NCBI RefSeq assembly: GCF_037081715.1
Contig: NZ_JAZDDH010000001.1
Location: 1,302,001 to 1,366,000 of the forward strand
Direction: 5' to 3'
Origin: Halalkalicoccus sp. CG83
GTDB taxonomy: Archaea; Halobacteriota; Halobacteria; Halobacteriales; Halalkalicoccaceae
DNA: 64,000 bases
Shown here: in pieces, positions 1 to 64,000 of the stretch
Layout: each line of letters starts with the position of its first letter
Numbering within the stretch: the first letter of the stretch is position 1
The notes under the pieces: model-generated
The model's input: the letters and a program-made list of their open reading frames with translations, nothing else
The model's database searches: none
Told to the model about the DNA's origin: nothing
Position numbers and translations under genes: made by a program

Positions 1-1533
1 CCAGTCGAGCTCCTCGTTGACGCCGTAGATGCTGTACTGCTGGTGGAGGAACACCCACGGCGCCTGTTCGTTGAGCAGGGCGTTGGCCTCCTGGAGGTGC
101 CCTTCGCGCGTGTCCTCGTCGAGTTCGGACTCGCTCTGCTCGAGGAGGTCGACCACCTCGTCGTTCTCGAAGTGCTGGCTCGCCTGGCCGGGCATGAACC
201 ACGGCACGAGCGTGTAGTTGGCGTCGAAGGTGGGGTTGCCCCAGCCGATCAGGAAGAAGCCCGGCGAGGTCGACATGTCTCCGTCGAGCGCCTCGCCGGC
301 GAGGTCGCCGAAGTCGCGGATCTCGAGGTCACACGAGACGTTCGGGAGCTCGTCGATCTGGCTCGCCGCGGCGCGTGCGATCTCCTCGTCGCCGAGATAC
401 CGGCCCGTCGGCGTCTCGAGGACGATCTCCGTACCGGCGTAGCCGCTCTCCTCGACGAGCTGCTGGGCCTGCTCGGGATCGTACGGATAGGGATCGACGT
501 CCGGGTTGTGGCCGTTGTGGCCCTCGAGCGTCGGTTGGCTCGCCGGGGAACCGAATCCCTCGAGCAGCTCGTCGATGATCCCCTCGACGTCGACCGCGTA
601 GTTCATCGCCTGGCGGAACTCCTGGCTGTCGAAGGGCTCGCGGTCGTTGGTCATCACGAGGAAGATCACCCGCGTGCTGGGCACCGACTCGAAGGTCATC
701 CCGTCCTCGTCCTCGATTCGCGGGGTCTCGCTCGGCGGGACGTTCGTGACGATGTCGGTCTCGCCGGCGAGCAGGCTGTTGACCCGCGTGCTCGACTCGG
801 GTGCGCCCTCGAAGGTGACCTGGGTGACGTCGCCGACGTTGTCGGCGTCCCAGTACTCGTCGAACGCCGTGAACGTCGCCCGGACGTCCTCCTCGAACTC
901 CTCGAGCTGGTAGGGGCCGGTGCCGTTGGCGTCGCGGATCGTCTCGTCCTCGTGCTCCTCGGCCCACTGCTGCTGGAGGATCCGGCCGAACGAGGCGAAG
1001 TTCTCGAAGACGACGGGGTTCGGGCCGGAGAGCGTCACCGCGACGGTGCCGTCGCCGCTCGCCTCGGCGCCCTCGATCCCCGAGAGGCCGTCCTGTTGGG
1101 GGCTGACGATCCCGACCTCGTCGTCGACGGTCCGGTTGATGCTGTAGGCGACGTCCTCGGCGGTCATCTCGTCGCCGCTGTGGAACTGGACGCCCTCACG
1201 GAGGGTGAACTCGACCTCCTGCTCGCCGAGGCGCTCGTAGTCGGTCGCGAGGTACTCGACGATCTCGCCCTCGGCGTCGCGATACAGCAACGGCTCGTAC
1301 GCCTGGTCCAGGACGTTGTAGGTGGGCGTGTCGTTGTGGTCCTGGGGGTCGAGCGTGCTCGCGAACTGTCCCTGGGTGACCGTGATCTCGAGGTCCTGAT
1401 CCTCCTCGCCGAGCGGGTCCTCGCCGTCGTCCTCGCCGCCGGTACAGCCGGCCAGCGAGGTCGTCGCGGCCGCTGCGGAGACGCCGGCGAACTTCAGAAA
1501 TCCGCGCCTGTCCATCTCCTTATCGTATGGCAT
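1..1533 (-). CDS. ABC transporter substrate-binding protein, family 5 (partial)
   Basis: Solute-binding lipoprotein of the DppA/OppA (SBP_bac_5) family, which captures peptides or similar solutes outside the membrane for an ABC importer. The N terminus has a Tat motif (DRRGFLKF), a hydrophobic stretch and a lipobox (LAGC), so export by Tat and lipid anchoring are expected. Typical family segments follow (STLDPQ, YEPLL, LREGVQFHSGDEMTAEDV, then NYAVD). The reading frame is open to the window edge, so the C terminus is missing. Start chosen at the ATG at 1533 because a TATA-like element at 1557-1563 places the transcript start almost on it; an ATG at 1515 is the alternative. The permease and ATPase genes would lie to the left. 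The substrate cannot be told. Confidence 0.93.
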   Translation of the reverse strand, partial: MPYDKEMDRRGFLKFAGVSAAAATTSLAGCTGGEDDGEDPLGEEDQDLEITVTQGQFASTLDPQDHNDTPTYNVLDQAYEPLLYRDAEGEIVEYLATDYERLGEQEVEFTLREGVQFHSGDEMTAEDVAYSINRTVDDEVGIVSPQQDGLSGIEGAEASGDGTVAVTLSGPNPVVFENFASFGRILQQQWAEEHEDETIRDANGTGPYQLEEFEEDVRATFTAFDEYWDADNVGDVTQVTFEGAPESSTRVNSLLAGETDIVTNVPPSETPRIEDEDGMTFESVPSTRVIFLVMTNDREPFDSQEFRQAMNYAVDVEGIIDELLEGFGSPASQPTLEGHNGHNPDVDPYPYDPEQAQQLVEESGYAGTEIVLETPTGRYLGDEEIARAAASQIDELPNVSCDLEIRDFGDLAGEALDGDMSTSPGFFLIGWGNPTFDANYTLVPWFMPGQASQHFENDEVVDLLEQSESELDEDTREGHLQEANALLNEQAPWVFLHQQYSIYGVNEELDW

Positions 1534-1556
1534 ATCCCCACATAGTAGATCCAGAC

Positions 1557-1563
1557 TATATAT
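1557..1563 (-). promoter_or_regulatory. TATA box of the substrate-binding protein gene
   Basis: The AT-only string tatatat sits about 27 nt upstream of the ATG at 1533 on the minus strand, in otherwise GC-rich DNA. That spacing is the archaeal TATA-to-transcription-start distance and implies a leaderless mRNA. Confidence 0.6.
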
Positions 1564-1603
1564 GCTACGATAGGGCAGAAAGGGAACCCGGCGGGGACAC
1601 GCT

Positions 1604-2527
1604 CTATTCGCTGCTCTCCCCGTACGGCCGGAGTCGAGTGAACTCGTCTCTGAGCGCGTTCCGTTTCAGCAGGACGAACCCCACCAGAATGAACGCGAAC
1701 CCGATCACGGTGAGGGCGGTCGGCGTTTCGTCGAGGAACAACAACCCGGTTACGGCCGCTACGACGGGCGTGGCGTACGACACCAGGTTGATCTCTATCG
1801 GACCGAGCCGATCCAGGAGGTCGAAGTAGATCAGGAACCCGAGGGCGCTCGAGACGACGACGAGGTAGAGCAGCGACAGGACGGCGCCGGTCGTCCATCG
1901 GATCCCGCTTGCGGGTTCGGCGAGGGCGAGGCTCGCTGCGTGCATCACCACTGCTCCGATGAGCATGGACCACGCCTCCATCGTCTCGATGGGGAGCCGT
2001 GCGTCGACACGGCGGGTCAGGACGCTCCCGAGGGCGAACGAGACGGTGGCCAGGAACACCAGAAACATCGAGACGGTTCGGGCGTTCAGGACGTCGTTCG
2101 GATCGGGATCGCTCAGCACGCCGACCCCGACGAACCCGATGAGGAGCCCGAGGATCCCGACGGCCGTGAGCCGTTCGTCGGGCAGGAACGTCCGTGCGAA
2201 CCCCGTCGTGAGGATGGGCGAGAGGCTCACGATGATGGCGGCGGTGGCGCTCGAGGTCCCCTGTTCCCCGACGAAGAGGAAGGCGTGATAGGCGGCGATC
2301 ATGAACGTCCCGCCGATCCCGACCAACGTCCATTCGTCTCGGCCTCGAGGTCGCCAGCGATCGGTCACGTAGGCCGCGTACCCGAGCATCAGGACGCCAG
2401 CCAGGTCGTAGCGTAACGCGGCGAACAGCACCGGCGGGAAGAACTCCAGGCCAGCCTTGATGGCCGTAAAGGCGCTCCCCCAGGCGAGCGCCAACGCGAC
2501 GAAGAGGATCGCGTTTCTATATCTCAT
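1604..2527 (-). CDS. EamA/DMT-family transporter
   Basis: Membrane protein of 307 residues with about ten hydrophobic helices, arranged as two EamA repeats (first about residues 5-140, second about 150-290). It opens with the characteristic LALAWGSAFTAIKAGL segment. Members of the drug/metabolite transporter superfamily export amino acids or other small metabolites; the substrate is not evident here. The ATG at 2527 (MRYRNAIL) is preferred over an upstream in-frame start because the upstream part is Arg/Pro-rich shadow sequence. It is divergent from the RNase HI gene and runs toward the binding-protein promoter. Confidence 0.9.
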   Translation of the reverse strand: MRYRNAILFVALALAWGSAFTAIKAGLEFFPPVLFAALRYDLAGVLMLGYAAYVTDRWRPRGRDEWTLVGIGGTFMIAAYHAFLFVGEQGTSSATAAIIVSLSPILTTGFARTFLPDERLTAVGILGLLIGFVGVGVLSDPDPNDVLNARTVSMFLVFLATVSFALGSVLTRRVDARLPIETMEAWSMLIGAVVMHAASLALAEPASGIRWTTGAVLSLLYLVVVSSALGFLIYFDLLDRLGPIEINLVSYATPVVAAVTGLLFLDETPTALTVIGFAFILVGFVLLKRNALRDEFTRLRPYGESSE

Positions 2528-2748
2528 CGTCGCAGTACGCCCCCTCGAACGTACGGTTCGGCCGGGTCGATCCGACCCGATCCGGCTCGGGACGGACCAC
2601 CGTACGGATCGTTGCCTCGGATCACCGCGAGCGGGAGGGACGAATCGAGGGGTCGATGGCGACTCACGGAGGGAGTGTGGCGCGTGCACCCTTCAACGGT
2701 TCGAACCGGGGAGACGATTTATATGGAATCGCCGTCATACGGTGTAGC

Positions 2749-3378
2749 ATGGCCGCTTACGGCCGGCAGACCCTCCGCGATCGCTTCGACACCGCCCCCA
2801 CCCCCCGAATCGCCCACCCCCCTCGCACCCACCATCGGGACTTCTACGTCGCCACCGATGGCTCCTACCACCTGAACGCGGGGCAGGCCGGCATGGGCGT
2901 GGTCATCGAGACACGCGACGGAACGCGGGTCGCCCGCTACGCCCTGCCGACGACCGCGACCGACAACAACGTCGCCGAGTACCAGGCGCTGCACTTCGGC
3001 CTCGACGTGCTCGCGACGCGCGCCCCGCCGACCGCCCGCGTCGGCGTCCTCACCGACCACGACGTGCTGGCGAGGAACGTCAACGCCGCCGCCCTCGCCG
3101 CTCGCGACGGCTGGCACGCCGACGGGATCCGCGTTCCGCCGGCGAGCCGGAACCACTGGCGGGGCATCCGCGCACGTATCGCCGGCTTCGACGAGCTCCG
3201 CGCGGCGGTGATCGACGGCGGCGAGAACCCCGCCCACCCGCTCGCCAACTCGCCGAAGGAGTACGCCCACGTCAACCACGAACCCGCCCGCTGTGTCCGG
3301 CCTGAACTCGACGCCGCCACGAGCCCCCGCTCCGAGGTACCCCCGCCGTCGCGGGCCGACCGCCACACCGGCGACTAG
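2749..3378 (+). CDS. rnhA: Ribonuclease HI family protein
   Basis: Protein of 209 residues with the RNase H fold, which cleaves the RNA strand of RNA-DNA hybrids. Acidic active-site residues are visible: D37 in VATDGSY, E77 in NNVAEYQAL, and D103 and D105 in LTDHD. The last family acid and His are less clear in the C-terminal part, which is also Pro/Ser-rich. Start at ATG 2749 because the TATA-like string tttatatgg (2718-2726) lies about 27 nt before it. It converges on the M24 gene and the two share the palindromic CTAG as stop codon. Confidence 0.85.
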   Translation: MAAYGRQTLRDRFDTAPTPRIAHPPRTHHRDFYVATDGSYHLNAGQAGMGVVIETRDGTRVARYALPTTATDNNVAEYQALHFGLDVLATRAPPTARVGVLTDHDVLARNVNAAALAARDGWHADGIRVPPASRNHWRGIRARIAGFDELRAAVIDGGENPAHPLANSPKEYAHVNHEPARCVRPELDAATSPRSEVPPPSRADRHTGD

Positions 3379-4445
3379 TCGAGTCCGAGGACCGCCGGAC
3401 GCTCGAGCTCGATCCCGCCCGCCTCGACCGTGCGGGTCGGCCACTCGTCGGTCTCGGTGAGCACCTCGACCCCCTCGTCGGTGACCAGTGCGGTGTCCTC
3501 GCTCTTCGCGCCCTGCACCGTGGGGTTCCACGCGTAGGCCATCGGCAGGCGCACCCGCTCCTCGCCGAAGGGCGTCGCGAACCACTCGCGGCCGGCGTAG
3601 CCCGTCGCACCGCCCTGGTGGTGTTGCTTCCACTCGCGCGGATAGCTCCGCTCCCGGTAGGCACGCCGGATCGCCCGGAAGACGTCGCCCGCGGTGCCGC
3701 CGCGCTGTCCCACTCGGCGGGTGGCCGCGAGCGCGGCCGTCTCGACGCCCGCCGCCGCCTCGTGGCGCGACTCGAGCCACTCGGGGGCGTCGAACGCCAC
3801 CGTCCGGGTACAGCTCGCGTGCAGCCCGTCACGGCGCGCCGTGACGGAGGCGATGGCGTATCGCCCGAGCTTCGTTTCCGTCGGCGTGAAGTGGCGATAG
3901 CGCCCGGCGCGCTTCTCGCCGCCGACCAGCGCAACCGGCGAGTCGATCCCTCGGTCGGCGAGCCCACCACGGAGCCCGGCGGCGACCTCGCGTTCGGAGT
4001 CGGTCGGCTCCGCGTCACGACAGGCCGCCTCGAGTTCCTCCGCGACCTCCCGGCCGAGCGCGCGATAGCGCTCGATCTCGTCGTCGACCAGTGGCTGGCG
4101 GAGCTTCGAGGCGTCCAGTCGCCGGCAACCGGGGACGTCGAAGTCCGCCGCCGCCGGCCGCGACGTGTAGGATGCGACGGCGTCGGCGAGCGAGCCCGCG
4201 TGCCAGCGGTACTGAACGACGCGTTCGTCGGCCAGCTCCTCCTCGGCGAGGCGTTCGGCCTCGATGTTGTCGGTGATCACGACGACCTTCTCGCCGTCGT
4301 AGCCCGCGGCCGCGACGCCGACCTCGCTGTCGCGGTCGACGACGTTGTCGCCGCCGGTGAGCCACGCGAAGTTCTCGGGACGGGCGAACCACACCGTCTC
4401 GACCCCGTACTTGCTTCGATAGACGTCGAGTCGCGTCCGTTTCAT
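3375..4445 (-). CDS. M24-fold (pita-bread) protein lacking metal ligands
   Basis: Protein of 356 residues with the creatinase/aminopeptidase P (M24) architecture: an N-terminal domain to about residue 120, then the pita-bread domain. The five metal ligands of M24 metallopeptidases (D, D, H, E, E) are mostly gone. The region normally reading D-x-G...S-D-x-T-R-T is ASVTARRDGLHASCTRT, with Ser at both Asp positions. The first Glu site is NP instead of EP; a His (QHHQGG) and the last Glu (KSEDTALV) remain. It is therefore probably not a classical dinuclear peptidase; a creatinase-like metal-free hydrolase or pseudoenzyme is more likely. Start ATG 4445 has a TATA-like tttgtgta about 26 nt upstream. 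Confidence 0.82.
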   Translation of the reverse strand: MKRTRLDVYRSKYGVETVWFARPENFAWLTGGDNVVDRDSEVGVAAAGYDGEKVVVITDNIEAERLAEEELADERVVQYRWHAGSLADAVASYTSRPAAADFDVPGCRRLDASKLRQPLVDDEIERYRALGREVAEELEAACRDAEPTDSEREVAAGLRGGLADRGIDSPVALVGGEKRAGRYRHFTPTETKLGRYAIASVTARRDGLHASCTRTVAFDAPEWLESRHEAAAGVETAALAATRRVGQRGGTAGDVFRAIRRAYRERSYPREWKQHHQGGATGYAGREWFATPFGEERVRLPMAYAWNPTVQGAKSEDTALVTDEGVEVLTETDEWPTRTVEAGGIELERPAVLGLD

Positions 4446-4581
4446 GGATGACCCTCTCGTGGCGAGTACACAAACCTGGCGGACGGCGGATCGCGCGCGG
4501 TCGGTCGAGAGCCGTCTCGCCTCCGCCCGGACCGTACTCGCTTCGGCGGTTTTTTAGCTGGGGGCGATATTCGATAGCCCG

Positions 4582-5826
4582 ATGGCTACCTCTACGGACG
4601 TCCAACAGGCGATCGCCACGTCGGCGACGCCCGCGGAGGAGTTCCGGGAGCTCCCGGAGGCGCGCCAGCGCCAGCTGTTCTTCCAGCTTCCCGAGACGAT
4701 CCAGCGCGCGGTGGTCGACGACATGAGCCGCGAGGCGCTGGGTCGGTTCGTCCGACGACTCGATCCCGACGAGGCGACCGACGTGCTGGGGTTGGCGGAC
4801 GAGGAGACGCGAACGGCGGTGCTTCGTCGACTCGACGAGGACCGTCGCGAGCGGATCGAGTTCCTCCTCGAGTTCAGCCCCGAGAGCGCCGCCGGTCTGA
4901 TGCATCTCGACTACGTCACCGTCGCGCGGGACGCCGGCTTCGACGACGTCGCGGAGCGCGTCCGTCGGTTCGAGGAGCGAACCGGACGGTTCCCGATCGT
5001 CTTCGTCGTCGAGGACGGCGAACTGCTGGGCGAGCTACCCGGCCAAACGCTCGCGATGACCGACCGGGAGTCGGCTCACCTGACCGACTACCTCCACGAG
5101 ACCCCCACCGTTCGCTACGACCGTCCCGACACGGACGTCCTCGAGGTGTTCCGTGCGAACCCCGAGAGCAAGGTCGCCGTGCTCGACGAGGACGAGCACA
5201 TCCTCGGGGTGATCCACGCCGACGACATCCTCAGAGTCATCGAGGAGGAGGCGGGCGAGACCCTCTACGAGTTCACCGGCGTCGCCGAGGAGGAGAGCGT
5301 CCTCGACGGCCCGCTGGTGAAGGTACAGCGCCGCTATAAGTGGCTCATCCTCAATCTGGGGACGGCGTTCCTGGCCGCGGCCGTCGTCGGCCTGTTCGAG
5401 GCGACGATCGCCGCGTTCACGCTGCTCGCGGTCTACATGCCGATCGTCGCCGGGATGGGCGGCAACGCCGGCACCCAGTCGATGGCCGTCACCGTCCGCG
5501 GGATCGCGCTCGAACAGGTCTCGATCGCGACTGGCGGGCGCGTCATCCTCAACGAGGTCCTCGCCGGCGCCGCCAACGGAATGATCACCGGCGTGCTGGT
5601 GGCGATCATCGCCACGGTGTTCAACCAGAGTCCGCTGCTCGGGCTGGTGATCGGCGTCTCGATGGTGCTGAACCTGGTCATCGCCGGCTTCTTCGGCGCC
5701 CTCATTCCGCTGATCCTCGACCGAATGGAGATCGACCCAGCCACGTCGGCGACGATCTTCATCACCACCGCGACCGACGTGCTCGGCTTCTTCGTCTTCC
5801 TCGGACTGGCGTCGCTCGTCATCTGA
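4582..5826 (+). CDS. mgtE: MgtE-family magnesium channel/transporter
   Basis: Membrane Mg2+ (or divalent cation) channel of 414 residues. Domains in order: helical MgtE N domain (about 15-130), two CBS domains (about 130-250), then the transmembrane pore from about residue 253 with five helices. The family pore signature is MPIVAGMGGNAGTQS (around 286-300). The acidic N and CBS domains normally sense intracellular Mg2+. The length is slightly short of bacterial MgtE (about 450). A T-rich TATA-like element (ttttttag, 4549-4556) lies about 29 nt before the ATG. It is divergent from the M24 gene and followed at 5924 by the ctaA unit. Confidence 0.95.
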   Translation: MATSTDVQQAIATSATPAEEFRELPEARQRQLFFQLPETIQRAVVDDMSREALGRFVRRLDPDEATDVLGLADEETRTAVLRRLDEDRRERIEFLLEFSPESAAGLMHLDYVTVARDAGFDDVAERVRRFEERTGRFPIVFVVEDGELLGELPGQTLAMTDRESAHLTDYLHETPTVRYDRPDTDVLEVFRANPESKVAVLDEDEHILGVIHADDILRVIEEEAGETLYEFTGVAEEESVLDGPLVKVQRRYKWLILNLGTAFLAAAVVGLFEATIAAFTLLAVYMPIVAGMGGNAGTQSMAVTVRGIALEQVSIATGGRVILNEVLAGAANGMITGVLVAIIATVFNQSPLLGLVIGVSMVLNLVIAGFFGALIPLILDRMEIDPATSATIFITTATDVLGFFVFLGLASLVI

Positions 5827-5923
5827 TCGGGCGGGTCGGTCCGTACGACCCCGCCGACCGGACTCCCCGAACGGCGGTCGGACAGAGCTATATGCGCCCA
5901 CACCCGAGAGGGGAACGAAAGCC

Positions 5924-5956
5924 ATGACGCGAGTCACCACTGGGTGGGATCGATGA
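5924..5956 (+). CDS. Leader mini-ORF before ctaA (10 aa)
   Basis: Ten-codon ORF (MTRVTTGWDR) whose TGA overlaps the ATG of ctaA in an ATGA junction. A TATA-like ctatatg at 5888-5894 places transcription start a few bases before its ATG, so ribosomes would meet this ORF first. No known peptide family; a role in translational coupling is inferred from the same arrangement elsewhere in the window. Confidence 0.45.
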   Translation: MTRVTTGWDR

Positions 5957-6786
5957 GTCGTGGACGGCTGCGGACGCTGCTGCCGGCGACGACGGTTCTC
6001 ACCTACCTCCTGTTGCTGATCGGGATCTACACCGCCGCGTCGGGCGCCGGCCTGACCTGTGAGGCGCGCTGGCCGCTCTGTGACGGCGCGGTGTTCGGAC
6101 TCTTCCCCGCGAACTGGCCCAGCTTCATCGAGTGGTTCCACCGGCTCGTCGCCATGGTCGCCGGCTTCCTGGTGATCGGGACGGTCTACGGCGCGTGGCG
6201 CTGGCAGGACGATCGCCGGGTCCGCCTCGCGGTGACGGCCGCGTTCGTCCTCTATCCGGTGCAGGCGCTGTTGGGTGCGGGGACGGTGCTCGACTACACC
6301 TTCCTCTATCTCACGGCCCACTTCGTCACCGCGCTCGTCATCTTCACCTCGCTCGTCCTGGCGACGCTGTGGCACCTCGACGGGCTCGCCACCCTCGGAC
6401 GGGTGCGCTACGCGCTGCTCTCGGTCGTCGCGCTCTATCCCCCGTTGCTCGCGCTCTCGCCCGGGGCGCTCGTCGCTCACACCGCGGCGGTACAGGCGAT
6501 CTACCACGCGACCGGCCTGACGATCCTCGCCGCGCTGCTCGCGGCGGGTACCTGGTCGGGGCTGCTCCGGTCGGCGGAGGGACGCCTCGCCCGCGTGCGG
6601 ACGCTCGCCGCGAGCGGCGCCGTCCTCGTCGGCGTCCAGCTACTGTTGGGTCGGTACGTCTACACGGACCTCACGCGACTGCTCGAGGGCACGGCGATGG
6701 TGGCGGTGGTGCTCCTCACGCTCGTCGCGGCGTGGCTCACCCACCGGGTCGAGCCGCAGTCGACGACGCGGCGTACCTCTCAGTAG
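5953..6786 (+). CDS. ctaA: Heme A synthase (COX15/CtaA family)
   Basis: Eight-helix membrane protein of 277 residues. It oxidises the C8 methyl of heme O to make heme A for cytochrome c oxidase. Visible markers are the N-terminal extracytoplasmic Cys pair (TCEARWPLCDG), a heme-ligand motif EWFHRLVAM, YLTAHFVTAL, and later His residues in AHTAAVQAIYHATG. The ATG at 5953 forms an ATGA junction with the upstream mini-ORF; a GTG at 5944 in the same frame is the alternative. It ends by overlapping the convergent zinc-ribbon gene by 7 nt. Confidence 0.93.
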   Translation: MSRGRLRTLLPATTVLTYLLLLIGIYTAASGAGLTCEARWPLCDGAVFGLFPANWPSFIEWFHRLVAMVAGFLVIGTVYGAWRWQDDRRVRLAVTAAFVLYPVQALLGAGTVLDYTFLYLTAHFVTALVIFTSLVLATLWHLDGLATLGRVRYALLSVVALYPPLLALSPGALVAHTAAVQAIYHATGLTILAALLAAGTWSGLLRSAEGRLARVRTLAASGAVLVGVQLLLGRYVYTDLTRLLEGTAMVAVVLLTLVAAWLTHRVEPQSTTRRTSQ

Positions 6787-6938
6787 TAGTAGAGCTCGAC
6801 GCTCGACTCACAGTTCCGGCAGTCGGCGGTCGTCCCCTTGAGCCGTCGGTCGTCGACCGCGTGGCCGGCCTTCGCGGCCTCCGAGGTCGATATCGTCGAG
6901 CCGCAGTGTGGACAACTCACGTTCTCGATGGAGGACAT
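6780..6938 (-). CDS. Small zinc-ribbon protein (52 aa)
   Basis: Tiny acidic protein with two Cys pairs, CPHC near residues 9-12 and CRNC near 40-43, forming a probable single zinc ribbon, and ending in YYY. Start at ATG 6938 because a TATA-like element (ctatatgcc on the minus strand, about 6957-6964) lies about 22-26 nt upstream; an ORF can be extended upstream but only across that promoter. Haloarchaea carry many such microproteins, mostly of unknown role. It overlaps the end of ctaA tail to tail. Confidence 0.75.
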   Translation of the reverse strand: MSSIENVSCPHCGSTISTSEAAKAGHAVDDRRLKGTTADCRNCESSVELYYY

Positions 6939-7009
6939 GGAGGCCTCTATTGACGGCATATAGACATAACTATGTCGGCCGTACACTGCCTGGCGTACAA
7001 GTCACGATC

Positions 7010-8518
7010 TCACATGAAGTCGCTCAGGCCCGACTGTGAGTCGTCCTCGTTCGTCTCCGGATCGGCGTCCAGGTCCTCGTCGGTTTCCTCGGTACCGGCG
7101 CTCGTTCCGGCCGCGTCGACCGTTACCGTCGCATCCGGCTCGTCTGATCCTCCGGACTCGGACGGGGCGTCGTCCTCGTCGGCGGCCTCGGGCTCGGCGG
7201 CTCGCTCCGCCCGCTCGAAGGCGCCGCCGGAGGCCTCGACCGCGGCCTCCTCGCGGCGCTCGCGGGCCTCCTCGACGATCCCCTGGACCTTGTTGGTGTC
7301 CTTTCCGCTGCCGGTGACGAACGCGACGTGTTCGGCGTCGAGGTCGTAGCGCGCCGCCATCTCAACCGTCAGCTCGCGGTTCTTGCAGTGGTGGGTCATC
7401 ACCGATAGGTGGGGTAGCAGCTCCCGGCGGGCGGTCCCCATGCTCACGCCGCCGGTCTCCGCGATCTTCCGGGCGACGTAGTCGCGCCGGTCGCGTGCGC
7501 TTCGCGAGCTGCCGAGCTTGCGCCAGTAGCTCGGCGGGCCGTAGCGCGTCCAGCCGCCCTTGGGTTCGCGGCGAGCGGCGGCGACGCCGGCGGTCATGTT
7601 GTCGCTCGCGTAGCGCCAGTAGGAGTACTCCTGGGTAGCACGTACCCGACCGAGCCATCGATCCGCGCGCGCGAGCGAGTCGTAGGCGTCAGCGAGTTCC
7701 GCTCCCTCGAAGTCCTTGGGGACGTTGTCCTCGATCCAGTTTATCAGATCGTCGGGCGTCTCGTCGACGTCGTAGGAGGCGTAGAGCGCCTCCTGGGCTC
7801 CCGCGGTCTTGATCACCTCGTCGAGGAAGTCGAAGATCCCCTTGCTCCGGTCTCGCTCGCCGGTGACGACCGCCTCCTCGGTGAGCCGGTCGGCCTTCTC
7901 GGCGATCGCCTGGAGGTCGTTGATCGCGGAACGCAGATCGCCGCTCGTGCTCTCGGCGATCGCCTCGAGGGCGCTCTGTTCGAACTCGATCCCCTCCTGG
8001 CGACAGATATCGCGGAGGACGGGCACGATCGAGCGTGCGGAGACGTCGCGGAACTCGATCGTCTCACACGCGTTTCGAAGCCCCTTCGACATGTCGTAGA
8101 ACTCGTTGGCGATCAGGACGATCGGCTGGTTGGCCGACTTGATCACGTCGCTGACCGCGCGCGAGCCGCCGTAGTCGACGTTGCCGTGGAAGTTATCCGC
8201 CTCGTCGAGCACGACGAGCCGCCGGCCCGCACTCCCCTCCGAGAGCGTTCCGCTCTTTGCGGCCTCGCCCGCGATCCGTTTCACGACGTCGGCCTTGCGC
8301 TGGTCCGAGGCGTTGAGCTCGATCGTCGGACAACCCATGTCGTTCGCGAGCGCATGGGCCGCCGAGGTCTTTCCCACGCCGGGGCTGCCGTGGAGGATGA
8401 CCGCCTTCCGGTGGTCCTCCCAGCTCTCGGCCCACTCCCGAAGCGCGTCGCGGGCCTTGTCGTTGCCCCGCACCTCGTCGAGCGTCGAGGGGCGATACTT
8501 CTCCGTCCAGTCGCTCAT
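7010..8518 (-). CDS. rfcL: Replication factor C large subunit
   Basis: AAA+ ATPase of 502 residues, the large subunit of the archaeal clamp loader that opens and loads PCNA at primer-template junctions. Walker A is GSPGVGKTS (44-52) and Walker B is VVLDEADN (102-109). The opening MSDWTEKYRP is typical of the family. The C-terminal 100 residues are a very acidic linker. The protein ends in a PCNA-interacting PIP box (QSGLSDFM, 495-502). A TATA-like cctaaacg lies about 28 nt before the ATG. The small subunit is not in this window. Confidence 0.97.
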   Translation of the reverse strand: MSDWTEKYRPSTLDEVRGNDKARDALREWAESWEDHRKAVILHGSPGVGKTSAAHALANDMGCPTIELNASDQRKADVVKRIAGEAAKSGTLSEGSAGRRLVVLDEADNFHGNVDYGGSRAVSDVIKSANQPIVLIANEFYDMSKGLRNACETIEFRDVSARSIVPVLRDICRQEGIEFEQSALEAIAESTSGDLRSAINDLQAIAEKADRLTEEAVVTGERDRSKGIFDFLDEVIKTAGAQEALYASYDVDETPDDLINWIEDNVPKDFEGAELADAYDSLARADRWLGRVRATQEYSYWRYASDNMTAGVAAARREPKGGWTRYGPPSYWRKLGSSRSARDRRDYVARKIAETGGVSMGTARRELLPHLSVMTHHCKNRELTVEMAARYDLDAEHVAFVTGSGKDTNKVQGIVEEARERREEAAVEASGGAFERAERAAEPEAADEDDAPSESGGSDEPDATVTVDAAGTSAGTEETDEDLDADPETNEDDSQSGLSDFM

Positions 8519-8637
8519 TACCGGAAGGAGGCAAGAGACGCGTTTAGGGGTTGCGGAGCGTCACTCATCACCCCGTCGTTCGGATCGAACCGAGGTGCTC
8601 GGGTTATCACCGATCCGAACGTCGAACGACGCCGTGA

Positions 8638-9651
8638 TCAGTTCCCCTCTCGATTCGGCCTGGAGGAGGACCATTCGCGCGCGTCGGGTTCGACGAGTCC
8701 GAGCAACGTTCGGCGCCGTTCGTCCAGTTCCTCGAGGGCGGCGTCGAACTCCTCGTCGGGGACGGTCGGGACGCCCGCGTCGCGGAGGGAGTCGAGCTCC
8801 GGCGAGGGCGGAGAGCGATCCGCCGCTTCGATCAACGCGCTGTCGAGGATGTCGAGGTAGTTCCGGACGCTCGAGCGCGCGTTCTGAACGAGGAGGTCGT
8901 TGGGTCGCTCGGATCCCGGAACTCCGAACCGAAGGAGCGTCAACGCCTCGTCGAGAGCGGCGATCCGACCGACCGGCGCGTGGTCGGCCCGCGTGGTGTG
9001 GAAGTAGTGGAGGATCGGGTACGCCTTGTGGTTCGACGTGAGGGAGTTCAGCTGGGTGGTGGACGTGTTGAGGGGGAGATCGAGCCCCCGGAACTCCTCG
9101 CCGGTCCAGCCCGCTCGCACGATCCCCTCACCATGGGTACCGAGGCCGCTGACGCCGATCGCGAACGAGCGCTTCTGTGTGACGGCGTCGAGAACGGAGA
9201 GGACGTACGTGACGATCAGCGTGACGAAGAGCATCCCGGAGGCGGTCGTCAACCCGGTGGCGAGCTGCCAGACGTCGCCGTGCGGGACGAAATCGCCGTT
9301 GCCGAGCGTGAATATCGCGTACCCCGTGAAGTAGACGCGATCGATCCAGGAGACCGAACCCCTGTCGAGGGTATCGACGAGAGCCCCCTCGGCGCCGGCG
9401 AAGACGAGCGTCCACCCGCCCCAGAGGAGAGCGATCCACACCGAGAGGCTGATCGCGAAGATCAGCGGCCCCGCGAGGCTGAGTATCCGCGAGTTCCGCC
9501 CCGCTACGCCCCGTAGCGCGCGCCACGTCCACGACATGAGCCGGGACGTGAGCGGGCCGGCACCGCCCTCGACCCAGAGCGTCGTCCATGTGAGGTCCAC
9601 GACGGCGATCACGAGAAGGAGCACGCCGAGAGCGAGGTAGACGGGATCCAT
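8638..9651 (-). CDS. Two-TM-type ion channel protein with TLGNGD filter
   Basis: Membrane protein of 337 residues. An N-terminal helix (about 5-25) is followed by a helix at 58-85, a pore loop with a K+-channel-like filter TLGNGDF (115-121) and an inner helix at about 130-152. A soluble helical domain of about 180 residues follows. The canonical potassium filter is TVGYGD, so Val-to-Leu and Tyr-to-Asn changes make ion selectivity uncertain. No RCK nucleotide-binding domain is evident. Divergent from the nitroreductase gene. Probably a potassium or non-selective cation channel. Confidence 0.78.
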   Translation of the reverse strand: MDPVYLALGVLLLVIAVVDLTWTTLWVEGGAGPLTSRLMSWTWRALRGVAGRNSRILSLAGPLIFAISLSVWIALLWGGWTLVFAGAEGALVDTLDRGSVSWIDRVYFTGYAIFTLGNGDFVPHGDVWQLATGLTTASGMLFVTLIVTYVLSVLDAVTQKRSFAIGVSGLGTHGEGIVRAGWTGEEFRGLDLPLNTSTTQLNSLTSNHKAYPILHYFHTTRADHAPVGRIAALDEALTLLRFGVPGSERPNDLLVQNARSSVRNYLDILDSALIEAADRSPPSPELDSLRDAGVPTVPDEEFDAALEELDERRRTLLGLVEPDAREWSSSRPNREGN

Positions 9652-9795
9652 CCCTAGAGGACCCCGAACCGGTTCGTGGATGTCGGTTCTGGCCCCGCTA
9701 TCAGGCGATTTTCGGCGCGATTCCGCGCCGCGTCGACCCGACCCCTGCCAGTGCTACCAGCAGACGCTTAAGTGGCAATCGACTAGTCATCGTTG

Positions 9796-10470
9796 ATGTC
9801 CTCCGAACAATCCGCCGCCGAGGAGCGTGACGTATCGAACGAGAAGACCTTCGAAGCCATCGAAGCCATCGACGCCATCCGAACCCGTCGATCAGGCCAC
9901 GACTTCGACCCCGACGCGAAACTCGACGAGAAGACGCTCGAGGCGCTGATCCACGACGCCACGCTGGCGCCATCGTCGTACAACCTCCAGCCCTGGGAGT
10001 TCGTCGCCGTCCAGGACGACGAGCGACTCGATCGGGTCGTCGAGCTTGCCTACGGCCAGGAGCACCTGCGCGAGGCCGGAACCGCGATCCTCGTCGTCGG
10101 TCACACCGAGGCCAAGACCGCGGATCGCGTGTTCGACGAGTGGGTCGAGGCGGGCCGGATGGACGAGGCGTCCGCCGAACAGACCAAGGCCCAGTCGGTC
10201 GAGATGTACGAGGACGAGCGGTTCGGGCGCGACTACGCGATTCGGAACGCCAGCCTCGCGGTCGAGAACCTCCTGCTGTCGGCCCACGCCCGCGGGCTGA
10301 AGGCGACGCCCATGATCGGCTTCGACCAGGAGGGGATCGCCGAGTTCCTCGGGCTGCCCGACGACGAGATTCCCGTGATGCTGATCGCCGTCGGGCCGAG
10401 CGGCGGCGAGGAGCCCGATCGACTTCCGCGACGATCCGTCGACGAGGTCCTCCACCGCGAGTCGTACTGA
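9796..10470 (+). CDS. Nitroreductase family protein
   Basis: FMN-dependent oxidoreductase of 224 residues in the nitroreductase fold, which reduces nitro groups, quinones or flavins with NAD(P)H. Family segments are IRTRRSGHDFDPD (phosphate-binding Arg), LAPSSYNLQPWEFV and a GLKATPMIGFD/LGLPDDE region. The first 20 residues are an acidic extension. ATG 9796 is chosen; the TATA-like cttaag at about 9768-9773 is about 26 nt upstream. It stands alone; the substrate is unknown. Confidence 0.92.
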   Translation: MSSEQSAAEERDVSNEKTFEAIEAIDAIRTRRSGHDFDPDAKLDEKTLEALIHDATLAPSSYNLQPWEFVAVQDDERLDRVVELAYGQEHLREAGTAILVVGHTEAKTADRVFDEWVEAGRMDEASAEQTKAQSVEMYEDERFGRDYAIRNASLAVENLLLSAHARGLKATPMIGFDQEGIAEFLGLPDDEIPVMLIAVGPSGGEEPDRLPRRSVDEVLHRESY

Positions 10471-10559
10471 GCCGGCTCGGAGCGCGTTCTCTCCGAAAGC
10501 GCGAGCCGGTCGGAACGCTTGCAAAACGTCTTTACATCCGTTCACACTACCGGGAACCA

Positions 10560-11840
10560 ATGGTTACGTTCCTGCCGGTGGCGGTCGCCGTCGTCGTCGT
10601 ACTGGTCGCGGTGGAGAAGCTCTCGTATCTCGCGCTCGACCGATACGCGAGGGGACTCGGGGGCATCCCGACGGTCGTTCTGGAGGAGTTTCCGGAGATC
10701 GATCGGACCCTCCTGGAGAAGTTCAGCAGCTTCGACGCCGAACTCGGGTGGGTTCCCCAGCCGAACATGCAGAAACAGAAGGACACGGGCGATCACCTCC
10801 CCGGCGAGGACATGGGCGACACGACGGTGACGTACTCGACCGACGAGCACGGAAGCCGGGTCTGTCCCGCCCGCGAGCGCGATCCCGGTGAGGACTCGCT
10901 GGTCTCGACCTACGGCGACTCCTACTGCTTCTGCCGGGAGGTCAGCGACCACCAGACCTACCAGAACTACCTCGCCCAGAAGCTCGACACGCACGTCGCG
11001 AACTACGGCGGCGGGAACTACGGCATGGATCAGGCGCTCCTCCGGATGAAGCGTCAGTATCCCGAGGACTCCTCGGACTACGTCGTGATGTACGTCACGG
11101 CGTCCTCGATCGCGCGCATCCTCAGCGTCTGGAAACACTACCAGGAGTTCGGGAACGTTCTGGCGGTGAAGCCGCGATACGAGCTGCGAGACGGCGAACT
11201 GGAGCTGATCGAGTGTCCGCTCGACGAGAAGGAGGAGTTCCTCGACCTCGAGCAGCACGCCTCGTTCCTCCGCGAGCACGACTACCACTACGAACACTGG
11301 TTCGAGCCCCACCTCGCGACGTTCCCCTACGCGCCGACGTTCCTCGGCGAGCCCGATCAGGTGCGCTACTCGCTCTACGCGGCGCTCAAGGAGGTCGAGG
11401 AGGAGTACGAGATCTCGATCCCGGGCTACGACCTCGACGCGCTGCAGACGCAGACCGCCCTCCGGCTGGAGCGACCGCGGGTCAGATACCACGAACGCCT
11501 GTTCGACGAACAGGAGGAGCTGTTCACCGCGATCATCGAGGAGTTCGTCGATTTCGCCGAGGAACACGAGTTCACGCCCGTCTTCGCGATGGTCCAGCAG
11601 CTCCGCTACGCGACCTACGAGGAGGAACACGGCCCCATCTACGGCGACCTGATGGATCGGCTTGACGAGGAGTACGCCGATCTGATCACGATCGACATGG
11701 CGAAGCACCTCGAGGCCGACGACGGCGACGTCAAGTCGCTGTACGTCGAGCGCGGCGAGGGCGGCCACTACAGCCCCGAGACGAACGAGCAGGTCGCGGA
11801 GGTGCTGATGGAGGAGGTCTTCGACCGGGAGGACGCCTGA
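10560..11840 (+). CDS. SGNH/GDSL-hydrolase-like membrane-anchored protein
   Basis: Protein of 426 residues with one N-terminal membrane helix (VAVAVVVVLVAVEKLSYL) and a long domain resembling SGNH hydrolases. Block I is STYGDSYCF, with the nucleophilic Ser in GDS. Block III is NYGGGNYGMDQALL. The C-terminal catalytic His is likely in GGHYSPETNEQ. Such proteins acylate or deacylate surface glycans or lipids; which one is not evident. Start ATG 10560 has the TATA-like ctttacatc about 24 nt upstream. It is convergent with the PPOX pseudogene remnant. Confidence 0.7.
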   Translation: MVTFLPVAVAVVVVLVAVEKLSYLALDRYARGLGGIPTVVLEEFPEIDRTLLEKFSSFDAELGWVPQPNMQKQKDTGDHLPGEDMGDTTVTYSTDEHGSRVCPARERDPGEDSLVSTYGDSYCFCREVSDHQTYQNYLAQKLDTHVANYGGGNYGMDQALLRMKRQYPEDSSDYVVMYVTASSIARILSVWKHYQEFGNVLAVKPRYELRDGELELIECPLDEKEEFLDLEQHASFLREHDYHYEHWFEPHLATFPYAPTFLGEPDQVRYSLYAALKEVEEEYEISIPGYDLDALQTQTALRLERPRVRYHERLFDEQEELFTAIIEEFVDFAEEHEFTPVFAMVQQLRYATYEEEHGPIYGDLMDRLDEEYADLITIDMAKHLEADDGDVKSLYVERGEGGHYSPETNEQVAEVLMEEVFDREDA

Positions 11841-11850
11841 GGCCGGGAAT

Positions 11851-12322
11851 GAACTCCCGATCGCCGACCGCGGTCACCTCTCTCTTCTGGTCCGTCGGCT
11901 CCTCGATCTCGAACACCCCTCCCTGGAGATCGTTCGTGGGTTCCGACTCCGGGAACAGGCTCGGATACCAGGCCTCGTCTCCGATCGACTCCTCGACCGC
12001 CTCCCACGTCTCGTCGGTCACCTGCCGTATCCGACCGCGGCGATCACGCCCCGCCGGACGTGCTTCGACGCACCTGGTAGGCGGTGAGGCTCGTCCGTTC
12101 GGCGGTCCCGACGAACTCCTCCGTTCGGCTCCGCTCGCCGACCCGCAGGAGGACGAAGTAGCACCGGCCGTCCCCGTCGTAGCCGAACGATATCGGAACG
12201 CCGTAGGCCTCCGCGTCGCTCGCGAGCGACAGCACGCCGATGTCCCGCGCTGGAAGGAACGTCTAGATCTCGGCGTCGTCCATCCCGACCCCCCCGATCT
12301 CGTCGAACACGTCTTCGGTCAT
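11851..12322 (-). pseudogene. Decayed PPOX-type (pyridoxamine 5'-phosphate oxidase-like) flavoprotein
   Basis: Three consecutive fragments read like one haloarchaeal PPOX-fold protein of about 150 residues. The N terminus (MTEDVFDEIGGVGMDDAEI) ends in an in-frame TAG near 12265. It resumes in the same frame with TFLPARDIGVLSLASD...FGYDGDGRCYFVLLRVGE. A frameshift then occurs near 12050. The C-terminal part appears in another frame as RQVTDETWEAVEESIGDEAW...YPSLFPESEP and has lost its stop. A nonsense codon plus at least one indel argue for true decay rather than a single sequencing error. Family assignment rests on the pattern of the translated pieces. Confidence 0.7.
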
Positions 12323-12359
12323 CGGTCTCCTTCGGGTTCGTGATGAACACGCCCGGCCG

Positions 12360-12393
12360 ACGGTGTAGCCGTCCTGTAGGGCCGCTACACCGT
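12360..12393. repeat. Inverted repeat, 10-bp stem
   Basis: Perfect arms acggtgtagc (12360-12369) and gctacaccgt (12384-12393) around a 14-nt loop. It lies between the start of the PPOX remnant and the MFS promoter. It could be a transcription terminator or an operator; no T-run follows it closely. Confidence 0.55.
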
Positions 12394-12522
12394 CTCCATT
12401 CGCTCTCGTTCGCTCCTCGCCTCGTGACGGAGCCCGAGCGTAGTCCCGACCTGTCGCCCATCGAAACGACAAGACTGAACAGGGCGACCGAGAACGCACG
12501 GATAGGGTGACGTTCACCGTTC

Positions 12523-13719
12523 GTGCGCTACATCTCGACCTCGAGACGGGCGATCGCTGACCTCCGCAGCGGCGGACGCGGGAGGATGCTCCTAGCCATC
12601 GCCTTCGGCTGGTTTCTGTCGATCAGCGTCCGGATGATCTATCCGGCGTTGTTACCGCATCTCCGCGGCGGGTACGACCTCACGCTCACGACCGCCGGCC
12701 TCCTGTTGACGGTCCTCTGGATCGCGTACGCGTGCGGGCAGCTCCCCGGCGGTATCCTCGCGGACTGGGCCGGGGAGCGTCCGCTGTTGATCGCGAGTTC
12801 CCTCCTCGCGGCGACGATGCTCGCGCTCGTCGTCCTCGCGGAGTCGGTGATCGTCCTGTTCTCGGCGACGGCCCTGTTCGGCGTGGGAACCGCGCTGTAC
12901 GGCGTCTCGCGGTTCACGATCCTGGACGAGATCTATCCCGACCAGCTCGGCACGGCGACGGGCGTGACGATGGCGGCCGGCGACCTCGGGAACGCGGTGA
13001 TGCCGCCCGTCGCCGGGTTCGTCGCGGCCGCGGTAGCCTGGCAGTACGGCTTCGGGTTCGCCGTTCCGCTCTTCGTGCTCGCAGCGGTCGGCCTCTGGAC
13101 GACGCTGCCGAGGCGGGAGACGGCGATGACGCCGTTGCGCGAGACCCTCGCGCTCGGCGACGTCGTCCCGACGCTGTCTCGACCGGTCGTGCTGCGCGGA
13201 ACCGTGCTGCTCGTGCTGTGGAGCGTGATCATGCAGGCGTTCATCGGGTTCTACCCGACGTATCTGATCGACGTAAAGGAGCTCTCGGTACGGGTCGCGA
13301 CCGTGCTGTTCGGCCTCTTCTTCGCGCTCGGCATCCTGATGAAGCCGATCGCGGGCCGGGCCTACGACGGCGTCGGCGTCCGGGTCCCGCTGTTGACGAT
13401 CATGGCCACGGCCAGCCTGGCGCTCGTCGCACTCCCGTTCGTCGGCGGACTGTGGCCGTTCGTCCCCCTGACCGTGCTCGCGAGCAGCCTCCTGGGGTTC
13501 GAGACGATCGTGATCTCCGATCTCACTCGACGACTTCCGGACGACACGGAGGGAACGAACCTGGGTGCTCTCCGGACGGTCTACATCGGACTCGGCGCGT
13601 TGAGTCCGGTCCTCTTCGGAGCGATCGCCGACCGGGGCTACTTCGACGAGGCGTTCCTCGGGGTCGCCGTACTCGCCGGCGTGGTCGTCCTCGTCGTGTT
13701 CGTCTCGATCGATTACTGA
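12523..13719 (+). CDS. MFS transporter
   Basis: Twelve-helix secondary transporter of 398 residues. The first half carries the loop 2-3 signature GGILADWAGERPLL, and the second half repeats it as GRAYDGVGVRVPLL. Helices span almost the whole protein after a short basic N terminus (TSRRAIADLRSGGRGR). The start is a GTG at 12523; the upstream region has no ATG in frame. Substrate unknown; similar proteins include sugar, drug and organic-acid exporters. It runs convergent with the amidohydrolase. Confidence 0.9.
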   Translation: MRYISTSRRAIADLRSGGRGRMLLAIAFGWFLSISVRMIYPALLPHLRGGYDLTLTTAGLLLTVLWIAYACGQLPGGILADWAGERPLLIASSLLAATMLALVVLAESVIVLFSATALFGVGTALYGVSRFTILDEIYPDQLGTATGVTMAAGDLGNAVMPPVAGFVAAAVAWQYGFGFAVPLFVLAAVGLWTTLPRRETAMTPLRETLALGDVVPTLSRPVVLRGTVLLVLWSVIMQAFIGFYPTYLIDVKELSVRVATVLFGLFFALGILMKPIAGRAYDGVGVRVPLLTIMATASLALVALPFVGGLWPFVPLTVLASSLLGFETIVISDLTRRLPDDTEGTNLGALRTVYIGLGALSPVLFGAIADRGYFDEAFLGVAVLAGVVVLVVFVSIDY

Positions 13720-13864
13720 GCCGACGACGCGTGGCTCGACCACGCCGTCGGTGGATACGTTCGTCCGGGAGATCTGACGTCCGATCGTACCGAACTCGCT
13801 TCCCGCGTTCGGAACGCGTTCGAACCCGAGCACTCCCACGAGCCGGGGGCTGGGCGGCGGCCGG

Positions 13865-15046
13865 TCAGTCCTGTGGGTCCGGCAGCGTCCCCGAGACGAT
13901 CTCGCCACCCTTGAGGACGGCCGTCGGCTCGCGCAACAGCGAGACGTCCTCGAGCGGGTTCCCCTCGATCACGAGCAGGTCGGCGTAGTTGCCGGCTTCG
14001 AGCGTGCCCGCGTCCTCGAGTCCGATCGTCTCGGCGGCCGTGCCCGTCATCGCGACGACCGCGTCGACCGGGTCCATCGCGTGTTCGACCATGAACGAGA
14101 TCTCGGTGCTGTTGGTGCCGTGGTAGTTGAAGGGGGTACCCGCGTCGGTGCCGCCGGCGATCCGCACGCCGGCGTCGACCGCGCGCTTGAACGCCTCGAT
14201 GTGGCGGTCGTGGACGCTGTCGGTCTTCCTGATGCTCTCCTCGGTCGCCCGATCGGTGTTGCGCGCGATCCGGTACGGCGCCGAGAGCGTCGGAACGAGC
14301 GTCACGTCGTGGGCGATCAGCATGTCGATCGCCTCCTCGTCCATGAACGTGCCGTGTTCGACGGTGTCGACGCCGGCCTCGACGGCGGCCTTCACCCCCG
14401 GGGCGCCGTGGGCGTGGGTCGCGACGTGCACCCCGCGGCGGTGGGCCTCGTCGATCAACGCTTCCATCTCCTCGTAGGTGAACGCGAGCGTTCGGGGGTC
14501 CGTCCCGGGGGTCGTGACCCCGCCGGTCGCCATGAACTTGATGAACTCCGCGCCCTTCTTGATCTGCTCGCGGACCGCACGCCTGCACTCGACGGGGCCG
14601 TCGACCTCGCGTCCGAGGTGGTGGCCGTGACCGCCGGTGATGGTGATCGACCGGCAGTTCGCGACCATCCGTGGACCGGGGACGTCGCCGCGCTCGATCG
14701 CACGTTTTAGCCGGACGTCGAGGTCGCGAGCCCCCATCGCCCGCACGCTCGTGACGCCGGCCTCGAGCGTCGTTCGCGCGTTGGCCGCCTCGGTGAACGC
14801 CAGATCGGCGTCGCTCGTCCCGACCACGTCCTCGATGGTCGCTTGTCCCGACAGCGAGAAGTGGACGTGGGCGTCGACCAGACCGGGGAGGACCGTATGA
14901 CCCGGGAGCGACATCGACGGCTCCTCGCCCTGTGGTTCGACGTCTCCGACCGCCTCGATCCGCCCAGACTCGGGGTCGAAGCGGATCGCTCCCTTCGTCG
15001 CTAGCTCCTCGCGCCCGTCGAACAGGCGCGCGTCCCGCAGAATCAT
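13865..15046 (-). CDS. Amidohydrolase family protein (imidazolonepropionase/prolidase-like)
   Basis: Metal-dependent hydrolase of 393 residues with the amidohydrolase TIM barrel. Metal and catalytic residues are seen in LVDAHVHFSL (HxH), FIKFMATGG (bridging Lys), THAHG (His), VEHGT (His) and GTDAGTP (Asp). A composite beta-sandwich is formed by both ends (MILRDARLFDGREEL and ADLLVIEGNPLEDV). The closest recognisable subgroup is the Xaa-Pro dipeptidase/organophosphate hydrolase-like amidohydrolases. The true substrate is unknown. Confidence 0.92.
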   Translation of the reverse strand: MILRDARLFDGREELATKGAIRFDPESGRIEAVGDVEPQGEEPSMSLPGHTVLPGLVDAHVHFSLSGQATIEDVVGTSDADLAFTEAANARTTLEAGVTSVRAMGARDLDVRLKRAIERGDVPGPRMVANCRSITITGGHGHHLGREVDGPVECRRAVREQIKKGAEFIKFMATGGVTTPGTDPRTLAFTYEEMEALIDEAHRRGVHVATHAHGAPGVKAAVEAGVDTVEHGTFMDEEAIDMLIAHDVTLVPTLSAPYRIARNTDRATEESIRKTDSVHDRHIEAFKRAVDAGVRIAGGTDAGTPFNYHGTNSTEISFMVEHAMDPVDAVVAMTGTAAETIGLEDAGTLEAGNYADLLVIEGNPLEDVSLLREPTAVLKGGEIVSGTLPDPQD

Positions 15047-15564
15047 TACTGGGGTTTATCCGTCGGGGTGCTTGAATGGCACGAACTCGGTCGGGTCACG
15101 TCCACCCCTCTCGGGGCCCGAGCCGGCCGCCTCGTCCCCACGCCGTGCACGGAACCCGATACTCACCCGGGTCTCGATAGCACCGGGAACGGCGCCGTTC
15201 TACCGGTCTCGCCGATGAGGTTCCGCCGGTACGCGACCATCTACGTGTCGAGCGGGCTCGACCAGACGAGCACGGACGGGCTCTCGACCCCGAGGCGAGC
15301 ACCACCGCCGCGGCCGCGACGATCAGCAGTCGGCCGACCACACGACGCCACCGTCGGGGGTAGACGTGATCGAGCCCCGTCACCGGAAGCGCTGGGTCGC
15401 CTCCGGAATGGGACGTCCGTGTTCTGGAGTGACGTATCGGGCCGTATGGAGAACCGTGGACGAAATCGCCGTAGAGAGACCGGGTTAGAGGCGGTCGAGG
15501 TCGTCGTAGCCCCGCGGTTGCGGAAGTAGCAAGTCTGATTTGCGTCGCACCTATCTGCTCACCT
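15047..15564. other. Intergenic region, possible degenerate membrane-protein gene
   Basis: No intact gene is supported. On the minus strand a start at 15383 opens MTGLDHVYPRRWRRVVGRLL followed by a hydrophobic stretch. The next plausible sequence (GVESPSVLVWSSPLDT) is in another frame and followed by a TAG, so a frameshifted small membrane protein is possible. The aldolase promoter must lie near 15530-15545. Confidence 0.3.
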
Positions 15565-16572
15565 ATGACACGCGATCCGGACGTCGACCTTCGGACGTGC
15601 TACGAGCGCGCGAGGGACGGGCGCTACGGCTTCTTCGCGAGCAACGTCACCCATTTCGACGTCCTCGTCGGCCTCCTGCAGGGGAGCGCGGACGCCGATT
15701 CGGACCTCGTCGTCCAGCTCGGCAAGGAGGAGGCGGCGTTCTTCGGCGGTGGCGACCCTGTAGTGGGCGTCCGGGTCTTCGGCGCGTGTCTCGATACGCT
15801 CGCCGAACGCTACGGGATCGAGGTGTTCTGCAACATCGATCACACCCACATCCCCGACGACTTCGAGTATCTGGAGGCGGCAGTCGACTCCGGCGTGCCC
15901 GATTCGGTGATGGTCGACGCCTCGGACGAGCCGTTCGAGCGAAACGTCGATCTGACGGCCGAGGCCGTCGATCGCGTCGGTGACGACGTCCTCGTCGAGG
16001 CGGAGCTCGGACGAATCGCCGGCGTCGAAGGCGATACGGAAACGCCGGACGACGAGGCGTTCTACACCGACCCCGAGGACGCAGTCGAGTTCGTCGAGCG
16101 GACGGGCTGTGACCTGCTTGCGGTGTCGATCGGGACCCAGCACGGCGTCGCGTCCGGCCGTGATCTCGACGTGCGTCCCGATCTCGCCGCCGAGATCAAC
16201 GGGGCGCTACTCGATGCGGGACACGACACCCCACTCGTCGTCCACGGCGCCTCCGGGGTTCCCGACGAACGGATCGAGGCGCTGATCGACGCCGGCGTCT
16301 GCAAGTTCAACAAGAACACCCGCTACCAGTACGAGTTCGCGCGAACGGCCGCGGACTTCTACCACGAGCACGCGGACGCGATCCGGCCGCCCGAGGGGAC
16401 CGCTGACGACCGGGCCGGCTTCTTCGCCGACAGCGACTGGGAGCCCGATAAGACGTACTTCCATCCACACGTCGTCTCGGAGACCGTTCGGGACCGCATC
16501 GCGACCGTGATGGGGGAGCTCTGTGAGCTGACTCGAAGCGCCGGCGAGACGATATCGGACGAGTATGAGTGA
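15565..16572 (+). CDS. Class II fructose/tagatose-bisphosphate-type aldolase
   Basis: Zinc-dependent aldolase of 335 residues. Family blocks in order are FFASNVTHFD, NIDHTH (zinc-binding His region), VEAELGRIAGVEG, SIGTQHGV (His ligand), LVVHGASGVPDE (His ligand) and VCKFNKNT. It would cleave or form a ketose bisphosphate or a related sugar phosphate. It is first in a tight operon, overlapping the FGGY kinase by 8 nt, so its substrate is likely the product of that kinase. Haloarchaeal glycolysis often uses other aldolases, so a dedicated sugar-degradation role is favoured. Confidence 0.88.
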   Translation: MTRDPDVDLRTCYERARDGRYGFFASNVTHFDVLVGLLQGSADADSDLVVQLGKEEAAFFGGGDPVVGVRVFGACLDTLAERYGIEVFCNIDHTHIPDDFEYLEAAVDSGVPDSVMVDASDEPFERNVDLTAEAVDRVGDDVLVEAELGRIAGVEGDTETPDDEAFYTDPEDAVEFVERTGCDLLAVSIGTQHGVASGRDLDVRPDLAAEINGALLDAGHDTPLVVHGASGVPDERIEALIDAGVCKFNKNTRYQYEFARTAADFYHEHADAIRPPEGTADDRAGFFADSDWEPDKTYFHPHVVSETVRDRIATVMGELCELTRSAGETISDEYE

Positions 16573-18082
16573 GCCGGCCCCGGTCCTCGTCGGGATCGAC
16601 GCCGGACTCACCAACGTCACGGTCACCGCGTTCGACGACGTCGGCACCGAGCTCGCGAGCGCCTCGCGCCAGACGCCGACGGTCGAGACGGCCCCCGACC
16701 GCGAGGAGCAGGACCACGATCGGCTGTGGGAGACGGTCTGCGGGACCGTCGCCGACGTCGTCGAGGACGGGTCCGTCTCCGCCGAGGCCATCGCGGGCGT
16801 CGGCGTCGCCGGCCACGGTCACGGGCTCTACGGGCTCGATAGTGCAGGGGAGCCGGCTTGCGGCATCAAATCGACGGACAGCCGCGCTATCGACGCGATC
16901 GCCGAGCTCCGGCCCGACGCCCACGAGGAGGTCGTCGAACGCCTCGGCTGGGAGCCGTTCGGCGCCGACCCGCTGAGCCTTCTGGTCTGGCTTCGCGAGC
17001 ACGAACCTGCCACCTACGAGCGCATCGAGACGGTGCTGTTCTCAAAGGACGTGCTCACCCACCGGCTCACCGGCGAGCTGTCGACGGATCCCACGGAAGC
17101 GAGCGTGTTCTACGGGCCCGAGCCCGAGTACGACCGGGAGCTGTTCGACGTCCTCGGCATCGAGCGGGCGTTCTCGGCGCTCCCGCCGGTCAGTTCGAGC
17201 ACCGAAGCGTGCGGATCGGTGACGGCGACGGCCGCGGAACGAACCGGCCTGCCGGAGGGGGTACCCGTCGCTACGGGGTTCCACGACGTCGCCGCCTGCA
17301 CGCTCGGTGCCGGCATCGTCCGGCCGGGCGATGGCCTGATCATCCTCGGGACCTGGGGCCAGAGCGTCGCCGTTCTCGACGCCCCAGGAGACGGGAACGA
17401 GGGTCTCCCTCGGCGGTATCTCGACGGGTGGCTGCGATATAAGGGGATCCGCTCGGGGGCGGCCTGCGTCGAGTGGTTCACCGAGACCTGCGGCGGCGAC
17501 TGGCGCCGGCAAGCCGACGAACGCGACGTCTCGCCGTACGAGATCTACGAGGAGGCCGTCGCGGGCGTCGAGCCCGGCGCGAACGGACTGGTCTTCCACC
17601 CGTTTCTCAAGGGGTCGACCGACGACCCGAACAGCGCTGGCGGATTCTACGGGCTTCGCCTCGAGCACACCGGCGCGCACATGCTTCGAGCGATCTACGA
17701 GGGCGTCGCGATCACGCAGACGAGCGCGCTGGATTCGATCGCATCGGATCTCGAGACGATCCGGCTGACCGGCGGGGGCGCACGGAGCGAGACGTGGGCA
17801 CAGATGTTCGCCGACATCGCCGCCCTGCCGGTCGCGATCCCGGACGAACGGGAGACCGGCGCGCTCGGCGCGGCGCTGTGTGGCGGGACGGCCGCCGGCG
17901 TCTACCCGGACGTCGAGACGGCGGTCGATCGTGCCGTCGGGACCGCCCGGCGCCACGAGCGCACTCCCGGAACCGAGGAGCGATATCGCACGGTCCGGAC
18001 GGCGTTCTTCCAGGCGGTCGAGGGCATGAAGCGGCCGTGGGAAACGCTCAAGACGGTCGCTGAGGAACGCCGAACCGGATGA
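16565..18082 (+). CDS. FGGY-family carbohydrate kinase
   Basis: Sugar kinase of 505 residues with two actin-like domains. The N-terminal phosphate loop is VLVGIDAGLTNVTVTAFDD. GVGVAGHGHGLYGLD and STDSRAIDAI form the sugar site, MGTWAV-like ILGTWGQSVAVLD and GVAITQTSALDSI follow, and the adenosine motif is LTGGGARSETWAQMFAD. The order and wording resemble L-xylulose kinase (LyxK) and erythritol-kinase-like members more than glycerol kinase. It overlaps the aldolase start side by 8 nt and the dehydrogenase by ATGA, so the three are translationally coupled. The actual sugar is not determined. Confidence 0.9.
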   Translation: MSEPAPVLVGIDAGLTNVTVTAFDDVGTELASASRQTPTVETAPDREEQDHDRLWETVCGTVADVVEDGSVSAEAIAGVGVAGHGHGLYGLDSAGEPACGIKSTDSRAIDAIAELRPDAHEEVVERLGWEPFGADPLSLLVWLREHEPATYERIETVLFSKDVLTHRLTGELSTDPTEASVFYGPEPEYDRELFDVLGIERAFSALPPVSSSTEACGSVTATAAERTGLPEGVPVATGFHDVAACTLGAGIVRPGDGLIILGTWGQSVAVLDAPGDGNEGLPRRYLDGWLRYKGIRSGAACVEWFTETCGGDWRRQADERDVSPYEIYEEAVAGVEPGANGLVFHPFLKGSTDDPNSAGGFYGLRLEHTGAHMLRAIYEGVAITQTSALDSIASDLETIRLTGGGARSETWAQMFADIAALPVAIPDERETGALGAALCGGTAAGVYPDVETAVDRAVGTARRHERTPGTEERYRTVRTAFFQAVEGMKRPWETLKTVAEERRTG

Positions 18083-19107
18083 AAGCGCTACTCTGCGGGG
18101 ATCCACAGCAGCCGAGCGAGTACATGTACGAGGCCCTCGGTGACCTTGAGGAGCACGGCGTGGCGTTCGACCGGATGGATTGGATGGACGACTCCTCGCC
18201 CGCGGAGTTCCGCAACGTGACGATGGACATGGAGTCGCTCGGACCGGGGAGCTACGATACGGACGCCATCGCGGCCAATCTCGATGGAGCCGACGTGCTC
18301 GTCGTCCACAAGGCCCCGGTCTCGCGCGAACTCATCGAGAGCGGCGACCTTTCGATCGTCGCCGCGGCTCGCGGGGGCACCGAGAACGTCGACGTCGAGG
18401 CGGCCACCGACAACGACGTGACCGTCCTGCATGCGCCGGGGCGCAACCGCGATGCCGTCGCCGACTACGCGGTCTCGATACTGCTCTCACGGCTGCGTGA
18501 GATCCCGTTCAACCACGCCGAGCTCTCGACCGGCGAGTGGAACCAGGTGTTCGACCCCGACCGGCTCCCGCCGGACGTCGGGACGACGACGATCGGGATC
18601 GTTGGATTCGGACACATCGGCCGTGGTGTCGCACGGCGGCTCGCCGGCTTCGACCCCCAGCTGCTCGTCTACGACCCGTTCGTCGACGACGAGGAGATCC
18701 GCGAGCTCGGATCCGAGCCAGCCGACCTCGACACGCTGCTTGCCGAATCAGACGCCGTGACACTTCACGTCCGGCTCTCGGACGATACCCGCGGGATGAT
18801 CGGCAGCGAAGAGTTCGAGCGGATGAACCCCGAGGGGTATCTGGTCAACACCGCCCGCGGCGGGCTCGTGGACACCGACGCGCTCGTCGATGCCGTCTCG
18901 AGCGACTCGATCGCCGGTGCGGCCCTCGACGTGTTCGAAGAGGAGCCGATCCCCGAGGGTCACCCGATCCTCGATCTCGAGGGCGTCATTCTGACGCCGC
19001 ACGTCGCCGGCTCGACGCGCGATGCGGTACTCGGCGGCCCCCGCATCATCGCTTCACAGCTCGAGGAGCATCTCCGCGGGGAGACGCCTTCGCACGTCGT
19101 GAACTGA
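18079..19107 (+). CDS. D-isomer-specific 2-hydroxyacid dehydrogenase
   Basis: NAD(P)-dependent dehydrogenase of 342 residues, of the phosphoglycerate/glyoxylate reductase type. The Rossmann motif is GIVGFGHIGRGVARRL (about 173-188). Catalytic residues are placed in AARGGTENVD (Arg), NTARGGLVDTDAL, and TPHVAGST (His). The last gene of the aldolase-kinase-dehydrogenase operon, with an ATGA overlap at the kinase end. It probably oxidises or reduces a sugar acid in the same pathway. It is followed by a GNAT gene on the other strand. Confidence 0.92.
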   Translation: MKALLCGDPQQPSEYMYEALGDLEEHGVAFDRMDWMDDSSPAEFRNVTMDMESLGPGSYDTDAIAANLDGADVLVVHKAPVSRELIESGDLSIVAAARGGTENVDVEAATDNDVTVLHAPGRNRDAVADYAVSILLSRLREIPFNHAELSTGEWNQVFDPDRLPPDVGTTTIGIVGFGHIGRGVARRLAGFDPQLLVYDPFVDDEEIRELGSEPADLDTLLAESDAVTLHVRLSDDTRGMIGSEEFERMNPEGYLVNTARGGLVDTDALVDAVSSDSIAGAALDVFEEEPIPEGHPILDLEGVILTPHVAGSTRDAVLGGPRIIASQLEEHLRGETPSHVVN

Positions 19108-19263
19108 GACCGGGCCGAAGGCGATCCATCACCGTTTCTCGGGCGTCGGCTTTTCGCAGAGCGAGCGTCCAAAGAGCGTCAGCCGTCCTATCGATCCAGA
19201 GCGACTCGATGGCCGAAGGGACTCGCTCGGGGTGACAGTTCTATATCGTCACAACACGTTTAT

Positions 19264-19743
19264 TCACAGTTCGCGGGCGACCATCTCGCCCCAGGGCTCG
19301 AAGCCGTGTCGCTCGTAGAACGCCGCCGCGCGGGCGTTCTCGGGGTCGACGTCGAGGACGATCCGCTCTAAGGGCGGCTCCTGCTCGCGCGCGAGCGCGA
19401 GTGCGGCCTCGATCAGTTCGTCCGCGACGCCGCTTCCACGGTGGTCCGGCTCGACGTAGAGCTCGTTCAACACCGCCGCGTCCCAGATCATCGCCAATCG
19501 CTCGGGCAGGACGAAGACGTAGCCGGCGAGTCCCTCGCTGGCGGCGACGATCACGCTCCGGGGCTCGCGCGCGAGACACCACCGCACCCAGTCGAGGTAC
19601 CGCTCGGCGTACGACTCGGTGAGCTTCACGTCGTACGCCGCGCGCTTCTCCTCGCTCTTCGAGCCGAGACCGCGTTCGAACGCGCATTTGAGTCGCCAGA
19701 GCTCCGCCTCGTCTCCGTCAGGATCGTACGGCCTGTACTCCAT
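19264..19743 (-). CDS. GNAT family N-acetyltransferase
   Basis: Acetyl-CoA-dependent acetyltransferase of 159 residues. Motif A is LNELYVEPDHRGSGVADELIEAA, with the R/QxxGxG/A pyrophosphate loop, and motif B contains NARAAAFYERHGFEPWG. It may acetylate an amine on a small molecule or protein N terminus. A TATA-like ccctaacg lies about 29 nt before the ATG. Divergent from the COG1709 regulator. Confidence 0.88.
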   Translation of the reverse strand: MEYRPYDPDGDEAELWRLKCAFERGLGSKSEEKRAAYDVKLTESYAERYLDWVRWCLAREPRSVIVAASEGLAGYVFVLPERLAMIWDAAVLNELYVEPDHRGSGVADELIEAALALAREQEPPLERIVLDVDPENARAAAFYERHGFEPWGEMVAREL

Positions 19744-19876
19744 GCGGGGTGTACGATCGCCCGGTCGTTAGGGTTTCGTCCCCCGTTCGGGCGAACACGG
19801 ACGGCCGCCTCCGTCATCGACGTCCGTCGAACCCGGCGTTCGATACGCTTTTGGCCCGAACGGATCGATGGAGGGT

Positions 19877-19903
19877 ATGAGCTGGCCGGGGTCGATACTC
19901 TGA
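19877..19903 (+). CDS. Leader mini-ORF before the COG1709-type regulator (8 aa)
   Basis: Short ORF MSWPGSIL starting about 26 nt after a TATA-like cttttgg (19848-19854) and ending in TGA. That TGA overlaps the first codon (CTG) of the regulator in a CTGA junction. An ATG nine bases upstream in the same frame would add MEG. Translational coupling is inferred. Confidence 0.4.
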   Translation: MSWPGSIL

Positions 19904-20610
19904 GCGACCGACCGCCGCGGGCCGACCTCGCGGAGAAGATCGCCGGCGAGATCACGCTCAGCGAGGATCCTGGCGCGACGCTGCGCAAGTGGCGCACCGA
20001 CTTCACCGTCTCCCAGACCGAACTCGCGGAGGAGCTCTCGGTCTCCTCGTCGGTGATCAGCGACTACGAGAGCGGTCGCCGCGAGAGTCCCGGAATCGCC
20101 GTCGTCCGGCGGATCGTCACCGCGCTGCTCGACATCGACGAGCAGCGCGGCGGCGACCGGATCCGCCAGTACGCCCGCGTGCTCTCGGCGGGCTTCGAGA
20201 GCGACATCGTCCACGACCTCCGCGAGTACCCCACCACGGTCCCCCTGAATCGGTTCTACGACGCCATCGACGCGACCGAACTCGTCCCCGGCGAGGTCGA
20301 TCGGATCAGCGGCCACACCGTCATTGACAGCATCGAGGCGATCACCCGCCTCTCGAGCGAGGAGTTCTACCGGCTCTACGGCCGGAGCACGAACCGCGCG
20401 CTCGTCTTCACCGGCGTCACGCGCGGGGAGTCACCGTTGGTAGCCATGCGCGTGGTCAATCCCACGCCGAACGCGGTGGTTCTCCACGGACTGGACGAGG
20501 AGGAGCTCTGGGAGCACGCGACGGATCTCGCGCGGATCGACGGCTTCTCGCTCGCGATCTGCGGGACCGACATCGACGACGTCCTCGAACGCCTGCGTGA
20601 GTTCCCGTGA
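19900..20610 (+). CDS. COG1709-type HTH transcriptional regulator, probable CTG start
   Basis: Predicted DNA-binding regulator of 236 residues. An XRE-type helix-turn-helix is at about 20-80 (WRTDFTVSQTELAEELSVSSSVISDYESGRRESPG). A conserved C-terminal domain includes YGRSTNRALVFTGVTRGESP. Family members begin near the sequence SDRPPRADLAEKIAGEITL, yet no ATG, GTG or TTG stands there. The codon before SDR is CTG at 19900, and upstream in-frame sequence has no usable start after the promoter. A non-AUG start or a frameshift from the mini-ORF must be invoked. Targets are unknown. Confidence 0.82.
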   Translation: MSDRPPRADLAEKIAGEITLSEDPGATLRKWRTDFTVSQTELAEELSVSSSVISDYESGRRESPGIAVVRRIVTALLDIDEQRGGDRIRQYARVLSAGFESDIVHDLREYPTTVPLNRFYDAIDATELVPGEVDRISGHTVIDSIEAITRLSSEEFYRLYGRSTNRALVFTGVTRGESPLVAMRVVNPTPNAVVLHGLDEEELWEHATDLARIDGFSLAICGTDIDDVLERLREFP

Positions 20611-20618
20611 TCGCGTGA

Positions 20619-21488
20619 TCAGGTCACCAGGTAGTACGGGTCCGCGAGGATCTCCCGAGCCAGCGCATCGCGCAGTTCGCGGGCGCGGAAGGCGAACACC
20701 GTCAGCCCGTCGAGGTCGTAGCTGTCGAGGACGCCCCACTCCTCGAGGTCGTTCCGGATCTTCTCCCGGTTCCACGTGACCGGCATGGTGTACTCGTGCG
20801 AGCGATGGTGGACGGTCTCGTGGTCGTCCTCGTCGCGGTAGATCACGCCCTCGTACTCCGCGGTCTCTACGTAGGGGACGTCGAGACGGTTCTCGATGTA
20901 GTGGATCTGTGAGGAGCGGAGCCAGTCGGTGCCGACGTTCAGATAGAGGACGTTCTCGCGGTCGAGTCTGGCGAAACAGCCCTCCTCGGACCAGGTGTCG
21001 AACTGGTCGCAGTCGTCGAACCGGTAGGGGCCACGGACGAGGATCGAGTTCGTCGGGTCGTCGGTGCGGTAGTCACAGTCCTCGAGGAACAGCCGCGCGA
21101 AGGTGCCGAACTTCGGCTGGGAGTACTGCTTGTGATAGACGCCTCCGTCCACCGACCGGAACATCGGCGTAAAGCCCGGCACGAGGATCGACTCGAACCG
21201 GCGGTCCAGCCGATCCAGAAGGAACTCGTACGGATCACGCCCGAACGCCCGTTTGACGTCGCTCAGCCCGACGTGGACGAACGCGACGTCCTCGTCGGCG
21301 TACCGATCCAACACCCGGTCGAACTCGTGCTCGGAGACGCGACCGATCGTCCCGTCGAGGCGTTTTCGCCGCGCGACCATGACGGCGCGGTTGCGGAGCG
21401 TCCGGCCCCGCTGGTACCCCTTCCGTGCGGTCCGGGCTACCGTCTCGACCGCCGAATCCCTCCCCGGATCCAGTACGTAATGCCCCAT
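20619..21488 (-). CDS. AAC(3)-fold N-acetyltransferase-like protein
   Basis: Protein of 289 residues resembling the aminoglycoside 3-N-acetyltransferase/YokD fold. Matching blocks are DVAFVHVGLSDVKRAFG (CoA-binding start), SILVPGFTPMFRSVDGG and a TNSILVRGPYRFD region. In archaea such proteins more likely modify sugars of surface glycans than antibiotics. Start at ATG 21488, because a TATA-like gttaac lies about 26 nt upstream; GTG 21503 in frame is possible. It is convergent with the COG1709 regulator, 8 nt apart. Confidence 0.75.
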   Translation of the reverse strand: MGHYVLDPGRDSAVETVARTARKGYQRGRTLRNRAVMVARRKRLDGTIGRVSEHEFDRVLDRYADEDVAFVHVGLSDVKRAFGRDPYEFLLDRLDRRFESILVPGFTPMFRSVDGGVYHKQYSQPKFGTFARLFLEDCDYRTDDPTNSILVRGPYRFDDCDQFDTWSEEGCFARLDRENVLYLNVGTDWLRSSQIHYIENRLDVPYVETAEYEGVIYRDEDDHETVHHRSHEYTMPVTWNREKIRNDLEEWGVLDSYDLDGLTVFAFRARELRDALAREILADPYYLVT

Positions 21489-21589
21489 TTGATACCCTGT
21501 CACAGTGTTAACTGACGATCAAGTCAACGTACTGCCGGCTGCTTCAAGCAGTTCTTATGGTTAACCAACAGGTCGCGCCGTAGGGTTGG

Positions 21590-22939
21590 CTATTCGACGA
21601 ACCGGTACTTCCGCTCGCCCATCCGACCCCAGCCCTCGAAGACGAACTCCTCGTCGGGAACGGTGAGCTCCTCGATATCGCCGTCGAGCTCGATCGCGTG
21701 GTTGTGGACGTCGTGGACGCGCTCGTACTCCTCGTACGAGAGGTCGTACCGTCCCGCGAGTTGCTCGTCGAGGCTCGCCGCCATCCCCTCGATCTTCTCA
21801 CGCCAGTCGTCCTGAACCGTCTCGGCGTGGATCTCGGCCTGCGCGCCGCTGCCGTACGAGCCGACCAGCAGGCGCTCGCCGGTCAGGTCGCGTCCCTCCT
21901 CGACGGCGGTTCTGAGCGCGCTCGCGCGCGCGAGGTGGACCGAGCCGGTGTACCAGTTGCCGACCTCCCGGGAGATGGTGAGCGTGGGCTCGACGATCCG
22001 GTCGTACCACTCCCGATAGGCATCGGTCTCCTTCAGACCGTCCATGTACTCCCGCAGGGCGTCCTCGTACTCCTCCTCGTCCTCGAACGCCTCCTCGCGG
22101 GGCTGGCGACCGATCTCCTCCGCGAGGTCGTCCTCGATCGACGTATCGCGGATCATGTGGCGATAGCCGAACAGCGCGGCCTTCCGCACCATCCCCGGGA
22201 ACGGCGTGTGGAAGGGGATGTACGCGAAATCGTCGGAATGGGTCCGGTCCGCGACGCTCTCGAAGTCCTGGAGCGCCTCGCGCATGCGCGCGAGATAGAC
22301 CTGTACCGATCGCTTGCCGTCGACCGCGGGGAACTGCTGGTTGGGCTTCAGGAAGTCGGTCTCGTCGGCGCTCCCGTAGCCCTGCTCGGTCGAGAGCGAG
22401 ACCAGGTCGGGGTCCTCGGAGATGAGCATCGCGACGGCGCCCGCGCCCTGGGTCGCCTCGCCGGGATCGTCCCGGGCGTAGAGCGCGGTGTCGGTCGCGA
22501 TCACGAGCGCCGACCGCCCTCGGTTACGTCCGGCCCTGATCCAGTTGTAGGCGTCGTCGATCGACTGGGTGCCCGCGACGCAGGCGAACTTCCGCTCGCC
22601 CTTGTTCGCGTGGCTGAACTTCCCCTCGTAGACCTGTTCGAGACAGCCCGCGATGTACGTGGAGACGGGCTTCGAGTTGTCGAAGGAGCTCTCGGTGGCG
22701 ACGTCGATCCGACCGACGTCCTCGGGTTCGAGCCCCTCGCGCTCCATCAGCCGATGGGCGGCGTTCGCGCCCATCGTGACGATGTCCTCGTAGCTGTCGG
22801 GGAAGGAGCTCGCGTTGAGTCCGAGCCCCTTCGTGTACTTCCCGGGATCCTCGCCCTGTGCCGGCGCGAACGTTCCCGGCAGGTCGAGCCGGAGCTTTCC
22901 GGTCCTGATCTCAATGGCGTCGATGCCGACCTCGGTCAT
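21590..22939 (-). CDS. hmgB: Hydroxymethylglutaryl-CoA synthase
   Basis: Enzyme of 449 residues that condenses acetyl-CoA and acetoacetyl-CoA to HMG-CoA, the first committed step of the mevalonate pathway to archaeal isoprenoid lipids. Catalytic residues are seen: Glu83 in ATESSFDNSK, Cys120 in FACVAGTQS and the His of YIPFHTPFPG. The length matches haloarchaeal HMG-CoA synthases. The TATA-like ccatatagc (about 22960-22968) is about 25 nt before the ATG, implying a leaderless mRNA. HMG-CoA reductase is not in the window. Confidence 0.97.
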   Translation of the reverse strand: MTEVGIDAIEIRTGKLRLDLPGTFAPAQGEDPGKYTKGLGLNASSFPDSYEDIVTMGANAAHRLMEREGLEPEDVGRIDVATESSFDNSKPVSTYIAGCLEQVYEGKFSHANKGERKFACVAGTQSIDDAYNWIRAGRNRGRSALVIATDTALYARDDPGEATQGAGAVAMLISEDPDLVSLSTEQGYGSADETDFLKPNQQFPAVDGKRSVQVYLARMREALQDFESVADRTHSDDFAYIPFHTPFPGMVRKAALFGYRHMIRDTSIEDDLAEEIGRQPREEAFEDEEEYEDALREYMDGLKETDAYREWYDRIVEPTLTISREVGNWYTGSVHLARASALRTAVEEGRDLTGERLLVGSYGSGAQAEIHAETVQDDWREKIEGMAASLDEQLAGRYDLSYEEYERVHDVHNHAIELDGDIEELTVPDEEFVFEGWGRMGERKYRFVE

Positions 22940-23132
22940 GCTCTACACCTGTACGGGGCGCTATATGGGTGTGTCGACCGGCGATACGACGATCGTCGAA
23001 CCCGGGACGGCGGCGGCGATCGCTTTCGGCACGGTTCGCTCGAATCCGTCCGCGCGAACCCACGGCAGTCCGTCGGACGTCGAAAACAGGCGTCGGATCG
23101 CCACGCGAAGCGTCGCGAGCCCGGTCGTTTCG

Positions 23133-23711
23133 CTACTCGTCCTCCTCGACGACCTCCGGATCGCGCACCGCGCTCTGGAGGCTGTCGAGGCCGTTGACCC
23201 ACTCCGCGACGAGGCCGTACTCGATCTCCTCGGCGACGCTCACGTCGAGGTCGTCGCCGTCGATGATCCGGGCGCCCGCCTGCGCGCAGTAGGAGAGGGC
23301 GGCGTCGAAGTCCTCCTCGGCCTCGGCGTCGGCCGCGGCGCGGACGTACTCGGGCAGGTCGGCCTCGTCGGGCGCGCCGCGCACGAGGTACTCCTCGGCG
23401 GCGGCGAAGACGCAGACCAGGCTGGTCTGGACGCCGTCGATGAGGAAGGCGGTCTCCTCGTCCTCGACCTCGACGTCCGCCAGGACGATGTCGCGGACGT
23501 CCGCGATCTCCTTGAGTGCCTCCTCCTGTTCGAGGTGGCCGTCCTCGGCGGCGTTGACGATCTTCGCGATCGCGATCGCGGTGTCGTCCTGCAGGTTCAA
23601 CAGCAGTCGCGCCGAGTCCTCGTCCTCGGGGTCGATCTCCTCGTCCTTCAGCCGGTCGATCCAGTTCTGCCAGCGTTCCTCGGAGTAGTACGCTTCGGGC
23701 GGGGTGCTCAT
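23133..23711 (-). CDS. DUF2150 family protein
   Basis: Highly acidic, mostly helical protein of 192 residues, recognised as the haloarchaeal/euryarchaeal DUF2150 family from its opening (PEAYYSEERWQNWIDRL) and the EYGLVAEWVNGLDSLQSAV end. No catalytic motif is evident and the function is unknown. It lies 194 nt upstream of the HMG-CoA synthase start and on the same strand. TATA-like gctttgg is about 27 nt before the ATG. Confidence 0.85.
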   Translation of the reverse strand: MSTPPEAYYSEERWQNWIDRLKDEEIDPEDEDSARLLLNLQDDTAIAIAKIVNAAEDGHLEQEEALKEIADVRDIVLADVEVEDEETAFLIDGVQTSLVCVFAAAEEYLVRGAPDEADLPEYVRAAADAEAEEDFDAALSYCAQAGARIIDGDDLDVSVAEEIEYGLVAEWVNGLDSLQSAVRDPEVVEEDE

Positions 23712-23747
23712 ACCGGACGGTGTGTACCCGCCGCCAAAGCCCTTTCT

Positions 23748-24581
23748 CTAGCCGTCAAGGGTTTCGATCGTATCGATCCCGTAGACGCGCTCGGGCGTCT
23801 CGACGTGTGCCGTCCGGATCGCCGCCTCGTGGCCCTCCTCGCGGAGCCACCGGACCCGTCGGGGTACCGTCTTCGGGCCGAGCACCGCCCCCGGCCGATC
23901 GGGGTCGTCGATGAAGTCCGTCTCCATCAGGAACGGCTCGCCCGACTCGGCCGCCCGTTCGAGTTCCTCCTTCCGGCCGATCACGCTCGGGGTCGGTCCA
24001 CGGAGCCTGCCGCCGGCGTAGTGTTTCACCACGCGGTGGGCGGGCAGACCGCGGTCCTCCGCCCGCTCGGCGATCCCGCTCAGGTCCTCGCTCGCCTCCG
24101 TGTGGAGCTGGACGACGCAGTCGTGCTCGGCGCCAAGCGCCAGGGCGTGATCGAGCACCGCGTTCGAGGCGTCCCATACCTCGTCGCTCACCTCGTAATG
24201 AGGTCGACCCGACTTCAACGCGAGCGCGCGCCCGTCGGCGACGTACTCGCCAGCGAGATCCAGCCCTGCACGCATGATCCCGCCCGCCTCCTCGGGCGCC
24301 CGGCCGTCCGCGACGAGCGGCGAAACGAGTCCCGGATGGACGCCGAGGACGGGCCACGCCCTGCCGTCGAGGACGTCGTTCGCCGCCGCGACCGCCCCGA
24401 GCGTGGTCTCGAAGACGTGCTCGAAGTCGGTCCCCGATTCGGGGAGCGGGCCGAGGTGCCAGGAGGGTTTGTTCACCACGAGCAGGTGGGTACCGCCGAG
24501 ACGGGCGAACTCCTCTACGGCCTCGACGCCCCGGCCGTGATCGGGGTCGAGATGCATGTGGTTGTCGAGGATCGGCTCCAT
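23748..24581 (-). CDS. TatD-related metal-dependent hydrolase
   Basis: Amidohydrolase-superfamily protein of 277 residues. It has the metal-binding DNHMHLDP near the N terminus, GVHPGLVSPL (TatD hallmark), VVQLHTEAS (His), VVKHYAG (His) and METDFIDDP (Asp). TatD proteins are often DNases; this archaeal branch is distant, so nuclease activity is not assured. It may share transcription with the following DUF2150 gene, 36 nt downstream. Confidence 0.85.
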   Translation of the reverse strand: MEPILDNHMHLDPDHGRGVEAVEEFARLGGTHLLVVNKPSWHLGPLPESGTDFEHVFETTLGAVAAANDVLDGRAWPVLGVHPGLVSPLVADGRAPEEAGGIMRAGLDLAGEYVADGRALALKSGRPHYEVSDEVWDASNAVLDHALALGAEHDCVVQLHTEASEDLSGIAERAEDRGLPAHRVVKHYAGGRLRGPTPSVIGRKEELERAAESGEPFLMETDFIDDPDRPGAVLGPKTVPRRVRWLREEGHEAAIRTAHVETPERVYGIDTIETLDG

Positions 24582-24630
24582 ACCCCCGCTTCTCGCCCGC
24601 GACCCAAAGCCTCCGCGTTCCCTCGCCGGT

Positions 24631-25104
24631 TCACTCGCCGAGGGTGATCGCGTCCTGGGCGGCGTTCCGGAGCGCGTCCGATCGGCCGTAGCTGCCGGGC
24701 GCGACCGCGAGCGTCCGGACCCCCCGTCTGGCGGCCTTCTCGAGGACGGGCTTGAAGTCGGTGTCGCGCGAGACGACCGCGAGCACGTCGATCGCGTCGG
24801 TGTAGACGAGTTCCGTGGCGTCGATCGCGAGCTTCACGTCGACGTCGCCGCTGGTGACGACGACCTCGAACCCGCGCGCCTCGGCGGCCTGGATCAGCCC
24901 GGGCGTGGCGTGCTCGTCGAGGTAGAGCCGCGTCGTTACGAGCGTCCCCTCCTCGAGGCCCGCCGCCCGTACGTCGTCGAGGTCGACGTCGAACTCCTCG
25001 CGAAGCACGTTCGGCCCGTCCACGAGCAGCCCGACCCGCTCGACCCGGCTCCGACCGGATCGCGGGTCGAGCCGGCGCAGAGCGGCCCGTACACGCTCGA
25101 TCAT
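24631..25104 (-). CDS. NYN domain protein (putative RNase)
   Basis: Protein of 157 residues with a PIN-like NYN domain. Acidic residues are placed as expected: GLLVDGPNVLREEFDVD near the N terminus, DVKLAIDATELVY, and SRDTDFKPVLEKA. Archaeal members (TIGR00288-like) are predicted RNA nucleases. The ATG at 25104 is preferred; a TATA-like cttttacc lies about 27 nt upstream. Divergent from gcvT, whose promoter is in the same 110-nt gap. Confidence 0.86.
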   Translation of the reverse strand: MIERVRAALRRLDPRSGRSRVERVGLLVDGPNVLREEFDVDLDDVRAAGLEEGTLVTTRLYLDEHATPGLIQAAEARGFEVVVTSGDVDVKLAIDATELVYTDAIDVLAVVSRDTDFKPVLEKAARRGVRTLAVAPGSYGRSDALRNAAQDAITLGE

Positions 25105-25214
25105 GTCTACGCCACCGAGGGGCCGGGTAAAAGCCGTATCGGACTCCGACGGACGTCGGCCGGGGTGAAACGGGCGAGGGGAAACCCTTAGACCCCCGCG
25201 ATCGACGTGCGAGT

Positions 25215-26336
25215 ATGTCGCTTCGGACACCGCCGCTCTCCGACGTTCACGAGGACCGCGGCGCGAAGACAACCGAGTTCGGCGGGTGGGAGATGCCCGT
25301 CGAGTTCGACTCCATCCGCGAGGAGCACGAGGCCGTCCGCGAGGAGGTAGGGATCTTCGACGTCTCGCACATGGGCGAGATCGAGGTCTCCGGCCCGGAC
25401 GCCGCGGCGCTGCTCCAGGGGCTCACCACCAACGACGTCGAGTCGCTTTCGGTCGGCCGCGCACAGTACTCGATGATCACCGACGAGGAGGGGACGATCC
25501 TCGACGACACCGTGATCTACCGGCTCGACGACGAGGAGTTCCTCTTCATCCCGAACGCGGGCCACGACCAGGAGATGTACGACCGGTGGGAGGACCACCG
25601 CGGGGAGTGGGACCTCGACTGTGACGTCGAGAACCGGACGGAGGGATGGGCGATGTTCGCCGTCCAGGGACCCGATGCGGAGGACCTCGTGGCGGAGGCG
25701 GCCGGCGAGGAGGCGCGCGAGGTCGGTCGGTTCGCGCTCTCCCGAATGGCGGTCGCCGGCGCGGACTGTCTGCTCGCGCGGACGGGCTACACCGGCGAGG
25801 ACGGCTTCGAGGTGCTCGCGCCGTCGGACGACGCCGTGGCGGTCTGGAGGGAGTTCGACTGCCAGCCCTGCGGGCTCGGTGCGCGCGATACGCTCCGCAT
25901 CGAGGCCGGGTTCCTGCTCTCGGGACAGGACTTCCACCCCGAAGAGAACCCCCGCAACCCCTACGAGGCGCGCGTCGGCTTCGCGGTCGACCTCGACACC
26001 GAGTTCGTCGGGCGCGACGCGCTCGCGCGGGTGAACGACGAGGGTCCCGAGGAGCTGTTCGTGGGCCTTCGTCTCCTCGAACGGGGCGTCCCCCGTCACG
26101 GCTACGAGATTCTCGCTCCGGCGGCTACCGCCGCCTCCGATCGTGCCGGCGGGCACGTCGACGACCAGCCGATCGGCGAGGTCACCAGCGGGACGATGAG
26201 CCCGACGCTCGGCGAGCCGATCGGGCTGGGTTACGTCCCCGCCGAGTACGCGGAGGCGGGCACGGAGGTCGCGGTGCGGATCCGCGGCGACGCGAAAAGG
26301 GCAAGAATTGAGACCCCCGGATTCCTGGAGGACTAA
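25215..26336 (+). CDS. gcvT: Glycine cleavage system T protein (aminomethyltransferase)
   Basis: Enzyme of 373 residues that transfers the methylene group from lipoyl-bound aminomethyl on GcvH to tetrahydrofolate, releasing ammonia. Typical segments are [65 protein letters not shown] and the C-terminal [26 protein letters not shown]-like ccttag lies about 27 nt before the ATG. First gene of a gcvT-gcvH unit with a one-base gap to gcvH. Confidence 0.97.
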
Positions 26337-26337
26337 C

Positions 26338-26712
26338 GTGAGCTTCGACGTACCCGACGGTCTGTACTACCTGGAATCGCACGAGTGGATCGACCCCGAG
26401 AGCGGGCGGGTGGGGATCACCGACTTCGCCCAGGACGAGCTCGGCGACGTGGTGTTCGTCGAGCTCCCCGCCGAGGGCGACGAGCTCGAACGGGAGGGGG
26501 AGCTCGGCGTCATCGAGTCGATCAAGGCGGTCTCCGACCTCTACTCACCGGTCGGTGGCACCGTCACCGGCGTGAACGAGACGCTGTTCGACCGGCCCGA
26601 ACTGGTCAACGACGACCCGTTCGGCGAGGGCTGGATGCTCGAACTCGAGTTCGACGAGGACGACCTCGACGACCTGCTCGACGCCGAGGCGTACCGCGAG
26701 CAGATCGGGTGA
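26338..26712 (+). CDS. gcvH: Glycine cleavage system H protein
   Basis: Lipoyl carrier protein of 124 residues that shuttles the aminomethyl intermediate between the P, T and L enzymes. The lipoylation site is Lys63 in [15 protein letters not shown]. The start is the GTG at 26338, directly after the gcvT stop, which gives the family-typical beginning [18 protein letters not shown]. Confidence 0.97.
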
Positions 26713-26725
26713 CGACCACGGCGCT

Positions 26726-26732
26726 CATATAC
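26726..26732 (+). promoter_or_regulatory. TATA box of the gcvPA-gcvPB unit
   Basis: The string catatac lies about 25 nt before the ATG at 26754, which opens the leader mini-ORF, not before the gcvPA start at 26792. This means the transcript probably begins on the mini-ORF. Confidence 0.55.
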
Positions 26733-26753
26733 CCCCGGTCGCAACCTTCGGCC

Positions 26754-26795
26754 ATGCATCGGCGGATCAACATCCCCCTCCTTCCGACTCCATGA
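26754..26795 (+). CDS. Leader mini-ORF before gcvPA (13 aa)
   Basis: [16 protein letters not shown], beginning at the expected transcription start and ending with a TGA that overlaps the gcvPA ATG (ATGA). It contains no glycine, so classical attenuation by glycine codons is unlikely. It is the clearest example of the leaderless mini-ORF pattern seen in this window. Confidence 0.5.
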
Positions 26796-28132
26796 GTTCA
26801 CGAAACGAAGACCGCGGTAGCCCGTTCGCGCCGCACACGACCGACGAGACGGCCGCGATGCTTGAGGCGATCGGTGCCGAGACCGTCGAGGCGCTGTTCG
26901 ATATTCCCGATCCGGTGCGATTCGACGGCGAGTTCGACATCGATCCCCGAGGCGAACGCGAGATTCGAACGGAGCTTCGCCACCTGCTCGGCCGGAACGA
27001 CGACCTGGTCGAGTTCCTCGGGCGCGGTCACTACGATCACTACGTGCCGTCGCTGGTCGACCACCTCGCCGATCGCTCCGAGTTCCTCACCAGCTACACG
27101 CAGTACCAGCCCGAGATCACCCAGGGCTTCCTCCAGGTGCTCTTCGAGTACCAGTCGATGCTCGTCGAGCTCACGGGGTTGGAGATCGCGAACTGCTCGA
27201 TGTACGACGCCGCGACCGCGCTCGGCGAGGCAGCGACGCTCGCCGCCCGGGTGCGCGAGACCGACGGCCACCGCGTGCTCGTCCCCGACCTGCTGCGCGA
27301 GGAACGGCGTTCCGTCCTCGAGAACTACGTCGCGGGCGCCGGCCTCACCGTCGAGAGCTACCCCTCCGACGACGCGAACGCCGACCTCGACGCGCTCGAC
27401 GAGACGATCGACGAGGACTGCGTGATGGTCTACGCCGAGAGCCCCACGGTTCGAGGGACGATCGAGGAGCGACTCGGCGAGATCGGCGAGTCCGCGGACG
27501 AGAACGACGCGCTGTTCGTCCTCGGCTCCGATCCGGTGGCGTTGTCGGTGCTCGAGGCTCCCGGGGAGATCGGTGCCGACGTCGTGATCGGCGATGCGGC
27601 CACGCTGGGGCTGGGAGCGAGCTACGGGATGGGGCTCGGCCTCTTCGCCACCCGCGAGGAGTTCGTCCGTCAGGTCCCCGGCCGGCTGGTCGGCGCGAGC
27701 ACCGACGCTCACGGGAAACGCGCCTACACGCTGACGCTCCAGACGCGCGAACAGCACATCCGTCGCGAACGCGCGACCTCGAACATCTGTACGAACCAGG
27801 CGTGGGTCGCGCTGCGGACGGCGATCCACGCCGCCACGCTCGGCCCGTCCGGACTCGTGGACCTCGCGCGCGACTGCCTCGAGTGGCCCGCCGACCTCGC
27901 CGACCGTCTCGACGCGATCGACGGCGTGCGGGCGCCGGTCCACGACCGTCACCACTTCCGGGAGTTCGTCGCCCGTACCGACCAGCCCGCACCCGCCGTC
28001 GTCGGGGACCTCGAGTCGAAGGGCTTTGCGGTCCACGCGGTCGACGACCATCTCGTCCAGCTCTGCGTGACCGAGACCAACGCCGATCGGGTCGATGCGC
28101 TCGTCACCGCGTTCAGGGAGGCAGCGCGATGA
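26792..28132 (+). CDS. gcvPA: Glycine dehydrogenase (decarboxylating) subunit 1
   Basis: N-terminal half of the split P protein, 446 residues, in the fold-type I PLP enzyme family. With subunit 2 it decarboxylates glycine and passes the aminomethyl group to GcvH. Family segments are [27 protein letters not shown]-type residues around 100-125, [13 protein letters not shown] and [13 protein letters not shown]-like [13 protein letters not shown]. It lacks the PLP lysine, which is in subunit 2. It overlaps gcvPB by ATGA. Confidence 0.97.
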
Positions 28133-29553
28133 CGTTCCACTACGACCAGGCGCGCTGGACCGACGACGAGAGCGAGGGCTACGAGCCGCTGCTCTCGGAG
28201 AAGGACGAAACGACCGTCGGAACGGACGACGTTCCGTTGCCCGACGACCTGAAGCGCGACTCGCTCTCGCTACCAGAACTCAGCGAACCCGAACTCGCGC
28301 GCCACTACACGCGGCTCTCGCAGATGAACTACGGCGTCGAGTCGGGACCCTATCCGCTCGGTAGCTGTACGATGAAGTACAACCCCAAGTTCACCGAGGA
28401 CGTCGCCGCCCACCCCGCCGCGACGGTCCACCCCGACCGCTCGGCGGGAAGCGTCCAGGGCACCCTCGAGCTCTACCACCGGCTCGAGGAACAGCTCGCG
28501 CGGATCGGCGGGATGGACGCCGTGACGCTCCAGCCGCCCGCCGGCGCGGCAGGCGAGTTCGTTGGCATCCTCGTCGCGAAGGCGTACCACGAGGCGAACG
28601 GCGACGACCGAAGCGAGGTCGTGATCCCCGATGCCGCCCACGGGACGAACTTCGCGAGCGCCGCGATGGGCGGCTACGACGTAGTCGAACTGCCCTCGGC
28701 CGACGACGGCCGGGTCGACCTCGACGCGCTCGAGGCCGCCCTCTCCGAGGAGACCGCCGCGCTGATGCTCACCAACCCCAATACTCTGGGATTATTCGAG
28801 CGCGACATCGAGGAGATCGCGGGGATGGTCCACGACGTCGGCGGACTGCTCTACTACGACGGCGCGAACCTCAACGCCCTTCTGGGGAGAGCGCGCCCCG
28901 GCGACATGGGCTTCGACCTCATGCACTACAACGTCCACAAGACGTTCGCGACGCCCCACGGCGGCGGCGGCCCCGGCGCCGGCCCCGTCGGCGTGGCCGA
29001 GCGACTCGTCGAGTTCCTGCCGAGCCCGCGCGTACGCGAGGCGGAATCCGGATACGAGCTGTTCGAGCCCGAGCGGTCGGTGGGGAAGGTCCACGGCTTC
29101 TACGGCAACTGGCTCGTGTTGATCAAGGCCTACGCCTACATCGCCCGGCTGGGCGACGAGGGGCTCGCCGACGCGAGCGCGAAGGCCGTCCTCAACGCGA
29201 ACTACCTCGCGAGCCAGATCGACTACGAGGTGCCCTATGGACCGTTCCACCACGAGTTCGTCGCTAGCGCGGACGATCAGGACGCCGCGGACGTCGCGAA
29301 ACGGATGCTCGATCACGGCGTCCACCCGCCGACGACGAAGTGGCCGGAGCTCGTGAGTGAGGCGCTGATGACCGAGCCGACCGAGGTCGAGAACCGTCGG
29401 TCGCTCGACCAGCTCGCCGCGGCGTTCAACGCGGTCGCCGACGAGGAGAGCGAGGCGCTGTCCTCGGCCCCCGAGCGGACGAGCGCCCGTCGGATCGATC
29501 AGACCGAGGCGGCGAGGGACCTGCGGCTCTCGTGGCACGCGCTCGACGGTTGA
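28129..29553 (+). CDS. gcvPB: Glycine dehydrogenase (decarboxylating) subunit 2
   Basis: C-terminal half of the split P protein, 474 residues. The PLP Schiff-base lysine is K271 in [19 protein letters not shown]. Other family blocks are [22 protein letters not shown] and [11 protein letters not shown]. Start ATG 28129 overlaps the gcvPA stop (ATGA), so both halves are translationally coupled in equal amounts, as needed for the heterotetramer. Upstream in-frame sequence is a shadow of gcvPA. Confidence 0.97.
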
Positions 29554-29620
29554 TAACTCGGACGGCGCTCTTCCACGGATCTTAGTAACCCTTACCAGGT
29601 CTTCGCCCATCGATTATTAC

Positions 29621-30049
29621 ATGACAGTCGTCAGCGTCTCGATGCCGGAGGAACTGCTCGAGCGGATCGATGAGTTCTCGGAGGACCACGGCTACACCGG
29701 CCGCAGCGAGGTGATCCGGGAGGCCTCGCGCAACCTGCTCGGGGAGTTCCAGGACCGCGAACTCGAGGGTCACGACCTGATGGGCGTGATCACGGTACTG
29801 TTCAACTACGAGACCACGAGCGTCGAGGAACGGATGATGCGGCTTCGCCACGAACACGAGTCGCTCGTCACCTCGAACTTCCACAGCCACGTCGGCGACA
29901 CCTACTGCATGGAGCTGTTCATCCTCGAGGGATCGCTCGAGGAGATCTCCTCGTTCGTGGGCAAGGTCCGTGCGACCAGCGACATCCTCACCGTCGACTA
30001 CTCCGTGATCCCCGTCGACGACTTCATGGCGGCGCTGTCCCGATCGTAG
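29621..30049 (+). CDS. nikR: Nickel-responsive transcriptional regulator NikR
   Basis: Ribbon-helix-helix repressor of 142 residues with a C-terminal ACT-like metal domain. The N-terminal RHH is [17 protein letters not shown]...[14 protein letters not shown]. Nickel ligands match the family: H77/H79, H88, H90 and C96 in [20 protein letters not shown]. It would repress nickel uptake genes when nickel is plentiful. No nickel transporter lies nearby in the window, so its targets are elsewhere. Confidence 0.95.
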
Positions 30050-30177
30050 ATCGCCCATCCTCCTTTCCCACGGACTGACCCGATCGATCACTCCTGTCGA
30101 CCGCTCGTCTCGCGTCACCGGTTTCTGACCACGATCCAGGTTCGGCCGAGCTTGCCCTCGATCCGCCGTCTCCGCCG

Positions 30178-30186
30178 GTTTTATAA
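30178..30186 (+). promoter_or_regulatory. TATA box of thiC
   Basis: The string gttttataa lies about 28 nt before the ATG at 30211, so thiC mRNA should be leaderless. This leaves no room for a TPP riboswitch between the promoter and the coding sequence. Confidence 0.6.
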
Positions 30187-31656
<1,470 letters not shown>

Positions 31657-31725
31657 CGCTTCCGCCTCTTTGTGGAGCGGACGCGATACCACGCTTTTCG
31701 GAGGGAGACGCGCTGTCGATGGATG

Positions 31726-32646
31726 TCAATCAGCTTCCCCGGTAATGATCCGGATCGCGGTCTCGACTGCCTCGCCGGCGCTTCGATCGAGAACGTACGT
31801 GATCGGTTCGATCCCGAACGCCCCCTCGTGGTAGACGACCCGCGGGACGCCCTCGCCCTCCTCGAACAGCATCCGGAGACGGCGGTCGCGGTCCCCGTAG
31901 TCGGCGTCGAACGCGGCGGTGTCGATCCCCCACTCTCGGGCGCTCTCGATCAGCGCTTCGGAAGTCACGAGGTTGATCGCCCCTCGTATCGCGGGCTCGG
32001 CCGTCCGTGCCGCCAGCAACGTCTCCGCTACGTGCTCCGAGGCGCCGAACTCCGGATCGGAGGGCACGTAGATCTGTCCACGCATGGCATGGATCCGGCC
32101 GGGAATCGCGGCGACGTCCGTCGGGTTCTTTGCGTTCGGCAGCGCCATCCCGATGTTGGTTCCGACGTTCGGAACGTGTTCGACGGATGGTGCGTTCTCG
32201 AACCGGCGTACCGCCTGTCTGACGTTCGTGAGAACGTCGCGCTCCGCCTCGACCGACGGGTTTCTCCCCCGAACGCACAGGTCACAACCCAACCCCTCGA
32301 GCGCCGGCATCTCCTCCTCGTGAACCGCACAGATCGGTCCACGGTCCTCGAACGTTCGGATCAGATCCAGGAGCTCGGCGAGCGCCTCGTACTCGTCCAT
32401 CGTGTTGGTGGCGAAGCCGTCCGCGATCGTCGCGATCGTCTCCTGCATCCGGGGATGCTCCGTAAACCGATCCTCGCCCGTTCGTTTCTCGGCGAGGTAC
32501 TTGCTCACCGCTGCCTGGGAAACGCCGAGTCGGGTCGCGATCTCCCGTTGGGCGAACTCCCGTTCGTGGAGCTCGCGTGCCAACATCGATCGAGCCGTCG
32601 GGAGGAACCGGTCGACGACGATCTCGCTCGGGAGCTGTAGGCTCAT
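31726..32646 (-). CDS. thiR: ThiR-type HTH-ThiN thiamine regulator
   Basis: Protein of 306 residues. The N-terminal HTH (EREFAQREIATRLGVSQAAVSKYLAEKRTGEDRF) is fused to a ThiN domain (about 130-306) with NVGTNIGMALPNAKNPTDVAAIPGRI. The ThiN domain in fusion proteins acts as a thiamine-phosphate synthase or as a ligand sensor. In archaea the HTH-ThiN form is the ThiR repressor that senses thiamine phosphates. A CxxC pair (CDLC) lies between the domains. Placed tail to tail with thiC, its likely target. Its ATG at 32646 forms an ATGA junction with an upstream mini-ORF. Confidence 0.92.
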   Translation of the reverse strand: MSLQLPSEIVVDRFLPTARSMLARELHEREFAQREIATRLGVSQAAVSKYLAEKRTGEDRFTEHPRMQETIATIADGFATNTMDEYEALAELLDLIRTFEDRGPICAVHEEEMPALEGLGCDLCVRGRNPSVEAERDVLTNVRQAVRRFENAPSVEHVPNVGTNIGMALPNAKNPTDVAAIPGRIHAMRGQIYVPSDPEFGASEHVAETLLAARTAEPAIRGAINLVTSEALIESAREWGIDTAAFDADYGDRDRRLRMLFEEGEGVPRVVYHEGAFGIEPITYVLDRSAGEAVETAIRIITGEAD

Positions 32647-32675
32647 TCCGATCCCTCTGGATGGCCGTATTGCAT
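32643..32675 (-). CDS. Leader mini-ORF before thiR (10 aa)
   Basis: ORF MQYGHPEGSE starts about 28 nt after the TATA-like aataaat (32700-32706, minus strand) and its TGA overlaps the thiR ATG. Spacing indicates that ribosomes load on this ORF first and reach thiR by reinitiation. Confidence 0.5.
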   Translation of the reverse strand: MQYGHPEGSE

Positions 32676-33176
32676 GTACTGTCCTTCACGGTCGGCGGGA
32701 TTTATTCTTCCCGACGGGTGTGGCCCGTCAGAGAGCAGCTGTGGAGCCGCCGTACCACGCTTCGATTCGATTTGGTATCGTTGAGGGAGGTTTATCGTCC
32801 CGACCAGGACACTGCTGCTCGTCAGCCTTAGTACGATCAGCCGGACGCAGCTTCGGGTCGAAGACGCTTCTACGGCGCTGGTTCCTCCCCGTGCCCGTGT
32901 AAGTCGCTGATACTCGCGACGGTAGCCGAACGCTTCTGAGACGGCTTGCCCGTCCGGTGTGCAGTGAGTTTCCGTACGGCACGGATCCGTTCTTCACCTG
33001 GAGATGCCTTCCGGTGTAGGGAATTCGGAACCTTCGGACGGCTAAACCACGCCACGAACGCGGCTCACACGGCCACGGCCTCTACGAACCAGTTACGCGT
33101 TTTCGGGACCGGACGTACCCGGCGTGATCCGAAGCGGTCGGGTGACGGCCGTTCCATCCCAGGGAGCCGTTGGTTC
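32676..33176. other. Intergenic region upstream of thiR
   Basis: About 500 nt without a gene that I can support. Open frames on either strand (for example 32728-32997 minus and 32946-33245 plus) lack recognisable motifs and the acidic composition of genuine genes here. It holds the thiR promoter at its left end. Confidence 0.4.
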
Positions 33177-33196
33177 CTCCCGTTCAGGGACGGGAG
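33177..33196 (-). terminator. Hairpin after the zinc-ribbon microprotein gene
   Basis: Perfect 7-bp arms ctcccgt (33177-33183) and acgggag (33190-33196) with a 6-nt loop, immediately after the stop codon at 33200 on the minus strand. A role as terminator or 3' stabiliser is inferred from position; there is no strong T-run. Confidence 0.4.
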
Positions 33197-33199
33197 TGA

Positions 33200-33364
33200 T
33201 CAAGCTTGGCTGGAGTCGATCCCGTCGATCTGCACGAACCCGTAGCTACACTCCGGACAGCGCCACTTGACCTTCTCACCGAGGTGGATGTTCGTGCTCG
33301 CTGCCCGGTAGAACGTTCGTTCGGTTCCACAGTCCGGGCAGTCGTGGTCGAGCTCTTGGGCCAT
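33200..33364 (-). CDS. Zinc beta-ribbon microprotein (54 aa)
   Basis: Small protein (starts MAQELDHDCPDCGTERTFYR) with two zinc-binding CxxC pairs: CPDC at 9-12 and CPEC at 36-39. It belongs to the conserved haloarchaeal putative zinc beta-ribbon proteins of the DUF7838 type, by memory of the sequence pattern. A TATA-like gttaaac (about 33387-33393) is about 26 nt before the ATG, supporting a leaderless gene. Function unknown; nucleic-acid or protein binding is plausible. Confidence 0.8.
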   Translation of the reverse strand: MAQELDHDCPDCGTERTFYRAASTNIHLGEKVKWRCPECSYGFVQIDGIDSSQA

Positions 33365-33656
33365 GGCTTCCTCTCGTCGACGCGCCTGTTTAACGGTAGT
33401 GATCCGATCGATCCTCGTAAATCACATGCGACGATATCGAGTTCGGACGCGTGGACTCGCGTCTCACTTGAAGGCGGTGTGGGGATGGGAAGGTAACCGG
33501 TCGTCGGAGCGGCCCGGGATGGGCCTACCCCACGTCTGTCGTCTAATCCGGGGTCCAGCGTTGTCGCTGGGACCCATATCGGGAGTTACCGAGTTCGCGG
33601 AGATCGAGCGCAAGCGGGACCTCTCGATTCATCCCTACCTGCTTTTTCCAGTAAGT
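33365..33656. other. Intergenic region between the microprotein and HalOD1 genes
   Basis: Holds the microprotein promoter at the left. The remaining 250 nt shows no convincing gene on either strand. Confidence 0.4.
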
Positions 33657-33710
33657 ATGGTAGACCAAGGTAGAGTTATTTACATCGGACGATATATAGG
33701 CCAACAATGA
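33657..33710 (+). CDS. Possible leader mini-ORF before the HalOD1 protein (17 aa)
   Basis: ORF MVDQGRVIYIGRYIGQQ ending in an ATGA overlap with the HalOD1 gene. Unlike the other cases, no clear TATA lies 27 nt before its ATG. Instead the string gttattta inside it (about 33672-33679) would start transcription at the HalOD1 ATG. It may therefore be fortuitous. Confidence 0.25.
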   Translation: MVDQGRVIYIGRYIGQQ

Positions 33711-33976
33711 TCAAAATAGAGGTAGGTAATCTCTTAAAAAATCCCTCGACTCCCAGTGAAGCGATCGTACTGGAGGTCGCGAGTCGAACCGGCATGGATC
33801 CGTTCGATCTCCCGCCGCTGTACCAGTACGTCGATCCGGAGGCGTTGGATCGACTGGTTCTGGGACCCGGTTCGTGCCGCGCGACGTTTGAGTACGCTGG
33901 GTACGGAGTGACAGTCCACGAGACGAATCAGATAGACCTCCGCGAACTCGGAAGCGATCGTGCGGAGGACGACTGA
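33707..33976 (+). CDS. HalOD1 output domain protein (89 aa)
   Basis: Single-domain protein with the haloarchaeal HalOD1 output domain. Its pattern is SEAIVLEVASRTGMDPFDLPPLYQYVDPEALDRLV followed by a beta-rich FEYAGYGVTVHE end. These domains occur alone or at the C terminus of haloarchaeal signalling proteins and are thought to mediate protein interactions. No partner lies beside it. Its upstream region is unusually AT-rich for this genome. Confidence 0.85.
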   Translation: MIKIEVGNLLKNPSTPSEAIVLEVASRTGMDPFDLPPLYQYVDPEALDRLVLGPGSCRATFEYAGYGVTVHETNQIDLRELGSDRAEDD

Positions 33977-34301
33977 CGACGATCGTCTCGCGATCCCACT
34001 CGCCTCGTCACACGTCCCTTTCCGGTCGGTTCCCCCTACGAGACACGCCGCTCCCGTCGGGGGTTCGTACTTCCCTCTGCCGGCGACTCGACCGTCGCCG
34101 TACCGGGACGCCGACCCAAGTCGATGTGGGGGCGACCGACGAGCCATCCTCGAACCTAGCTCGCAGCGACGAGGCCTCGAACGTTCGTGCGCGGCGAGCG
34201 AACCCGGCGGTCGCTCGACCTTCAATACGTAGCGTGGGCCGCTCGACCGGCTATACATCGAGACGGAACCCCTTTGGACTCCTACTGGATATACGGGGTG
34301 T
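33977..34301. other. Intergenic region
   Basis: About 325 nt between the HalOD1 gene and the next microprotein. No gene recognised. A TATA-like ctggatatac at about 34284-34293 is closer to the next ATG than the usual 27 nt. Confidence 0.35.
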
Positions 34302-34532
34302 ATGCAGCCCACTGGTCCATCCGCCGAACCGACGAAGCGTCTCGTCTGTCGGGACTGTAACTGGACGACGAAGAGAACTGACGGCGAGAGCCGGGAGAGC
34401 GCGGACCGAGCGGCCATCGGGCACTACACCGCGACCGGTCACTCGATCGAGTCCTCGGACGCGTTTCAACGGTCCGGTTCCGACGCGACGAACGCGACGT
34501 CGTCCGCCTTGCAGGGTCGAAGCGACGACTGA
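34302..34532 (+). CDS. Small C2H2-like zinc-finger protein (76 aa)
   Basis: Protein with a conserved-looking core: LVCRDCNWTTKRTDGES followed by AIGHYTATGHSIE, so two Cys three apart and two His seven apart could bind one zinc ion. The Ser/Thr-rich tail is low complexity. Haloarchaea have many such single-finger proteins; the function is not known. The promoter is unclear. Confidence 0.6.
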   Translation: MQPTGPSAEPTKRLVCRDCNWTTKRTDGESRESADRAAIGHYTATGHSIESSDAFQRSGSDATNATSSALQGRSDD

Positions 34533-34623
34533 ATCGACCGCCACGGTACTCGTTCGACGTCGAACCGCCGATAGCGTCACTCCCTCTCGATCGGTGCTCG
34601 ATCGAGTCCGTGCCGGACCGGGA

Positions 34624-34905
34624 CTATCGCGGTTCGGCGGGGAGTTCGTGGCGGTAGTACGTTCGATCGCCCGCCCGCACGACGATCCGTTGGCCCTCCG
34701 GCTCGTATCCGACGGACGGCGTCTCGTCCGCCGGCAGTCGCAGTTTACAGACGTGTTTGTAGGGGGTCCGGGTCTCGTGGTCGTCGTCGTTGCCGATGGC
34801 GGTCACGTCGACGTGATCGTTCGTTCGGAGATCCCTGACCGTCGCCCGATATCCTCCGGTTTCCTCCCGTTTCGATATCTCGACGACCGCTTCCCTCTCG
34901 TCCAT
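34624..34905 (-). CDS. Hypothetical acidic protein (93 aa)
   Basis: Not recognised. Acidic composition and a beta-rich pattern (VVEISKREETGGYRATVRDL, RIVVRAGDRTYYRHELP) look genuine. A good TATA-like tttatta (34928-34934, minus strand) lies about 26 nt before the ATG at 34905, supporting a leaderless transcript. No membrane segment or metal motif. It is convergent with the zinc-finger microprotein. Confidence 0.6.
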   Translation of the reverse strand: MDEREAVVEISKREETGGYRATVRDLRTNDHVDVTAIGNDDDHETRTPYKHVCKLRLPADETPSVGYEPEGQRIVVRAGDRTYYRHELPAEPR

Positions 34906-35008
34906 GAACGATCATGGTTAACCGAACTAATAAACGTATCCTGATACTTTGTGGCACGCTGGGAAGGAACGAGCTCCGGTCGGATTCGGGCCCCCTCGCT
35001 CGACTCGG

Positions 35009-36223
35009 CTACCCGCCGATCGAGGTTCGGGGGCTGACGCTGCCGGTCTGGACGTAGACGCCGTAGAGGAGGACGAATCCCGCCAGAAGCGGGACGATAG
35101 CGCAGGCAGCGTAGATGGACGCGAAGCCGAGCGTCTCGACCAGCGGGAGCGAGATCATCGGGCCCAGTCCGCCGCCGACGTCGCCGAGGACGTTGTTCGT
35201 CCCCATCGCCCGGCCCATCCGCTCGTCGGGGGTGAGGTCCGCGAGCAGTGCGATCAGCGGGCCGCTGGTGCCACCCTGTCCGGTGCCGATGAGGACGCAC
35301 GCGGCGACGAGAACGACGACCGAGTCGGCCGTCGCCAACAGAACGAAGCCGGCGAACGAGACGGTGAGAAACGCGATCAGGATGGGCACCCGCATGCCGA
35401 GTCGATCGCTGAGCACGCCCCCGCCGAACATGAATCCCGCGGCGGCGATCACGGTGATCGCCATCAGTACGCCCGAGGACGCCTGGGGTCCGTAGCCGAG
35501 TACGGCCAGTTCGTTGGTCGCGAGAAAGAGCACGAGCGTCGAGAAGAGCGCGCCCAGGTAGGCGAAGTAGAGCCCGAAGTTGACCGCCCCGACGGTCAGC
35601 GCGGGGACGCTGGTCTCGATCTCCCAGGGTTTGACCGACGCGTTCGAGTCGCTCACGTGGGTCTCGGGGATCGTCGCGTACGCGAGTACGCTCGCGAACA
35701 GCGCGAACGCCGCCGCGAGCGCGAACGCCGCGGGGATCGAGAACAGCTCGCTGACGACCCCGCCGAGGACGAGCCCCGCGGGGAAGCCGAGCGTCATCCC
35801 GCCGCGGACCACGCCCATGTTCGCCCCCCGCGAATCGCCGGTGCTCACGTCGGCGGCGATGGTGTAGGCTGTCGCGAACACGAGTGCGCTTCCGACGCCC
35901 CAGAGGACTCGCGCGAGCAGGAACCACGCCTCGGGTAGCGCGGATTGCATCGCGAGGATGTAACCGAGGGTGGCAACGCCCTCGACGAAGAGCCCGGCGA
36001 CGAACGGCGTTCGCGTGCCGATTCGGTCGACCAGCGATCCGGCGGGAGCGTTGGCGACGACACGCACGAACCGATTTGTGCTCAAGATGACGCCGACGAG
36101 AAACGGCGAGATACCGAGTACGGCCCCCAGGTTCGGCAGGATGGGAAAGACGACGCCGCCGCCGAAGCCGACGAAGAACGTGCTCAGGATGACTGCGAGG
36201 ACGACCGCTCGCTCGTGTCTCAC
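35009..36223 (-). CDS. MFS transporter
   Basis: Twelve-helix major facilitator protein of 404 residues. The loop 2-3 motif is GSLVDRIGTRTPFVAG, repeated in the second half as GGVLSDRLGMRVPIL. It resembles multidrug/metabolite efflux members of the DHA type. It starts with GTG at 36223, whose GTGA overlaps the stop of a mini-ORF. Substrate unknown. Confidence 0.9.
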   Translation of the reverse strand: MRHERAVVLAVILSTFFVGFGGGVVFPILPNLGAVLGISPFLVGVILSTNRFVRVVANAPAGSLVDRIGTRTPFVAGLFVEGVATLGYILAMQSALPEAWFLLARVLWGVGSALVFATAYTIAADVSTGDSRGANMGVVRGGMTLGFPAGLVLGGVVSELFSIPAAFALAAAFALFASVLAYATIPETHVSDSNASVKPWEIETSVPALTVGAVNFGLYFAYLGALFSTLVLFLATNELAVLGYGPQASSGVLMAITVIAAAGFMFGGGVLSDRLGMRVPILIAFLTVSFAGFVLLATADSVVVLVAACVLIGTGQGGTSGPLIALLADLTPDERMGRAMGTNNVLGDVGGGLGPMISLPLVETLGFASIYAACAIVPLLAGFVLLYGVYVQTGSVSPRTSIGG

Positions 36224-36267
36224 GCCGACGACGGCCTCCGCTCGAGGGCTCGGACTCCAGGTCTCAT
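36220..36267 (-). CDS. Leader mini-ORF before the MFS transporter (15 aa)
   Basis: ORF MRPGVRALERRPSSA beginning 27 nt after the TATA-like ctaaa (36292-36296, minus strand). Its TGA overlaps the GTG start of the transporter (GTGA). Same logic as the gcvPA and thiR leaders. Confidence 0.45.
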   Translation of the reverse strand: MRPGVRALERRPSSA

Positions 36268-36376
36268 CGTCGGGACTACCGTACAGCGACGTTTAGCGGT
36301 TGGCGCACCGGCACTGGCTGCCGGTTCGCTGCGCGCCGACGGGGGAGCTAAGTGGCGGTGTCTCGTCCGTCCGGAC

Positions 36377-36910
36377 GTGAAGATCTACACCGGCCGCGGT
36401 GACGAGGGGATGACGGACCTGCGAACGATGGATCGGGTCACGAAGACCGACGTCCGGATCGAGGCTTACGGCACCGTCGACGAGGCCAACGCCCTGATCG
36501 GGACGGTCCATCCCACGGGCCACGACGACGTCGACGAACAGCTCGAGGGGATCCAGAATCACCTCCACGTCGTCCAGGCCGACTTCGCCAACCCCGAGCC
36601 CGACGAGGATGACCCGCGGGTTCGCGAGGAGCACGTCGAACGGTTGGAGGCGTGGATCGACTCGTACGACGACGAACTGGATCCGCTCCAGCAGTTCGTT
36701 CTACCGGGGGGCGGCGAGACGGGCGCGAAGCTCCACCACGCCCGGGCGGTGACGCGACGCGCCGAGCGCCGGGCGGTCGCGCTCGCGAACGACCAGTCGG
36801 CGAACGAGGCGGCGATCGCCTACCTCAACCGGCTCTCGGACGCCCTGTTCGTCATCGCCCGCGCGGTCAACAAGCGCGACGGCGTGCGCGAGGAGAATCC
36901 GACGTACTGA
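36377..36910 (+). CDS. Cob(I)alamin adenosyltransferase, PduO type
   Basis: Enzyme of 177 residues that transfers the adenosyl group of ATP to cobalt to make adenosylcobalamin. Family blocks are KIYTGRGDEGMTDL, RIEAYGTVDEANALIG (ATP loop), FVLPGGGETGAKLHHARAVTRRAER and LNRLSDALFVIAR. The start is GTG 36377, with the TATA-like gctaag (36347-36352) about 27 nt upstream, so the mRNA is leaderless with GTG. It is convergent with adenine deaminase, with a 10-nt gap. Confidence 0.95.
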   Translation: MKIYTGRGDEGMTDLRTMDRVTKTDVRIEAYGTVDEANALIGTVHPTGHDDVDEQLEGIQNHLHVVQADFANPEPDEDDPRVREEHVERLEAWIDSYDDELDPLQQFVLPGGGETGAKLHHARAVTRRAERRAVALANDQSANEAAIAYLNRLSDALFVIARAVNKRDGVREENPTY

Positions 36911-36920
36911 TCGCCGGCCC

Positions 36921-38654
36921 TTACCCGGGATCGAGACCCACAAGCTTCCGGTTCAGCACGTCCGCGTAGCCCGAGAAGGAGAGCTTGAGCGTCGGCACGC
37001 CGGTGAAGCTCAGCGTCTGGAGCGCGAGCAGCGGCCGATCGACGTCGGCACCCCGTGCCCGTAGCGCGCGTTCGACGGCGCCGAGAAGCGTCGCGGTCTC
37101 CTCGACGTCGAGATCCGAGCAGGTCGCCCCGATCCGAAGCGGAAGCTCGGCCGTGACCTCGCCTCCCCCGTCGACCACGACCCAGCCGCCACCGAGTTCG
37201 CGCACGCGTTCGGCGGCGCGGGCCATCGCCCCCTCCTCGGTGCCGACGACGAGCACGCCCGCCCGCTCCCAGGTAAGGGAGGTGGCCGCGGCGCCGCCCC
37301 CGAGCCCGAAGCCGACGAGAAAGCCGGTGAAGCCGTCCTCGTTCGCGCCGGCGGACGCGTCGGGGTGGCGATCGAGCAGCGCCGCCTTGAGGACGTCGCG
37401 CTCCGGATCGGCTCGAAGCCCGCCGTCGTCGCGAGGGGGCTCGACCGTCGTCTCGCTCGAGAGCAGGCCGCCCTCGTAACGGATCGCGCGCACCGGTCCT
37501 TCGGAATCGGGAACGACGAAGCGCTCGGGATCCGTCCGGACCTCGGCGGCGTCGTAGAACCGGTCGGGGTACTCGCGGTGTCGCGGTCCGACGGTCGCCG
37601 AACCGTTCCGGACGACGACCTCGCCGCCGCTGATCACGGTTCGTACCGTAACGTCCTCGACGTCGGAGAGGAGCACGACGTCGGCGACGTTTCCGGGAGC
37701 GAGCGACCCGCGGTCGGCGAGTCCGAACTGGCGTGCCGGCTCGAACGTCACCATTCGGATGGCGTCGGCGGGTTCGATCCCCGCCTCGATCGCCCGCCGG
37801 ACGACGGCATCCATGTGACCCTCGCGAACGATGTCGCGGGGCCACATCCCGTCGGTCGAGAGCGAGCAGTCGAGGTCGCCGATCCGGTCGTACGCCTCCG
37901 CGAGCGCGTCGACGTCGTCACGGACCGAGCCGTAGCGTCCGACGACGTGGATCCCGTTCTCCGCACGGTCGACGACCCCGTCGGCGCTGATGGCCTCGTG
38001 ATCGTTGTCGACGATCGAGGCGAACGCCGCGAGCTTCGCGCCGCGACAGCCGGCACCGTGGCCCGTCACCGGCTTCCCGAGATCGCGAGCACGGTCGTAG
38101 AGCGCCTCCGCGGGGGTGTCGTGCCCCACGGCGTGGATCCAGCCCGACTCGCCGACGCCGACCACCCGATCGTCATCCAGGAGCTCGACGAGTCGATCCG
38201 CCTCCTCGCCCGCCGCACGCGGCGGCTCGAACGTATCGAACAGGGGCGTCGGCGGGATCGTCACGCGGACGGTGACCGGTAGGTAGGCAGTCGCGGCGAG
38301 CAGCTCCTCGACGCCGGCCGCGCCGAAGGCGCCGAACGCGGAACACTCCGTGACGACGGCGGTCGTCCCGCCCTCCAGCGAGCGGTGATAGACGGTCTCG
38401 TAGCTCTGGAGGAGGTCGAGGTGGGTGTGGGCGTCGACGAACCCCGGAACGACGGCGTGGTCGTCGGCGTTGATCACCTCCGTCTCCGGGCCCGTTACCG
38501 CCTCCGCGCTCTCGGGGAGCGCCGCGACCCGGTTGTTCACGACCGCGACGTCGCGCGAGCGAAACTGCCCGGTCTCGGGGGACAGCACCCGCCCGCCCCT
38601 CACCACGAGGTCCGCCGGCTCCTCCTCGAGCGCGACCGACTGGAGTTCGTTCAC
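36921..38654 (-). CDS. ade: Adenine deaminase
   Basis: Amidohydrolase of 577 residues that deaminates adenine to hypoxanthine in purine salvage. Metal and active-site segments are VPGFVDAHTHLDLLQSYE (HxH), VGVGESGWIHAV, VTGHGAGC (His), SLSTDGMWPRDI (Asp), and the C-terminal adenine deaminase domain with FTGVPTLKLSFSGYADV. Start is the GTG at 38654, whose GTGA overlaps the stop of a 22-codon mini-ORF. Confidence 0.93.
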   Translation of the reverse strand: MNELQSVALEEEPADLVVRGGRVLSPETGQFRSRDVAVVNNRVAALPESAEAVTGPETEVINADDHAVVPGFVDAHTHLDLLQSYETVYHRSLEGGTTAVVTECSAFGAFGAAGVEELLAATAYLPVTVRVTIPPTPLFDTFEPPRAAGEEADRLVELLDDDRVVGVGESGWIHAVGHDTPAEALYDRARDLGKPVTGHGAGCRGAKLAAFASIVDNDHEAISADGVVDRAENGIHVVGRYGSVRDDVDALAEAYDRIGDLDCSLSTDGMWPRDIVREGHMDAVVRRAIEAGIEPADAIRMVTFEPARQFGLADRGSLAPGNVADVVLLSDVEDVTVRTVISGGEVVVRNGSATVGPRHREYPDRFYDAAEVRTDPERFVVPDSEGPVRAIRYEGGLLSSETTVEPPRDDGGLRADPERDVLKAALLDRHPDASAGANEDGFTGFLVGFGLGGGAAATSLTWERAGVLVVGTEEGAMARAAERVRELGGGWVVVDGGGEVTAELPLRIGATCSDLDVEETATLLGAVERALRARGADVDRPLLALQTLSFTGVPTLKLSFSGYADVLNRKLVGLDPG

Positions 38655-38719
38655 GCGTCCTCCCCGTTCGATGCGGTTCGGTTCGTCCAGAGCGTCGCTC
38701 CGTGTAGCCGCCGATCCAT
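38651..38719 (-). CDS. Leader mini-ORF before ade (22 aa)
   Basis: ORF beginning MDRRLHGATL and ending NGEDA. It starts about 26 nt after a TATA-like ttgataac (38741-38748, minus strand), and its TGA overlaps the GTG of the adenine deaminase gene. It would be the leaderless first cistron. Confidence 0.45.
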   Translation of the reverse strand: MDRRLHGATLWTNRTASNGEDA

Positions 38720-38836
38720 ATCTCCGAATGTGAGAGACGTGTTATCAAACTACTCGTGTGATCGGCGGGGGTCGCACGTCGGCGTTCGCGTTCGAGAGGT
38801 AACGTTTAAGTCCGCGACGGGGGAAATTCAGGCCGC

Positions 38837-38911
38837 GGGTTGGTGATCTAGTCCGGTTATGATACCTCCTTCACACGGAGGAAGCCGGCGGTTCAAATCC
38901 GCCCCAACCCA
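38837..38911 (+). tRNA. tRNA-Val (CAC)
   Basis: Cloverleaf of 75 nt. The acceptor stem is GGGTTGG with CCAACCC and discriminator A. The anticodon stem is CCTCC/GGAGG with loop TTCACAC, giving anticodon CAC. The T arm is GGCGG-TTCAAAT-CCGCC. CCA is not fully encoded. An upstream gtttaag (about 38803) is a plausible TATA. Its 3' end is partly duplicated 190 nt downstream. Confidence 0.96.
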
Positions 38912-38967
38912 CCTTTTGCTGCGCTCCTTCGCTTCGCTCAGTCGCTAGCAAAAGCTGGACCAAAAAC

Positions 38968-38996
38968 GAACGGCTCTCCCGTCGGTCGAGCCGTTC
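38968..38996. repeat. Inverted repeat after tRNA-Val
   Basis: Perfect 9-bp arms gaacggctc (38968-38976) and gagccgttc (38988-38996), loop 11 nt. A second, shorter pair (cttttgct at 38913-38920, agcaaaag at about 38947-38954) directly follows the tRNA and could terminate it. Confidence 0.55.
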
Positions 38997-39079
38997 TACC
39001 GCTCACTCACTTCGTTCGTTCGCGGTGAACAAACGGCGGTCTGAACCAAGGAACGAAGCGAAGCGAAGCGGAGTGACTA

Positions 39080-39102
39080 CGGTTCAAATCCGCCCCGATC
39101 CA
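39080..39102 (+). repeat. Partial copy of the tRNA-Val 3' end
   Basis: Seventeen bases (cggttcaaatccgcccc) are identical to positions 38889-38905 in the tRNA T arm and acceptor. The remaining bases diverge but keep the final cca-like end. The 5' side of the copy does not complete a T stem, so it is not a functional tRNA. It looks like an attachment-site duplication left by an element that integrated in the tRNA. Confidence 0.7.
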
Positions 39103-39342
39103 CTGATTTTTGCGCCGAACACTTCCGCGAGGCGTAAATCTGTTAGGAAAGGACAAGAGAACTACTCGTAGTTTAAATTCACCTCGTTTTATCCCTTCTA
39201 CGTACGCTGGGAAACCACAGATCTCGCTATGTTTTATAGAGCATACGGCTCAAAAAGCGGGGCCAACTGCGAGAACATTTGTTAGCGATTTGGCGTTAGG
39301 ACTGGTTGAAAATTCGGGGTGTCAATAGTAACAGAAAACCTA
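39103..39342. other. AT-rich stretch at the island edge
   Basis: Base composition falls sharply here compared with the rest of the window. No gene supported; a frame from a TTG at 39110 ends in a run without recognisable motifs. Confidence 0.35.
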
Positions 39343-40086
39343 TCAAGGTAGAATTTGATTATCAGGAGAAGGTATCCCCCTATCTGGCATCTGCCAAATC
39401 CCTCCTTCAATTATAAGCAATAGGTCCTCGAGGGTCGTCTGGTTTTCAATTGGGACCGCAGCTCTGAAGAGAGTTATTTCTTGAACTCGACGGGTGGGAG
39501 TTTCATACACTAGTCGTAGTTCATAACCAATACTTCTTTTATTAGTAGTCTTTGAGAATTCTTGTTTCGATTCTGTTGGCCAATCTGTCTCCCCCAGTCC
39601 TGAGATTTTGAAGGGATCAGCAGTCATATTCACGTCAGTTTCAGAGGGTTTAATAGATCTCTTTACTCCGCTGGTTTCCCAATCAAGGCGTTCCATGTCC
39701 GTTCCCTTAGTTTCATACTTAGAATCAGTCCAGATATTTCCACTAAACGGAGGCAGTACCTCGTCATCTGGATCCTTAGAATCGGAGAAGATAAAAACAA
39801 GATTAATACTCAACTCTGAGGCAGTCCCTTTCCCTATATTACTAATCGATAACTCAATCTCATTTTCATGGATATTCCAATATAAAACCTCATCGTGCGG
39901 ATTTTGTTGTAATTCTACTAGATTATTCTGTTTCTCCATAATATTCGTTTGTTTTTCTGCTATGACCGTCTGGTTAGCGATACTCTCTGATTGTTTTTTA
40001 TATAAATAGACTAACGCTACTGTTAGAATTGAGCTCACAATTAGATTTGCCAATTGGATCCCTGATTCTGGGCTCAGACTCACCAT
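39343..40086 (-). CDS. Orphan membrane-anchored protein in a low-GC island
   Basis: Protein of 247 residues, not recognised. One N-terminal membrane helix (LANLIVSSILTVALVYLY) is followed by a short coiled-coil-like Gln/Asn-rich segment (about 33-60) and a soluble beta-rich domain. Codon use is strongly AT-biased (for example AAA, ATA, TTT) and the protein is much less acidic than its neighbours, a sign of recent transfer. It lies just beyond the partial tRNA copy. A role in defence or mobile-element biology is possible but nothing shows it. Confidence 0.7.
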   Translation of the reverse strand: MVSLSPESGIQLANLIVSSILTVALVYLYKKQSESIANQTVIAEKQTNIMEKQNNLVELQQNPHDEVLYWNIHENEIELSISNIGKGTASELSINLVFIFSDSKDPDDEVLPPFSGNIWTDSKYETKGTDMERLDWETSGVKRSIKPSETDVNMTADPFKISGLGETDWPTESKQEFSKTTNKRSIGYELRLVYETPTRRVQEITLFRAAVPIENQTTLEDLLLIIEGGIWQMPDRGIPSPDNQILP

Positions 40087-40435
40087 AGGTCCTGATAATT
40101 ATGAAAGGCTTTGAAGATGTGGTGTTATCTATATCAAACTATGAATACGATAGCGGTCCAACGGCTTATTTGACGGTTTGACCCGTCGTAATTTCAAGAG
40201 AATAGGATCACTTAAAGACAAATAAGTGTATTCCAAGTCTTTTCTACCTTCTGCAGCGGCAAGGGGCGAAAGTAGAAGTACGACTCCAGTAGCTCAAGTC
40301 TGAACGCTAAGCTGGTGATCTATATGATTCGACTGTCCCGATCAATTCGACCACCATTCAGATACTTGAAAAAAGCGTTGTTCCCTGATCAAACAGGATG
40401 GAATCGCTTTAAGCTTTGCAGGGCTCTGCAACCGT
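40087..40435. other. AT-rich region upstream of the orphan gene
   Basis: Contains the promoter side of the orphan gene and no other supported gene. A short dyad cactta/taagtg occurs near 40210-40230. The GC content returns to the chromosomal level at about 40435. Confidence 0.35.
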
Positions 40436-40672
40436 TTAGTGTACGACCGCGACGACGTGCTGAGCGTCCTGCCGTCGGATCCCGCTGACTCCCAGTCCTT
40501 CCCGGGCGAGCACGCCGCAGGCCGACGGCGGGAGACGTGCCGCCTCGATGACCACCTCCAGATACGGCACGACCTCGACGTCCCGGTGGATCTCCACCGA
40601 CTTGACGGCGGGGAGGTCGTCGAGTTGGGGGGCAGCGCGACCGAGCGGGTCGTCACGTCTGGTCTGTGACAT
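40436..40672 (-). CDS. Hypothetical protein (78 aa)
   Basis: Not recognised. A compact alpha/beta pattern (LPAVKSVEIHRDVEVVPYLEVVIEAARL, GVLAREGLGVSGIRRQ, HVVAVVH) looks like a real small domain. TATA-like cctaacaaag is about 27-30 nt before the ATG at 40672. The longer ORF extending upstream is a shadow of the opposite GNAT gene. It marks the right border of the low-GC island. Confidence 0.6.
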   Translation of the reverse strand: MSQTRRDDPLGRAAPQLDDLPAVKSVEIHRDVEVVPYLEVVIEAARLPPSACGVLAREGLGVSGIRRQDAQHVVAVVH

Positions 40673-40878
40673 GATCGCGAGTACGAATCGCCGCGTCTTT
40701 GTTAGGCGCTTGCTACGTCGCTCGGCGCCCGTCCGACGATGCCGGGTACGCGTCGGTCGTGGTCGCCGTTCCGCTCGACGACGGTGGTACGCTCGCCCAC
40801 CCGAAGTTCGCGGCTCCTTCGACGGTACGCGGCACTGATTCCGTACCGTCATCATCCCCGCTCGCGAAGGGCGGTCGA

Positions 40879-41004
40879 TCAGAGTACCAGGCCGACGAGT
40901 CGATAGAGGAGTCCAACGACGAACAGCGCGATCAGGAGCGCGGTGGCGACGGGGACGACCGGCGACATCCGTTCGACCTCGAACCCGAGGCGGTCTTCGA
41001 TCAT
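40879..41004 (-). CDS. Single-helix membrane microprotein (41 aa)
   Basis: Starts MIEDRLGFEVERMSPVVPVA and continues into one hydrophobic helix ending LVGLVL. A TATA-like cttatgc (about 41026-41032, minus strand) lies about 25 nt before the ATG, so expression as a leaderless message is credible. Function unknown. Confidence 0.55.
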   Translation of the reverse strand: MIEDRLGFEVERMSPVVPVATALLIALFVVGLLYRLVGLVL

Positions 41005-41152
41005 GCCGGGCACAGACGCCGGGTCCGCATAAGCGTTCTTCGAACCGCCGTTCGACCCCGGCGCTCGTCGATCCGGACGAGTGTCGGGGATCCGAACGAA
41101 CGCCGATATGGATGTGGCAATAGTTTAGTGGTGATGCGTCACACTGTCGGGC

Positions 41153-41917
41153 ATGGAGATTCGTGAGGCGACGACGGCGGATGCCGACGTACTGAAAGGG
41201 ATTGCCCACCGCTCGCTCCAGACGTCCTACGCGCACTTTCTGGAGGACGAAACGATCGACGACGCGGTCGAGCAGTGGTACGGCGAGGGACGTCTCGAGG
41301 AGCTCATCTCGGACGAGGCCGACGACGTCTTCATCCCGGTGCTCGAGGTCGACGACGAGGTCGTCGCGTTCGCCCAGTGTCACCTCGTCGAGTTCCCTGA
41401 GCGCGTCGGCGAGATCCACTGGCTGCACGTCGACCCGGACCACCGCGGTGAGGGCTACGGCTCGCGGCTCTACGACCACGTCCGCGAGCACTTCGAGGAC
41501 GAGGAGGGGCTCGACCGGTTCAAGGGGTTCGTGTTCGCGAAGAACGAGACCGGAAACGAGTTCTACGAGCGCCGTGGGTTCGAGTCGGCCTACACGCACA
41601 CCCAGGAGATCGCCGGCGACGAGTTCGTCGAGAACGTCTGGGTCGACGTCCCCGAGGGCGAGCAGTACCGTCGCGCGGTCGAACCCCACGAGGACGAGGA
41701 CGGCCAGACGCTCTACGTCGCCTACAAGGAGGCGTCGGTCGGGTCGAAAGGAGCGTTTCACGTCTCCTACCTCGACGAGGACCTAGAGCGACGCTACGGC
41801 TGGTTCTGTTCGGTCTGCGAGAGCTTCGACAACGCGATGGACGCCTCGGGACGGGTCGTCTGTAACGAGTGTGGTAACACCCGCAAGCCGACCCGGTGGG
41901 ACGCCGCCTACCTCTGA
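41153..41917 (+). CDS. GNAT acetyltransferase fused to a C-terminal zinc ribbon
   Basis: Protein of 254 residues. The GNAT domain (1-165) has the acetyl-CoA motif IHWLHVDPDHRGEGYGSRLY and NETGNEFYERRGFE. The last 60 residues form a DUF5816-like zinc ribbon with CSVC and CNEC pairs (GWFCSVCESF, VVCNECGNTRKP). A TATA-like tagtttag lies about 30 nt before the ATG. The ribbon suggests a nucleic-acid or protein target rather than a small molecule. Confidence 0.88.
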   Translation: MEIREATTADADVLKGIAHRSLQTSYAHFLEDETIDDAVEQWYGEGRLEELISDEADDVFIPVLEVDDEVVAFAQCHLVEFPERVGEIHWLHVDPDHRGEGYGSRLYDHVREHFEDEEGLDRFKGFVFAKNETGNEFYERRGFESAYTHTQEIAGDEFVENVWVDVPEGEQYRRAVEPHEDEDGQTLYVAYKEASVGSKGAFHVSYLDEDLERRYGWFCSVCESFDNAMDASGRVVCNECGNTRKPTRWDAAYL

Positions 41918-41946
41918 GCCGCCGAGCCGTCGATTCCTCCACACTC

Positions 41947-43107
41947 ATGCTTCCGACCCGTCTCCGCTGTCACGCCTGCGACGCGACCGCCAGCCTCGAG
42001 GAGCGAAAGCGCTGTGTGTGTGGCGAGCCCCTCTGGTTCGAGACGCATTCGGAGGAGTTCGAGTGGCCCGACCGACGCGATCCGGGGATGTGGCGCTACG
42101 CCGACCTGCTGCCCGTCGATCCCCCCTCGGGCGTCGGCGCGGCCGCCGGCGGGACGCCGCTGGTCCGGTCGCCCCGGCTCGACGTCGGCGGTGCTCGTCT
42201 CTTCGTCAAGGACGAGGGAGAGAACCCGACGGGGAGCTTCAAGGACCGGGGCAGCGCGGTCGGCGTCGCGTACGCCGTCGCCGCGGGCCGCGAGCGGATC
42301 GGGACGGTCTCGCACGGGAACATGGCGATGAGCACCGCCGCGACCGCCGCCGGCTCCGGACTCCGGTGTACGGTCTGCGTTCCCGCGGACATCCCCGAGG
42401 AGCGCCTCAAGAACGTCGCCCGCTACGGCCCCGAGATCGTCCGGATCGAGGGCGATTACGGCCGGCTCTACGAGGAGTCGCTCGCGCTCGAAGGAATCGA
42501 GTTCGTCAACTCGGATACGCCGCTCAGGGTGGCTGGCCAGAAGACGGTCGCCCTCGAGATCTGCGAGGCGTTCGCCCCCGGGACGCCCGAGGCGATCGTC
42601 CTGCCCGTCTCGAGCGGCGGACAGCTGAGCGCGATCCGGAAGGCGCTTCACGAGCTTCGTACCGCTGGACTGATCGACCGACCGCCGCGGCTGTATGCCG
42701 TCCAGGCGGCCGCCTGCGATCCGATCGTACGGGCGTTCGAGGCCGGCGACGAGCGGGTCTCGCCGATCGACGCCGGCGAGACGATCGCCTACTCGATCGC
42801 CAACGCGGACCCACCGAGCGGGACCCGGGCGCTCGCCGCGCTCCGCGAGACCGGTGGCGGGGCGGTCTCGGTTCCCGACGAGGAGACCCGAGCCGCCCGG
42901 CGACGGCTGGCCCGCGAGGGCGGCTTCGCCATCGAGAGCTCCTCGGCGGTCGCCTACGCCGGTCTCGAACGTCTCGTCGAACGCGACGAGATCGAGTCGA
43001 ACGAGCGGGTCGTGCTGATCGCGACCGGCAGCGGGTTCAAGGAACGAACCGAGGAGGCCGTCGAGAGCCGGACGATCGCGCTCGAGGAACTGGCGTCGAT
43101 CGAGTGA
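41947..43107 (+). CDS. Threonine synthase-like PLP enzyme
   Basis: Fold-type II PLP-dependent enzyme of 386 residues. An N-terminal zinc ribbon (CHACDA...CVCGEPL) precedes the catalytic domain. The Schiff-base Lys is in NPTGSFKDRGSAV; a Ser/Gly-rich phosphate loop is PVSSGGQLSAI. Threonine synthases of archaea have this layout and convert O-phosphohomoserine to threonine, but haloarchaea carry several paralogues, so the exact reaction is not certain. The GNAT gene is 29 nt upstream. Confidence 0.85.
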   Translation: MLPTRLRCHACDATASLEERKRCVCGEPLWFETHSEEFEWPDRRDPGMWRYADLLPVDPPSGVGAAAGGTPLVRSPRLDVGGARLFVKDEGENPTGSFKDRGSAVGVAYAVAAGRERIGTVSHGNMAMSTAATAAGSGLRCTVCVPADIPEERLKNVARYGPEIVRIEGDYGRLYEESLALEGIEFVNSDTPLRVAGQKTVALEICEAFAPGTPEAIVLPVSSGGQLSAIRKALHELRTAGLIDRPPRLYAVQAAACDPIVRAFEAGDERVSPIDAGETIAYSIANADPPSGTRALAALRETGGGAVSVPDEETRAARRRLAREGGFAIESSSAVAYAGLERLVERDEIESNERVVLIATGSGFKERTEEAVESRTIALEELASIE

Positions 43108-43206
43108 CGCCCATCCGTTTCCGTCGTCATCCGACGCCAATCCGCGTAGAGTCGCCCCGCTACGGTACCCTCGACCGCGGCCGGATCACCGGGTCGACTC
43201 AGTCGG

Positions 43207-43905
43207 TCAGTCGATTCGATCGGCCAGATCGAGGAAGCTCTCGACCTCCAGGTCGGGGTCGACACCGAGGTGCTCGCGGGGCGGGGACTTCTCGGGGCGC
43301 GCGAGCCAACAGCTGTGCATACCCGCGTGTTTCGCGCCCCAGACGTCGCGCATCGTCCCGCCCGAGACGTGGAGGATCCGATCGATCGGCGTGCCGGCCC
43401 GCGCGGCGGCGTGGCGATAGATCTCGCGGTCGGGCTTGTACGTCCGGACCTCGTCGGCGCTGACGACCCCCGAGACGACCCCCTCGAGTTCCGCAGCCTC
43501 GACGAGGTGCTCGAGCATCGCCGGGCTTCCGTTCGAGACGACGTAGACGTCGTAGCCCGCCTCGACGATCCGCCGGATGCCGGGAGGGACGTCCTCGAAG
43601 ACGGCGAGCCGTTCCTCGTAGACCGTCCGTCGGATCCGCTCGCGGACCTCGCTTTCGACGTCGTGACCGTGGGACTCGAGCGCGTACCGGAGCCCGAGGT
43701 CGATCAGTTCGTCGAACGGCCGATACGCCTCGATGTCGTTCGCCACCACCGAGTAGAGGATGTACTGGTTGCGCCAGAGCCGTGAGACGGCGGCCGGATC
43801 CTCGAGGTCGTCGACGAACTCCTCGAGGGCGGCCGCCTGCGAATCGACGTCCACCAGCGTCGAGTAGGAGTCGACGGTCACGGTCTCGATCAGGTCCCAG
43901 TTCAT
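43207..43905 (-). CDS. Haloacid dehalogenase-type hydrolase (type II)
   Basis: HAD-superfamily protein of 232 residues. Motif I is VDSYSTLVDVD (nucleophile Asp), motif II VVSNGSP, motif III YKPDREIYRHA (Lys) and motif IV VSGGTMRDVWGAKHAGM. The pattern matches L-2-haloacid dehalogenase-like members with a helical cap, which hydrolyse C-halogen or phosphate bonds. A ggaggg purine run 7 nt before the ATG resembles a ribosome binding site. Convergent with the threonine synthase-like gene. Confidence 0.88.
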   Translation of the reverse strand: MNWDLIETVTVDSYSTLVDVDSQAAALEEFVDDLEDPAAVSRLWRNQYILYSVVANDIEAYRPFDELIDLGLRYALESHGHDVESEVRERIRRTVYEERLAVFEDVPPGIRRIVEAGYDVYVVSNGSPAMLEHLVEAAELEGVVSGVVSADEVRTYKPDREIYRHAAARAGTPIDRILHVSGGTMRDVWGAKHAGMHSCWLARPEKSPPREHLGVDPDLEVESFLDLADRID

Positions 43906-44078
43906 GGTCTCCCTCCACCGTGCGGGACGCTAACTGTATCGGACCGTCTGCGCGACCTTCGCTTCACGTCGCGGTCACGGCTGGGATCCTCGCCGACGGG
44001 CGCTCGTTCGCGATCCGGTCCCGATCGGACGCCACACTCGCCGCCAGCGTTATTGCCCTCCCCCGCTCCCCTCGGACC

Positions 44079-44792
44079 GTGCAACCGATCACCACTACCG
44101 AGACGCTCCGGAGCGAGCTGCGGGTGCTCGCGTTCGACCTCTACGACACGCTGCTCGACCGCGAGTCGAAGTTGGTTCCCGCGATCGATGGCTACTTCGA
44201 CGCCGTCGGCCACGACGGCGACCCGGTCGTCTTCCTTCGCCGATACCTCGCGATGCACTTTCGCGACTCGATGATCGATTCGTTGATCGACGGCCCCCAC
44301 ACCCCGTTCAAGGAGATCAGCCGCCGGGCGTTCGTCTACCGGCTCGAACAGGCCGGCGCACCGGTCGACGACGATCGGGTTCGGGGCGTCCTCGAGGCCT
44401 GGCGGACCCTCGAGCCGTATCCGGACGTCGAACCCGCGCTCTCGCGGCTGGGCGAGGAGTACGCCCTGGTCGGGCTCTCGAACGGCGATCCGGACATGCT
44501 CGCGGCCGTTTCGTCGTCGTTCGAGACCGAACTCGACGGCACCGTCTCGGTCGCCGAGGCCGGCGCGTACAAACCCCACCCCGCGCCCTATCGGCTGGTC
44601 TGCGAGCGGTTCGACGTCGCACCCCACGAGGTGGCGTTCGTCTCGGCGCACACGTTCGACATCGTCGGCGCGAAGGCAGTCGGGATGCGCGGTGCGTTCG
44701 TGAACCGTCACGACAACCCCTACGGCGGCTGGCCCCACCGGCCCGACGTCGAGGTGGACGATCCAAAGGGGCTCGCCGACGCGCTCGCCTGA
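44079..44792 (+). CDS. Haloacid dehalogenase-type hydrolase
   Basis: Second HAD protein, 237 residues, divergent from the first. Motif I is LAFDLYDTLLDRE, motif II GLSNGDPDML, motif III AYKPHPAPYRL and motif IV VSAHTFDIVGAKAVGM. It begins with a GTG at 44079; the TATA-like gttattg (44049-44055) is about 27 nt upstream, so the message is leaderless. It is a distant paralogue of its neighbour. Confidence 0.88.
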   Translation: MQPITTTETLRSELRVLAFDLYDTLLDRESKLVPAIDGYFDAVGHDGDPVVFLRRYLAMHFRDSMIDSLIDGPHTPFKEISRRAFVYRLEQAGAPVDDDRVRGVLEAWRTLEPYPDVEPALSRLGEEYALVGLSNGDPDMLAAVSSSFETELDGTVSVAEAGAYKPHPAPYRLVCERFDVAPHEVAFVSAHTFDIVGAKAVGMRGAFVNRHDNPYGGWPHRPDVEVDDPKGLADALA

Positions 44793-44926
44793 GTCGGACC
44801 GGTCGACGAACGACGGCCGTCCACCTCGGTCGCTGCCGGGCGAGCGTGGATCTGGCGCTCTCGTTCTCTTGCCCGGAATCCGATCCGGTGCGGAACGTTT
44901 TAACCGAACAGCCGCTATGATCGTCG

Positions 44927-44977
44927 ATGACGTTCGACGAAAACGGATGGATCACGGGTCCGTGGACGCACCAATGA
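44927..44977 (+). CDS. Leader mini-ORF before the GCS2-family ligase (16 aa)
   Basis: [19 protein letters not shown] starts 26 nt after a TATA-like ttttaac (44898-44904). Its TGA overlaps the ATG at 44974 (ATGA). Alternative in-frame starts for the main gene (44917, 44950) overlap it, but family members begin near 44974. Confidence 0.45.
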   Translation: MTFDENGWITGPWTHQ

Positions 44978-46071
44978 AGAAGAGCATCGAGGTGGAGTAC
45001 TGGGTGATCGACCGGGAGGGCGAGCTCGTCGAACCCGGGAAACTGGTGGAGGGCTCCGAGCAGCGGGTTGAGGAGTTCGTCGAACCGCTCTTCGAACTGA
45101 AGACCACGCCCTGTGAGACGACGTCGGAGCTCCGGACGGAGTTCGTGGAGCGGCTGGACGACGCACTATCGGTGGCGGGCGATCTGGGAAAGGGACTAGT
45201 GCCGCTCGGAACCCCGATCGACGGCGGCTCGATCCGCCGTCTCCGTGACGAGCGAAGCCGGATTCAACGGCGCGTCCTCGGCGAGGACTTCGAGTACGCG
45301 AAACACTGTGCGGGCACGCACGTCCACTTCGAACAGCGGGACGCCACCGAACAGCTGAACGCGCTGATCGCGCTCGATCCGGCGCTGGCCCTGCTCAACT
45401 CCTCGCCGTACTTCCGGGGCAAGCGCGTCGCCGCCGGCGCGCGTGCGTACGCCTACCGGAAGAAGTGCTACGAGCAGTTCCCGAAGCACGGCCAGCTCTG
45501 GGACTACGTCGAGAGCGTCTCGGAGTGGAACGAACGGCTCGAACACCGATTCGAGGACTTCGTGGAGGCGGCGATCGAGAGCGGCGTCGACCGGCGAGAC
45601 GTCGAGGCGAACTTCTCGCCAGACGACGTCGTCTGGACGCCCGTCCGGCTTCGAAAGGAGTTTCCCACCGTCGAGTGGCGATCCCCCGACGCGGCGCTGC
45701 CGAGCGAGATCCTTCGACTCGCGGGCGAGATGAACGCGCTGATAGAGACGCTCCCCCACCGAAACGTCCGCATCGAGGGCGAGCACGGCGGGGTGAGCGA
45801 CGACCGGATCACGCTCCCGGAGTTCGATCAGGTCTGGGAGTACGTCGATCGGGCGATCCACGACGGCCTCGAATCGAAGGAGCTCCGTTCGTATCTCGGT
45901 CGGATGGGCTTCGACGTGGGGTCGTACCGACCGATCTCAGCCCGAATCGACGGCCGATCGTCGATCGACCGGGACGAGGCGTGCGACCTGCGTCTCGAGT
46001 ACGCCCGGGAGCTCGAACGCGACGTCGAGCGGCTGCTCGAACGAAACGAGAACGGAAGGAAGCGCGTCTGA
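44974..46071 (+). CDS. Glutamate-cysteine ligase family (GCS2) protein
   Basis: ATP-dependent carboxylate-amine ligase fold, 365 residues, GCS2/YbdK type. Such enzymes make gamma-glutamyl peptides; gamma-glutamylcysteine is the main thiol of haloarchaea. Visible segments are [20 protein letters not shown] (substrate/Mg site), [24 protein letters not shown] and the acid-rich [23 protein letters not shown]. It is distinct in length and opening from classical GshA, so the true amine substrate may differ. Convergent with sucD. Confidence 0.83.
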
Positions 46072-46077
46072 GCCGGC

Positions 46078-46947
46078 TTACAGCAGCTCTTCGACGTCGT
46101 TTGCGACCTCCTCGGGAGTGTCGCCGACCCGGACGCCCGCGTCGTTGAGCGCCTGGATCTTGCTCTCGGCGGTGCCGGTGCCGGAGCCCGAGACGATCGC
46201 ACCGGCGTGGCCCATGCGCTTTCCGGGCGGGGCGGTCCGCCCCGCGATGAAGCCCGCGACCGGCGTGTCCATGTGCTGGGCGATGTACTCGGCGGCCTGC
46301 TCCTCGTCCTCGCCGCCGATCTCGCCGCACATCACGACCGCGTCGGTCTCGGGGTCGTCCTCGAACAGCTCCAGGGCGTCGATGAAGGAGGTACCGATGA
46401 TCGGGTCGCCGCCGATGCCGATGGCGGTCGACTGACCCAGCCCGCGGTTGGTGAGGTTGTCGACGACCTGGTAGGTCAGCGTGCCGGATCGGGAGACCAG
46501 CCCCACGTTGCCGGCCGAGAAGATGTTGCCCGGCAGGATTCCCAACTTGGCTTCGCCCGGCGTGATGACGCCGGGGCAGTTCGGGCCGACCAGGTGGGTG
46601 TCGACCTCCGAGAGGCGCTTGTACACCTTGCTCATGTCCTGGGTCGGGACGCCCTCCGTGATCGCCACCGCCAGGTCGAGTTCGGAGTCGAGCGCCTCGA
46701 AGATGGCGTCGGCGGCGAACGCCGGCGGGACGAAGATCACCGAGGCATCGGCGTCCTCCTCCTCGACGGCTCGGCTCACGGTGTCGTAGACGGGGACGCC
46801 CGCGACCTCCTGGCCGCCGCGGTTGGGCACCGCGCCCGCGACGACGTTGGTTCCGTACTCCATCATCTGTTCGGCGTGGAACTTCCCCTCGCCGCCGGTG
46901 ATGCCCTGTACGACCACGCGCGTGTCCTCGTCGACTAGTACGCTCAT
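46078..46947 (-). CDS. sucD: Succinate-CoA ligase alpha subunit
   Basis: Alpha subunit of 289 residues. It carries the CoA-binding domain ([23 protein letters not shown]) and the phosphohistidine in [21 protein letters not shown]. With SucC it makes ATP or GTP from succinyl-CoA in the citric acid cycle. Its ATG overlaps the sucC stop (ATGA). Confidence 0.97.
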
Positions 46948-48089
46948 TGTTGGACCTCCTGTGCGTTCTCGACCGCACGCTGGACCGCTTCCTCGAGGGT
47001 CTCCTCGACCTGTACCAGATCGGCGTTCAGGATCTCCATCCCCTCCTCGGCGTTCGTCCCCGCGAGGCGGACGACGACCGGCTTCGGGATCTCGTCGAGC
47101 TCCGAGAGCGCGTCGTTGATCCCCTTCGCGACCTCGTCCCCCCGAGTGATGCCGCCGAAGATGTTGAACACGACGCTCTCGACGTTCTCGTCGGAGAACA
47201 CCATGTCGAGCGCGTTCGTGATGCGTTCGGCCTTTGCGCCGCCGCCGACGTCGAGGAAGTTCGCGGGCTCGCCGCCGTAGTGATCGACCAGATCGAGCGT
47301 CGTCATCACCAGGCCGGCGCCGTTGCCGATGATGCCGACGTTGCCCTCGAGGCGGACGTAGTCGAAGCCGTACTCGCCGGCCTTTCGCTCGAGGTCGTCG
47401 GTGTAGGACTCCTCCTCCATCTCCGCGAGATCGGGCTGGCGGAACAGCGCGTCCTCGTCGATGTTCATCACCGCGTCGGCGGCGATGACCTCGCCGTCGT
47501 CCGTGACCATCAGCGGGTTGATCTCGGCGTCTGAGGCGTCCTTCTCGTCCCAGAGGTCGTACAGCGTGGTCAGCACGCTCGAGACGTCGCTCGCGATCTC
47601 GCGGTCGATCCCGGCGTCGTAGATCGCGCGACGCGCCTGGTAGGGATGCAGGCCGAAGGCGGGGTCGACGTGCTCGCGGGCGATCGCGTCGGGGTCCTCC
47701 TCGGCGACCTCCTCGATGTTCACGCCGCCCTTGCGCGAGACCATCGCCACCGGCCGGCCGGCGCCGCGATCCATCGTCACGCCGACGTAGAGCTCGTCGG
47801 TGAAGTCGACGGCCTCCTCGACGAGCACGCGCTCGACGGTGTAGCCCTTGAGGTCCATCCCCAGAATCGAGTCGGCCGCCTCGCGGGCTTCCTCCTCGTC
47901 GTCGGCCAGCAGGATGCCGCCGGCCTTGCCGCGCCCGCCCACCTGGACCTGCGCCTTGACGGCGACCGGATAGCCGATCGACTCCGCCGCCGACACCACT
48001 TCGTCCGCGCTCTCGGCGAGCTCCGACGCCGGAGTCGGCATTCCGGCGTCGGCGAACACCGACTTCGCCTGGTACTCGTGAAGCTTCAT
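46944..48089 (-). CDS. sucC: Succinate-CoA ligase beta subunit
   Basis: Beta subunit of 381 residues with an ATP-grasp domain. It opens [18 protein letters not shown]; further blocks are [22 protein letters not shown]-like [31 protein letters not shown] and [18 protein letters not shown]. Start at ATG 48089; a TATA-like tactaac (about 48122-48128) lies upstream, leaving a leader of about 10 nt. First gene of sucC-sucD. Confidence 0.97.
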
Positions 48090-48180
48090 GGTTGGCTCGA
48101 ACGGAACTCCTGCCGGCGCGGAGTTAGTAGTACCGGAACCGGCCGGGTGGGACCCGATGGAGTGGATGACGGTTCGTGTC

Positions 48181-48221
48181 TCGCGGCCGGCGCGTCGTGT
48201 GCGTTGTGCCGCCGGCCGCGA
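48181..48221. repeat. Inverted repeat upstream of sucC, 12-bp stem
   Basis: Perfect arms tcgcggccggcg (48181-48192) and cgccggccgcga (48210-48221) with a 17-nt loop. It is all G and C apart from the ends. It lies between the candidate ncRNA and the sucC promoter and may insulate the two units. Confidence 0.6.
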
Positions 48222-48253
48222 AACCGGCCCGCTACAAAGGAACGTCCGCCTCG

Positions 48254-48323
48254 AAGAAAACGACGTCCGAGCGCGACCGGGTGCCTCTGACAGCACGACC
48301 GCGTGACCGGCGCTCGGACGTCG
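48254..48323 (-). terminator. Strong hairpin followed by a T-run
   Basis: Perfect 13-bp arms cgacgtccgagcg (48261-48273) and cgctcggacgtcg (48311-48323). On the minus strand the stem is followed at once by TTTTCTT (48260-48254). This fits an intrinsic-type terminator for a transcript started near 48403. Confidence 0.55.
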
Positions 48324-48404
48324 AGGACGGTCGGGCTACACCCCACCGCCGGGCAAAGCGACCATGAGCGAGCTCATCCACCTCCCCTTGCTTTCTTTGC
48401 CCAC
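48254..48404 (-). ncRNA. Candidate small structured RNA between lrp and sucC
   Basis: A discrete unit: TATA-like ttataagg at 48426-48433, predicted start near 48403, then a hairpin with outer arms gggcaaag/ctttgccc (48395-48402 and 48351-48358) and an inner stem atgag-ctcg-ctcat, and the T-tailed terminator hairpin ending at 48254. A leaderless GTG ORF of 22 codons (48336-48404) lies inside the hairpin, so a microprotein is the alternative. No known RNA family was recognised. Confidence 0.35.
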
Positions 48405-48425
48405 CTTCGAGTACAGGAATGTCAT

Positions 48426-48433
48426 CCTTATAA
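48426..48433 (-). promoter_or_regulatory. TATA box of the candidate ncRNA/microprotein
   Basis: Minus-strand ttataagg preceded by the purine-rich gaaaag, a good BRE-TATA combination, 27 nt upstream of a GTG at 48404. It reads away from the lrp end and toward sucC. Confidence 0.5.
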
Positions 48434-48556
48434 CTTTTCCATCCGTCGTCCGGAACGTTGTGTATTCAACAGCTGATTGCCGATATGAGTCCCGTATCCA
48501 CAGATGAGAACGCCGATATTAGCAACATTTCCTCTATAAATTGTGCATTCCACAGA

Positions 48557-49042
48557 TCATTCCTCGTCCAGGGACTGGCCGAGGTGGAAGTTGAACGGCT
48601 GGACGCGCTCCCCCTTCAGCAGCTCCGAGCTCCTGATCTCGAGCTCCATGTCCTGGAGCGCGTCGGTGATCCGGACGAGGTCGGTCGTGTCCGTCCCGAC
48701 GGCCTCGACGTGGAGGTTCTCGACGCTGGTGATCATCTCCTTGACGGTGATGACGCCCTTCACGTTCATCACCTTCTGTGCCATCTCCGCGCGCTCCCGG
48801 GCCCTGACCGTACAGATGAACAGCACGCGAAGCGGGAGGTTCGCCCGCTCGTAGTCGAGGATCGGTCGATACCCCTGAATGACGCCGCCCTCTTCGAGCT
48901 TCGAGATGCGGTTGCGAACCGTGCTGGCCGAGACGCCGACCCGTTCTGCCATCTCCTCGGCGGTCGCATTGCGGGCGTCCACCTGGAGGAGGTGGAGCAC
49001 GCCGCGATCGACGTCGTCGAGTGCGACGCTGTCGTCTCCCAT
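48557..49042 (-). CDS. Lrp/AsnC family transcriptional regulator
   Basis: Regulator of 161 residues. The N-terminal winged HTH (LDDVDRGVLHLLQVDARNATAEEMAERVGVSASTVRNRISKLEEGGVI) is followed by a RAM/AsnC ligand domain. Such proteins respond to amino acids and often control nitrogen metabolism. A TATA-like ctctaact lies about 27 nt before the ATG at 49042, giving a leaderless message. Nearest downstream genes on the same strand are the candidate ncRNA and sucCD, after 467 nt. Confidence 0.92.
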   Translation of the reverse strand: MGDDSVALDDVDRGVLHLLQVDARNATAEEMAERVGVSASTVRNRISKLEEGGVIQGYRPILDYERANLPLRVLFICTVRARERAEMAQKVMNVKGVITVKEMITSVENLHVEAVGTDTTDLVRITDALQDMELEIRSSELLKGERVQPFNFHLGQSLDEE

Positions 49043-49284
49043 GGCCCTGAGTAGGTCGCCCGAGGAGTTAGAGATGACGCCCCGACTACGTGTCGAGTCC
49101 CGAACGGAGCGCGGCTCCCGCAGCCGGCGAGATAACAAACTCGTGACACGAGAAGTCCTGTGTACGTCCACGCGACGCGTCGCGTCCGCTCGTTGGGCGC
49201 TTGCGCCGGCGCTATCCCCGTCCAACGTGGATCGACCGCCGTCGTCCGAGCTTATAATAAAGCTGATCCTCCTCCAAGCGGAAG

Positions 49285-50916
49285 GTGGTGACGATGACAG
49301 AGGACCCCGGGGGAGACGTCGACGTGTTGCTCATCGGTATCGACGCGTGCTGTCTGCCGATACTCGAGCCCCTCTTCGAGGAGGACCGGGTGCCGACCCT
49401 CCAGTCGATCTGGGAGGGGAACCCCAGCGACGAACTCGAGTCCCAGGTCCCGCCGTGGACCGCGAGCGCGTGGCCCTCGCTCTATACGGGGACGAACCCC
49501 GGCAAGCACGGCGTCTTCGACTTCCTGCAGTACGACGGCTACGACTGGGGGGTCGCGAACGCGAGCGCCGTCGGCGAACACTCGATGTGGGAGCTGCTCG
49601 ACCACCACGGGCTCGAGAGCGTCGTGGTCAACGTCCCGATGACCTACCCGCCCGACGAGGTCAACGGTGCCGTCGTCCCCGGGTTCACGGCGCCCGAGAA
49701 CCCGCCCTGTCACCCCGAGGGGATCCTCGAGGAGATCCGCGAGGCGATCGGCGAGTACACCGTCTACCCGACGCCGGGCGGCGACGAGGAGGCCTTCGAG
49801 GAGTACGTCGACTCGGTGGGGATGCGAAGCGACGCCTTCCTCTACCTCGCCGAGCGCTTCGAGCCCGACTTCGGCTTCGTCCAGTTCCAGGTCACCGACA
49901 CCGTCTTCCACCAGTACGGCTACGAGGAGGAACTGGTTGCCGAGATCTACGAGGCCGTCGACCGGGAGGTCGATCGGATCCTGGAGGCGACGGATCCGGA
50001 CGTCGCCCTGTTGGTCAGCGATCACGGCCTCGGGAAGTACGAGGGCGAGGAGTTCCGACTCAACACCTTCCTCCGCGAGCACGGCTACGTCGAGACCACG
50101 CGCGGCGGCGCCGGGATGCCCTCCTGGCAGACGATCCGCGAGCAGTCGCTCAGGAAGGGCGAGGAGACGACCGAGCGCGAGGTGACGACGCTCGAACGCG
50201 TGGTCGCCACGGCGGCGCAGTTCGGCATCACGACCCGGCGGATCGGACGAGTCCTCGAGAGCGTCGGCCTCGACGAACTCGCGAAGGAGCACGCCCCCGC
50301 GGGGATCGTAAAGGCCTCCGACGAGCAGGTCGACTTCGCCGAATCGGCGGCGTACATGCGTTCTCGCGTCGAGACGGGCGTCCGGATCAACCTCGAGGGT
50401 CGCGACCCGGAGGGGAAGGTTCCACGGAGCGAGTACGAGTCGGTCCGTGACGAGCTGATCGAGCTACTCGAGGGCGTCGAGGCGCCGAGCGGCGAGCCCG
50501 TCTTCGAGGACGTCGCGCGCGTCGAGGAGTACTTCGAGGGGCCGAAGGTCGATCGCGCGGTCGACGTAATGACGATCCCCAACGACTGGAACTACTTCCT
50601 CTCCGCGCAGGTTCGCGACGAGCTGTTCGCCCCGCCCGCCGAGCCGTGGAACCACAAGCTCTACGGGATCGTCACGGCCACCGGCCCCGGGGTCGACGCC
50701 GATGCCGACCTCGCGGGCGCGCACCTGCTGGACGTCGCGCCGACGGTCCTCTCGGCGCTCGGCGTGCCGCGAAGCGATCGGATGGACGGCGAGCCCCTCG
50801 ATATCGTCCCGCCGACCGAGGAGATGTCCTATCCCGAACACGAGGTCGGCGAGGGTGCGGCGGCCGCCGGCGAGGACGTCGAGGATCGACTCGCCGATCT
50901 GGGTTATCTCGAGTAG
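49285..50916 (+). CDS. Alkaline phosphatase superfamily (type I phosphodiesterase/nucleotide pyrophosphatase-like) protein
   Basis: Protein of about 540 residues with the AP-superfamily metal fold. LLIGIDACCLPILEPL supplies the first Asp; TASAWPSLYTGTNPGKHGVFDF supplies the nucleophile Ser/Thr region; later ligands are in QFQVTDTVFHQYGY (Asp, His) and LLVSDHGLGKYEG (Asp, His). It likely hydrolyses a phosphodiester or a sugar phosphate. No signal peptide, so cytoplasmic. The GTG at 49285 is favoured by the TATA-like cttataataa (about 49250-49258); ATG 49294 is the alternative. The carbamoyltransferase follows 211 nt later. Confidence 0.85.
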   Translation: MVTMTEDPGGDVDVLLIGIDACCLPILEPLFEEDRVPTLQSIWEGNPSDELESQVPPWTASAWPSLYTGTNPGKHGVFDFLQYDGYDWGVANASAVGEHSMWELLDHHGLESVVVNVPMTYPPDEVNGAVVPGFTAPENPPCHPEGILEEIREAIGEYTVYPTPGGDEEAFEEYVDSVGMRSDAFLYLAERFEPDFGFVQFQVTDTVFHQYGYEEELVAEIYEAVDREVDRILEATDPDVALLVSDHGLGKYEGEEFRLNTFLREHGYVETTRGGAGMPSWQTIREQSLRKGEETTEREVTTLERVVATAAQFGITTRRIGRVLESVGLDELAKEHAPAGIVKASDEQVDFAESAAYMRSRVETGVRINLEGRDPEGKVPRSEYESVRDELIELLEGVEAPSGEPVFEDVARVEEYFEGPKVDRAVDVMTIPNDWNYFLSAQVRDELFAPPAEPWNHKLYGIVTATGPGVDADADLAGAHLLDVAPTVLSALGVPRSDRMDGEPLDIVPPTEEMSYPEHEVGEGAAAAGEDVEDRLADLGYLE

Positions 50917-51127
50917 AATCGCGTGCTCTCGTCGTGACGGCCGGACCTTCCGCGGCGAGTCATCGGACGTCGATGCAGGGTTCGAACGGGCGTCGGAAGG
51001 GATCGTTCGAATCCGATCGGCCGATCCAGCGGGCTCCATTACCGGGTCGTACGGCGGCTCCATCGTACTAGTAGTCGAATCTTTCAGCTATCGGAACCTC
51101 TACGTCGGATTGGGTCGACGAACGACC

Positions 51128-52840
51128 ATGCCCGCTCACGTTCTCTCGTTTAAACCGGCCGTCGGACTCTACGGGCAACACGACCCTGCGGCCGCCCTCT
51201 TCGAGGACGGTGTGCTCGTCTTCGGGATCGAAGAGGAACGACTTACGCGGGATAAACACGCGCCCCATACATTTCCGCGTCAGGCGATCGAAGCGTGTCT
51301 CGACTCTCGGGGCCTGGAACTCCCCGACATCGACAGAATCGTACTGCCGTACGATCCGCAGTTGCGCTCCAAGCTCCTTTCGTACTACGTCCGTGACGCG
51401 CTATCGATCGACGGCGCCGCGGCGAAGCTGAATCATCTACGGAGAGTCGCCGAGGATCAGCTCGTCGCGCGGTACTTCCCGCTTCGACGGGTGAAATCGC
51501 AACTCGAGGAGATCGGGACGCCGCTTCCGCCGATCGATCACCGCGAACACCACGCCTGTCACATGGCCAGCGCGTTTCACCCGTCGGGGTTCGACGAGGC
51601 CGCCGTCTTCACGATCGACGCCAAGGGGGAGTACGATTCGACCGTCGTCTGGCACGCGACCGAAGAGGGCTTCAGACGGGTTCGAACCTACGAGCATCCC
51701 AACAGCTGGGGGCTGTTCTACGCGATCGTGACCGAATATCTCGGTTACCGGATGTTCAACGGCGAGGGGAAGGTCATGGGGCTGGCCCCGTACGGCGAGG
51801 ACGACCCCCGGATCGAGTCGGCCCTCCGGAGCGTGATCGATACCGGCGTCGATTACGACGTGACCGATCTGACCCACCGGTGGGGGACGGACTACGGCGT
51901 CCGACGGCTCGAGGAGCTGTTCGACCGCCCGCGAAAGGACGATCCCGACACGTTCGATCAGTGGGAGAAGAACCTCGCACATACGGCACAGAAGCTCCTC
52001 GAGGAATCGATCTGCGAACTGGTCGAGACCTACTGTCGGGAGATCGAAACGGGACACGTCGGTCTGGCCGGCGGGGTCATACTCAACTCCAAGCTGAACC
52101 AGCGGATAACGGGCCTCTCCACGGTCGAGGAGACGTTCATCCAGCCCGTAGCACACGACGCCGGACTGGCGCTCGGCGGCGGCTGGATCGATCAGCGTCC
52201 GAGTACCGTCGATCGGATGTCCACCGTCTATTGGGGACCGGAGTACGACACGGCATCGATCAAGGAACGATTGGAGGCGAACAAGCTCGAGTACACCGAA
52301 CCCGAAAACCTCGAACGGACGGTCGCGGAACGTCTCGCGGACGGGGCGCTCGTCGGGTGGTTCCAGGGTCGCCTCGAGATGGGACCGCGCGCGCTCGGCA
52401 ACCGAAGCATTCTCGCGGACCCCCGCTCGGTCGAATCGCGCGACCGCGTCAACGAGTACGTGAAACACCGCGAGGGGTGGCGGCCGTTCGCCCCGTCGGT
52501 GATCGAGGAGGCGGCCGACGAGTACCTCGTCGACGGCGAGGAGGCGCCGTTCATGATCCGGACGTTCGACGCCGTCCCCGAGAAACGCGACGAGATCCCG
52601 GCAGTGCTCCACCCCGCGGACGACACGACCCGTCCGCAGACGGTTCGGGAGGACCAGAACCCCCGGTACTACCGACTGCTGCGCGAGTTCGAGGAACTCA
52701 CCGGCGTCCCGATCGTGCTCAACACCTCGTTCAACGATCACGGCGAGCCGATCGTGAACACGCCCACGGAGGCGCTGAAGGACTTCTTCGGCATGGGACT
52801 CGACGTCCTCGCCATCGAGGACCTCCTCGTCACCAAATGA
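51128..52840 (+). CDS. NodU/CmcH-family carbamoyltransferase
   Basis: Enzyme of 570 residues with the two-domain O-carbamoyltransferase layout. The N-terminal Kae1-like domain has the metal/ATP-binding HREHHACHMASAF motif, FTIDAKGEYDSTVV and GKVMGLAPYG. The C-terminal YrdC-like domain contains GWFQGRLEMGPRALGNRSILADPR and LNTSFNDHGEPIV. It transfers a carbamoyl group from carbamoyl phosphate to a hydroxyl of a sugar or natural product. The acceptor is unknown; a surface glycan is plausible in this context. ATG 51128 is chosen; upstream frame lacks homology. Confidence 0.93.
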   Translation: MPAHVLSFKPAVGLYGQHDPAAALFEDGVLVFGIEEERLTRDKHAPHTFPRQAIEACLDSRGLELPDIDRIVLPYDPQLRSKLLSYYVRDALSIDGAAAKLNHLRRVAEDQLVARYFPLRRVKSQLEEIGTPLPPIDHREHHACHMASAFHPSGFDEAAVFTIDAKGEYDSTVVWHATEEGFRRVRTYEHPNSWGLFYAIVTEYLGYRMFNGEGKVMGLAPYGEDDPRIESALRSVIDTGVDYDVTDLTHRWGTDYGVRRLEELFDRPRKDDPDTFDQWEKNLAHTAQKLLEESICELVETYCREIETGHVGLAGGVILNSKLNQRITGLSTVEETFIQPVAHDAGLALGGGWIDQRPSTVDRMSTVYWGPEYDTASIKERLEANKLEYTEPENLERTVAERLADGALVGWFQGRLEMGPRALGNRSILADPRSVESRDRVNEYVKHREGWRPFAPSVIEEAADEYLVDGEEAPFMIRTFDAVPEKRDEIPAVLHPADDTTRPQTVREDQNPRYYRLLREFEELTGVPIVLNTSFNDHGEPIVNTPTEALKDFFGMGLDVLAIEDLLVTK

Positions 52841-52930
52841 GGGACTCCGGACCATTCTACCGGTTTCAGTCCTCGTCCTTATCGACCGGATTCCGGCTCG
52901 CTTTATCCCCAGAGCCGCTACGATCCGGCA

Positions 52931-53902
52931 ATGACGCTGGCGATCGACGCGACCGATCTCGTAAAGGAGTACGACGACGTCCGGGCGTTGGACGGGCTCT
53001 CGCTCTCGGTCGAGGCCGGCGAGTTCTTCGGCCTTCTGGGGCCCAACGGCGCGGGCAAGACCACGTTCATCAACACGCTGGTCGGGCTGGTTCGGAAGAC
53101 CGGCGGCGAGGTGACGGTCTTCGGGGACGACGTCGAGGACGACTACCGCGCGGTGCGCGACAGCATCGGCCTCGCACCCCAGGAGTTCAACGTCGACCGG
53201 TTCTTTCCCATCCGCGAGGTGCTGATGCACAAGGCGGGCTACCACGGCGTGAGCGAGGAGGAGGCCGGTCGACGCGCGGACGAGGCGCTCTCGCTCGTGG
53301 GGATCTACGACAAGCGCCACACCCGCTTCGACTGGCTCTCGGGCGGGATGAAACGGCGGCTTCTGCTCGCGCGAGCGATCGTGACCGAGCCCGACCTGCT
53401 CATCCTGGACGAGCCGACCGCCGGCGTCGACGTCCAGCTGCGCCACGACCTCTGGGAGATCATCAACCGGCTGAACGACGAGGGGACGACGATCCTGCTC
53501 ACCACCCACTACATCGAGGAGGCCGAACGCCTCTGTGACCGGGTCGCGATCATGGACGGCGGCCGAAAGGTGACGGTCGCCACGCCGGACGAACTGATGG
53601 ATCGGGGAAGCGACACCATCAGCGTCGAGCTCAGCGATCCGCCGGCGACGGCCCCGCCGCTCGACGTCGAGGACGTCGAGGGGGTGACCATGGAGGGGAG
53701 TCGGCTGATCGCTCGCGCGAACCGCGGCGGTCGGACGGCTCCTCGACTGCTGAACGCGCTCGAGGCACGGGGTCACGAGATCCTCGACATCGAGATCTCG
53801 CGCACCTCGCTCGAGGAGGTGTTCGTCGAACTCACCGAGGACAGAGACGGAAACGACGGGGCGAGCGAGGAGGCCGCCCCCCTCGCCGGGGAGGCACGGT
53901 AG
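52931..53902 (+). CDS. ABC transporter ATP-binding protein (ABC-2 type)
   Basis: ATPase of 323 residues. Walker A is GPNGAGKTT (37-45), Q-loop LAPQEFNVDRFF, signature LSGGMKRRLLLARA, Walker B LLILDEPTAGVD and switch His in TTHYIEEAE. The C-terminal extension after residue 220 is typical of ABC-2 exporters of the DrrA/NodI type. A TATA-like gctttatcc lies about 27 nt before the ATG. It is one base from the permease gene and forms the exporter with it. Confidence 0.95.
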   Translation: MTLAIDATDLVKEYDDVRALDGLSLSVEAGEFFGLLGPNGAGKTTFINTLVGLVRKTGGEVTVFGDDVEDDYRAVRDSIGLAPQEFNVDRFFPIREVLMHKAGYHGVSEEEAGRRADEALSLVGIYDKRHTRFDWLSGGMKRRLLLARAIVTEPDLLILDEPTAGVDVQLRHDLWEIINRLNDEGTTILLTTHYIEEAERLCDRVAIMDGGRKVTVATPDELMDRGSDTISVELSDPPATAPPLDVEDVEGVTMEGSRLIARANRGGRTAPRLLNALEARGHEILDIEISRTSLEEVFVELTEDRDGNDGASEEAAPLAGEAR

Positions 53903-53903
53903 C

Positions 53904-54677
53904 GTGTTCGCGAACCCGATCTCCACCTCGTTCTACGCGCTGCTCAAACGCGAGTTCCAGCGCTACGTCCGCCGGCCGTGGAACACCTTCCTCCCGCCGA
54001 TGATCACGAACGTGCTCTACTTCTCGGTGTTCGGCGTGATCCTCGGGACGCGCATCGACGAGATCCAGGGCTACTCCTACATCCTCTTTCTCCTCCCGGG
54101 GCTCGTCGTGCTGGGCGCGATCTCGAACGCCTTCGAGAACGCCTCCTTTTCGATCTTCCACGGTCGCTGGAACGAGTACATCCACGAGACGCTCACCTCG
54201 CCGCTCTCCTACTCCGAGATGGTGCTCGCGTACGTCCTCTCGAGCGCCTCTAGAGGAGTCATCGTCGGGGTCATCATCGCCGTCATCGGCGCGTTCTTCA
54301 CGCCGGTCGGCGTCGAACAGCCGTTCTACCTCGTCGCGTTCATGCTCGTGGTCACGCTGCTGTTCGCCGCGCTGGGCGTGGTCGGCGGGCTCGTGGCCGA
54401 CGACTTCGATCACCTCACGGTGATGAACCAGTTCATCCTCCGGCCGCTGGTGTTCTTCGGCGGCGTCTTCTACTCGCTCGAGATCCTGCCGCCGCTCTGG
54501 CGTACCCTCTCGCTGCTGAACCCGATGGTCTACATGGTCAACGGCGTCCGTTACGGTTTTCTGGGCTACTCCGACGTCGACCCGAACGCCGCGCTGGCCG
54601 TGCTGACGGGACTCACGCTCCTCGTCGTCGCCGTCGACGTCGCCATGTTCGCGCGGGGTTACGGGCTGACCGACTGA
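53904..54677 (+). CDS. ABC-2 type transporter permease
   Basis: Six-helix membrane protein of 257 residues of the DrrB/NodJ kind, with the conserved FLPPMITNVLYFSVFG start, GAISNAFENASFSIF and the end LSLLNPMVYMVNGVRYGFLG. It starts with GTG 53904 right after the ATPase stop. The pair exports lipids, glycans or drugs; the neighbouring carbamoyltransferase raises the possibility of a glycan. Confidence 0.93.
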   Translation: MFANPISTSFYALLKREFQRYVRRPWNTFLPPMITNVLYFSVFGVILGTRIDEIQGYSYILFLLPGLVVLGAISNAFENASFSIFHGRWNEYIHETLTSPLSYSEMVLAYVLSSASRGVIVGVIIAVIGAFFTPVGVEQPFYLVAFMLVVTLLFAALGVVGGLVADDFDHLTVMNQFILRPLVFFGGVFYSLEILPPLWRTLSLLNPMVYMVNGVRYGFLGYSDVDPNAALAVLTGLTLLVVAVDVAMFARGYGLTD

Positions 54678-54800
54678 GACGTCTACCCGTTCGTCGACGT
54701 TCGCCGGATCGGACGGCGAGTACGGAGCCACGGGAACTCGCGTGACGAACGCGGAGAACGGATGCACACGGCACCGCAGTACCCGTCCGAGCGTTTCCCC

Positions 54801-56195
54801 TTAGACCGCCGGCTTCACGTTCTGGGTCGTTCGGAAGACGTTCTCCGGATCGTACTCGGCTTTCACCTCGGCGAGTCGATCGTAGTTCTCGCCGTAGGCG
54901 TTTCGCTCGCGACCCTCGCGATCACCCTCGAAGTTCACGTACGTCCCGCCGGTCCCCTCTCGGGCGAGCGCGTCGTGGCACTCTCGCACCCACGCGACGC
55001 ACTCGTCGTCCTCGGTCGGCTCCTCCCAGCGCGCGGCGACGGTCACGACGAACTCGGCGTCCCGATGCGGGTACGCGGTCGCGTCCGACGCGACGTCGTT
55101 GACGGCGCCTCCGACCTGGTGGACGAGGATCTCGGAGTACGGCGTCGGGAGGCGTTCGGCGTATTCGACCATGGTGTCGATCGTCCGCTCGGAGAGCGCC
55201 GTGAAGTTGGCCGCCTTCCAGTAGTTTCGAGCACCCGCGCCGTAGAGATCGTCGAGCATGCGCTGGGCGTCGACGTAGGGCGTCGGCGCGACGGCGTCGG
55301 CGATCGGATCGCCGTACTCGCGCAGCGGTTCGAGCACCGTCTCGCCCGTCTCGAGATCGCCGGCGTAGCACGCGACGAGCACCAGCACCGTGGTTCCGTG
55401 GATCTCCTCGGGGAGGAACGGAAGCGGCGGCGCCGGCACGCTGTTCACCCACACGCAGCACTCCCGCGGCGCGTCTTCGGCGAACTCCCGGTAGCGCGCG
55501 AGCACGTCGGGCGCGTCCTCGTACGGGTGGACTATCGGCCCGAAGAGCACCTCGGGGCCGACTTCGTGGAGGGCGAACTCGAACAACGTGACGACGCCGA
55601 AGTTACCGCTTCCGCCGCGGATCGCCCAGAACAGGTCGGGGTTCTCGTCCTCGCTCGCGTGCACCGACTCGCCCTCGGCGGTGACGAGGTCGACCGACCG
55701 GAGGTTGTCGATCGCGAGACCGTACTCGCGACTGAGCCAGCCCATCCCACCCCCCAGCGTGAGTCCGGCGACCCCGGTCGTCGAGACGACGCCGCCGGGC
55801 GTGGCGAGGCCGAACGCCTGCGTTTCGTGGTCGAGGTCTGCCATCGTCGCACCGGGGCCGACGCGGGCGGTTCGAGCCGCCGGGTCGACCCGGACCGAGT
55901 TCATGAGAGCGAGGTCGATCAGCAGACCGTCGTCACGGACGGCGTTCCCGGCGACGTTGTGCCCGCCTCCCTTGACCGCGAGCGGGAGGTGGTGTCCACG
56001 GGCGAACCCGACCGCGCTCATCACGTCTGCTGCCCCGGTAGGACGGACGATGACGGCCGGGTTCCGGTCGATCATCCCGTTCCAGATCGAGCGAGCCTCG
56101 TCGTAGCCGTCGTCCCCGGGCAGGAGTACCTCGCCGTGGATCCCTCGTGTAAGCGTCTCGTACTTCGGTTCGTCTTCTGATGTCTCGATTGCCAT
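54801..56195 (-). CDS. FAD-binding oxidoreductase (BBE/PCMH type)
   Basis: Flavoprotein of 464 residues like 6-hydroxynicotine or sugar oxidases. The PCMH FAD-binding domain holds VKGGGHNVAGNAVRDDGLLIDL, with the His for covalent FAD attachment, VGPGATMADLD, and TPGGVVSTTGVAGLTLGGGMGWLSREYGL. The C-terminal BBE region contains YGENYDRLAEVKAEYDPENVFR. It would oxidise an alcohol or amine with O2. ATG 56195 is preferred; a GTG at 56204 is possible. No signal peptide. Confidence 0.92.
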   Translation of the reverse strand: MAIETSEDEPKYETLTRGIHGEVLLPGDDGYDEARSIWNGMIDRNPAVIVRPTGAADVMSAVGFARGHHLPLAVKGGGHNVAGNAVRDDGLLIDLALMNSVRVDPAARTARVGPGATMADLDHETQAFGLATPGGVVSTTGVAGLTLGGGMGWLSREYGLAIDNLRSVDLVTAEGESVHASEDENPDLFWAIRGGSGNFGVVTLFEFALHEVGPEVLFGPIVHPYEDAPDVLARYREFAEDAPRECCVWVNSVPAPPLPFLPEEIHGTTVLVLVACYAGDLETGETVLEPLREYGDPIADAVAPTPYVDAQRMLDDLYGAGARNYWKAANFTALSERTIDTMVEYAERLPTPYSEILVHQVGGAVNDVASDATAYPHRDAEFVVTVAARWEEPTEDDECVAWVRECHDALAREGTGGTYVNFEGDREGRERNAYGENYDRLAEVKAEYDPENVFRTTQNVKPAV

Positions 56196-56366
56196 GGGCT
56201 CCACCCCGAACGAGATACGATGGCGAGGATCAGATAACCACCTATCGACGATTCGGCAGTCCCCGCCGTCCGTGCAACGTCTGCACGGCAGTCACCGACT
56301 GCGTTCGCCAGTCGACGATACGGACGAGGAGACGAAGTACGGCAGCACGACGGTTTCGTTCACCTC

Positions 56367-57473
56367 TCAATCGTCCGCGGAGTCGAGTCGGCCGGCCGAC
56401 TCGTCGACGGGAGTCCGCCAGCGCAGCGAGATCGTCCATTCCCGTCCCTCACCGTCGGACGTCGTCCGTTCGATCACTTCGATGTCGCCATCGGGCTGCG
56501 GACGCCGGTCGGCACCCTTCTCGCTACCCGTTGGACGCATGCCTTCGTAGCGACCGGCGAGGTCCTCTCGAAGCGCTTCGAGGAACTCGGCTGACTCCTC
56601 GCGGGTCAGCGTCTCCTCGTACGTCGTTTCGTCACCGGTCTCGCGGGTCGTCGCCGACTCGGCCGCTCCTCGTCCGACACCCCCCGGATCGCCCGACGCG
56701 TATCCGCCGAGCACCGCGTTGATTATCGCTCCGAGGAGGAGGATCAGCCCGGAGAAGTACAACCAGGTGACGATGACGATGACGCCGCCGAAGAAGTTCT
56801 CCGAGCCACCACCCGTCGCTGCGAGGTAGACCTGAAACAGCGATTGGAACGCCGCCCACCCGACCGCCGCGACCACGACGCCCGGAAGCACGTGTCTCCA
56901 GTGGAGGTCCGTGTCCGGAAAGCGGTAGTACATCGGGAAGAAGGCGAGAACCAGTCCGCCGACGAGCACGACCGGCGTGAGGAGACCGATGAACGGAATC
57001 GTGTCCTCGAGCATCGCGAAAACGGCAGTGACCCCCACCGTCCCGACGATCGCGATGACGATCGCTACGAGCACGACCAGCGCGTCGACCACCTGATCGA
57101 GAAAGGAGTTGTCCGCCGTGGTCTCGTAGATCTCCGAGAAGGCGGTGTCGAGGCTACGAAAGATCTTCAGCGCGCCCCAAACCAGGACGACGAGGCCGAC
57201 GACCGATGCGCCGGAGACGGCGGATTCTCCCTGAAAGATCTCGACGACGATTCCGGCGATGGGACCGGGTAGTGCGGTCCGTGCGACCTCGACGATCCGC
57301 TGTTCGAGTCCTCCACCAGCGAGCGAAACGGCCAACAGAAGGACGAGCAAGATCGGCGCGAGCGAGATGAACGCGTTGTACGCGATCCCCGCCGCGATGA
57401 GGGTGACGTTCTTCTCGGAGAACTCAGTGCCGATCTGCTTGCCCAGTTGCAGCGTCCGGGAAAGATCGACCAT
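56367..57473 (-). CDS. YihY/BrkB-family membrane protein
   Basis: Protein of 368 residues with six membrane helices in the first 275 residues and an acidic, charged C-terminal tail. Typical blocks are EKNVTLIAAGIAYNAFISLAPILLVLL, VWGALKIFRSLDTAFSEIY and TWLYFSGLILLLGAIINAVL. The family was once called RNase BN but is now seen as an uncharacterised transporter or envelope protein. ATG 57473 is chosen for the family-typical beginning. Confidence 0.88.
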   Translation of the reverse strand: MVDLSRTLQLGKQIGTEFSEKNVTLIAAGIAYNAFISLAPILLVLLLAVSLAGGGLEQRIVEVARTALPGPIAGIVVEIFQGESAVSGASVVGLVVLVWGALKIFRSLDTAFSEIYETTADNSFLDQVVDALVVLVAIVIAIVGTVGVTAVFAMLEDTIPFIGLLTPVVLVGGLVLAFFPMYYRFPDTDLHWRHVLPGVVVAAVGWAAFQSLFQVYLAATGGGSENFFGGVIVIVTWLYFSGLILLLGAIINAVLGGYASGDPGGVGRGAAESATTRETGDETTYEETLTREESAEFLEALREDLAGRYEGMRPTGSEKGADRRPQPDGDIEVIERTTSDGEGREWTISLRWRTPVDESAGRLDSADD

Positions 57474-57671
57474 ATACACGAGTGGAATGGATGGCCGGAA
57501 AACGGCTACGGAGACGGTACAGCCGAACCAGGGGGCCGTTCTCCGAGACACGAATCCCGCACCCGGTACGTCCGTAGAAGCCTCTCCTCGCCGCCGGTTT
57601 TCGGTAGCGCCGGTCTCCCCGATGAATGCCGGGAAGGGTAGCCCTTTGTCTCCTCGGCGTGACCCCCCGAC

Positions 57672-58625
57672 ATGCGCGCAGTACGCTACCACGACTACGG
57701 TGGACCCGAGGTGCTCGGCGTCGAGGAGATCGACCGCCCCGATCCCGGCGGCCACGAGCTACTCGTTCGAGTCGAGGCCGCGAGCGTCAACCCCGTCGAC
57801 ACCTACTTCCGCGAGGGGTCGTACGAGCCCTACGAACTCCCGATGACGTCCGGCTCGGACGTCGCGGGCGTCGTCGAGGCCGCCGGCGAGGGCACGCCCG
57901 GCTTCGAGGAGGGCGATCGCGTCTTCGCCACCGGCCTCGGGCGAGACCACCAGGGCACCTACGCGGAGTACGTGGCCGTCCCGACCGATCGGGTCGCCCA
58001 CCTACCCGAGAACGTCGCGTTCGATACGGGCGCCGCCGCTGCGCTCGTCTCCGTGACGGCCTGGCGTGCGCTGATCGACCACGCCGGTCTCGAACCGGCC
58101 GAGACCTGTCTGATCCACGGCGGCTCCGGCGGGGTGGGCCACGCCGCCGTCGGGCTGGCCGCGGCGACGAGCGCGGAGGTGCTCACGACGGCCTCGCCCG
58201 ACTACCACGACGACCTCGCCGATCTCGGTGCGGACGCGGTCTTCGACTACGCCGCCGACGACCTCGAGGAACGAGTCGCCGAGTACGAACCCACGATGAT
58301 CCTCGACCATCGCCTCGACGAGTACCTCGATTTCGACGCGAGCGTGGCCGTCCAGGGCGCGCGCGTCGTCGGCATCGGCAACACGCAGTCGGCGGCGGGC
58401 TGGGAGAACGTCCCGGCCGCCCGGGGGAAGGAGATCGACCTACACCTGATGAGCATGTTCAACACGCCCGACCTCGCGACGGTGCTCGAACGGATCGCTC
58501 GACTGCTCGCGAGCGGCGACCTCTCCATCGCCATCGACCGGAGCTACGGGCTCGAGGACGCGGACGAGGCCCAGCGGGCGGTGATGGAAGAGAGCTTCCT
58601 CGGAAAGGTCGTCGTCGAACCCTAG
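57672..58625 (+). CDS. NADPH:quinone reductase-like (zinc-free MDR) protein
   Basis: Medium-chain dehydrogenase/reductase of 317 residues without the catalytic zinc ligands. Segments are MRAVRYHDYGGPEVLGVEEI, VNPVDTYFREG, GSDVAGVVEAAGEG and the cofactor loop IHGGSGGVGHAAVGLAAA. It reduces quinones or other electrophiles with NADPH. It ends in a CTAG shared with the stop of the opposite HalOD1-HTH gene. Confidence 0.92.
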   Translation: MRAVRYHDYGGPEVLGVEEIDRPDPGGHELLVRVEAASVNPVDTYFREGSYEPYELPMTSGSDVAGVVEAAGEGTPGFEEGDRVFATGLGRDHQGTYAEYVAVPTDRVAHLPENVAFDTGAAAALVSVTAWRALIDHAGLEPAETCLIHGGSGGVGHAAVGLAAATSAEVLTTASPDYHDDLADLGADAVFDYAADDLEERVAEYEPTMILDHRLDEYLDFDASVAVQGARVVGIGNTQSAAGWENVPAARGKEIDLHLMSMFNTPDLATVLERIARLLASGDLSIAIDRSYGLEDADEAQRAVMEESFLGKVVVEP

Positions 58626-59230
58626 TTGCCGACGTAGTACCACATCGAGTTGCCCTTCGCGACGTCGGGACACGCACCCAACCCCGGCTTCACGACAGTC
58701 TCCCACCAGCCGCCGTGGGGAATGTCGTACGCGCCGGGATAGCGCGGGTAGATCGCCTGGATGAAGTCGCTCCGTCGAGCGCTCCCGCGGTCGCGGAGGT
58801 ACCGATACGAGGCGAGGATCGACTGGCGGCGCTGGTCCTGCTCCGTACCCGTGCCGGGGATGTACCGGTCCTCGACCAGCCGGCGGATCTTATCGGGGAC
58901 GCTTCGACTCGGATCTGGCAGCTCCTCGATCTCGATGCCGATCCGGCCGTCGGCATGGACGTACACGGTACACTCACGGTACTCGAACGTCAGCCGGTCG
59001 CCGAGGTCCGCGCTCTCCTCGACGTGTTCGCACAGCGCATCCGTATCCACGACCGACTCGATCGGCGGTGACAGCTCCATCGGCGACTCCTCGAGCACCG
59101 CGGCGAGGGCGGTGGCGACCGTTACCGTGGGCGAGACGTCGGCGTCGGGGGGGTGATCGACCTCGTGGTCGTACTCCTCGGACTCCTCGTCCTCGTCGGC
59201 GGCAGTGATGTCGTGTCGTTTCGCGGTCAT
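58622..59230 (-). CDS. HalOD1 domain protein with C-terminal HTH-like domain
   Basis: Protein of 202 residues. The middle (about 33-105) matches the HalOD1 output domain (TVATALAAVLEESPMELSPPIESVVDTDAL). A C-terminal basic and aromatic domain (ILASYRYLRDRGSARRSDFIQAIYPRYPGAY) resembles a winged helix. The very acidic N terminus is disordered. It lies 2 nt downstream of the DUF7504-like gene, so the two are co-transcribed. Confidence 0.78.
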   Translation of the reverse strand: MTAKRHDITAADEDEESEEYDHEVDHPPDADVSPTVTVATALAAVLEESPMELSPPIESVVDTDALCEHVEESADLGDRLTFEYRECTVYVHADGRIGIEIEELPDPSRSVPDKIRRLVEDRYIPGTGTEQDQRRQSILASYRYLRDRGSARRSDFIQAIYPRYPGAYDIPHGGWWETVVKPGLGACPDVAKGNSMWYYVGN

Positions 59231-59232
59231 GG

Positions 59233-60183
59233 CTACACGTCCCCCACATCCCTATCGTCGTCGTCGGCTTCGGCCCGATCGAGATACGCATCGACGCGTT
59301 CGACCGGCACGTTGAGGCTCACGAGGCGTCGTTCGGTGTCCACCTCGACCAGTCCCGCCTCGGCCAGCTTCGGGAGGTGTGCGTGCTGGAGGTCGATCGC
59401 CACCAGCCGCGCGTCGACCGGCTCGACGCCCTCGGGGTGGCGGTCGTTCTCCCGGGCGGCGACCCGGGCGGCACCCTCCTCGATCGGGAGCGGTGCGTTC
59501 GCGGTCCGGAGCGCGCGGAGCACCGTCCTGCGTCGGGGCTCCGACAGCGTTCCGTCCGGGATCGCAGACGGTCGCGTCTCGAACTCCTCGGACTCGACGA
59601 CCACGTCGAACGACGACCGCAGCAGCTCGGCCGTGTAGTCCTCGTGGGCCGCGGGATCGAGACGGAAGTAGGCCGTCGCCCCGAGCGTCTCCAGTCGATC
59701 GCCCAGCCGCTCGACCAAGTCGAGCGTGCGCTGGATGCCGACGTGTTCGAGCAGCGGCGTCAGCGACTCGAGCCAGATGATCGTCTTCTCGTCGGTGTGC
59801 AACCACTCCGAGGCGTACAGGGTGATCGCGGTGTAGAGCTCCCCCAGGTCGCCCGGTCGTTCGACCGACGTCAGCGGGAGGGAGATCCCCTCGTGTTTCG
59901 ATCGGTCGAGGTCAACGCTCGAGTCGAGCGGTCGACCGACGCGAATGACGCCCGTCTTCCTCGGGAGGTCGCCGACGTGCTCCTCCCAGTCGTCGAGCCA
60001 CTCGACGGGGTTGCGCCGATCGGTGATCGCCAACACGTTCGTCTCGCGAGGATCGCGCTGGGCCCACAGCGGACCCCACATCTCCCCGGTTGGCCCCCCC
60101 GAACCGCACAGCAGGACGGTCGTCGGTGCCGAGTCCTCGTCGGCACCCGTCCCGCCGGCGGACTGAACCGCGTACTCCACCAT
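59233..60183 (-). CDS. DUF7504/DUF7344-like haloarchaeal regulator
   Basis: Protein of 316 residues. The first 190 residues resemble a degenerate RecA/KaiC-like ATPase (VLLCGSGG...LAITDRRN, TIIWLESLTPLL) of the haloarchaeal DUF7504 kind. The last 90 form a winged-helix domain (RRRTVLRALRTANAPLPIEEGA...HAHLPKLAEAGLVEVD). The assignment is by pattern memory. ATG 60183 is preferred; a TATA-like ctatta lies about 26 nt upstream. It probably acts with the HalOD1-HTH protein encoded next in signal transduction or transcription. Confidence 0.72.
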   Translation of the reverse strand: MVEYAVQSAGGTGADEDSAPTTVLLCGSGGPTGEMWGPLWAQRDPRETNVLAITDRRNPVEWLDDWEEHVGDLPRKTGVIRVGRPLDSSVDLDRSKHEGISLPLTSVERPGDLGELYTAITLYASEWLHTDEKTIIWLESLTPLLEHVGIQRTLDLVERLGDRLETLGATAYFRLDPAAHEDYTAELLRSSFDVVVESEEFETRPSAIPDGTLSEPRRRTVLRALRTANAPLPIEEGAARVAARENDRHPEGVEPVDARLVAIDLQHAHLPKLAEAGLVEVDTERRLVSLNVPVERVDAYLDRAEADDDDRDVGDV

Positions 60184-60269
60184 GAACGTGCAATCGATAC
60201 CCACGGTAATAGTGGTTCGGACTTCGAGTTCGGCTCCACGTTTATGCGCTCGGGAGACGAACGGCGACC

Positions 60270-60971
60270 ATGTCCGCGAGCTTCGACTTCGAGGGACGGG
60301 TCGTGCTGGTGACCGGCGCCTGTGGCGCGCTCGGCAGCGCGGTCTGTGAGGCGTTCGACGCGGCCGGCGCGACCGTCTGTGCCACCGACCTGATCGACGT
60401 TGAGAGCGAGGACTCGCTGCTCGATCCGGGGATCGTCGACTTCTACGAGGGAGACTTCACCGACGAGGACGACGTCGAGCGCGTCGTCGGTAGGGTCGTC
60501 GACGCCCACGATCGTCTCGACGCGCTCGCCAACGTCGCCGGGACCTGGAAGGGCGGCCAGCCGATCGACGAGACCTCCCTCGAACAGTTCGACATGCTGT
60601 TCGACGTGAACCTCAAGACCGCCTTCCTCGCCTCGAAACACGCCCTTCCACACCTGCGCGAGACCGAGGGGTCGATCGTCTCCGTCTCGGCACGCTCGTC
60701 GCTCTCGGGCGGCGAGGGCGACGGACCCTACCGGGCGTCGAAGGCCGGCATCCGGCTCCTGACCGAGACGCTCGCCGAGGAGAACCGGGGGGCGGTTCGG
60801 GCGAGCTGCGTCATGCCGAGCGTGATCGACACGCCGGCCAATCGGGAGATGATGGACGGGAACGACGACTGGGTCGACCCCGCCGACATCGCCGACGTGT
60901 TTCTCTTTCTCTGTAGCGACGCCGCGAGCCCCACCAGCGGCGCCGCAGTGCCGGTCTACGGCGAGGCCTGA
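60270..60971 (+). CDS. SDR-family oxidoreductase
   Basis: Short-chain dehydrogenase of 233 residues. The cofactor loop is VLVTGACGALGSAV, followed by NVAG and the catalytic SARSSLSGGEGDGPYRASKAG (Ser, Tyr, Lys). Acid DLIDVES after strand 2 favours NAD. A TATA-like gtttatg is about 27 nt before the ATG. Substrate unknown. Divergent from the HalOD1/DUF7504 pair. Confidence 0.9.
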   Translation: MSASFDFEGRVVLVTGACGALGSAVCEAFDAAGATVCATDLIDVESEDSLLDPGIVDFYEGDFTDEDDVERVVGRVVDAHDRLDALANVAGTWKGGQPIDETSLEQFDMLFDVNLKTAFLASKHALPHLRETEGSIVSVSARSSLSGGEGDGPYRASKAGIRLLTETLAEENRGAVRASCVMPSVIDTPANREMMDGNDDWVDPADIADVFLFLCSDAASPTSGAAVPVYGEA

Positions 60972-61064
60972 TCGCGGCCGTCGCCGGAGGTCGGGCGTCG
61001 CCGCCGCCATCGTATCAAAAAAGCGTGAGCTATATTACCGACGCCCCGCTCGTATCTACCAGTC

Positions 61065-62171
61065 ATGAGTGACGTTACCGTGAAACGAATCCTCTCCGAT
61101 CTCACGCCCGAGCAGCTCTTCGGCGGGCTCCTCCTTGGCGGCTGTGTGGTTCTCCTGTTGGATCTCGTCCGTCGGCTCCTCTCCGGCGATCTCGCGGTCG
61201 GAACGCTCACCACGTTCCTCTGGCGGGGGATCGTCGACGGGCTGATCATCGGCCTCGCGGCGATCGGCCTCTCGATGACCTACAGCATCCTCCGGTTCGC
61301 GAACTTCTCACACGGCGACCTCGTCACCACCGGCGCGTTCACGGGCTGGACGGTCGCGTACCTGATCGGCGGCGCGGGCGTGGCCGAACTCGGCAGCCGG
61401 CTGCTGTTGCGCGCGGACGGCCGCGCACAGCCGGGCGAACTCGGGATGAACGTCCTCGCCGAACCGATCGCGATCGTCCTCGGACTGGTCGTCGCCGCGG
61501 TCGCGACCGTGCTCGTGGCGCTCGCGATCGACCGGCTGGTCTACCGACCCATGCGTGACGCCGGCGGGATCGCGCTGTTGATCGCGAGCGTCGGCGTCGC
61601 GCTCGTACTCCGATACGCCATCGCGTTCGTCTACACCTCGAGCACCCGCGGGGTGACCGCCAGCGCCCCCCGGTTCGACCATCCGGCGATCTTCTGGACC
61701 GGTTCGATCAACCTCCACCAGATCACCATGGTCGTCGCGGCGCTCGTGCTCATGGTCGGCGTCCACCTGATGCTCCAGTACACCAGGCTCGGCAAGGCGA
61801 TGCGCGCGATGGCCGACAACAAGGACCTCGCGCTCGTCACCGGCATCCCCACCGAGCGAGTCGTGCTGGCGACCTGGGTGATCGGGGCGGGGCTGGCGGG
61901 CGTCGCCGGCTACCTCGTCGTGCTCGACCGCGGGACCATCACCTACAACCTCGGCTGGTTCCTCCTGCTGCTGATCTTCGCCGCCGTGATCCTCGGCGGG
62001 ATCGGCTCGATCTACGGCGCGATCGTCGGCGCGCTCGTCATCGGGCTCGCGACCAACGTCTCGCTGGTCTGGATCCCCTCCGACCTGAACCAGATCGCCG
62101 CCTTCGGGCTGATGATCCTCGTTCTGATCTTCCGGCCCGACGGGCTGCTCGGGGGGGTGCGTACCGCATGA
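61065..62171 (+). CDS. livH: Branched-chain amino-acid-type ABC transporter permease LivH
   Basis: Inner-membrane permease of 368 residues with about eight to nine helices. Family segments are DGLIIGLAAIGLSMTYSILRFANFSHGDLVT, YRPMRDAGGIALLIASVGVAL and TRLGKAMRAMADNKDLALVTGI. The TATA-like ctatattac (61029-61037) gives a short leader. First gene of livH-livM-livG; the substrate could be branched-chain amino acids, urea or another small solute. Confidence 0.95.
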   Translation: MSDVTVKRILSDLTPEQLFGGLLLGGCVVLLLDLVRRLLSGDLAVGTLTTFLWRGIVDGLIIGLAAIGLSMTYSILRFANFSHGDLVTTGAFTGWTVAYLIGGAGVAELGSRLLLRADGRAQPGELGMNVLAEPIAIVLGLVVAAVATVLVALAIDRLVYRPMRDAGGIALLIASVGVALVLRYAIAFVYTSSTRGVTASAPRFDHPAIFWTGSINLHQITMVVAALVLMVGVHLMLQYTRLGKAMRAMADNKDLALVTGIPTERVVLATWVIGAGLAGVAGYLVVLDRGTITYNLGWFLLLLIFAAVILGGIGSIYGAIVGALVIGLATNVSLVWIPSDLNQIAAFGLMILVLIFRPDGLLGGVRTA

Positions 62172-63493
62172 GCGCCGCCGGAGGGGTCGTGAAGCGTCTC
62201 CTCGCGACGGGCGACCGCCCGCGATGGCAGGCGGACCTCCTCCTCATCGCGAAGATCGTCCTCGTGATCTACGCCGTCTTCGTCGTCTTCGGACTCGTCC
62301 TGGGACTGAGCGTCAACGGCGTCGTCAGCACGCTTCGGCGGGTGACCTACTTCGCCGCGGTGTACGCGCTGGTCACGCTGGCGCTCAACCTCCACTGGGG
62401 GTATACGGGACTGTTCAACATCGGCGTCGCCGGCTTCATGGCCGTCGGGGTCTACTCGATGGCGATCCTGACCGCGGCGCCGGACGGCTCGCCCGCGGGG
62501 CTCGGCCTCCCGTTGGGTGTCGGGATCGTCGGCGGCATGGTCGCCGCGGCGCTCGTCGGACTGGTCGCGGCGCTCCCGGCGCTTCGCCTGCGCGCGGACT
62601 ACTTCGCCATCGTCACACTGGGGTTCTCGGAGATCGTCCGGCTGAGCCTTCTCTCGGCGTCGCTTCGGGAGTTCGAGATCGGCGGGCGCCTCCTCGGCAC
62701 CGGCGGCGGCAGCGGCATCAACTTCACCGGCACCCAGTCGGTCGTCGACTGGCTGCTCTACACCGGCGGGAGTCGGCGCGCCGATCCGACGCCCGTGGGC
62801 GAGCTGCTGTTCGGCCTGGGCGACCTGCTGGGCATCCAGTCGACCGTCGTCCGAAGCGGGCTCTACACCGTAGTGTTGCTCGTCTGCGTCGTCGGACTCT
62901 ACGTGTTGCTCTCGCGGATCGCCTACTCGCCGTTCGGTCGCGTGCTCAAGGCGATCCGTGAGGACGAACTCGCCGCCCGCTCGCTCGGCAAACCGACCAA
63001 CCGCGTCAAGATCAAGGTGTTCATGCTCGGCTGTGCGCTGATGGGGCTCGCGGGCATCCTCTGGCAGGGCGGACGCGGGTTCGTCACCCCCGAGTCGTTC
63101 ATGCCGATTCTCACCTTCTACGTGTTCGTCGCGCTCATCATCGGCGGCTCGGGATCGAACACCGGGAGCGTCATCGGCGGATTCGTCTTCGCCGCCGCGC
63201 TCTGGGAGGGCCCGCCGTTCGTCCAGCGGATCATCCGGGCGAACGCCGACGTCCGCGCGCCGGCGACGATCTACGACGCGGTGATCGAACTCGCCGCGCT
63301 CGATCCCCTCCCGTTGATGGGCTACGTCGTCGGGAACGTCGACCAGCTACGGTTCATGATCGTCGGCCTCGTGTTGATCGTGTTGATGCTCTGGAAGCCC
63401 GACGGTCTGCTGGGCCACCGTACCGAGACCGCCGCGGCGATCGACCTCTCCCGGCCCTCGTCGCCGGCCGACGGAGGTGAGACCGATGAGTGA
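62168..63493 (+). CDS. livM: Branched-chain amino-acid-type ABC transporter permease LivM
   Basis: Second permease, 441 residues, about ten helices. Blocks are ALNLHWGYTGLFNIGVAGFMAVGVY, ALRLRADYFAIVTLGFSEIVRL and the ATPase-coupling segment FGRVLKAIREDELAARSLGKPTNRVKIKVF. It overlaps livH by ATGA and livG by 8 nt. The C terminus is soluble and short. Confidence 0.95.
   Translation: MSAAGGVVKRLLATGDRPRWQADLLLIAKIVLVIYAVFVVFGLVLGLSVNGVVSTLRRVTYFAAVYALVTLALNLHWGYTGLFNIGVAGFMAVGVYSMAILTAAPDGSPAGLGLPLGVGIVGGMVAAALVGLVAALPALRLRADYFAIVTLGFSEIVRLSLLSASLREFEIGGRLLGTGGGSGINFTGTQSVVDWLLYTGGSRRADPTPVGELLFGLGDLLGIQSTVVRSGLYTVVLLVCVVGLYVLLSRIAYSPFGRVLKAIREDELAARSLGKPTNRVKIKVFMLGCALMGLAGILWQGGRGFVTPESFMPILTFYVFVALIIGGSGSNTGSVIGGFVFAAALWEGPPFVQRIIRANADVRAPATIYDAVIELAALDPLPLMGYVVGNVDQLRFMIVGLVLIVLMLWKPDGLLGHRTETAAAIDLSRPSSPADGGETDE
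63473..63480 (+). promoter_or_regulatory. Shine-Dalgarno site of livG
   Basis: GGAGGTGA, an almost full complement of the 16S rRNA 3' end, lies inside the end of livM, 5 nt before the livG ATG. It contrasts with the leaderless first genes of this window and fits an internal cistron. Confidence 0.7.
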
Positions 63494-64000
63494 GAGCGAG
63501 ACGAGGGACACCGACGGATCGACGACCGCCGCGAGCGAGGGCGGCGTTCACCTGCGCGTCGAGGATCTCCGCAAGCGTTTCGGCGGCATCGTCGCGGTCG
63601 ACGGGGCGAGCTTCGACGTCGAGCGCGGGTCGATCACGGGCCTGATCGGCCCGAACGGCGCCGGTAAGTCGACGACGTTCAACTGTATCACGGGCGTCCA
63701 CACGCCCGACTCCGGGCGGGTGACGTTCGACGGCGAGGAGATCTCCGGGCTCGGTCCCGCACGGATCGCGAACCGGGGACTGGTCCGGACGTTCCAGATC
63801 GCCCGCGGGCTCCCCGAGATGACCGTCCTCGAGAACATGATGCTCGCGCCGAAGGACCAGATCGGCGAGTCGATCCTGCGGTCGGTGATGCCCGGCACCC
63901 GAAGGCGGGTGGTCGACCAGGAGACCGAGCTCAGAGAGCGCGTCTGGGAGACGCTCGAACTGTTCGAGCTCGATCACCTGGCGGAGGAGTACGCGGGCAA
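63486..64000 (+). CDS. livG: Branched-chain amino-acid-type ABC transporter ATP-binding protein LivG (partial)
   Basis: ATPase truncated by the window edge after about 171 residues. Walker A is GPNGAGKST (55-63); TRT-Q-loop region is NRGLVRTFQIARGLPEMTVLENMML, typical of LivG. The first 20 residues are an acidic halophilic extension. It is translated from its own Shine-Dalgarno site. livF and the binding protein would lie to the right. Confidence 0.94.
   Translation, partial: MSESETRDTDGSTTAASEGGVHLRVEDLRKRFGGIVAVDGASFDVERGSITGLIGPNGAGKSTTFNCITGVHTPDSGRVTFDGEEISGLGPARIANRGLVRTFQIARGLPEMTVLENMMLAPKDQIGESILRSVMPGTRRRVVDQETELRERVWETLELFELDHLAEEYAG

Follow-up and report, generated by a model that had tools for sequence, protein, structure and literature searches.

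A predicted Lrp operator array and a candidate short structured RNA between lrp and sucC in a haloarchaeal genome

Introduction

Archaeal Lrp proteins bind clusters of semi-palindromic sites that lie in helical phase, and Ptr2, LysM and Ss-LrpB activate transcription from sites immediately ahead of the promoter, where they assist TBP (PMC2995911). Ss-LrpB of Sulfolobus solfataricus recognises a 15-bp consensus, TTGCAAAATTTGCAA, and has neighbouring genes as its targets (PMC4046817). Short RNAs have been described in haloarchaea as well. sRNA132 of Haloferax volcanii is an intergenic RNA with its own BRE/TATA promoter, a stem structure and a narrow phylogenetic range (PMC6560208). The CreT RNA toxins are small RNAs with a mini reading frame and a stem-loop, and are defined by consecutive rare AGA or ATA codons after the start (PMC8501985). 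In Haloferax volcanii a hairpin can also terminate transcription, beside T stretches (PMC7237163).

The locus described here belongs to a haloarchaeal genome of 3.64 Mb. The window referred to throughout is the whole stretch of DNA that was analysed, 64 kb long. On its minus strand, lrp (49042-48557), an ORF for a 161-residue regulator of the Lrp/AsnC family (Pfam HTH_AsnC-type, 1.3e-12), is followed by a 467-bp intergenic stretch, and then by sucC (48089-46944) and sucD. An initial annotation had proposed a new small RNA or microprotein gene between lrp and sucC, and the features that it described are present almost exactly as stated. It did not include the operator array upstream, a second hairpin (48350-48326) or a 15-bp hairpin at 48178-48224.

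The locus resembles the Ss-LrpB operators in having 15-bp palindromes in the same frame (YTGYGRAWTYCRCAR here), in the regular spacing of several sites, and in the regulation of neighbouring genes, which is predicted here. It differs from them in that the sites, themselves predicted, lie behind the regulator gene at spacings of 52 and 31 bp, with no protein gene following them. The unit that follows shares with sRNA132 all of the features listed above; however, sRNA132 was shown experimentally and is conserved in its genus, whereas the present unit is predicted from sequence and is not conserved. It has a mini reading frame and stem-loops in common with CreT, but lacks consecutive rare AGA or ATA codons, and a cas operon was not seen alongside. 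A CreTA identity was rejected on these codons.

The operator array behind lrp

A palindrome recurs in the DNA past the stop codons of lrp homologues, and from it a site matrix was trained on 72 homologous lrp loci that did not include the window. The consensus used as a starting point had been noticed in a visual reading of sequences that did include the window, and it was refined afterwards on the remaining loci; the stronger test comes from the spacing and the TATA distance in the window, which was outside the training set.

Three such sites are predicted on the minus strand between the lrp stop and the TATA box, at 0, +52 and +83. Site A, CTGTGGAATGCACAA (48541-48555), scores 16.8 bits; site B, CTGTGGATACGGGAC (48489-48503), is weak at 8.1 bits, and lies 52 bp from A and 31 bp from C; site C, CTGTTGAATACACAA (48458-48472), scores 15.2 bits and lies 83 bp from A. 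The spacings of 31, 52 and 83 bp match those of the homologous loci, which peak at 30-31, 51-53 and 81-84 bp, near whole helical turns. The array as a whole scores 36.1, against 18.8 for the runner-up in 464 kb of the genome, both strands included. Scores of at least 20 were reached in 26 of 72 homologous downstream regions and in 1 of 30 upstream regions. Upstream values for loci L116 and above from the site search were set aside as an indexing artefact.

The BRE-TATA promoter of the initial annotation can be read directly, as an A-rich BRE-like element GGAAAAG (48440-48434) followed by a TATA box TTATAA (48433-48428). Measured from the start of the third site, the TATA box is offset by 40 bp in most loci, by 27 in two, and by 38 here, and in most homologous loci its position relative to site C varies by no more than 2 bp. 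Ahead of its TATA box the locus thus has three semi-palindromic sites of 15 bp that are helically phased, an array shared with loci of homologous Lrp genes, and its own basal promoter stands at the conserved operator distance. That this promoter is a dedicated one, as first suggested, is now strongly supported by the array.

Elsewhere in the genome, no array-like pair was found among the loosely matching single sites, and the promoter at 48430 therefore appears to be the principal array target of this Lrp in the genome. Whatever the nature of the RNA, the conserved array predicts a binding site and an adjoining target for an Lrp subfamily that is widespread in haloarchaea. The direct repeats at 48458-48555 were also considered as local duplications, an explanation that was dropped because the same motif is found behind other lrp genes. 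It is worth adding that in one locus (L029) array-like sites with spacings of 51 and 30 sit upstream of lrp rather than downstream.

Start site and folding of the unit

The start had been placed at 48403. A distance of 27-30 nt past the TATA box does correspond to 48404-48403, but the GTG codon occupies 48404-48402, so that the earlier position is off by one. The GTG frame of 22 codons is present (48336-48404, minus strand), ends in TAG at 48338-48336, and has its first base at the predicted transcription start.

Three hairpins follow on the minus strand. Hairpin 1 (48351-48402; fold z -3.3) stands at the predicted 5' end, and has the 8-bp outer stem that was annotated, GGGCAAAG/CTTTGCCC, in which 48395-48402 pairs with 48351-48358. 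The annotated 5-bp inner stem, ATGAG-CTCG-CTCAT, is possible, but RNAfold favours a different inner pairing. Stems of 8 bp are common in this GC-rich DNA, with 210 in the 64-kb window, and the first stem alone is therefore weak evidence. Hairpin 2 (48326-48350) abuts hairpin 1, and the two together have a fold z of -4.8. Hairpin 3 (48254-48323) is terminator-like. Its TTTTCTT end lies at 48260-48254 as described, but its stem has 14 bp and not 13, formed by 48310-48323 with 48261-48274. It is the longest perfect hairpin in the 64-kb window and, among 260 hairpins of at least 10 bp in 464 kb of the genome, the only one with a T-rich tail.

The unit of 150 nt folds at -80.8 kcal/mol (z = -4.4 relative to dinucleotide-shuffled sequences). 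Among 7,875 windows of the genome it holds rank 18 once composition is corrected for. Its structure is unusual in the genome, though not unique. To judge from the sequence, the unit could plausibly give a short transcript that ends at the T-tailed hairpin.

Two further hairpins may be mentioned. The only other T-tailed hairpin in the window with a stem of at least 8 bp is at 38967-38996 on the minus strand, near a tRNA gene (38837-38911). The 15-bp hairpin at 48178-48224, which contains one mismatch, lies between the unit and sucC and has a fold z of -5.1.

Outputs of the array in other loci

The closest comparison is with other haloarchaeal loci, which have the same Lrp subfamily (49-60% identity), the same array spacings and the same distance from site to TATA box. 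They differ in what stands behind the promoter: a protein gene there, and a structured stretch with a terminator here. In these loci the array promoter usually drives a DUF7344 gene, or a TrmB-like regulator gene after a small leaderless frame, and in some it is followed by a leader and then the DUF7344 gene. The distance from the TATA box to a leaderless start is +29 or +30 there, and the GTG described above likewise lies at +29. The small leaderless frame ahead of the TrmB-like gene is found in seven array loci and has 24-42 codons.

Neither a DUF7344 remnant (by profile) nor a TrmB remnant was found in the window. A weak local alignment (E 0.19) had pointed to a DUF7344 remnant, and was set aside as unsupported by the profile.

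A credible downstream protein gene is missing from two of 29 array loci, namely this one and L118/L181 (genome G051). At the predicted 5' end the longest perfect stem measures 8 bp in this locus and 9 bp in L118/L181, and in none of the other 27 does it exceed 5 bp; at random positions a stem reaches 8 bp in 2.2% of cases and 9 bp in 0.7%. It is suggestive that a long 5'-terminal stem coincides with a missing protein gene in both, in a comparison of two loci that was made after the fact. No match between the predicted RNA of the unit and that of L118/L181 was found by covariance model.

Some details of the other loci deserve to be recorded. L181 carries, at about 2780-2960 on the minus strand, a second Lrp array, whose promoter (near 2889) points at a convergent gene and has no protein gene of its own; the RNA predicted there begins with the 9-bp stem ATGGGAGAG/CTCTCCCAT. 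In L007, L010, L015, L016, L019 and L025, a leaderless frame of 38-42 codons directly behind the array overlaps the TrmB-like start, and most of these frames end GTHE or similar. Possibly they are translationally coupled leader frames. In L018, L031 and L154, a conserved GAGAGGACRTRMCCGCTGAAGG-like leader lies between the Lrp-array promoter and the DUF7344 gene.

Conservation and origin

A DNA search of 394 genomes of the order gave no convincing homologue of the unit. The matches obtained were short GC-rich pieces scattered across it, which were judged to be chance, and a DNA search of the family likewise returned chance-like fragments alone. No Rfam family matched at gathering or permissive thresholds, and no protein family was found in the longer overlapping frames of the unit. 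With a covariance model built from the single sequence, the best foreign match had an E of 0.03 per genome, consistent with chance; the same model gave a 23-bit match within the window at 27431-27588. The conserved sequence or structure in relatives that would mark a haloarchaeal intergenic small RNA was thus not found in these searches.

In other genomes of the genus, no more than about 60 bp adjoining sucC is shared at the syntenic place. In three of them (G003, G005 and G006) the gene corresponding to 49285-50916 directly adjoins sucC and lrp is absent there. The best Lrp matches inside the genus are at most 50% identical. As both lrp and the unit are missing at the syntenic place, and as these matches are so distant, the two are species-specific among the genomes examined.

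Other origins were also considered. Plasmid and phage records and exact-pattern scans of viral contigs gave short chance matches only, and a plasmid, phage or viral origin was rejected. The unit is single copy in the genome, and is not taken to be a repeat or mobile copy.

Proposed function and alternative explanations

We consider it an even chance that the unit is an Lrp-controlled transcription unit making a short structured RNA of about 150 nt. Lrp (48557-49042) would bind sites A, B and C, the helically phased palindromes immediately behind lrp, and control the TATA box (48433-48428), more likely as an activator than as a repressor if Ptr2 and Ss-LrpB are a guide. RNA polymerase would start near 48404, pass through the three adjacent hairpins, and stop at the 14-bp hairpin with its U-rich tail. 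The product would most likely be a non-coding regulatory RNA, for which we propose no target, and its regulatory role is likewise a conjecture. The 5'-terminal stem could protect the end of the RNA and hide the leaderless GTG. The operator array, the fixed TATA distance and the missing partner gene are backed by comparison of sequences. The RNA reading is limited in that, with no homologue of the RNA, neither covariation nor selection can be demonstrated, and the position of the GTG, exactly where relatives have leaderless start codons, counts against it.

That position is an argument for a leaderless microprotein or leader peptide, in which the 22-codon frame (MGKESKGRWMSSLMVALPGGGV) is the product. 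The idea gains from the seven loci noted above in which a small leaderless frame stands behind the array, and from the use of GTG as the start in 6% of leaderless Haloferax transcripts (PMC4983044). However, the codon log-odds of the frame are -0.16, as compared with 0.48 +/- 0.18 for coding segments and a non-coding range of -0.03 +/- 0.25, and are below every coding segment tested; the test is coarse, with a codon reference of a handful of genes from the window, and in very short leader peptides codon bias may not hold. Furthermore the start adjoins an 8-bp stem of a kind absent from the protein-coding array loci, the frame has no homologue, and there is no gene behind it to which a leader could be coupled. 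We regard a peptide product as unlikely, and the frame as probably no protein gene. Of the two products originally suggested, small RNA or microprotein, the RNA is thus favoured on the grounds of non-coding codon usage and a start codon beside the 8-bp stem.

The main rival to a small RNA is an orphaned promoter, which we think possible but rather doubtful: an lrp-array locus would have lost its partner gene (DUF7344 or TrmB-like) when the segment settled beside sucC. The promoter might still fire and the terminator might shield sucCD from read-through, the RNA itself having no function. This would account for the absence here of the protein gene that the array drives in most homologous loci, and for a unit that is species-specific and conserved nowhere. 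On the other hand, the usual partners have left no detectable remnant, and three abutting hairpins together with the sole long T-tailed hairpin in 464 kb are not what would be expected of a decaying tail. The hairpins might also do no more than end the lrp message, as its 3' untranslated region and terminator. By inspection there is no other T run of at least 4 on this strand between the lrp stop and 48260, and in Haloferax volcanii intergenic termination is usually signalled by T stretches (PMC7237163). As a full explanation this seems highly improbable, in that a promoter with conserved operator geometry inside the stretch is left unaccounted for. It can nevertheless coexist with a small RNA, because both transcripts would share the terminator.

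More broadly, and tentatively, the conserved array behind lrp may connect the Lrp subfamily to an exchangeable output, which in most genomes is a second regulator protein and which in at least two lineages would be replaced by a non-coding RNA beginning with a perfect stem at the transcription start. If this is true, a dedicated transcription factor, its operator and a single small-RNA output lie within one kilobase, making a clean system for the study of archaeal sRNA control, and a regulatory output can change between protein and RNA while the switch stays.

The boundary with sucC

The initial annotation had drawn attention to the neighbours of the unit, an Lrp regulator and a citric-acid-cycle operon. 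Both do adjoin it, but a functional link to sucCD is unsupported. sucC has a conserved element of its own just upstream, CGGTACTACTAACTC...ATG, common to most of the genus, and since lrp and the unit are absent from this place in other genomes of the genus, the link looks incidental. The terminator would separate the unit from the sucC element.

Upstream of sucC (window 48086-48145, loci L034-L062), two alternative elements occur in haloarchaea, and both are found within this genus. One, TTTCGRYACTACTAACTC, is present in this genome and in most of the genus; the alternative, GGGATTTAAGC, lies close to a leaderless start.
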